Virus record (IMG/VR): IMGVR_UViG_3300025603_000055
Coordinates: 1-30,121 of that record
Origin: a virus
Reading direction: 5' to 3' (one strand)
Length of the DNA: 30,121 nucleotides
Under the pieces are notes generated by a model that was given only the letters and a program-made list of their open reading frames with translations, did not search any database and had not been told where the DNA came from. Below are positions 1 to 30,121 of the stretch, piece by piece; the stretch's first letter is position 1, and every line of letters starts with the position of its first letter. Both the position numbers and the translations under genes were made by a program.

Positions 1-238
1 CTTGAACGCCTTGAACACCTTGTGTACCTTGTAGACCATCAGTACCTTGAATACCCTGAAGACCAATTTCATTTGTCCAAAATCTATTACCTTCGATATC
101 CGAAGTGAGTGCATAATTATCTCCGATTGGTACACCAAGATCAGGCTCTGCTTCGGAAAGCTTTAGAAATTTGTACCGATCTTCTGACACCTCAGTTGAT
201 GGTATCTTTTTGACCCTATCTGATAATAACTTTGACAT
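1..238 (-). CDS. Collagen-like tail-fibre protein (partial, N-terminal 79 residues)
   Basis: The reading frame starts at an ATG at 238 and runs open off the left edge. The protein begins MSKLLSDRVKKIPST and contains a polar segment (YKFLKLSEAEPDLGVPIGD). From about residue 60 it becomes a Gly-X-Y-like series (GLQGIQGTDGLQGTQG). Collagen-like triplets of this kind form trimeric shafts in phage fibres and adhesins. It follows the 154-aa gene by only a few bases (that gene's stop is at 242-244), and GGAG lies about 12 bases before the ATG, so it is the last gene seen in the fibre operon. What is seen is the triplet repeat; a role as fibre or fibre-tip connector is inferred. The C-terminal, possibly receptor-binding, part is outside the window. 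Confidence 0.75.
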   Translation of the reverse strand, partial: MSKLLSDRVKKIPSTEVSEDRYKFLKLSEAEPDLGVPIGDNYALTSDIEGNRFWTNEIGLQGIQGTDGLQGTQGVQGVQ

Positions 239-241
239 TTA

Positions 242-706
242 TTATTCCACTCCCGCATGTTCGTTTGAAAGCTTTTCTTCGGCAGCAGTCCATATATCAA
301 ACATGTCGGCTACTTCTGCCCTAATTTGAATTCGGTCACCGTATGTTGAAAACGGATCACGCTTAAATAAACTACGGCCTTGTATTGGTATATATGCTGT
401 ATCGCCAGCTGGTACTTCAACTTTTCCAAATTCTATAATTATATTGTCTTCTGTTAATAATTGCACTTCTATCCACCGAGTAACAGTATCTTTATTTCTT
501 GCCGAGATAGGTGTTAGGAAAAATATTTCTCCAGGTCTAATTGCTCTTGTAGAGTCTAGTGGATCTCTAAAAGTAAATTTATTTGATGAATCCGGTAACG
601 AAAAATCAGGCGATTCTGATATAGTAGTGTATGTTGCACTTACATCCATTAAACTAATTCTAGTTGCGCGTCCAGTAGAAGGGGTGCGACATGTAATTCT
701 AGGCAT
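242..706 (-). CDS. Putative virion/fibre-associated protein, 154 aa
   Basis: A 154-aa protein starting MPRITCRTPSTGRATRI, preceded by a good ribosome site (AAGGAG) in the 2-base gap after the 1152-aa fibre gene. The body looks beta-rich, with alternating hydrophobic residues (VQLLTEDNIIIEFGKVEVPAGD) and a segment GRSLFKRDPFSTYGDRI that could be a surface loop. The C-terminus is more helical and acidic (MFDIWTAAEEKLSNEH). No catalytic motif, signal peptide or membrane segment is visible. I do not recognise a named family. Its place between the big fibre gene and the collagen-like gene makes a small structural or connector protein the best guess. Confidence 0.7.
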   Translation of the reverse strand: MPRITCRTPSTGRATRISLMDVSATYTTISESPDFSLPDSSNKFTFRDPLDSTRAIRPGEIFFLTPISARNKDTVTRWIEVQLLTEDNIIIEFGKVEVPAGDTAYIPIQGRSLFKRDPFSTYGDRIQIRAEVADMFDIWTAAEEKLSNEHAGVE

Positions 707-708
707 TA

Positions 709-3700
709 TTAAAAACTCCTTGCAATTGCTGCTCTTGTAGCAATTCTATTAACTGCTGTATCAAATGGTGGTCCTGAAAGTTCGCCGGTGTCTGCATCTA
801 TTTTCATACCGCCGATAAATAACGCCGAGCCCTGGTCATCTTGTCCGCTTGCAATTACTACTCCGCTATCTAACTCAATAATACTTTCTTCAATCGAAGT
901 TAAATTATTTGCCGGGGGGATTTTAGTAAGTGCTACGCCAGACATAATACCAGTCCATGTATGTCCAACTGCTGTAATAACTGACGGAGACACTAATTTA
1001 TTTGGATTGAAAACTGTTCGTGTAAGAGCATCTACTAAAGCATCTACTATATCATTAGAATTGCTATTTGGTGTTGGTAAAGATTTAATCCGATCTCTCA
1101 TATATTCCCAAGCAAATACAAATGCTCCTAACAATGTTTTATTTTCAATATTTATATAGCGTAATACGTCATTGGCTATAAGGATAGTATTTGTATTAAT
1201 GATAGAAAAAGATAATGTAAATTCTGCTGCCGGCCAGTCAGTTAGTGGTAATATTTTTAATGGAGGTACCCCGTCCGAATTTATTGTATTGCTAATGTTG
1301 TCAATTCTTGCTTGTGCAAATAGTGTCGCAGACATACTTCCTGCTACTCCTGAAACATCTTGACTAGTTGCTGTATATACCGGATTAACTGTAACCGCTT
1401 GCAATATATTACCAAGTATAACTCGAAGTCTTGCATATGCAGCTAGTGTTGCAGCTTTTTCGCCGGGTCCGTATTGGCTTGTTGCACCTACAAAGTATGC
1501 CATAGCTGCATTGTATGTTTCTAAATTTCCGCCGTATGTTAAGTCATATCTTAATGCATCTACAATAAATCCTACGTCTTTTCTACATGCGACTGCGTCA
1601 TAAGTAAAACTTCCAGTAAATGGAGTTATAACGTTTGCAACTTGATATGAAATCCATGATTCTATTTCATCTTGGATAAATGTTTTATTTGCAACCAATA
1701 GTCTTCTTGCTTGAAAGAACCCATCATCGTAATTAGTTGGATCTGACAACACATATGCATCTGCGGCACCTGTTCCATTTGTAACAATGTCAATAACTTC
1801 GTCAAATAATGCATTTGATCTAGTTAAAGAAGTGCCAACTAAATATGTACCTAATGTTATTTTTTGTCTTGTTAGTGCTTGTAAGGTTATTGCTTTTTGT
1901 TCAACAAGAACTTTATTTGCTGTTGCACGGTAATAAGAAAGTGCTGCATTTATACTTCTATAGTTACTATTGAACATTACATCATAAGCAATTGCAGTGT
2001 TTATTAGCAACGTATCTCTATAACACTTGTCAAAATTGTATCCAGTTTCAATTCTGCTCAAATATTCTAAAACATCGGTTGATATTTCTGTGGTGTTTAT
2101 ACTTAACTGGTTATGTGCAGTTGTAAACTCGTCAGCAGGCCAAGTGAGATCTGGTATTATCCTAGCAAAAGAAACTCCGTCGTTATCAATTGCGTTATAT
2201 ATATCTTGTATCCGAGCCTGTGCAAATGTTGCAGCAGATACACTACCAGCGGCACCTGACATTTCTTGCGTGTTGTTATTACCAAGCGATGTAGATACTA
2301 TGATTAATTGGGTGACATCTCCAACAACAGATTTCAGTCTCAGATATGTAGCAAGCGTTGCTGCTTTTTCGCCCGAGCCATATTGCGCTTGTGTACCTAC
2401 AAAATATGCCATTGCTGCATTATACGTTTCTAAGTTTCCTCCATATGTCAAGTCATATCTTAATGCATCTAATATGAAACCTACATCGCGTCTACATGCG
2501 GCAGCATCATACACGAACCCAGAAGTAAATGGTGAAATATTTCCAGAAACTTGAACCGCAATCCATGCTTCTATTTCATCTTGGATGAATGTTTTATTTG
2601 AAACTAAAAGCCTTCTTGCTTGAAAGAACCCATCATCGTAGTTTGTCGGGTCTGACAACACATATGCATCTGCGGCACCTGTTCCATTTGTAACAATGTC
2701 AATAACCTCATCAAACAACGAATTTGATCTTGCCAAAGTCGTTCCTGATAAGTATTCTGCTACTACACCTTTTTGATAATTTAGTGCTGCTAATGTTGCA
2801 AACAATTGCGAAGTTACTACTGTACTAGCAGACGCTCTGTAATACGAAAGTGCCGCATTTATACTTCTGTAGTTGCTATTAAATAAAATATCATAAGCGA
2901 TTGCTTCTGTTATCAGTCCTGTATCTCTAAAACATTTGTCATAGTTGTATGGTATAGAAGTGAAAGCTCGATTTCCAGTTACATCAAACAATCCCTTTGA
3001 AAAATCAAGCATCGGAGTCTCGTTAGAAGTATTTAATACCCAAGACATCGCTTGTAGAAATAATCCAGCATCTCGGCGTGTGAGTGTTGTGTAACTTTGT
3101 GGCCAGTTATCGGTATATCCTTGTAAATTTAATTCTGCAACAAGATTGTCAATAATGCTATCCGTGCTTGCATCAATTTCGTTACTTACAACTTCTTGTA
3201 TAGTCAAAGGAAAGTCAACTTCGTAAGGACGAATTATTTGTTTTGATCCTTGCGATACTAATGTAAAATCACCAAATTGTGTCGAGCACGACGAGAGAAT
3301 AATCTGTCCGCCGTCTATTGCTAAAAAGTGCTTGTGGCACCAAAGACTAATGGCGTTTACAGCATTTATCAATGCACCGTTCTTTGCACAATATCCAATA
3401 CCATTATGCGTTACAGGAGTTGCACCCCATGTCATAATATTAGGAAACACACTGTCGGGATCTAAGACTGCACCATCTGCTAATACAACTCCGGCGCCCC
3501 GGCCTACTAGTGGGTTGCCATTTAATCTGTCTAATGGAGGAGCAATAGTTGTCCAATAAGGAGGTGTTCTTACAGCTATTTTGTGTACATACGGAACCCG
3601 TGTTATAAGCGCACCGGGTCTGAAACAAACAGCAAATCCTTCATTAGGATTGTCTAGGTTATCAAGACGGAATCCTTCAAAAATAAAACCTTCAAGAAAA

Positions 3701-4167
3701 CAGCCCGACCCTAATCTAAATACGTTTCTTTCTTCAAATCCAGGTACAGGCTTTATAAATACTGTTCTATGAGATGATTGAATAACAGTGTTGTCTGATA
3801 CATCTATATGACCTTTTGTAAAATATACACCAGGTCCGACTTGAATTAATGTCAGTGCGTTTCTTATAGCAGCCGCTTTGACTGCAATCTCTATACTTGC
3901 AAAAGCATTACTCCAGGAATTACCAGAATTTTTATCATTGCCGGCTTTTTGTACATATAATACGTTCTCTACAGGAATATGCGATGTAAATTCTATTACT
4001 TCGTCAACAGATACAATTTCTTGAAGATTGTCGTCAAAGTATTCTTGTTGTCTTTTAAAATATAGAGTACCGTCGTAGGTGTTGATAGCAATTTCACCTA
4101 GATCTAACTGATCCACACTCGGTATCTTATTAGGAATGTCGCTTTTTTTTAATATTATGTTTGACAT
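709..4167 (-). CDS. Large tail-fibre/adhesin protein with tandemly repeated domains, 1152 aa
   Basis: The N-terminus (IPNKIPSVDQLDLGEIAINT followed by DGTLYFKR) is the motif common at the start of phage fibre proteins. Residues about 80-300 (AGNDKNSGNSWSNAFASIE, then many short beta-like repeats with 'VIQSSHR') resemble a right-handed beta-helix as in pectate-lyase-like tailspikes. Residues about 407-709 and 710-1012 are a tandem duplication of 303 residues. Each copy holds two related half-units starting with C-x-RD (KCFRDTG, ACRRDVG) followed by AxxYD and N...A..YY. The C-terminal region (GGMKIDADTGELSGPPFDTAVNR) is typical of a virion-protein end. The ATG is at 4167, with AAGG about 12 bases upstream and a late-type box at 4190-4197. 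The role as adhesin or baseplate-attached fibre is inferred from architecture. Confidence 0.8.
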   Translation of the reverse strand: MSNIILKKSDIPNKIPSVDQLDLGEIAINTYDGTLYFKRQQEYFDDNLQEIVSVDEVIEFTSHIPVENVLYVQKAGNDKNSGNSWSNAFASIEIAVKAAAIRNALTLIQVGPGVYFTKGHIDVSDNTVIQSSHRTVFIKPVPGFEERNVFRLGSGCFLEGFIFEGFRLDNLDNPNEGFAVCFRPGALITRVPYVHKIAVRTPPYWTTIAPPLDRLNGNPLVGRGAGVVLADGAVLDPDSVFPNIMTWGATPVTHNGIGYCAKNGALINAVNAISLWCHKHFLAIDGGQIILSSCSTQFGDFTLVSQGSKQIIRPYEVDFPLTIQEVVSNEIDASTDSIIDNLVAELNLQGYTDNWPQSYTTLTRRDAGLFLQAMSWVLNTSNETPMLDFSKGLFDVTGNRAFTSIPYNYDKCFRDTGLITEAIAYDILFNSNYRSINAALSYYRASASTVVTSQLFATLAALNYQKGVVAEYLSGTTLARSNSLFDEVIDIVTNGTGAADAYVLSDPTNYDDGFFQARRLLVSNKTFIQDEIEAWIAVQVSGNISPFTSGFVYDAAACRRDVGFILDALRYDLTYGGNLETYNAAMAYFVGTQAQYGSGEKAATLATYLRLKSVVGDVTQLIIVSTSLGNNNTQEMSGAAGSVSAATFAQARIQDIYNAIDNDGVSFARIIPDLTWPADEFTTAHNQLSINTTEISTDVLEYLSRIETGYNFDKCYRDTLLINTAIAYDVMFNSNYRSINAALSYYRATANKVLVEQKAITLQALTRQKITLGTYLVGTSLTRSNALFDEVIDIVTNGTGAADAYVLSDPTNYDDGFFQARRLLVANKTFIQDEIESWISYQVANVITPFTGSFTYDAVACRKDVGFIVDALRYDLTYGGNLETYNAAMAYFVGATSQYGPGEKAATLAAYARLRVILGNILQAVTVNPVYTATSQDVSGVAGSMSATLFAQARIDNISNTINSDGVPPLKILPLTDWPAAEFTLSFSIINTNTILIANDVLRYINIENKTLLGAFVFAWEYMRDRIKSLPTPNSNSNDIVDALVDALTRTVFNPNKLVSPSVITAVGHTWTGIMSGVALTKIPPANNLTSIEESIIELDSGVVIASGQDDQGSALFIGGMKIDADTGELSGPPFDTAVNRIATRAAIARSF
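1132..2949 (-). repeat. 909-bp tandem duplication inside the 1152-aa fibre gene
   Basis: The copies span about 2041-2949 and 1132-2040. Matching points sit exactly 909 bases (303 codons) apart: the YNYDKC start at 2949 and the YNFDKC start at 2040, and an identical 56-base run at 2651-2706 and 1742-1797. Outside such runs the copies have diverged. Within each copy there are two related halves of roughly 146-150 residues, so the region is at least four copies of one C-x-RD domain. Confidence 0.85.
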
Positions 4168-4189
4168 TTATCCGCACCTTTGTTGTATC

Positions 4190-4197
4190 TATTTATT
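4190..4197 (-). promoter_or_regulatory. T4-late-type promoter box for the 1152-aa fibre gene
   Basis: The minus strand reads AATAAATA, 7 of 8 bases of the T4 late box TATAAATA. By T4 geometry transcription would start near 4184, giving a 17-base leader that contains AAGG before the ATG at 4167. AT-rich DNA makes such boxes common by chance; the geometry is what supports it. Confidence 0.5.
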
Positions 4198-4216
4198 AGT
4201 AACCAAACTATAATCA

Positions 4217-5020
4217 TTAATACGTTCCGCCAATAATGTTACTAATAGAAACTTGACCTAAAACTACTGTAAAGTTAGCAGCGGCAAAGCTTGCTATACC
4301 TTTGTTGTTATTACTTGCATCTTCTCCACTAATAGTTAATGTTACAAAATTATTAACTTTTACAATAGATGTATCGATTCCTTCGCCGGAAATAAGTCTT
4401 AACGTATCCGTTGAAACAACCAAATTCAACGGACCGCCGCTGTCTGCATCAATGGCCAAGTTAAATTCAGATACTGCTTGAGATATGTTGTTATCAACAT
4501 ACGCCTTGTTAGGAATTACGTCGTCGTCGCCTGCTTGTACCTGAAGTTCGTAATCTAGTGTTCCGGTAACAGTTAATACACCTACAGTTTGTCCAGCTAA
4601 TAGATTTAAATTATTACCTTCGCCCGAATTAATGCCCGATACATATAATCCACTCAGAGTCTCGTCTGCTTTGCGTAATACAAATGCGCCGTCGTTGCTC
4701 TGTATTACTCCGTTTATATAAGTAGTCAACGATTCGTCGTATAAAAAGTTTGCATTAGAAAGAACACCCCTGTCGACAATGATCCCAGCTGTACCAAGTG
4801 TTACTCCTGGTCCAGTTTCTCCACTGTTGACGGTGATGGTGTTGTCTGCAATTTCAAGCTCAGTTGACTGAATAGTAGTAGTTTCGCCAGTAACATTTAG
4901 ATTACCGTTGATATTAACGCTACCATTTGCACCGACAAAGTCGATGTCAAAGACACCGCTGTCGTTCAATATTATTTTATATAGATCAACGCCGTATTTG
5001 GCAACCTTGCTTGTCGACAT
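4217..5020 (-). CDS. Tail-fibre shaft-type structural protein, 267 aa
   Basis: This protein has the repeated beta pattern of T4-type fibre shafts and related cyanophage structural proteins: NGNLNVTGETTTIQSTELEI, then DNTITVNSGETGPGVT, GTAGIIVDRG, and a YDESLTTYINGV segment. Such repeats usually build intertwined trimeric shafts. The C-terminal part (about 170-267) includes NKAYVDNNI and a series of short beta segments ending NIIGGTY. The start is the ATG at 5020 with AAGGAG just upstream; the stop lies 49 bases before the next gene's ATG, and a late-type box falls in that gap. It is in the same direction as, and close behind, the 133-aa gene. A structural role is well supported; its exact place (long fibre, collar or baseplate) is not. 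Confidence 0.75.
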   Translation of the reverse strand: MSTSKVAKYGVDLYKIILNDSGVFDIDFVGANGSVNINGNLNVTGETTTIQSTELEIADNTITVNSGETGPGVTLGTAGIIVDRGVLSNANFLYDESLTTYINGVIQSNDGAFVLRKADETLSGLYVSGINSGEGNNLNLLAGQTVGVLTVTGTLDYELQVQAGDDDVIPNKAYVDNNISQAVSEFNLAIDADSGGPLNLVVSTDTLRLISGEGIDTSIVKVNNFVTLTISGEDASNNNKGIASFAAANFTVVLGQVSISNIIGGTY

Positions 5021-5030
5021 GTTTTACTCC

Positions 5031-5432
5031 TTAGACAGCAGTTAGAACAATGTAGTCGTTGGTTGAATCGTTTTCTAATACCCAATTATATCTGTTGCCT
5101 GAAAAGTCTGTTGCAACTCTCTTTGTAATTTTTGCAATATTAACTTCTGCACTAGAATTTGAAGTTACATAACCCCAAAGTCTCATTTCTCCTGATGCAC
5201 TTGGTGCTCCATCTTTAAGAACACACACCGCAGTGCTGGTTGAATCTTTTAAGTTAGTAGTGTCTACATTACCTTCTTGTGTAACTACGAAAGTTTTTGC
5301 GCCGCGTTGTTTAATAATTGCGCCGTCTGTTCTTAGTGATACATCGTAAAATTCTATTCTTACACCAGTGTTGGCTGTTGCTTCACCGATAACATTTACG
5401 CCTAGTTGCGATTTCTTTAGTGGACGTCCCAT
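5031..5432 (-). CDS. Conserved-looking virion protein, 133 aa
   Basis: A 133-aa protein starting MGRPLKKSQLGVNVIGEATA, with a strong AGGAGA ribosome site. It alternates basic and beta-like stretches (AKTFVVTQEGNVDTTNL, EMRLWGYVTSNSSAEVNI, RYNWVLENDSTNDYIVL). Proteins with this MGRPL start lie in structural gene clusters of marine T4-like phages as I recall them, but no biochemical role is known to me. It is the first gene of the fibre operon and has an unusual leader of about 76 bases with two hairpins. No enzyme motif, signal peptide or membrane segment is seen. Virion decoration or head-tail accessory protein is a guess. Confidence 0.65.
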   Translation of the reverse strand: MGRPLKKSQLGVNVIGEATANTGVRIEFYDVSLRTDGAIIKQRGAKTFVVTQEGNVDTTNLKDSTSTAVCVLKDGAPSASGEMRLWGYVTSNSSAEVNIAKITKRVATDFSGNRYNWVLENDSTNDYIVLTAV

Positions 5433-5462
5433 TGTTTTCTCCTTTGACGTTCTAGGTCATAC

Positions 5463-5496
5463 GCGGTGGGTACCGCATAAGTCCAGTGTATACTGG
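5463..5496 (-). promoter_or_regulatory. Two adjacent tetraloop hairpins in the fibre-operon leader
   Basis: Two perfect 5-bp stems with 4-base loops stand side by side between the promoter and the ATG at 5432: arms at 5463-5467/5472-5476 (GCGGT/ACCGC) and at 5483-5487/5492-5496 (CCAGT/ACTGG). They lie well upstream of the ribosome site, so they could stabilise the message or bind a regulator. Function is inferred. Confidence 0.5.
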
Positions 5497-5513
5497 CTCT
5501 CAAGTGACACAAG

Positions 5514-5521
5514 TATTTATC
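5514..5521 (-). promoter_or_regulatory. T4-late-type promoter box for the fibre operon
   Basis: The minus strand reads GATAAATA, 7 of 8 bases of TATAAATA. T4 geometry puts the start near 5508, giving a leader of about 76 bases that contains the two hairpins. It sits in the short gap after the glycosyltransferase-like gene, where an operon promoter would be expected. Confidence 0.55.
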
Positions 5522-5538
5522 CTTTTAAATAAAATGGG

Positions 5539-6534
5539 TTATATTGCTATTTCCTTGAGTTGAGAAATAATTTTATGCTGTTTTTCGACGTATCTCTTAA
5601 AATTTCTTCTATTGAACAAAGTTTTTTCATGTAAAATTTTGTATTTGCTTTGAAAATACTCGGTTGACTGGTCAGACAACACCTTTAAAAATTTAGGTTG
5701 ATTATAATGATTCAAAAGATCCAAATCAGTAATATCGTTGAAATCGTTTGCGTAATCAAGAAAATTATGTTGTTGCATCATTGATAAATTATTTTTAGGT
5801 GCGTATGTTAAAAACGGGCGTAGTCCTAATATAGGCTTCCACGTTTTTTCAGTCCAAAAGTTAAGTTCTGATGGATCGGGTAATGTTTCTGTAACTAAAT
5901 TTAAAAAGTGCTTGTTCCAGTACTTGATATTACCCAAAGACATTGCACCAGATGCAGTAGCGTTGTCGCCGGGTGGAAATTCTTGGTTATCTATTATAAT
6001 GTCAAGCTTTATACTATCACAATTCTCTAATCCAAAAGGATTATAGGAAACATATCCTTTTTTAGTCAACTGTAATTGTTTTAAATTGTTTATTAATTCA
6101 GTTCTATGCGGATGCGGTTTTCCATTTAGACTCATAAAAGGAATATCAATTTCTTTTCCGTTTGTTAATAACTTTTCATCTAAAGAAAAATGCTTAGAGA
6201 CAAATAACGAAAGTACATCGCACCAATATTTACTGTTTTTATAATAGCCAATGTTGAACATGGGTATATTATGTTGATTAACAATTTTATAATCTAAATG
6301 ACTATGATCCATAAAAGAAAAAGTTAAAACTAAATCAGAGTTTAAATTATTTTTAATATCCAAGTCAAATGATTCTTGAAAATACCAAGTTTCATCTACA
6401 ACTAATATTTTTTTAATATGTTTGTTTTTATAAGAAATACTCGACACAATGTTGTGTATTGTTTGATTACAGAAATTAAATATTAGAAAATTATTATTAG
6501 CAGCAGCAGCAGCTTGTAACTTTTCAATTAGCAT
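5539..6534 (-). CDS. Putative GT-B-type glycosyltransferase, 331 aa
   Basis: The best clue is the C-terminal half. Residues 212-217 (NLVTET) are followed by 226-235 (FWTEKTWKPI) and RPFLTYAP, the arrangement seen in exostosin/fucosyltransferase-like enzymes, where the Glu-Lys of a TEK motif helps hold the sugar nucleotide. Residues 135-144 (SLNGKPHPHR) followed by ELINNLKQL also fit that fold. The N-terminal half has a LVLTFSF strand and other Rossmann-like strands. Its ATG lies inside the end of the cold-shock-like gene (7-base overlap) with no clear ribosome site, so translation is probably coupled. Donor and acceptor are unknown; virion or cell-surface glycosylation is inferred. No membrane segment is seen. 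Confidence 0.6.
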   Translation of the reverse strand: MLIEKLQAAAAANNNFLIFNFCNQTIHNIVSSISYKNKHIKKILVVDETWYFQESFDLDIKNNLNSDLVLTFSFMDHSHLDYKIVNQHNIPMFNIGYYKNSKYWCDVLSLFVSKHFSLDEKLLTNGKEIDIPFMSLNGKPHPHRTELINNLKQLQLTKKGYVSYNPFGLENCDSIKLDIIIDNQEFPPGDNATASGAMSLGNIKYWNKHFLNLVTETLPDPSELNFWTEKTWKPILGLRPFLTYAPKNNLSMMQQHNFLDYANDFNDITDLDLLNHYNQPKFLKVLSDQSTEYFQSKYKILHEKTLFNRRNFKRYVEKQHKIISQLKEIAI

Positions 6535-6719
6535 TTTTGTAAATTTGTAGCATGTCTTCGACTTTTCTTTTGGACATACTGATACTGTACACTATCTCCT
6601 AACTTAAAATTGTATTCGTTTTTGTTAAATTGAACATCTATACGAGATTGACCAAACGTGTCAGGTCTAATCAGCCCTATGTTTCCTATAAATTTATATA
6701 TTTTTCCAGTATGTATCAT
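6528..6719 (-). CDS. Cold-shock-domain-like small protein, 63 aa
   Basis: The 63 residues follow the order of a CspA-type OB fold: TGKIYKF (first strand), IGLIRPD at the RNP1 position, IDVQFNKNEY at the RNP2 position, then KLGDSVQYQYV and a final HATNLQKC like the usual A-x-NV end. Most aromatic RNA-contacting residues are missing, so nucleic-acid binding may be weak or altered. There is no ribosome site before the ATG at 6719; a late-type box ends 5 bases upstream, which would place the message start at the ATG. It overlaps the glycosyltransferase-like gene by 7 bases. It could act as an RNA chaperone late in infection; this is inferred from fold only. Confidence 0.6.
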   Translation of the reverse strand: MIHTGKIYKFIGNIGLIRPDTFGQSRIDVQFNKNEYNFKLGDSVQYQYVQKKSRRHATNLQKC

Positions 6720-6724
6720 ATGAA

Positions 6725-6732
6725 TATTTATT
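6725..6732 (-). promoter_or_regulatory. T4-late-type promoter box for the cold-shock-like gene
   Basis: The minus strand reads AATAAATA, directly after the capsid-operon terminator. Five bases separate it from the ATG at 6719, so T4 geometry (box at -13 to -6) puts +1 at the A of the ATG. Confidence 0.5.
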
Positions 6733-6736
6733 CAAG

Positions 6737-6762
6737 AAAATAGGCCCCGTAGGGCCTATTTT
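6737..6762 (-). terminator. Rho-independent terminator after gp23
   Basis: A perfect 11-bp stem (6737-6747 with 6752-6762) around a 4-base loop; the lower four pairs are A-T and the rest mostly GGCCC/GGGCC. The minus transcript ends the stem in TTTT followed by CTTG. It lies 20 bases after the gp23 stop and just before the next promoter box, so it closes the capsid operon. The stem is symmetric, so it may work in both directions. Confidence 0.9.
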
Positions 6763-6782
6763 AATAAAGTATAACTTTAAAC

Positions 6783-7958
6783 TTAGCTGAAGCTTAGGTT
6801 TGCAGTTGTAACACCAACTTTACCTAGATAGTCAGCTGCGTTACCTAGCGACGAAGCAGTGTTAGTTAGTTCTACATAACCATAACGTGTCATGAAGCTA
6901 ACTACTGGTTCAAATGTCGATGGGTCAAGCACAACGCCTGAGCTCATTAGCGGGATGTATGGGCAATAGAATGCCGCTGCATCTGATTCGCTAGCGCCTT
7001 TGTAACCAACGATTACATCATCGCTTGATGCATATGTGTTAACATATACTTTCATGCTGTTGTTAAGAGTACCAACTAGTTTAGTGTTGGTTGGTGCTTC
7101 AAAAGTACCTTCTGTAGTACGTGCAAATGCCGAGGTAGTTGCAGACTGTAGAAGTGTAAGTACTGTTGGTGAAACAACTGCCCAGTTACCTGCGCCACGA
7201 CGTGTACGTTGTGCAATCAAGTTACTTACGCGGTTGATTTGAACTGCAAGAGCAGCGTGCTCGTCACCAACGAAAGTAGCAGTACCGCTTACAGCAGCCT
7301 GATTGTATGTTTCCACAGCCGAACCAGAAAGTGTGCTTAGTGAGCGTAGTACTTCTTGGTCGATTTCAGCAGTGATTTCTTGTGCAAGTGCTGCCATGAT
7401 TTCTGCTTCAACGTCAATGCCGTGCTGGCTTTGAGCATCTTGAGCTGCTTCAAAAGTCCAACGTGCTGATAGCTTACGTGACTTAGCTTCAACAGTTTGC
7501 TTCAAGATCTGGATCGACATACGATTACCAGCAGTACCTTCTAGTGCAGCGGTGTTTGCGGCACGGTCGTTACTTGCAGTGCTCGAATAGCCTTCTGCAA
7601 TCTTGAATGGGCTTAGTGCTTCTTCGCCGGCAGTTATATTACCACCCTGGTCTCCAGTATAGCTATCGCTATAACGAACACGTAGAGTATGAATTTGACC
7701 AACTGGACCAGTTAACGGCTGCACACCGACTAGTTCGTTAGCAATAACTGTTGGCATAACACGTCTAATCACTGGAAGGATTACACGGTTAAGTGTTGAA
7801 ATATTTCCAGAAGCAGTTGCACCTGATGATGCACTTTCTGAAAGATACTTGCGAGTATTTTCTAGCGTGGTTGCCATAACAGCTTTCTTGTTGCCTTGTA
7901 GGCCTTCAAGAAGTGCGTTCTTAGTTTCCTGCCAGCGTGATTCTAGTAGTTCCGACAT
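6783..7958 (-). CDS. 23: Major capsid protein gp23
   Basis: The 391-aa sequence has the T4-type major capsid pattern: STLNRVILPVIRRVMPTVIA near the start, then ELVGVQPLTGPVGQIHTLRV, SARWTFEAAQDAQSQHGID, and a C-terminal VVLDPSTFEPVVSFMTRYGY. It is much shorter than T4 gp23 (521 aa), so insertion regions are missing. Residues 39-41 (LSE, followed by S) match the L/I-x-E site cut by the gp21 protease; cutting there would give a mature chain of 350 residues. The ribosome site is AGGAGA and the gene follows gp22 by 12 bases. A strong terminator follows it. It forms the hexameric shell of the head. Confidence 0.97.
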   Translation of the reverse strand: MSELLESRWQETKNALLEGLQGNKKAVMATTLENTRKYLSESASSGATASGNISTLNRVILPVIRRVMPTVIANELVGVQPLTGPVGQIHTLRVRYSDSYTGDQGGNITAGEEALSPFKIAEGYSSTASNDRAANTAALEGTAGNRMSIQILKQTVEAKSRKLSARWTFEAAQDAQSQHGIDVEAEIMAALAQEITAEIDQEVLRSLSTLSGSAVETYNQAAVSGTATFVGDEHAALAVQINRVSNLIAQRTRRGAGNWAVVSPTVLTLLQSATTSAFARTTEGTFEAPTNTKLVGTLNNSMKVYVNTYASSDDVIVGYKGASESDAAAFYCPYIPLMSSGVVLDPSTFEPVVSFMTRYGYVELTNTASSLGNAADYLGKVGVTTANLSFS

Positions 7959-7970
7959 TTTAATCTCCTA

Positions 7971-9059
7971 TTATAAACCGGCAAGTCGTTTGATATCAAC
8001 AACGTTGTTGTCAAATACGCTTGCTTCGTTCGAACTATGTTTGCGGTTGCCTGTAATTTCTGTTGCCTCTGATAATATTGCCTTCTGCTTGGCTGGAGAT
8101 TTACCTTCAATAACTGTCGGTAGGTATTTTCCAAATGCATTGCGTAACTTTGCAGTTTGTACTGATTCCAGTAAGTCTGTCATAATTTCTTTCTGTTCCT
8201 TGTTCAAAGGTCCAGTAAGTTCGTTTAATACTTTAGCACGCTCTTGTGATTCTACTAAACGCTTAACTTGTGCGTTTTTCGATTCTGCTAATGATTTTGC
8301 CTTGCTTGCAAATGCTTTTACTTCTGCAAGTTGCTTGTCTTTAGCACTGAGTACTTTAAGTAATTTGTTAGTTTCTGATTTTTCGTTAAGATGAGAATGC
8401 ATATACTCATATGAGAATGCTTCAAATAGCTTACGACCAAAATCGTTTTTACGTGCTGTTTCAATATCTTCTTTGAGTTGAGTAATCTCCGAACGAAGGC
8501 CTTTCTCAACTGTTTCTGTTATTGCTGCTGCGCTTCTTTGAATAAAGTTAGTTTTAACTTTAGCCAAGTGTGATTTAGCTTCACGTACTAAACGTACTTT
8601 TGTTTCGGCTAGATCTTTTTTATCTTCCTGGAATTCAGCAAGTTCTTTAGCAAGTTGTTCTACAATAAAGTCTTCTAGTACTGCAAATTTGCTTGCAATA
8701 GCTTTTTGATCTTCGTGTAGTTCTGAAACTTCCTTAACTAATGATTCTTTTACAAATCTATTCATTAAGGCTGAATGGTCACGTATTTTAACTGCATAAT
8801 GTGCTTTCGCTTCTGCAAGTTGTTTACGATCTTCGTGGAATTCTTCTAATTCTTCAGCTAGCTTATTGCCAACTAAAGTTTCGATTGCTTCGACCATAAC
8901 ACCTTTGTCATGCTCGTATTTTGTAGCAAATTCTTCACGAAGTTCAGCAGTAACAGCAATACGATTTTCTTTAATCTTGCTGTTCCATGCTTCTTCAAGT
9001 TCAGTTCTCATTGCTTCTGAAATTGCATTACTCTCAAAAAGGGCTTTTAGTGCGTCCAT
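7971..9059 (-). CDS. 22: Prohead core scaffold protein gp22
   Basis: A 362-aa, highly charged, almost wholly helical protein with long coiled-coil runs (EELEEFHEDRKQLAEAKAHY is one of three similar blocks near residues 70-180). It sits exactly between gp21 and gp23, as the T4 scaffold gene does. Such proteins form the inner core of the prohead and are destroyed by the gp21 protease; numerous L-x-E triplets that could be cut are present. The three ELxEFxED blocks suggest internal duplication of a scaffold helix. ATG at 9059, with AAGGAG eight bases upstream. It is somewhat longer than T4 gp22 (269 aa). Identity rests on position and composition more than on motifs. Confidence 0.88.
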   Translation of the reverse strand: MDALKALFESNAISEAMRTELEEAWNSKIKENRIAVTAELREEFATKYEHDKGVMVEAIETLVGNKLAEELEEFHEDRKQLAEAKAHYAVKIRDHSALMNRFVKESLVKEVSELHEDQKAIASKFAVLEDFIVEQLAKELAEFQEDKKDLAETKVRLVREAKSHLAKVKTNFIQRSAAAITETVEKGLRSEITQLKEDIETARKNDFGRKLFEAFSYEYMHSHLNEKSETNKLLKVLSAKDKQLAEVKAFASKAKSLAESKNAQVKRLVESQERAKVLNELTGPLNKEQKEIMTDLLESVQTAKLRNAFGKYLPTVIEGKSPAKQKAILSEATEITGNRKHSSNEASVFDNNVVDIKRLAGL

Positions 9060-9071
9060 AATTTTCTCCTT

Positions 9072-9689
9072 TTATTGGAGCCTGCTTATTATATTTAATA
9101 AGCTCTCTGCAATGTATTTTTGTGCCTTGGGGTCGCCTTGTACTTCTTTACTAGTGAGGATTGCCTTATAACCACCATTAGTATTCATCAGGTGTTCATA
9201 TATTGGAGTTGGGTAGGCGCCCGGAGCACTTGGCTGGGCAACTACATCTACTGTTATAATTTCAAAACCCGAAACATCGCCGGATCCGTCTACTTCTCCG
9301 CTGCCTCTCGAGGAGACACCTAGCTTGACACTGCTTTCCAGCATTGTTCTCACTAGTTGTCCCATCGGAGTCGGTAGAATTTTTAGTTTACCGTAACCGT
9401 TTGGGCCATCCACCCACATTTCTGTAATCATATGGCTTACGCGGTCTAAGTTAATGTTAAGTCCTTCTGGATGATCAACTTCACCTAACACAGAGTATCC
9501 ACCAGTTATTTGGTCGTTAAGAGTGTTGACAGCCCTGCTAATCTCATTTACGGGATAAACACGCTGATTTGCGTTGCGTATGCCGCCCTGAATAACAATA
9601 CCCTTCATATAAAGGTTTTTGCCTTCATCAGCAGATTCTACAACCATTCTAGCCTGGTCGAAACTTAAATGTTCGGTTAGTCTGTTCAT
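9072..9689 (-). CDS. 21: Prohead protease gp21
   Basis: This 205-aa protein has the T4-type prohead protease motifs: IQGGIRNANQRVYPVNEI near the start, GEVDHPEG with the likely catalytic His73, and GVSSRGSGEV with the likely catalytic Ser (126 or 127). The segment ITVDVVAQPSAPG is the usual strand after the serine motif. The family has a herpesvirus-protease-like fold and cuts after L/I-x-E in head proteins before DNA packaging. ATG at 9689 with AGGAA upstream; the gene follows the gp67-like gene by 14 bases. Likely targets in the window are gp22, gp23 and the gp67-like protein. Confidence 0.95.
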   Translation of the reverse strand: MNRLTEHLSFDQARMVVESADEGKNLYMKGIVIQGGIRNANQRVYPVNEISRAVNTLNDQITGGYSVLGEVDHPEGLNINLDRVSHMITEMWVDGPNGYGKLKILPTPMGQLVRTMLESSVKLGVSSRGSGEVDGSGDVSGFEIITVDVVAQPSAPGAYPTPIYEHLMNTNGGYKAILTSKEVQGDPKAQKYIAESLLNIISRLQ

Positions 9690-9703
9690 CAGTTGTTCCT
9701 AAT

Positions 9704-10744
9704 TTACTTTGCTCTTTTTGGAGCGCCGTTTAACATACTGCCGGCTGATTTGTCAGCAGTCTCTGGCTTGCCCTTTTTCTCAGCGCCGTGACCAGGTTGG
9801 TTTGACATTTTTGTCGCCCCTTTTGCACCAACAACGTTTACGTTCTTGGTATTCATTGGCTTTGGAGAACCATTAAGTAGTCCGTTGCCTTTTAACTGAC
9901 CTTTGTTAGCTTCTGTACCTGCTTCAGTGCTGCTTTTTGCGATATTAGCAGTTGTGCCGCCCATATCATTTTTTCCAGCTACTGTTGACTTGGTGTTTGC
10001 ACCGTTGTCGCCCATTTTACCAAATGAGTCGTAACGATCGCCGCCAACTTTTTCTACGTATTCACGCATTTGCTCTGTTGATGACTTCTTTTCTTTCTTG
10101 TCATCTTTTTTATCTGCTTTGTTGTGCTTTGACTCATAAGCAAATGCTTCCTTTTCAGGCTCTTCTTCGCCTTCTTCGCCTTCTTCGCTTTCGTCGTCCA
10201 TGTCGTCCATGTCGCCTTCTTCGTCGTCGTCTTGGCCACCCATCATTGCATCAAATTCTGCTTTAAGTGCTTCAAGAGCGTCTTCTAGATCGTCCACACG
10301 AGAATCAACATCGCCTGCTCCGTCCATGTCGTCCATGCCCATGTCGCCGCCTTCGTCGTCCATGCCCATGTCGCCCATCATATCGTCTGTTGCGTCGCCG
10401 CCCATCATTGGGTCAGCTTCCATTTCAAACTCGTCTAGGCCAAACATTTCGTCTAGGTCTTCGTCATCAGACTCGTCTAGGTCTTCATCATCTGACTCGT
10501 CAAGTTCTTCGTCATCAGACTCGTCTAGGTCTTCATCATCTGACTCGTCTAGGTCTTCGTCATCAGACTCGTCTAGGTCTTCATCATCTGCTTCATCAAG
10601 ATCTTCATCATCAGATTCAAGAATACTTTGGTAAATGTCACGTGATTTTTCTACCACGATTTCGTGGAATAATGCTTCTGCTGCATCCTTATCTTCATTA
10701 ATAAGAAGCTCAAGCATTTCCTCAAACTTATTTCGATCAGTCAT
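9704..10744 (-). CDS. 67: gp67-like prohead core protein with acidic octapeptide array, 346 aa
   Basis: The first 40 residues (MLELLINEDKDAAEALFHEI ...) follow the T4 gp67 pattern, and the gene is in the gp67/68 position before gp21. Residues 44-99 are seven perfect-length copies of an octapeptide close to SDDEDLDE. Then come Met/Asp/Gly-rich (100-160), a helix (VDDLEDALEALKAEFDAMMG), another acidic run, and from about 205 a Lys/Gly/Asn-rich basic tail. T4 gp67 is only 80 aa, so this is a much enlarged version. Each octapeptide ends in LDE followed by a small residue, matching the gp21 cutting rule. GGAGA precedes the ATG. Late-box-like AGTAAATA is at 10779-10786. Confidence 0.8.
   Translation of the reverse strand: MTDRNKFEEMLELLINEDKDAAEALFHEIVVEKSRDIYQSILESDDEDLDEADDEDLDESDDEDLDESDDEDLDESDDEELDESDDEDLDESDDEDLDEMFGLDEFEMEADPMMGGDATDDMMGDMGMDDEGGDMGMDDMDGAGDVDSRVDDLEDALEALKAEFDAMMGGQDDDEEGDMDDMDDESEEGEEGEEEPEKEAFAYESKHNKADKKDDKKEKKSSTEQMREYVEKVGGDRYDSFGKMGDNGANTKSTVAGKNDMGGTTANIAKSSTEAGTEANKGQLKGNGLLNGSPKPMNTKNVNVVGAKGATKMSNQPGHGAEKKGKPETADKSAGSMLNGAPKRAK
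10448..10615 (-). repeat. 24-bp tandem repeat x7 coding the acidic octapeptides
   Basis: Seven in-frame 24-base units code for (S/A)DDE(D/E)LDE at residues 44-99. Neighbouring units alternate between two codon versions (for example tcttcgtcatca against tcttcatcatct), which suggests that pairs of units (48 bases) were copied together. Confidence 0.9.
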
Positions 10745-10778
10745 TGTTTTTCTCCTTCATAGCCAAGGCTGTCAACTA

Positions 10779-10786
10779 TATTTACT
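10779..10786 (-). promoter_or_regulatory. Possible late promoter box for the gp67-gp21-gp22-gp23 group
   Basis: The minus strand reads AGTAAATA, 6 of 8 bases of TATAAATA, with expected start at 10773 and a 29-base leader carrying GGAGA. It is weaker than the other boxes in the window. Confidence 0.35.
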
Positions 10787-10841
10787 CAATTCACAAAATA
10801 CATGCTTATAATGGTGGTAAAACCGCCTATTTTAAAAGCAG

Positions 10842-11642
10842 TTACATTATATTGAATCTATTTTTAAAATTTTCTACAGTAAAGTGTGTTAAATTTGTTA
10901 ATCCTATTAACGGCTCTGGTACGTAACTTGATTGTGTATCAATTACTCTAATGTATTTAACCTTTGTATTTTTTTTAATGCAAGTTGCTGTTTGTCGTTG
11001 CCAATTGCCAAAATAAGTTGCCCGTTCGGATATCTGTTTATAGTTATGCGTTCCTGCATACATATTGTTTACCAGTTCGTTGTTTTTTCCTACTCCGACA
11101 TAGTCAAACCCTAAAATATAAATGGTATCGTATCCGTGATTACTGGCTAAATTCAATGCACTAGGTCCACTGCTCCATCCTAGTGTAGGAGTAAATAAAT
11201 TTAAGTTAGGAATTTCTCTGGTATACTTGCTTGCATTGGTCCATACTGAATGAGTATTATGGTAACCATCTTGTGTAATTTCTCTAATCATTTTAGTATC
11301 AACTGCAATTAAATGATCTGGAGCATAAGATCTAAACAAGGCATTACACCCGTATATTACTCCGTATCGTTTTAAGTCTGCAGGATTTATATCAGCACGG
11401 CTGACACCATTGCCCAAAACAAATGCAACTTTTTTTGTTGCATTGTCTGCTGTACCAGTTTCTAATGTTATCGGTGCAACAATACTAGTTACAACTGTTT
11501 GATTTTTTGACTTTTCCAGTTGTTTACGTTTTTTTCGTTGCTCTTTGCTTTCACCATGAATAAATTGTTTAACCAACTCACAAGCCTTACATTGCTGGTT
11601 CTTCAGGTGATTGTGCTGCAATTCCATACATTGCACGCACAT
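10842..11642 (-). CDS. GNG-motif protein with N-terminal CxxC pair; possible glycan-related enzyme, 266 aa
   Basis: Residues 2-21 hold C-x2-C-x12-C-x2-C (C2, C5, C18, C21), a probable zinc-binding knot, followed by a Lys/Arg-rich linker (33-47). Residues about 70-250 form a Rossmann-like domain: VAFVLGNGVSRADI, YGVIYGCNALFRSYAPDHLI, AVDTKMI, then WSSGPSALNLA and IYILGFDYVG. The GNG-x-S plus CN plus PDH pattern recalls DUF115/MAF-type and GT42 sialyltransferase-like proteins, so a sugar-transfer role is possible but unproven. The ATG at 11642 gives a 56-base overlap with the 83-aa gene. The CxxC pair, which begins at residue 2, supports this early start although the ribosome site is weak. It lies inside the head operon, which fits virion-protein modification. 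Confidence 0.6.
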   Translation of the reverse strand: MCVQCMELQHNHLKNQQCKACELVKQFIHGESKEQRKKRKQLEKSKNQTVVTSIVAPITLETGTADNATKKVAFVLGNGVSRADINPADLKRYGVIYGCNALFRSYAPDHLIAVDTKMIREITQDGYHNTHSVWTNASKYTREIPNLNLFTPTLGWSSGPSALNLASNHGYDTIYILGFDYVGVGKNNELVNNMYAGTHNYKQISERATYFGNWQRQTATCIKKNTKVKYIRVIDTQSSYVPEPLIGLTNLTHFTVENFKNRFNIM

Positions 11643-11838
11643 GAATTAAATCTTTAGAAGATTCTTTTCTGTGCATATCGTCTGCACGTCTGGCTCTATT
11701 AATATCTTTTAAAGTTAATCGAGTCTTTCGAGTATCATCTATTTTCATTATACTAGTATCGTCGCTGGGATTGTAGCGATGATCGTCAACAGGTTCCATT
11801 GTGTCTTTGTCAAAATAATATAATTCTCGTATTATCAT
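11587..11838 (-). CDS. Small conserved-looking protein of the head operon, 83 aa
   Basis: An 83-aa charged protein with a short aromatic start (IIRELYYFDKDTMEPVDDHR), then YNPSDDTSIMKIDDTRKTRL and a basic helix (LKDINRARRADDMHRKES). Proteins of this size and pattern occur next to gp20 in marine T4-like phages as I recall; function unknown. No ribosome site is visible; CATAAATA lies 5 bases before the ATG and overlaps the gp20 stop, which may make the message leaderless. Its last 56 bases are shared, in another frame, with the next gene. Confidence 0.65.
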   Translation of the reverse strand: MIIRELYYFDKDTMEPVDDHRYNPSDDTSIMKIDDTRKTRLTLKDINRARRADDMHRKESSKDLIHVRAMYGIAAQSPEEPAM

Positions 11839-11843
11839 AGTAT

Positions 11844-11851
11844 TATTTATG
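11844..11851 (-). promoter_or_regulatory. T4-late-type box directly before the 83-aa gene
   Basis: The minus strand reads CATAAATA with 5 bases to the ATG at 11838, so +1 would fall on the A of the ATG. It overlaps the gp20 stop codon, so part of the match is forced by coding sequence. Confidence 0.4.
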
Positions 11852-13574
11852 CAATAGGTGCTGGAGTTTCACCTGCGCCGCCTGCTTCTCCTGCTAATGT
11901 TCCTGCGCCGCCCGCGATGTCGTCATCGCCTGCTATCTCGTCGCCTTGTGCTGATTCTAAATCTCCAGAAATGTCTGCACCGGTAATGCCAGCGTCTCTC
12001 ATGCTAGCACTTGCATCAGGTGCACCTACATCAAACATTTCGTCGTTTTCTTCTTTCCATAGACGTTCATTTTCTGCTATTTCTTCTTTGCTCATGCCTA
12101 AGAATCTTGACATTGCAAATCTATTTGAAATAAACGGAACTTGTTGCATAGTTGTAAAGGTACTGATTCTGTTGTTGTCCAACTCAGCTTGACGATAACT
12201 TGCAAAATTTTGCGGAGGTTGCAACATTAAATCAAACATTGCAAGATCGATGTTTATACCTTTTTTGCTTAGATACAATTTAAATTCATTGTTAAAAATA
12301 TCTGTGATTTGAGTTTGTAGACGCTCGCAGTAATTATTAAATCTCAATTCCTGTATGTAGGCTGTGCCCACGCGTCCGTCGTTGTATTGACTGGCTGCAT
12401 CATCAGCGCCAGTTGGAAGATACGAACTTGGGATACGTAATCCACGTACTAACTTGTTGGTGAAATATCTTAAATCATCAATCTCGCCTAGATTGGTACC
12501 ACCTGGCAATGTTTCAACTTTTGATCCGCGTCCTTCTGCTGTTTGTGGAAAGAAGTAATCTTCATTGATCGACAACGGATTGTAGCTACTGTCTATAACA
12601 GTTTGACCTCCGCCTGTCTTTGATGGAATACGTCTTTGATGTATTTCTGTTTTTACTCTCTCCACAAACTGCATTGCCAAGTGCGATGGCATGTTGCCCA
12701 CGTCAACATAGAATACTCTGCGTTCTGGCGCACGCTGGACACGATAGATAATAATCGCATCTTCGAGTAATTCTTTTTGCTTGTACACTTTAAAAATAGT
12801 TTCTAACAAACTGTTGCCAAACGGAAAGTTTTGATCCAACCCTTCGTTCATGCTGAGATGAACAACGTGTTGTGCATCCACTGCGGTTTCGTTTGACTCG
12901 TTGCTGAATCTACTGGCGTTGCCTTGAGGAGTTTGCCCAGTCATATACTTTTGGTCCATGGTTTGATAACCTGGATGATTGCCGCCAGGACCGTAAGCAT
13001 TAGTGGTGTTGATTTTTGTTGCACTCAACGTTTCAAATGCAATATTGATATCTTTTACCAAATATTGTTCAGGACGTTTGCCTTCTGATTCGTTTACAAT
13101 TATTTTTGTAACATTAGCCGGATCAACATGAAACCATTTTTGTGTTTCTGGATCTCTAAGAAAAAATTGATCACCATACTTAAAAGTATTGCGAATAATT
13201 TTAAATATTCTTTTGTCAAACTCTTGTATCTTACACCATTGTTTCAAGTACTGTCCGAGTATTTGCACTTCTGAATTGGTTGCAGATTTTGAAAACTTGA
13301 TTTGAAACGGAGTACTGTTTTCTTTGTTCTTTTGTGAACAGAATTCAGCAAGAATGTCAAGAGCAGCATTGACTTCGCTGTCGTTGTCCATTGTGTTGTA
13401 CTGCCCGTAGCGTTCTATACGATTTGGAGAACCAACATATACATCTGGCAAATGAGAACTGTAATTTGCTGCTGCTGGACCAAGACCAGTACCTTTAGAA
13501 AAACTAAAAGGACTGTAGCTTCCTGAAGTATTCATACTAGTTGGAACTGGAGTGAAGTGCTTTTTCCAACTCAT
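11847..13574 (-). CDS. 20: Portal vertex protein gp20
   Basis: The 575-aa protein shows T4-type portal features: DVYVGSPNRIERYGQYNTMD, SEVNAALDILAEFCSQ, VHLSMNEGLDQNFPFGNSLL, YRVQRAPERRVFYVDVGNMP, and SSYLPTGADDAASQYNDGRV. This set is the core used as a marker gene for T4-like phages. The dodecameric portal is the DNA entry port and the place where the tail joins. The C-terminal 60 residues are Asp/Gly/Ala-rich (DISGDLESAQGDEIAGDDDI) and probably disordered. AGAGGATAACAG precedes the ATG; the tape-measure gene ends 3 bases upstream. T4 gp20 is 524 aa, so the length is normal. Confidence 0.97.
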   Translation of the reverse strand: MSWKKHFTPVPTSMNTSGSYSPFSFSKGTGLGPAAANYSSHLPDVYVGSPNRIERYGQYNTMDNDSEVNAALDILAEFCSQKNKENSTPFQIKFSKSATNSEVQILGQYLKQWCKIQEFDKRIFKIIRNTFKYGDQFFLRDPETQKWFHVDPANVTKIIVNESEGKRPEQYLVKDINIAFETLSATKINTTNAYGPGGNHPGYQTMDQKYMTGQTPQGNASRFSNESNETAVDAQHVVHLSMNEGLDQNFPFGNSLLETIFKVYKQKELLEDAIIIYRVQRAPERRVFYVDVGNMPSHLAMQFVERVKTEIHQRRIPSKTGGGQTVIDSSYNPLSINEDYFFPQTAEGRGSKVETLPGGTNLGEIDDLRYFTNKLVRGLRIPSSYLPTGADDAASQYNDGRVGTAYIQELRFNNYCERLQTQITDIFNNEFKLYLSKKGINIDLAMFDLMLQPPQNFASYRQAELDNNRISTFTTMQQVPFISNRFAMSRFLGMSKEEIAENERLWKEENDEMFDVGAPDASASMRDAGITGADISGDLESAQGDEIAGDDDIAGGAGTLAGEAGGAGETPAPIA

Positions 13575-13577
13575 CTG

Positions 13578-16076
13578 TTATCCTCTCGTTAGATCGGTAC
13601 TCATGTTACCGATACCTTTTCTCATCTTGTGTTGAACACCAACACTTTCCGCTAACAATGCTGCTACTGTTTGCATAGTGTTATTTAACTGATCTAGCTT
13701 ATTATTCAAGTCAGACTGATTGTTAGTCGTGATAGGAGTAGTTGCTGAGACAGTTGGTGCTTTTTGTGATTTATAAAATTCAGCAAGCATGTCGCCTGCA
13801 GGAGTATTTCTTGGAATTACAGCTTCGTTACCATGCAGCATTGCCAAACTCTGTCTTCCAAAATTTTGAAATCCAGCGGTTCCCTGGGCATATACTGGAG
13901 CGTTTGCAAGTAAATTTTCTACTCTGGCGATAGCATTTGGGGTCATCCCCTGGCGTGCGCGGCCGGTTGCTGTTTCAAATAGTTCCTGTTGTCTTTCTAG
14001 TTCGGCTCTGTAGTCTTTACCTTCTTGTCGATCCATTTCTCCAGAGAGAAATCTTCTGTCTTGAGATTCTTGTCGACGAGCTTCCAATGCAGTATCATCG
14101 ATAAACAAACCAAGCAGTCCGGTATTCAGTGTTTCCATTAGCGTAGTAAGAGAATCTTGCAAAAAAATAGTTAGCTTGTTCATCATTTCTCGAGCTCGAG
14201 ATCCTTGCCACATATCTGCCATTGCTTCTGTAAAGTTATCAAAAAATGTTTCAATTCTGTTTTGAGTTTGTGGGTCGTTCCACAATCCAGAAAATGTTGT
14301 TATTAATGAATTTGCTGTTTCTATAAAACTATTTTTAATTGTTTCCCATAATCCTATTCTGTTGGCTTCTTGGGTAAATTCTAAGAACCAATTACCAAAA
14401 TTTGTCATTTGTGTAGATATAAAATTTATTGCGCTGGCAAATGTTTCACCTTCGTATACTTCCTTGAACCAATTACCAAAATTTGTCATTTGTGTAGATA
14501 TAAAATTTATTGCGCTGGCAAATGTTTCACTTTCGTATACTTCCTTGAACCATTTGCCAATGTTGGTAGCTTTTTCTGCTAACCAATTCAAAGCACGGCC
14601 AAGACCGCCGCTTTTTACATAATTGGCAAGCCAAGTTAGGCCTATTGTTGCTATTCCGTTGTCGCCAAATATACCATTAAAGAAACGATTAAACACAGAT
14701 CCTGCTTGACTAAATGGACTGTTGCCGCTGCTGGTATCAAACATATCTATCAATTCTTGTCCGAACTCTCCTAGCTTTGTAACAAAGGCACTGTTGAGGA
14801 ATGCGTCTAAAAAGGCTCTTCTCACCGCAATCACAGCTTGTTCAAACTTTCCAAGTGTAGCAGTCAGCCTATCTCTGCGATTTTGTTCTCTGCGAGCAGC
14901 CGCTGGATCCAACAACATCAATTGGTTGAATTGATACGCACTGTCAGAAAGTCTTGCTAGTTCTCCTACAAATCCTCCGCTCTGTCTATACACATCCAGT
15001 GTTGCTCCGTCGATGCTTCTTGCATATTCGTTGATCCTAGATCCAAACTGCGACATGCCTGATTGATACTCTTCCAAACTCATGCCGCCTTGTGCAAGTC
15101 TTTGTTGGAAGGCAGTGATGCCCGGCGCCATGTTTTCTAGTGCTCTGCCTATGTCGCTTTGTGCAACACCATCAGACAAATCTAAAAGTGCGTCTTCAAA
15201 ACCTGGTAATACATTTTTTTGTAATGCATAGATTGCTTCGGCTTCTTGTCGTGCAGCTACTCCACGAGTTCTTTCTATTTCTGCAAATATATTTCGTGTC
15301 TTGGTATCAGTTTGCATAGCCATTATATCTTGTTCTAATGCGCTTGCTTGCTTGCCAGTTAGTTTTGAAAGCAAATTGAGTTGTCTAATATAATTTGTAG
15401 CACTTTCCTGAGTGGCTGCATCGTTGCGCAAAGATCTCCGAGTTCTCATAGATTCAATGGTCATAAACCCAACAAGTCCTTCATTGATGTCCTGTATGGT
15501 CATACCCATTGCAAAAAAATCATTGCCGATTCCCAATCGTATGTCTCTACTGAATTCTCCTAAAAATTTTGCACCATTGGTCACTGTGCCAGCAAATCTC
15601 GCTAATTCAGTGCTGTTGCTTCTTATCATATCAGTGAAGCCATCGAATGTCATTGCAGCATTTGCACTGGAAGTAACCATATCAAACAAACTGTTGTTAA
15701 AAGAGGCGCCTACACTGCTCAATGTTCTAAAGTCATCAATTACTCCGTCAACATATCCAGCAAACCTTGACACAATATTAGTACTTCCAAATATTGCATC
15801 AGAAAAGTCTCTAATACGTTCGTCTCCAAACACCAATTGATTACCAAATTCTTTTAACTTGATGATATTATCTTTAACAGCGCCTGTGTTGTTATCTATT
15901 GCAGCTGAATTGTTTCTAACTGATCGATTATGAAGATCTCGTGTTCTATTGCCGGCGGCATTTCCTGCTGCGCCGCCACCGTTGATTTGTTTTACTGCTT
16001 CAATTAGTGATTGTAGGGTGGCTTCACTGGCTACTCCACGAATACCACCCACATTATCAATAACAACATTACTCAT
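13578..16076 (-). CDS. Probable tail tape-measure protein, 832 aa
   Basis: The ATG at 16076 (MSNVVIDNVGGIRG) was chosen over an upstream TTG at 16085 because GGAAG lies at a good distance before it. The long central part is helical, with a hydrophobic zone of large aromatic repeats (GKWFKEVYESETFASAINFI). Near the end, GTAGFQNFGRQSLAMLHGNE followed by AVIPRNTPAGDML is the Gly-rich HGxEAVIP motif typical of phage tape-measure proteins, followed by a C-terminal coiled coil (NNKLDQLNNTMQTVAALLAE). It is larger than T4 gp29 (590 aa). It is encoded directly before gp20 and divergently from the gp26-like chaperone. It sets tail length by spanning the tube lumen. Identity as tape measure is inferred from motif, size and context. 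Confidence 0.75.
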   Translation of the reverse strand: MSNVVIDNVGGIRGVASEATLQSLIEAVKQINGGGAAGNAAGNRTRDLHNRSVRNNSAAIDNNTGAVKDNIIKLKEFGNQLVFGDERIRDFSDAIFGSTNIVSRFAGYVDGVIDDFRTLSSVGASFNNSLFDMVTSSANAAMTFDGFTDMIRSNSTELARFAGTVTNGAKFLGEFSRDIRLGIGNDFFAMGMTIQDINEGLVGFMTIESMRTRRSLRNDAATQESATNYIRQLNLLSKLTGKQASALEQDIMAMQTDTKTRNIFAEIERTRGVAARQEAEAIYALQKNVLPGFEDALLDLSDGVAQSDIGRALENMAPGITAFQQRLAQGGMSLEEYQSGMSQFGSRINEYARSIDGATLDVYRQSGGFVGELARLSDSAYQFNQLMLLDPAAARREQNRRDRLTATLGKFEQAVIAVRRAFLDAFLNSAFVTKLGEFGQELIDMFDTSSGNSPFSQAGSVFNRFFNGIFGDNGIATIGLTWLANYVKSGGLGRALNWLAEKATNIGKWFKEVYESETFASAINFISTQMTNFGNWFKEVYEGETFASAINFISTQMTNFGNWFLEFTQEANRIGLWETIKNSFIETANSLITTFSGLWNDPQTQNRIETFFDNFTEAMADMWQGSRAREMMNKLTIFLQDSLTTLMETLNTGLLGLFIDDTALEARRQESQDRRFLSGEMDRQEGKDYRAELERQQELFETATGRARQGMTPNAIARVENLLANAPVYAQGTAGFQNFGRQSLAMLHGNEAVIPRNTPAGDMLAEFYKSQKAPTVSATTPITTNNQSDLNNKLDQLNNTMQTVAALLAESVGVQHKMRKGIGNMSTDLTRG
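14385..14546 (-). repeat. 81-bp tandem duplication in the tape-measure gene
   Basis: Copies at 14385-14465 and 14466-14546 differ by a single base in the part that codes VYE(G/S)ETFASAINFISTQMTN; a third, decayed partial copy follows at 14547. Each unit is 27 codons, so frame is kept. The near identity points to a recent event. Confidence 0.9.
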
Positions 16077-16155
16077 TAGGACCAACTTCCAAATTAAATA
16101 CGTATATAATTTATTCAGATATATACTTGTAAGTATTTACCTGGAGAAAAAATAC
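16077..16155. promoter_or_regulatory. Divergent control region between tape-measure and gp26-like genes
   Basis: 79 AT-rich bases. On the plus strand a late-like ATTAAATA (16093-16100) would start a message near 16106, with GGAG at 16143-16146 serving the ATG at 16156. On the minus strand AATAAATT (16108-16115) would start near 16102 for the ATG at 16076. A 6-bp inverted repeat (ATACTT/AAGTAT, 16123-16136) lies between. All boxes are imperfect. Confidence 0.4.
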
Positions 16156-17013
16156 ATGAACACTACATCATCAAATCCGCTGGCAAAACATTTTAGACAG
16201 CCCAAATTATATGTAAATCTTCCTAGTGGTGGTATGTTTTATCCACAAGGAAGTTTGGAACCAACCGAAACAGGAGAGTTTCCTGTGTATGCAATGACTG
16301 CCAAAGACGAATTGATGTTCAAAACACCAGATGCTCTTCTCAACGGTCAATCCACAGTGAGTGTTATACAAAGTTGTATTCCAAATATCAAAAATGCATG
16401 GCACATACCCAGCATTGACATAGATGCCATATTGGTTGCAATAAGAATGGCAACCTACGGAGAAAAAATGGAGATCGAAGTTAAGGTTCCTACGATCAAC
16501 GAAGAACGTTCTTACGAAATCGATCTGCGCAGTGTACTAGATAATCTGTTGGCTGAAAAATTTGAAAACATCATCAAGCTAAATGGATTCAGTGTTGAGA
16601 TTTCTCCATTGACCTATCGAGAGTTTACTGAATCTGCTATGAAAACATTTGAAGAGCAACGAATGTTTAAAATCATCAACAGCGACGAACTCACAGAAGA
16701 AGAAAAACTTTCAAAATTCAATGAAGCCTTCAATAGATTGACTGATTTGAACATCAGTAGTATTGTAAAAAGCGTAAAGTGTGTGATTTTTGACGGGGAG
16801 GAACCCGTAACTGATACTGATCACATTATAGAATTTTTTGCAAATGCAGACAAAGATGTTTTCAAAAGTGTAATCGACCACATTGGAGAACAAAGAAAAA
16901 GATTTTCAATCAAGCCCTTTACTGTGAAATTATTTGAAGAAGATGTTGCCAAAGGTGCTCCAGAGACTATGGAGATTCCAATTACATTTGATCAATCAAA
17001 TTTTTTCGCCTGA
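16156..17013 (+). CDS. 26: gp26-like baseplate hub/tail chaperone, 285 aa (0-frame product)
   Basis: The ATG at 16156 has GGAG nine bases upstream; in-frame sequence before it is not coding-like. The protein carries a pattern found in gp26-annotated proteins of marine T4-like phages: LYVNLPSGGMFYPQGSLEPT, YAMTAKDELMFKTPDALLNG, QSTVSVIQSCIPNIKN, then ATYGEKMEIEVKVP, and an acidic helical C-terminal half. T4 gp26 (208 aa) is described as a baseplate hub or hub-assembly protein. It is the only short plus-strand unit here and is back to back with the tape measure. Its last codons contain a slippery run and it ends in TGA at 17011-17013, where a -1 shift would extend it to 360 aa. I think it is functionally a tail-assembly chaperone; that part is inference. 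Confidence 0.8.
   Translation: MNTTSSNPLAKHFRQPKLYVNLPSGGMFYPQGSLEPTETGEFPVYAMTAKDELMFKTPDALLNGQSTVSVIQSCIPNIKNAWHIPSIDIDAILVAIRMATYGEKMEIEVKVPTINEERSYEIDLRSVLDNLLAEKFENIIKLNGFSVEISPLTYREFTESAMKTFEEQRMFKIINSDELTEEEKLSKFNEAFNRLTDLNISSIVKSVKCVIFDGEEPVTDTDHIIEFFANADKDVFKSVIDHIGEQRKRFSIKPFTVKLFEEDVAKGAPETMEIPITFDQSNFFA
16998..17007 (+). promoter_or_regulatory. Slippery site for predicted -1 frameshift
   Basis: In the gp26-like frame the bases split as A AAT TTT TTC. Both A-AAT-TTT (16998-17004) and T-TTT-TTC (17001-17007) fit the X-XXY-YYZ rule for simultaneous slippage of two tRNAs. The 0-frame stop follows 4 to 7 bases later. Confidence 0.65.
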
Positions 17014-17237
17014 GGATCTTAACTTGGCCCGTTGAAAAAATCCTCGAAGAGGTTGAGATCCTAGAAAATGAATCCAAAAGAATTAAGTTTGAATTGTCAA
17101 AGTTATGTTGGTACATGCGCGGCGGACTAAGTTTAACAGAAGCATACGACACTTCGCCAGAAGATCGTGAAGTCATGTTCAAACTCATAGAAGAAAATTT
17201 AGAAACAGCTAAGAAAACAAATCAGCCATTCTGGTAA
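17004..17237 (+). CDS. -1-frame C-terminal extension of the gp26-like protein
   Basis: From 17004 the -1 frame codes for 77 residues up to the TAA at 17235-17237. After a short lead-in it reads WPVEKILEEVEILENESKRI, then FELSKLCWYMRGGLSLTEAY, then DTSPEDREVMFKLIEENLET and KTNQPFW. This is a convincing helical protein domain, with a CWYMRGG-x-S-x-x-EA motif that I associate with small proteins after gp26 in T4-like phages. The frame has no ATG, GTG or TTG before the middle of the domain (first ATG 17115), so a separate start would lose the long first helix. Reading through the slippery site would give one 360-aa fusion. Like the lambda G/GT pair, a minor amount of fusion could hold the tape measure. 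Confidence 0.65.
   Translation, partial: FRLRILTWPVEKILEEVEILENESKRIKFELSKLCWYMRGGLSLTEAYDTSPEDREVMFKLIEENLETAKKTNQPFW
17013..17062 (+). promoter_or_regulatory. Stem-loop that could stimulate the -1 frameshift
   Basis: Bases 17013-17023 (AGGATCTTAAC) pair with 17052-17062 (GTTGAGATCCT): 11 pairs, one of them U-G. The loop is 28 bases and holds a small inner hairpin (CCTC/GAGG, 17042-17052, which would compete for the last base). The stem begins 8 bases after the first heptamer or 5 after the second, within the usual spacing. Confidence 0.6.
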
Positions 17238-17240
17238 TAA

Positions 17241-17786
17241 TTATTTTGTTTTCTTAGCTGCAAATCTACTTTGACCAAATCCAGCACTGCCTTTGTATGC
17301 AGCTCTAATGACTTGTTGTACAATGGTTCTAACTTCTCTACGAGTTAACGCATCTGCACCTTCGGCTTCATACATACTGTTGACCACTTTTAAGTTTGGT
17401 CGTCTGTTGGATTTAAACGCAGGAGCAGTAGCAGGTTTGGGTGTAGCCAGTGGAGGCGGCTGTTGACGTGTTAATCCAGCACTGCTGCGAGCAGCAGCAG
17501 TCTTGGCTGTTTTTTTACCTGACTTGGTAGCAAATCCAATGATAATCGGACGAGCAGTGTCTCCTAATCCTTTTTGACCAAAATAATTTTGTAAATCGTC
17601 AGCAGTAAGACGTTTGATTCCGCTTTGCTTCATCCATACAGCAAGCTCAACTTCCATCTGACGTATCTCGTCTTTGATGTCTCCTTTGGCTACTTTGTTT
17701 GCTCTTTTGATTTCACGACCTTTGCGAGTTAATCCAAGATTAAGTTCATCAAGTTCAAAGTTTTCATTTAGATCATCGATTTTCAT
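17241..17786 (-). CDS. Unknown basic, Ala/Lys-rich protein, 181 aa
   Basis: An ATG at 17786 (MKIDDLNENFELDELNLGLT) is preferred over a TTG at 17807, which has no ribosome site and lies almost at the predicted message start. The first 90 residues look helical and mixed-charge (KRANKVAKGDIKDEIRQMEV), with a GLTRKGREIKRA motif and an LTADDLQNYFGQKGLGD helix. The middle is Pro/Ala-rich (RQQPPPLATPKPATAPAF), and the end is basic (RREVRTIVQQVIRAAYKGSA, then KKTK). It lies 3 bases from the convergent end of the frameshift product. The late box with a perfect match to T4 consensus says it is made late; a virion or DNA-binding protein is possible. I do not recognise the family. Confidence 0.65.
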   Translation of the reverse strand: MKIDDLNENFELDELNLGLTRKGREIKRANKVAKGDIKDEIRQMEVELAVWMKQSGIKRLTADDLQNYFGQKGLGDTARPIIIGFATKSGKKTAKTAAARSSAGLTRQQPPPLATPKPATAPAFKSNRRPNLKVVNSMYEAEGADALTRREVRTIVQQVIRAAYKGSAGFGQSRFAAKKTK

Positions 17787-17817
17787 TAGTTCATACTCAC
17801 TGCTCAAGTTATATTGT

Positions 17818-17825
17818 TATTTATA
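17818..17825 (-). promoter_or_regulatory. Perfect T4 late promoter box (TATAAATA)
   Basis: The minus strand reads TATAAATA exactly. T4 geometry gives a start near 17812 and a 26-base leader to the ATG at 17786. This is the best late box in the window. Confidence 0.75.
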
Positions 17826-18071
17826 CTTATGAGTTGAACTTTGTTCAACTGTGTTATCGCTATCGCTCAACACGTTTTATTTAATTTAGATGAACTAAGA
17901 TTACTTAGTTAGTATAGCACTTGAGCATATGCTGTAGGCATATGCATTTAATATTATTCAGATTGTGTAGTCATACTTCGCCCGCTCAAGGACGAAGTGA
18001 CTTTGAACATTATTCGAGTTGCTCTCATCACACTTAATAAAAGAGATTTAAAATGTATAATACATTTTAAC
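17826..18071 (-). other. Gene-free stretch with a chain of hairpins
   Basis: No open frame of note. Perfect inverted repeats follow one another: 17832-17850 (8-bp stem, 3-base loop), 17893-17910 (7 bp, 4-base loop), 17925-17945 (8-bp GCATATGC arms, 5-base loop), 17975-17998 (6 bp, ACTTCG/CGAAGT) and 18048-18070 (11 bp around one base). The last, AT-rich one is followed on the minus strand by AATCTCTTTT and may end transcripts from the right. Hairpins in AT-rich DNA are common, but this density of perfect ones is unusual. Binding sites, processing sites or part of an RNA are all possible. Confidence 0.5.
18048..18070 (-). terminator. Possible terminator, 11-bp AT-rich inverted repeat
   Basis: Arms TTAAAATGTAT and ATACATTTTAA around one base; the central pairs must open to form a loop. 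On the minus strand it is followed by a T-rich run with CTCTTTT. It would end transcripts of the gp46-nuclease operon and the RNA-like block. The low GC of the stem lowers confidence. Confidence 0.4.
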
Positions 18072-18276
18072 AGAGGCGGTTGACCTGTACCCCTTACTCT
18101 AGCTTCGTCTTATCAACGGAAGGCAGTTGATCCCTATCAAGCGAAATCACTTACCTACGGGTTGCTTTTTCTCAGAGCCCGTATCATTTAAACCTTAAGT
18201 TAGTTCTTACCTTTGGACGATCCACACCACCGGCTACGAGCATTACCTCGGCTGATTCTTGGATTTTTACAGAGTC
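18072..18276 (-). ncRNA. Candidate structured non-coding RNA (GC-richer island)
   Basis: About 200 bases clearly richer in G and C than every neighbour, with no convincing frame. In AT-rich genomes this is a mark of structured RNA. Stems seen: 18112-18117/18126-18131 (ATCAAC/GTTGAT), 18156-18161/18178-18183 (TACGGG/CCCGTA), 18237-18240/18247-18250 (CGAG/CTCG), and 18139-18143/18148-18152, which needs a G-U pair that exists only in the minus-strand RNA. That favours the minus strand, downstream of the nuclease gene. The hairpin at 18048-18070 could be its end. It matches no RNA class I could check: no group I core, tRNA T-arm or group II domain V was found. Confidence 0.4.
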
Positions 18277-18708
18277 CTATATAGCCTTTAAATTTTTTAA
18301 ATGTTCTTGTAATATTTTTGAACTGCCTACTCTAACGTTAATAATACCATTATAGTATTCGTCAGATTCTAAAACTCGCCTATCAAATTGTTCTTTGGCT
18401 TCCATATAGCTAAGTATGCCTCTACTGGGACAAAAATATAATATTTCTCTAGTAAATTTGTCTTCGCCTAATGCAGCAATATCTGCGTTCAAATGATCTG
18501 ATGATCCCCAATAGGTTCTCCAGTCACTTTCCTGTGTTCCGCGCCTTTTATTTTTTTTGCCTTTGAGTGGTGGCTTGCTAGTTTTAAACTTGGCTAATTT
18601 TTTGCCTATATATTTCTTATCATTGGTAAGATTGGTTATCAAATATACGAAACCTTCAACACCCTGAGGTATCTCGGTAACTTCTTTTCCTTGATAAGTC
18701 CAGCTCAT
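18277..18708 (-). CDS. GIY-YIG-like endonuclease, 143 aa
   Basis: Residues about 20-37 (GFVYLITNLTNDKKYIGKK) match the GIY-YIG core: a V-Y strand, then KYIG about 10 residues later. Downstream are a basic loop (PPLKGKKNKRRG), DWRTYWGSS, a helix with Arg-Glu, and YMEAKEQFDRRVLESDEYYN, where the Glu and Asn fit the metal-binding and structural positions. Free-standing GIY-YIG enzymes in T4-like phages are often homing-type nucleases, but repair-type ones exist. The ATG is just after the stop of the 82-aa gene (18712), with no ribosome site, so translation is coupled. It sits at the 3' end of the gp46 operon, next to the RNA-like block. No second DNA-binding domain is seen. Confidence 0.7.
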   Translation of the reverse strand: MSWTYQGKEVTEIPQGVEGFVYLITNLTNDKKYIGKKLAKFKTSKPPLKGKKNKRRGTQESDWRTYWGSSDHLNADIAALGEDKFTREILYFCPSRGILSYMEAKEQFDRRVLESDEYYNGIINVRVGSSKILQEHLKNLKAI

Positions 18709-18711
18709 ACA

Positions 18712-18960
18712 TTAGTTATTTTTAGGATTTGCCTTGCGTGCCTCTTTTGGATTATTATTTTTTCTGCCGTCTTCTACATGCCTAATGTGTTCTTCTAATA
18801 TTTCGATGCGCCTAAGTTTGGATAAATCTCTAATCTCTCCTAGTTTCTTTCTAACCCTTCGGCGTTTTAGTTCCGCAGGCCGCTGTTGGAATATTTCATT
18901 TAATGCAAAATATTCCAACACTGCTAGTATTAGCTTGTCGTGTGTATCGTTTTCTATCAT
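18712..18960 (-). CDS. Small helical protein of unknown function, 82 aa
   Basis: A charged, helical 82-aa protein: MIENDTHDKLILAVLEYFAL, then ELKRRRVRKKLGEIRDLSKL and a Lys/Asn-rich tail. Its ATG overlaps the gp46 stop by 4 bases (ATGA), so it is translated with gp46. I recall similar small proteins after gp46 in marine T4-like phages but no known job. The basic middle could bind nucleic acid or gp46/gp47. Confidence 0.65.
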   Translation of the reverse strand: MIENDTHDKLILAVLEYFALNEIFQQRPAELKRRRVRKKLGEIRDLSKLRRIEILEEHIRHVEDGRKNNNPKEARKANPKNN

Positions 18961-20735
18961 TCTATAATTTCAATATCGTTTTCGTAGTTGGTAAAGCCAT
19001 TTTCCTTTATAACTTTCATTACATTATTAACTCTTCCGACTAATTCGTCTTTGTGGCTGATTAAGAAAATATTTTTATTGCGTTCTCTTGCCATCTTTTT
19101 AAGAACTGCTAACGAATTCTCAACGCCAGCAGTGTCCATGCCTGAGTCGATAAGTTCGTCAATAAACAACAAGTTAACACCTTGGTAAAGGCTTTCCCAA
19201 ACGTCACGGAAAGCAAAACTTAGACCGAGTATTAGTCTGTTTCGTTCACCTCTACTCAAGTTATCAAAGTCAAGGTCTTGACCCAGCTGTGTGATCTCAA
19301 CGTTCAAATCGTTTTGAAATCGAACTTGGTGAGGCAGTCCTAGTTTGTCAAGGTAATATGTGAGTCTGTTGTTAAGATACATCAAGTTTTGATCAATAAT
19401 CTTCTTGCGTATGAAGCTGTCTTTGTTGGTTAGCAGCTTCAATAAGAAGTCCTGATGGTCTTTTAATCCGTTTAACTGATTTACAATCTCCCAATCAATA
19501 GTTTGCATAGCAGTTTCGTTGAGATCATCGACCTGTGCTTGATAAGGATCATCTTCTTCTTGTTTATTTCTTAGTGTTGCCTTAAGGTTATCAACATTGT
19601 TACGATGTTCGTATGCTTCTTTTGCACTTTCGTAGAAAGTATTTGGCTTTCTGTTGATATCTCCTATTTCAGACAGCTCTTTCATAACATTAATTAATTT
19701 GTTTGCAACTTCTTCTTGATATGCAGTTGCATCTTGCAATTCTTTGTCTTTTTTAGTTTGAATTTCGGCTTTTTTGTCTTCGTGCAGCGGTTGTCCGCAT
19801 GTATAACATGTTGCATCATCTAAATTTGAGATGTCTTTAACTGCCTTATCAACACTAGCAGTGGCTCGTAGTAGTGCAGACTCTAATGTGCTTTTTTCTT
19901 TGTTTAAGGCAGTTATTTTATTATTAAACTCATTCCAGCTCAACAACTTGTCGTGGGCATCCAACTCAAAATCAATATCCAGTTTCTCTAATTCTGCAAT
20001 ATTATTCTGTAAACGTTGTATATCTTGTGCATGTTTGTTTTTCCATGCACGTTGTCGACTAATCAGTGTTTCAATACTCTGTTTGATCTTTTCGTTACTG
20101 GTTTGAATAGCATTAATTTTCAATGTTTCTTCGGTAATACTATCTTTGGTTTGTCTTAATTGTTCTTTGAGAGCATCTGCTTTCTCAGAAAGAATTGTAA
20201 TACCTAGTAATTGTTCGATAATTTCTCTTTGATCATTGGTACGCATACTCAAAAAAGGTTCTGTGTAGGTATTTAAAGCAACAATATGTTTAAACATATT
20301 ATGGCTCATGTCCAACAGTTCGCTAATAGCTTCTTGTGTTTTCCTGCTATCGCCTTGGCTGTTATCTTCTAGAGTATCGGTTTGTTCTTGATCGTTTATA
20401 TAAAATTTAAGAATATTAGGCGATCTTCCACGCTCTACCCTATAATTGTTGCCATCTCTTTCAAAATTAAGAGTAACCAACATGCCTTTTGAATTGGTTT
20501 TGTTGATCAAGTTGTTTCTTTTGATGTTTGTGAGTGCTTGACCATATAATGCGTACGATAATGCATTGATAATAGTAGTCTTACCAGTGCCATTGCGTGA
20601 TCCTGTATCGTCTCCGCCTTGGTCCAGGTTCTCTCCTAATACAAGGGTAAGTTGTTCTCGATTAAAGTCTACTGCCTGAGTAACATTACCTACACTCATA
20701 AAATTTTTAACGGTTAAATCCTTGATCTTTATCAT
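18957..20735 (-). CDS. 46: gp46 recombination nuclease subunit (SbcC/Rad50-like ATPase)
   Basis: The 592-aa protein has all parts of the Rad50/SbcC family. Walker A is at residues 45-54 (GSRNGTGKTT). Long coiled coils run about 170-300 and 320-460. A zinc hook CYTCGQPL is at 310-313 between them. The ABC signature LSRGERNR is at 493-500 and Walker B LLFIDELIDSG at 522-532. With gp47 it forms the Mre11/Rad50-type complex that resects DNA ends for recombination-dependent replication in T4. T4 gp46 is 560 aa. It starts 5 bases after gp47 with GGTGAA upstream, so the two are co-translated. Confidence 0.97.
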   Translation of the reverse strand: MIKIKDLTVKNFMSVGNVTQAVDFNREQLTLVLGENLDQGGDDTGSRNGTGKTTIINALSYALYGQALTNIKRNNLINKTNSKGMLVTLNFERDGNNYRVERGRSPNILKFYINDQEQTDTLEDNSQGDSRKTQEAISELLDMSHNMFKHIVALNTYTEPFLSMRTNDQREIIEQLLGITILSEKADALKEQLRQTKDSITEETLKINAIQTSNEKIKQSIETLISRQRAWKNKHAQDIQRLQNNIAELEKLDIDFELDAHDKLLSWNEFNNKITALNKEKSTLESALLRATASVDKAVKDISNLDDATCYTCGQPLHEDKKAEIQTKKDKELQDATAYQEEVANKLINVMKELSEIGDINRKPNTFYESAKEAYEHRNNVDNLKATLRNKQEEDDPYQAQVDDLNETAMQTIDWEIVNQLNGLKDHQDFLLKLLTNKDSFIRKKIIDQNLMYLNNRLTYYLDKLGLPHQVRFQNDLNVEITQLGQDLDFDNLSRGERNRLILGLSFAFRDVWESLYQGVNLLFIDELIDSGMDTAGVENSLAVLKKMARERNKNIFLISHKDELVGRVNNVMKVIKENGFTNYENDIEIIE

Positions 20736-20740
20736 TATAG

Positions 20741-21766
20741 TTATAGTTCACCATATATGCTTAAAAGCAGATTTTTATTATAGTTTTTACTGTCAATAGC
20801 TAAAATTTCGTTACTGACTATTTGGTCTACACTTTCAAATTGTGCAATATCTAATTGGGTGTTGAGGTCTTCTAGTTGTTTCTCGGGTATCAATACAATT
20901 TCTCTACAATTGTATTGCTGTATAAATGTTTCTTTAACAAAACTAGCTTCTTCATAGCTAATAGGACAGTCTAGTGATACTCTAAGATACATTTTACTCT
21001 TGATAATAGTATCTGCTTCGTCGATCAACTGGCTTAGTTTAATAGTACGGTATTTAGGACAATCTGGCCAGTTAACATACTGGGGTTCTAGATCATTTTC
21101 ACGATCTAGTATCATCATACCACGTGCATCGTCCCAAGTATCGGCATAATTGTGCGGAAATGTATTACCGATGTAATGTATCTTACCTTGTTTTTGACGT
21201 TTGTGAAAGTGTCCTGAAAATACATACTCTTGATTAATAAAATGTTCGCTCTTGAGCTCTCCGTGGTCGGGCATTTGTACCATGGCATTCATATAAAAGC
21301 TAGGCAGTTCAAAATGTCCAAATAAATATTTTGCTTTCATACTTGGAATTTTTTTCCATTCGTCTCCTACTAACCAAGGAATTAATGCAACATCGTCTTG
21401 TACTATCATTTGATCAATAACAGTGATACCAGGAATATGCCTAGCAAATTCTGTTGATTTAATGTCGCGCTTGTCTTTGTAATACAGATCGTGGTTACCA
21501 GCAAACATATAAAAGTTTTCAAAAGCAGAACCAAGTTTTTCTAAGCTGCGGATACCCGAGTCCATTGTTGTAAGATTTAAACTATTTCTGTTATGATTCC
21601 AGTCTCCGCAAAAAATACCAGTTTCGCACCCGTGTTCTTTTGCAGTTTGGATATACCAATCAACAAAATCTTCACAATCTTGGTTGTGTACTTTGCTATT
21701 ACCTTTCATACCAAAATGTATGTCGGTAAACACCGCTGCTTTTTTAAACAATATAAATTTCTCCAT
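20741..21766 (-). CDS. 47: gp47 recombination nuclease subunit (SbcD/Mre11-like)
   Basis: A calcineurin-type phosphoesterase with metal-binding motifs in order: FTDIHFG (D15, H17), CGDWNHNR (D55, H58), AGNHD (90-93), FGHFELP (H151) and SGHFHKR (H186, H188). These are the Mre11/SbcD nuclease motifs. 341 aa is close to T4 gp47 (339 aa). It partners gp46 in DNA end resection. The ATG at 21766 lies only 10 bases after a perfect -10 box and has no ribosome site, so the message is probably leaderless or nearly so. The next in-frame ATG is MKGNSKVH (codon 20), which would remove D15 and H17; the upstream start is therefore right. Confidence 0.97.
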   Translation of the reverse strand: MEKFILFKKAAVFTDIHFGMKGNSKVHNQDCEDFVDWYIQTAKEHGCETGIFCGDWNHNRNSLNLTTMDSGIRSLEKLGSAFENFYMFAGNHDLYYKDKRDIKSTEFARHIPGITVIDQMIVQDDVALIPWLVGDEWKKIPSMKAKYLFGHFELPSFYMNAMVQMPDHGELKSEHFINQEYVFSGHFHKRQKQGKIHYIGNTFPHNYADTWDDARGMMILDRENDLEPQYVNWPDCPKYRTIKLSQLIDEADTIIKSKMYLRVSLDCPISYEEASFVKETFIQQYNCREIVLIPEKQLEDLNTQLDIAQFESVDQIVSNEILAIDSKNYNKNLLLSIYGEL

Positions 21767-21776
21767 GTAGAACTAC

Positions 21777-21805
21777 ATTATAACTAAAATATGTATCAAT
21801 GTCAA
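21777..21805 (-). promoter_or_regulatory. Consensus sigma70-type promoter for gp47-gp46
   Basis: The minus strand has TTGACA (21805-21800), a 17-base spacer and TATAAT (21782-21777): a perfect match in both boxes. The -35 box starts right after the gp55 stop. Expected start is about 3-4 bases before the gp47 ATG. It should be read by the unmodified host polymerase, before gp55 is made. Confidence 0.88.
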
Positions 21806-21809
21806 CGAC

Positions 21810-22637
21810 TTATTCGTGATCTTTTTTGAATCTAGCTTGTCCAGCTTCAAATTCGCCTTGCATCTGTCTAGTATGACTTGGATTTAGGTCATTCATCTCA
21901 AGAATATCGTCACGTATGTTCTGATTACGCTTTTCTAAGTTGATTACACGAACAAACGAGTTCGTAACTGCCGCTGTATAGTATGCAAACGGATTTTGAC
22001 TTTTTAACTCATCAAATTGCAACCCGATTTGCGACAGTTGAAGTATAGCTTGTCCTTTCATTTCGTCATTGTATGTGTAACCACGAACATTACCACGAGT
22101 AGCATAGCGATCAACTAATTTCATCCACATTAGTGCAAGTTTGTTTGTGGCCCGTCCGTGATCTAAGCTAAAATATCCGTTTTCCATACCGCCAGTCCAA
22201 TGACTTTTCCCCACACAAACGAGATTATTGTTTTCGTCAAACTTATAATGTTGATATGGAGGAAAATTTAGTTTTACTTTATGATCAGCAACAGTTTTAG
22301 GAGTTTTTTTACGTCCAGGTTCGTCAGGAATATGATCAAATGTTATAATCCTAAAAATAAGTTCAGTTTTTTCGATAGTTTTATAATCAACTTCGCATTC
22401 TGATAGTTTAAGTCGGTTGCCTGCATTCTTTGAAGTTTCGTATGCCTCAGTGGACAACTTTTTTGCTTTGTTTCGTTTTGCTTCAGCAATAGTTCTTATA
22501 TTAATTTTGCTAATATCATCTAAAATAATATCATATGTGGCATATTCAGGATCGACAAAACTACCAAATGTGTTTTTTGATTTGTGTATTTCTGCAAGCA
22601 TGTCTTTGTTGTTTAAATAATTTACTCGTTTTACCAT
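21810..22637 (-). CDS. 55: Late-transcription sigma factor gp55
   Basis: ATG at 22637 (MVKRVNYLNNKDMLAEIHKS) with AGGAGA at the right distance; an upstream TTG frame start lies inside the -35 box and is not used. The 275-aa protein carries the T4 gp55 pattern: ENGYFSLDHGRATNKLALMW, then a segment with ATRGNVRGYTYNDEMKGQAI and LQLSQIGLQFD, and NPFAYYTAAVTNSFVRVINL, which resemble sigma region 2 (core binding and -10 recognition). T4 gp55 is 185 aa; this one has a longer N-terminus. It directs host polymerase to TATAAATA-type late promoters such as those listed here. Its own gene has a host-type promoter. Confidence 0.92.
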   Translation of the reverse strand: MVKRVNYLNNKDMLAEIHKSKNTFGSFVDPEYATYDIILDDISKINIRTIAEAKRNKAKKLSTEAYETSKNAGNRLKLSECEVDYKTIEKTELIFRIITFDHIPDEPGRKKTPKTVADHKVKLNFPPYQHYKFDENNNLVCVGKSHWTGGMENGYFSLDHGRATNKLALMWMKLVDRYATRGNVRGYTYNDEMKGQAILQLSQIGLQFDELKSQNPFAYYTAAVTNSFVRVINLEKRNQNIRDDILEMNDLNPSHTRQMQGEFEAGQARFKKDHE

Positions 22638-22659
22638 TTTATCTCCTAGGGTTACTAAT

Positions 22660-22688
22660 ATAATAATACATGCAGTTAATTTTGTCAA
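22660..22688 (-). promoter_or_regulatory. Sigma70-type promoter for gp55
   Basis: The minus strand has TTGACA (22688-22683), a 17-base spacer and TATTAT (22665-22660), 11 of 12 consensus bases. The leader is about 15-17 bases and contains AGGAGA. An early or middle role for gp55 follows. The -35 box touches the late box of the divergent baseplate operon, so the two promoters may exclude each other. Confidence 0.85.
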
Positions 22689-22695
22689 CTAAATA
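22688..22695 (+). promoter_or_regulatory. T4-late-type promoter for the baseplate operon
   Basis: ACTAAATA followed by CTATA: together ACTAAATACTATA matches the extended T4 late consensus TATAAATACTATT well. The start would be near 22701, giving a 13-base leader that opens with GGAG, the ribosome site for the ATG at 22714. Confidence 0.65.
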
Positions 22696-22713
22696 CTATA
22701 GGAGAATTGTATT

Positions 22714-23598
22714 ATGGCTGAAGTAAACACCAGAGGATTTAGTGATTTTTTAAAAACAGTTAACAGCACTGCATCACAAGCACAACGAGCTGTAGGCGCA
22801 GGCATGGGCGTCTTAGGTGCATTAGGAGGACTAGGAAGTGCGCTTGGAATATCGTCCTTGGCACGACTAGGTTCATTGCCAGCAGGCGCTGAAGAAAATT
22901 ATGAAAGTTATACACCAATTGCTTGGAACGAAGGAGCAGAGTCTTCAGGAACAGACTGGCGTGTTCGATTGCACCTGCCTACTAGTATTTCTAGCTTTGC
23001 AAGTTCTCCTATTTTACAACCGTTGTATGATTCAAGCAATAGCATGGTGTTCCCCGCAACTCCGCAGATATTAGTTTCTCATTCTGCCAATTATAGTGCT
23101 ATGTCTCCGACGCACAGTAACTATTCGCATCCAATATATCAAAATAGCACAGTTGAGGACATTACTATCACAGGTGAGTTTCCTGTAGAAAATGAAGCAG
23201 ACGGCAGGTATTGGCTAGCCACTGTTCATTTTTTAAGAAGCGTTACAAAAATGTTTTACGGAAACAGTAGTAACACTGGTGCCCCTCCGCCGCTGATACA
23301 TTTGAGCGGGTACGGAGATTTTGTTTTTGATCGAGTACCTTGTGTGGTTAAATTATTTACATTGGACCTACCCAGCGATGTTGATTACATTCAAGTACCG
23401 ATTTCTAGTTCATCTGATTTGTCAATGACTCCTGAACTAGCGAGAGTAAATGTTCCTGGAGGATACAGTTATGTTCCAACAATGAGCAGAATAAACGTTA
23501 CAGTGTCTCCAACATACAGCAGAGACACAACACGAAGATTTAGCCTTGATACATTTGTACAGGGCGGATATATCGGTAGCGGCCAAGGAATAATATAA
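22714..23598 (+). CDS. 48: Baseplate tail-tube cap protein, gp48/gp54-like, 294 aa
   Basis: The N-terminus is Ala/Gly-rich (GAGMGVLGALGGLGSALGIS), as in gp48/gp54 proteins. The body has the pattern TPQILVSHSANYSAMSPTHS, IYQNSTVEDITITGEFPVEN, then YWLATVHFLRSVTKMFYGNS, PPPLIHLSGYGDFVF and a VPTMSRINVTVSPTYSRDTT end. Proteins of this sort cap or start the tail tube on the baseplate. T4 gp48 is 364 aa and gp54 320 aa; the two are related, so which one this is cannot be settled. It is the first gene of the plus-strand baseplate operon, with GGAG before the ATG. Its stop overlaps the gp53 start by one base (TAATG). Confidence 0.75.
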   Translation: MAEVNTRGFSDFLKTVNSTASQAQRAVGAGMGVLGALGGLGSALGISSLARLGSLPAGAEENYESYTPIAWNEGAESSGTDWRVRLHLPTSISSFASSPILQPLYDSSNSMVFPATPQILVSHSANYSAMSPTHSNYSHPIYQNSTVEDITITGEFPVENEADGRYWLATVHFLRSVTKMFYGNSSNTGAPPPLIHLSGYGDFVFDRVPCVVKLFTLDLPSDVDYIQVPISSSSDLSMTPELARVNVPGGYSYVPTMSRINVTVSPTYSRDTTRRFSLDTFVQGGYIGSGQGII

Positions 23599-23900
23599 TG
23601 GCAAAATATGCATCAAATAGCCCATGGGCAACAACACAAATTCGAAACGGTCAGTATCTAGACTTTATGCAAAAGCAATTTATACCAATTGATCCTAACG
23701 ATATACTTTATGAAATAAAACCTCAATACACCTATAGACCCGACCTGCTTGCGTTTGACTTGTATGGTAGTCCAAAGCTCTGGTGGGTGTTTGCTATGAG
23801 AAACAACGAGGTGTTAAAAGATCCTGTGTTTGATTTTGTAGCAGGAACAAAAATATATCTACCAAAACAGTCAACATTAACTGCATCAATAGGAGTATAA
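23598..23900 (+). CDS. 53: Baseplate wedge protein gp53
   Basis: A 100-aa protein with the gp53/LysM-like baseplate pattern: SPWATTQIRNGQYLDFMQ, then YTYRPDLLAFDLYGSPKLWW, VFAMRNNEVLKDPVFDF and GTKIYLP. The RPDLLA-x-DLYG-x-x-LWWVFA-x-RN stretch is the hallmark. T4 gp53 is 196 aa, so this is a short version with only the core. gp53 joins neighbouring wedges around the hub. It is coupled to the upstream gene (1-base overlap) and is followed after one base by the 878-aa gene, with GGAG before that start. Confidence 0.85.
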   Translation: MAKYASNSPWATTQIRNGQYLDFMQKQFIPIDPNDILYEIKPQYTYRPDLLAFDLYGSPKLWWVFAMRNNEVLKDPVFDFVAGTKIYLPKQSTLTASIGV

Positions 23901-23901
23901 T

Positions 23902-26538
23902 ATGCCTCTTTTAAAAAATGAACTTCATGATTTTGCAACGCACAATTATGCATGGACATTGAGTGCAATGTACCCTGGCGAAACAAACGATCCAAAATTG
24001 TACAAAGGAAAAACAGGAAAATTACCCATTGCGTCATCAGGCGGACTCGGAAACAGAAAAACAGTTACAACAGATGCCGAAGACAAGCGTAAAACAAATG
24101 TGGAATTTTACATAGAAGATGTAGAGTTTCTAAATACAGTTATTCCTACTACACAATCACCTGTTACTGGGGTAAAAACAATAAGTTTTACAATTCAAGA
24201 GCCTTATAGTTTAGGGCTTTTTATGCAAAGTATTGCTGTTGCTGCTAAAAAAGCAGGATTTTCAAATTATACACAAGCACCATTTATGCTGTCAGTAAGC
24301 TTCAAAGGCCAACTACAGGATGGAACATATTCACAAACAAAAACTGATAATTTTCTTATAACAATAGCAACTGTAACAATGAGAGTCACAGCATCAGGAT
24401 CTTATTATGACTGTATTGCAACTCCGTGGAATCATAATGCATCTATGGACAGTATAACAGAACTAAAGCAAGATATAAGACTGCAAGGATCTACAGTAGG
24501 TGAGGTATTGAGTTACGGTCCGAACAGTTTGGCAACATTACTAAACACTTACGAAACACGAGAAGGAATACTAGGAAACAGGCTGGTACCCAACGTTTTT
24601 CAAATTGACTTTCCTTTTGATATTGGAGCAGATGGAGCAACGCAAAGTGCATTTGGCGGCGCCTTGGGAAAAATTCAAGGTACATTTAATAAAATCAATT
24701 CGGCAGTTAGTTCAGTTAATACAGTTGGTACAGCGTTGGGCAATTTTGGTACTGCACTTTCAAATATAGGACAACAAGCGCGGCAAACAGATGCCGCAAG
24801 ACAACGAATAGATGCAGGCGGAACTGCTGGATTAAACATTGATGATGTTCGAGGGGCTGTACCAGTGGTTAGCAGCGTGTTTAATAATCTCGGCGAATCT
24901 ATTAGCAGCTTTGCTCAAAATTTAAGTATCAGTGGAATAAGTCAAATTGGAAACGAAATTGCCAGCGCCCCGATCATTGAAGATTTTAACGATTTTGGTG
25001 ATATACCTTTTGCCCTTGAAAATGTTGTTTGGTCAACTGAAGATGGGATTATCAAGCGAAACGAAATGGCTGTATTCAATTCTGCTGATCGAGTTTTTAC
25101 ATTTAAACAAGGAACTACGATTTATGAAATTATCGAAACTGTAATATATCTAAGCACCTGGGGGCAAAATCTAGTAAGGCAACCAACTGATGCTGCTGGA
25201 TATAATCAATCGTTTAGAGTTCATCCTCGAACATACATCTTGTCAACTGCTGAATTAGCACTTACAGGAAAAATAGCACGTAGATTTGTTTACGAAGTGT
25301 ATCCCTATTTTGTACACAATTCAAATTTTAGTCTTCCAAATGCTACAAACAATTACGAATCAAATGTTGACGATTGCGTAAAAGCATACAACTATGTTTA
25401 CACAGGATTAAACAGAGACGTATTGGATTTTGAATTAACATTTGATACCACCTACACCACAATGATACAGGCAGACAAAGGTCAACTGGGGCTACATGAC
25501 ATCTCAGTCGGTGGCCCAGCAGTGGCAAGACCCACAACCACCACAGGGCTAAATCAAACTATTCAAGACTTAGCTCAAGACTTGGAAAGTGGAGTAGCAG
25601 AAATACGAGGCTCACTCACAGAGATAACCAACATATACAGATTAGCCGGCGGTAACTTCAATGAAAACAACAAAACACGAACTGCATTTATTTTTAGACA
25701 AGCACTGTTGGCTGGCGGTGCACTAACAAAGCTAGAACTTACTATTATAGGAGATCCGTATTATCTAAATGATAGCGATTCGGGCAATTATGTAGCAAAC
25801 CCTCTCAGTCCCAACATCAACAGCGATCTAAAGGCAGATTTTCAGCGTGCTGAAGTATTTGTTTTGGTCAAGTTTAATACTCCAGTGGATTACAGCAACA
25901 GCGATAATCTTTTATTACCAAATCCTGCTGATACAGTTACTGGAATTTATAAGGTGGACACTGTGTTAAGTACGTTTTCTAATGGAAGATTTACGCAAAC
26001 CTTAACGTTGACAAGACAACCAAATCCTGACAAAAGCACATTAAGCAAAGTTAAACGAGTAATTGACAACTTCTTTAACGTGTTGGGGGCATTGAGCAAG
26101 TTTGCAGGAGTAGTTGGAGCCAACGAAGTTTCTAAATCTATCAACAACTTTATGGCAGAAGCTGCCCCTGTTGCAGATTCACTTTTAGGTATTACTGCAA
26201 TTGGTGAAAACATATCTAGTTTGTTAAATGGAGATTACAACAACGCAGTGGAAAGATTGGCTGGGCTGGAAGCTGTATTTGGGCAAGTAGGAGCATTAGG
26301 ACAACAGATATCACAGCTTAGACAAGGATTAGAAGCAGTAGATTTTAATGCCGACACCAATCCATTTGACAGAATAACAACTACAACGCCGAGAGCAACA
26401 AGATTGTTTGGAGATAATGCTATTCGTAATCCATTGACGCCAGTGTCCGGCACAACAACAACAGCACCCACCACAGCATCACCTGGAGCTCAGCCTCCAA
26501 GACCTGGCGCTTCACCAAGCAGTATATGCGATATATAA
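23902..26538 (+). CDS. Large baseplate hub-like structural protein, 878 aa
   Basis: The N-terminal 250 residues (VEFYIEDVEFLNTVIPTTQS, TISFTIQEPYSLGLFMQSIA, YTQAPFMLSVSFKG) and a middle part (ARRFVYEVYPYFVHNSNFSL, then KAYNYVYTGLNRDVLDFELT) look like the beta-barrel hub proteins that sit at the tube end; the YNYVYTG-x-N-x-DVL-x-F motif recurs in hub proteins of other myoviruses as I recall. Between and after are helical Ala/Ser-rich stretches (GKIQGTFNKINSAVSSVNTV) and a Pro/Thr-rich tail ending SSICDI. It is more than twice T4 gp27 (391 aa). Position between gp53 and the gp5-like needle supports a hub role, probably as the gp27 counterpart. This assignment is inferred, not certain. Confidence 0.6.
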   Translation: MPLLKNELHDFATHNYAWTLSAMYPGETNDPKLYKGKTGKLPIASSGGLGNRKTVTTDAEDKRKTNVEFYIEDVEFLNTVIPTTQSPVTGVKTISFTIQEPYSLGLFMQSIAVAAKKAGFSNYTQAPFMLSVSFKGQLQDGTYSQTKTDNFLITIATVTMRVTASGSYYDCIATPWNHNASMDSITELKQDIRLQGSTVGEVLSYGPNSLATLLNTYETREGILGNRLVPNVFQIDFPFDIGADGATQSAFGGALGKIQGTFNKINSAVSSVNTVGTALGNFGTALSNIGQQARQTDAARQRIDAGGTAGLNIDDVRGAVPVVSSVFNNLGESISSFAQNLSISGISQIGNEIASAPIIEDFNDFGDIPFALENVVWSTEDGIIKRNEMAVFNSADRVFTFKQGTTIYEIIETVIYLSTWGQNLVRQPTDAAGYNQSFRVHPRTYILSTAELALTGKIARRFVYEVYPYFVHNSNFSLPNATNNYESNVDDCVKAYNYVYTGLNRDVLDFELTFDTTYTTMIQADKGQLGLHDISVGGPAVARPTTTTGLNQTIQDLAQDLESGVAEIRGSLTEITNIYRLAGGNFNENNKTRTAFIFRQALLAGGALTKLELTIIGDPYYLNDSDSGNYVANPLSPNINSDLKADFQRAEVFVLVKFNTPVDYSNSDNLLLPNPADTVTGIYKVDTVLSTFSNGRFTQTLTLTRQPNPDKSTLSKVKRVIDNFFNVLGALSKFAGVVGANEVSKSINNFMAEAAPVADSLLGITAIGENISSLLNGDYNNAVERLAGLEAVFGQVGALGQQISQLRQGLEAVDFNADTNPFDRITTTTPRATRLFGDNAIRNPLTPVSGTTTTAPTTASPGAQPPRPGASPSSICDI

Positions 26539-26548
26539 GGAATAATTT

Positions 26549-29500
26549 ATGAGAGCCCCAAACAGAGCACAAATGAATGGACAAGACGGAAGATCTCGTA
26601 GTGACTTAGGTGACCGTCGAGATCCTGGCCCGTATATTGCTACAGTTGTTTCTCACCTTGATACTAAGTTTATGGGATCTTTAAAAGTTCGTCTAGATCG
26701 AACAATGACAGCTGGTAACAATCCAACTGATGATCAAAATTTGCTCACAGCATTTTATGCAAGTCCATTCTATGGTGTTACCAGTTTTAGAGCATTAGGA
26801 GCCAATGACGATTACCGAGAAACACAACAAAGTTACGGTTTTTGGGCTGTGCCTCCTGATGTAGGCACACGAGTATTGGTTACGTTTGTCGAAGGTCGCG
26901 CAGATATATGTTTTTGGTTTGCTTGTGTTCCTGACGATTACATGAACTTTATGGTTCCTGATGGCAGAGCAGCAACTACCTTGGTTACTCCTGGAAGTGG
27001 CACAAATCAAGTTGGAAAAAAACTTCCTGTAGGAGAATACAACAAACGGATAACTGCAACCAACGGAAATACCAGTCCTACAACCTATCAAAAACCTGTA
27101 AACAACGATTTTGTTGATAGGCTAACAGAAGCAGGATTACTTGAAGATGATACTAGAGGACTAACCACCAGTAGCGCAAGACGAGAAGTACCTAGTGCTG
27201 TGTTTGGAATAAACACTCCTGGCCCGTTGGACAAACGTGCTGGCGCCAAAGGGCTTGTTGCTGGCACAGATGATCACAACATGCAAATTTTTAGTCAACG
27301 CCTAGGCGGTCACAGCATCGTAATGGATGATGGTGATGCTAATATATTGAGGAGAGGACATCCCAGCGAAACACCAGCTGAATATGTTGACATTGAAAAT
27401 ACAGACGAGCCAGTTTCTGAAGAGATGAGAACACTTCCGGCCAACGAATTGTTTAGAATTCGTACTAGAACAGGTCATCAAATATTATTACACAACACCG
27501 AAGATTTAATTTATATTTCAAATAGTAGAGGTACCGCATGGATAGAATTAACATCAAATGGAAAAATTGACATTTATGCACAAGACAGTATCAGTATGCA
27601 TACCGAAGGTGAATTCAATGTTACAGCTGACAGCAATATTAATTTAACTTCTGGTGGCAATATAAACTTAAATGCAACAAAAAGTATCAAATCTACGGCC
27701 GGTAATAGTATAGACAACACCGCCGGTACGTATATTGCATCCAATGCCAGCGATGATTTTAGTGTAACTGCTGGAGACTTTATTGCAATGAGAGCTAGTT
27801 CTGATTTTTCTGCAACAGCAACCAGCGGAACACTTAATCTTACAGGTGCAACAGGTATTGAATTAGATTCATATGCAAGTGTTAATATACTAGCACAAAG
27901 CGGCTCAGTAAGAATGGCAGGAACAGATTCGATACAGATAACAGGTGGCGACACAATAGAATTAGCTTCACCTGAAATTCACAACAAATCAGAACAATAT
28001 TTTGTTGATACATCTGTTGCAAACATAATTGCAGGAAACAACGTATATTTGACTGGTGGCGCAGGCATTGACTTGTATACAGCAGCATTTAAACTCGAAG
28101 CGTTTGGATCAATTGATATGCAAACAAAAGGCCAAATGATTGCAAGTGCAGATGGTACTCTTAAATTAAAAACCAGCGGCACATTCGAAGTCGGTAGCAC
28201 AAACGTAAGTGTTGATTCCTCAACATTACAGTTTTCTGGAAATATTGCAACACCGTTATCAATTAAAGCAGGATCTATTGCTGCACCCAGTGCAGAACTT
28301 AATTTCATAAGATCAAACACTGGATCAGGAGGCGCCTCGGCTTCGACGCCTTCTTATAGTTTGCACGATCCAGGAATTGCTGCTCCTGCGACTATTGCAG
28401 TGTTTGCAGAAAATCCATCGCCTCCTGAAGCAACAGTAGGACCAGATCCTACTACAGCAGCACCAGCAGCAGTTGCACCAAGAGTTCCTCAACATGAGCC
28501 ATGGTTCCAGCATGAAAATTTTAATCCTGCAAGTTATAGTAATATTAGAGCAGGCGACGAATCAACAGATTCTTATGTAACACCTACACCTGATCCGTTT
28601 TCTTTTTTTAGATCATCTACTATACCGGCATCGTCTCAGTCATCCACTGCTGGAAGAAATGATTCAGTATCAGGAGATGGCGAAACAGAAGAAACAACAG
28701 CAACTGACCGTAATGGGAATACTGTAAATCTTAATACGTTTACAGATCCTGCCAAGGAAGCAATGCAATTCTTTATTAACAAAGGATACAAAGAATGGCA
28801 AGCAGCAGGTATTGTCGGAGCAATGGTCAAAGAATCAGGAAATTTATTAGAACCGGGTGCCTGGCGGGCGCCTGGTAGTAGAAGCAACGGTGTAGTGGTA
28901 GGTGGTGACAACCTTGGAGCAAGAGGTATTGTGCTATGGAGAGAAGCTGGCGGCCGTCTTACACTTGTGGAAAGGTATCTTGGCAAGCCTATTCTTTCAC
29001 AACCAGAGACAAATGTTAATGCAGAAAATTACACAAGATTAAGAACTGAAAGACTACCAACTCAAAGTTTTTCTAGTTTACCCTGGTCAGCTGGCGCCGA
29101 CACAAAGGTTGCACCATCAATTGCTACTCTAGTTGAACAATTAGATGCGGTGGAATGGGAAATGAACAATGGTACTATAAAGTACGCAATAAAAAGTCAA
29201 GGTAGAATAAATCTCAGTGATTATGTTAAAACTGTTGATACAGGTAATGCAAATGCAGATGCTCGAGCAGTTGCAAGAGCGTTTGGATCAAGTTTCTTGC
29301 GTTCAGGCGGCGCTTTAATTCCTGAAATGGAAGCCTCAGCAGTTTCTTTATATCAAGCATGGGCACGAGGGTACTCAACTAATCCTATTACCGATCCTAA
29401 TACATCAAATGGTACAGCCCCAATCACTGCATCTGTGCCTGGAGACCCAGTTGATGATTCTTCGAGTAATGTTCCACATGCTGTTGAACGTGGAATAATT

Positions 29501-30121
29501 ACAGTTCGTTTAAATCTGTTGAACAGGGCATTAATCTCGGCAATAAACAAAGCAGCAAGAGATGCTGGAATAACTCGTATTGAATATTTCTCTATGGCTA
29601 ACGAACCAGTAAGACAAATTGATCTTACAAGAGAAATACCGCTGTCTGATTGGGGAACACGTCTTCCTAGAACTGATATGAGATACGAAAACGGAAAATG
29701 GCAAAAATTAATTAACAGCGAATGGGCTACTCGTCCTAACGGCGCTAGTTGGCGCATTGGAACCGAACGACACGACACAGGATTGGCTGCCGATATTAGA
29801 TTATTTGTCGATCGAAACGGCACAGAAGAATTAATAGTTAATACTTCAAACTACGGCCGCGGAAAAATTGCAGCATTTTGTGCTGCATTTGTAAAACACG
29901 GCGGCAGAGGTATCGGCCATGCTACAGAATATATGCAAATATCTGGAATTCACGTAGATATGTTAGGTCAGATTATTGCTGATTCATCAAGATACAGAGA
30001 TGTTCCTGGGTTTGAGCTAGATCCTACTGTATCAAACAATGGAATTGTAGGGTGGAACCCAACCATACTTTCGATATGGCATTGGTCCAAATCCATATCT
30101 GAAGATGAAAAAATAAAATTG
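26549..30121 (+). CDS. 5: gp5-like baseplate needle with lysozyme and M15-like peptidase domains (partial, 1191 residues)
   Basis: ATG at 26549 with AAGGA; the frame is open to the right edge. Residues about 28-130 (GPYIATVVSHLDTKFMGSLK ... FWFACVPDD) form the OB fold of gp5/VgrG hubs. About 333-590 is a needle of short Thr/Ser/Ala repeats (NVTADSNINLTSGGNINLNA) typical of the triple beta-helix. A Pro/Ser/Thr-rich linker follows. About 733-830 (AAGIVGAMVKESGNL with Glu762, then LGARGIVLWREAGGRLTLVE) matches the phage tail lysozyme pattern. About 980-1140 has RHDTGLAADI (H1075, D1082) and IHVDM (H1135, D1137), the zinc ligands of M15-type peptidases. T4 gp5 has its lysozyme between the OB fold and helix and no peptidase. 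Confidence 0.85.
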   Translation, partial: MRAPNRAQMNGQDGRSRSDLGDRRDPGPYIATVVSHLDTKFMGSLKVRLDRTMTAGNNPTDDQNLLTAFYASPFYGVTSFRALGANDDYRETQQSYGFWAVPPDVGTRVLVTFVEGRADICFWFACVPDDYMNFMVPDGRAATTLVTPGSGTNQVGKKLPVGEYNKRITATNGNTSPTTYQKPVNNDFVDRLTEAGLLEDDTRGLTTSSARREVPSAVFGINTPGPLDKRAGAKGLVAGTDDHNMQIFSQRLGGHSIVMDDGDANILRRGHPSETPAEYVDIENTDEPVSEEMRTLPANELFRIRTRTGHQILLHNTEDLIYISNSRGTAWIELTSNGKIDIYAQDSISMHTEGEFNVTADSNINLTSGGNINLNATKSIKSTAGNSIDNTAGTYIASNASDDFSVTAGDFIAMRASSDFSATATSGTLNLTGATGIELDSYASVNILAQSGSVRMAGTDSIQITGGDTIELASPEIHNKSEQYFVDTSVANIIAGNNVYLTGGAGIDLYTAAFKLEAFGSIDMQTKGQMIASADGTLKLKTSGTFEVGSTNVSVDSSTLQFSGNIATPLSIKAGSIAAPSAELNFIRSNTGSGGASASTPSYSLHDPGIAAPATIAVFAENPSPPEATVGPDPTTAAPAAVAPRVPQHEPWFQHENFNPASYSNIRAGDESTDSYVTPTPDPFSFFRSSTIPASSQSSTAGRNDSVSGDGETEETTATDRNGNTVNLNTFTDPAKEAMQFFINKGYKEWQAAGIVGAMVKESGNLLEPGAWRAPGSRSNGVVVGGDNLGARGIVLWREAGGRLTLVERYLGKPILSQPETNVNAENYTRLRTERLPTQSFSSLPWSAGADTKVAPSIATLVEQLDAVEWEMNNGTIKYAIKSQGRINLSDYVKTVDTGNANADARAVARAFGSSFLRSGGALIPEMEASAVSLYQAWARGYSTNPITDPNTSNGTAPITASVPGDPVDDSSSNVPHAVERGIITVRLNLLNRALISAINKAARDAGITRIEYFSMANEPVRQIDLTREIPLSDWGTRLPRTDMRYENGKWQKLINSEWATRPNGASWRIGTERHDTGLAADIRLFVDRNGTEELIVNTSNYGRGKIAAFCAAFVKHGGRGIGHATEYMQISGIHVDMLGQIIADSSRYRDVPGFELDPTVSNNGIVGWNPTILSIWHWSKSISEDEKIKL

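Follow-up and report, generated by a model that had tools for sequence, protein, structure and literature searches.

The G/GT tail chaperones of phage lambda are reportedly produced by a -1 frameshift on the sequence GGGAAAG, as Xu, Hendrix and Duda are said to have described in 2004. For phages related to T4, the abstract of a 2022 study by Vladimirov and colleagues reportedly states that several T4-like groups have conserved the frameshifting that yields the long chaperone form, TAC-NC, and that the T4 group itself uses the separate genes 26 and 51. As cited in PMC10885494 and PMC12846349, this study (Vladimirov, Gautam & Davidson 2022, Virology 566:9-15) determined which proteins serve as tail assembly chaperones in T4-like phages, and PMC12846349 credits it with the description of poly-T -1 slippery sequences in their TAC-N genes. 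A poly-T slip motif, GTTTTT, is also given for the tail assembly chaperones of the Vandenendeviridae and Andersonviridae (PMC12846349). The frameshifted arrangement of T4-like chaperones was already reported in 2022, and the first-pass annotation of the locus described here was therefore wrong in implying that none was described for T4-type gp26, since poly-T -1 sites are attributed to that study by the work that cites it.

Here, we analyzed a viral DNA stretch of 30,121 nucleotides (IMG/VR record IMGVR_UViG_3300025603_000055), hereafter called the window, and compared one of its loci with these systems. Judging from sequence comparison, we consider it very likely that this locus is a conserved, working -1 programmed frameshift that yields a short protein, TAC-N (285 aa), and a long protein, TAC-NC (360 aa) (Table 1). 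The short form is encoded by a gp26-like gene whose product matches the T4_baseplate family (PF12322; E=3.8e-10; 40.2 bits against a curated cut-off of 24.5) as well as phrog_150 (baseplate hub; E=3.6e-15), and homologues were found at 20 IMG/VR loci and in 68 phage records. Its AlphaFold2 model is fairly confident (pLDDT 85), and a structure search with this model ranked T4-like baseplate hub assembly proteins first, with a weak match at lower rank to a phage K1H protein annotated as a tail assembly chaperone (E=0.037). Fold searches of the PDB with TAC-N gave no match at E < 0.001, sequence searches of the PDB gave no match, and blastn, run with the whole region on phages and with the gene on plasmids, returned no match spanning the frameshift locus.

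Table 1. Coordinates of the features at the frameshift locus and of its divergent neighbour (positions in the window).
Feature	Position	Strand	Remarks
Possible tape measure protein (client)	13578..16085	-	Divergent neighbour; weak match to a RaK2 protein
gp26-like TAC-N ORF, predicted short form	16156..17013	+	ATG at 16156, TGA at 17011-17013; 285 aa
A AAT TTT heptamer	16998..17004	+	In frame; overlaps T TTT TTC
T TTT TTC slippery heptamer	17001..17007	+	0 frame; one sense codon 5' of TGA
TAC-C, -1 extension	17007..17237	+	Predicted in long form TAC-NC only; 76 aa plus TAA at 17235-17237
TGA, 0-frame stop	17011..17013	+	Terminates the short form
Stem-loop, probable stimulator	17013..17062	+	13 bp, 17013-17025 with 17050-17062

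The final codons of TAC-N are AAT TTT TTC GCC TGA, and the heptamer T TTT TTC contained in them lies within the short overlap of the 0 and -1 frames that extends from the last -1 stop to the 0-frame stop. From just upstream of this heptamer, the -1 frame is open through to its TAA, and the residues that follow ...NFF in this frame, RLRILTW...PFW (RLRILTWPVEKILEEVEILENESKRIKFELSKLCWYMRGGLSLTEAYDTSPEDREVMFKLIEENLETAKKTNQPFW), number 76 and not 77 as counted in the first-pass annotation, which brings the predicted fusion TAC-NC to 284 + 76 = 360 aa. The window has no ATG, GTG or TTG in the -1 frame between the opening of this frame, 19 nt upstream of the 0-frame stop, and 45 nt downstream of that stop, so that frameshifting is left as the simple route to the extension. 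The extension had been described from the letters alone as a helical domain with no normal start, and the fold prediction agrees, returning a helical domain with a pLDDT of 83; a viral fold search with the isolated -1 domain found no match, and neither did a comparison of the window's TAC-C with phrog_634 and Pfam models. Over 17 sequences, comprising the window and its relatives, the median pairwise dN/dS was 0.19 in the -1 extension versus 0.22 in the 0-frame part, and the -1 frame contained no stop across the extension, whereas each of the two remaining frames had 3-13. The -1 product is under purifying selection.

The same configuration recurred widely. Of the 38 gp26-like genes tested, a set that includes near-duplicates and spans uncultured relatives as well as jumbo, rhizobial and cyano-phages, 36 carried an in-frame run of six T's (T6) close to the 3' end and a -1 extension after it. 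Every IMG/VR homologue whose 3' end is intact carried T TTT TTC shortly upstream of the stop together with a colinear 76-residue -1 extension, and additional loci recovered with the extension alone as the query had the same arrangement. Among named phages, Sinorhizobium phage Phosso, Agrobacterium phage Atu_ph07, PA5oct and PBECO4 have T TTT TTC 3-9 nt upstream of the stop and a -1 extension behind it; in RaK2, GAP32, CBB, Munch, BF, XaC1, a Vibrio jumbo phage, SCTP-2, the rhizobial phage IC12 and the cyanophage Sf-FS3, the distance is 3-33 nt, again with a -1 extension. Variants of the slip run were observed as well, namely TTTTTTT in XacN1 and CM1 and TTTTTTG in RL38J1. The two exceptions among the 38, both devoid of T6, were Cygsa01 and Aeromonas phage 31. 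In three relatives, Serratia phage BF (L031), Munch (L032) and XaC1 (L038), the 0-frame stop is placed 11 codons beyond T TTT TTC, which lengthens the overlap of the two frames.

The slip site is also exceptional within the window itself, as T TTT TTC occurs in frame only once in the 8272 codon positions of the main ORFs, and this sole instance is the slip site. The first-pass annotation had pointed to two overlapping heptamers, both of which are indeed present in frame. Their conservation differs: T TTT TTC is conserved in all close relatives, whereas A AAT TTT is missing from several relatives (L003, L004, L021 and L053-L055), which leaves T TTT TTC as the sole conserved heptamer signal; the overlapping A AAT TTT is probably incidental. 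Synonymous-site conservation along the fused gene reached its maximum at QSNFFRLRI, with an excess identity of 0.69 compared to a mean of 0.13 (z 4.2), and the excess faded across about 12 codons downstream of this peak. The maximum coincides with the slip site and the 5' arm of the downstream stem, and so locates a constraint at the RNA level precisely there. Together, the anatomy of the site, its conservation and the synonymous-site constraint are direct observations, and comparison across these genomes indicates that the slip signal is real and old.

The stem begins 5 nt past the heptamer and has a minimum free energy of -19.4 kcal/mol (z -3.3). It had been announced as an 11-pair stem following after 5-8 bases; the stem and its spacing were confirmed, at 13 bp, while its distribution turned out to be restricted. 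The long stem is common to the window and the relatives L047, L048, L049 and L050, and strong stems occupy the same place in Phosso and Atu_ph07 (z -4.0 and -6.7, respectively). In several other relatives, the downstream fold was no better than in shuffled sequences. Counting pairs, we found covariation of the stem not to exceed that of shuffles. For the two candidate helices in alignment A2, a long one (13-23/52-62) and a short one (13-20/37-44), pairing was above that of slid controls and covariation again not above shuffles. Part of the complementarity can follow from coding, because GATC is palindromic and both arms encode a repeated R/E-I-L. An Rfam search returned only chance miRNA-like matches, on the terminal hairpin. 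The stem is a clade-specific accessory and not a universal part of the signal, and it is probably a stimulator of slippage in part of the clade only.

We next weighed other ways in which the extension could be translated. An in-frame ATG overlaps, adjoins or lies just past the 0-frame stop in Phosso, Atu_ph07, PBECO4, XbC2, Kaldavass, BF and RL38J1, and an ATG also overlaps or adjoins this stop in L048, so that coupled reinitiation could also operate in some relatives. In Pseudomonas phage Cygsa01 (L043), the gp26-like gene at 1072-1982 has no slippery run and a TAC-C-like ORF begins at TAATG, which makes this junction a natural candidate for coupled reinitiation. Given that T6 and an ATG at the stop occur together in some relatives, the frameshift site and coupled reinitiation might coexist or substitute for each other in the wider lineage, with TAC-C made both fused and free. 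We consider this unlikely. If true, it would add a regulatory layer to tail chaperones, and to our knowledge no regulation by fused and free TAC-C has been described for lambda-type chaperones.

Still less likely is a small independent gene downstream, whose translation would depend on termination and reinitiation at or near the stop. Apart from the ATG codons mentioned above and the TAATG of Cygsa01, which has no slippery run, this explanation could draw on the annotation of a separate ORF in several GenBank records; in the records viewed, the extension is an ORF of its own, is reduced to a shorter ORF downstream or goes unannotated, and none gives a joined product. However, the window and most of its close relatives have no ATG, GTG or TTG near the junction, the T6 and the RxRIL codons located upstream of any such ATG are conserved, and the synonymous constraint is centered on T6 and not on a ribosome-binding site.

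The long form could alternatively result from transcriptional rather than ribosomal slippage on T6, with one base inserted, and T6 is compatible with this idea, as one extra U would lead into the identical -1 frame. Yet six T's are short for efficient transcriptional slippage, the phase of the run is T TTT TTN without exception, and the run is closed by TTC in nearly all genes even though TTT is the favored Phe codon (83% in the window's genes). A structured element downstream of the run in several clades likewise speaks against this possibility, to which we assign a very low probability, below that of reinitiation. Lastly, homopolymer runs are error-prone, but the notion that the 0-frame stop is a sequencing or assembly error in one long gene is refuted, with a probability of practically nil, by the recurrence of the configuration in dozens of independent records, including isolated and finished phage genomes.

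Our preferred reading is therefore the one made in the first-pass annotation, namely a -1 programmed frameshift that joins a gp26-like protein to a C-terminal domain in the manner of G/GT chaperones, and this proposal is strongly supported by the comparative data. We infer slippage, its efficiency and a chaperone function along the following lines. The majority of ribosomes would terminate at the TGA at 17011 and release TAC-N, while a minority would move back by one base on T TTT TTC, probably assisted by the stem, and read on in the -1 frame as far as 17237 to produce TAC-NC, which would bear the additional helical C-terminal domain. If lambda G/GT is taken as the model, TAC-N would coat the tape measure protein and TAC-C would recruit tail tube subunits, the ratio of TAC-N to TAC-NC being governed by the frameshift efficiency.

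The client itself may be encoded next door. The product of the divergent gene upstream has a 74-aa match (E=3e-5) to a RaK2 protein, and the note in the RaK2 record cites similarity to a tape measure protein; the adjacent tape-measure gene assumed in the first-pass annotation is thus plausible, on a weak match. On the other side of the locus, a long inverted repeat at 17208-17262 (CAGCTAAGAAAACAAA...TTTGTTTTCTTAGCTG; z -5.9) is common to the end of TAC-NC (17237, + strand) and to a convergent gene at 17241-17807 (- strand), and is a probable bidirectional terminator inside the coding ends of both genes. Further downstream, the region 18277-18708 has a match in the SegE family of GIY-YIG homing endonucleases (PF19835, E 8e-35), and structural genes on the + strand at 22714-26538 encode two virion proteins, one of phrog_12050 and a large one of phrog_11190, as well as a gp53-like baseplate wedge protein (PF11246).

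With regard to T4, its gp26 has no T6 slip signal. T4 gp51 is a PF12322 protein (E=3.9e-52, residues 1-201) whose residues 147-246 match phrog_634 ('baseplate hub assembly catalyst'), a family also matched by the -1 ORFs of cyanophages and rhizobial phages. As gp51 combines PF12322 with a C-terminal part in phrog_634, T4 appears to produce the short form (gp26) and the long form (gp51) from separate genes. The window's TAC-C is likely homologous to the C-terminal domain of gp51, although it has no phrog_634 match and its profile match to that domain is weak (hhalign probability of 36% over 24 columns).

What is new here is one further lineage, the near-universality of T6 alone and the peak of synonymous constraint, which adds a quantitative signal at the RNA level. 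There is also practical value in correct annotation, since many jumbo phage records split, shorten or omit the extension, and the T6 run offers a simple rule for locating TAC-NC in genomes with PF12322 proteins. Compared to the known systems, the locus, as predicted, shares with lambda G/GT a short major and a long minor form and a -1 slip just upstream of the short-form stop, and differs from it in that no sequence similarity was detected between the two, in its T TTT TTC slip site and in its T4-type, contractile-tail lineage. With the chaperones of the Vandenendeviridae and Andersonviridae, it has in common a predicted -1 frameshift on a poly-T run where TAC-N ends and a conserved open -1 frame, whereas these belong to other myovirus families and have a shorter T run. 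Closest are the T4-like chaperones (gp26/gp51), which like the window combine PF12322, a -1 slip site of poly-T type close to where TAC-N ends and a short C-terminal domain. Unlike them, the window represents an uncultured lineage distant from T4, its TAC-C falls outside the phrog_634 and Pfam models, and its gene order differs, as the locus lies beside the portal gene and a putative tape measure gene in divergent orientation and is followed by a convergent gene. The known strategy of making tail chaperone pairs by frameshifting would extend to uncultured viruses of the T4 superfamily.
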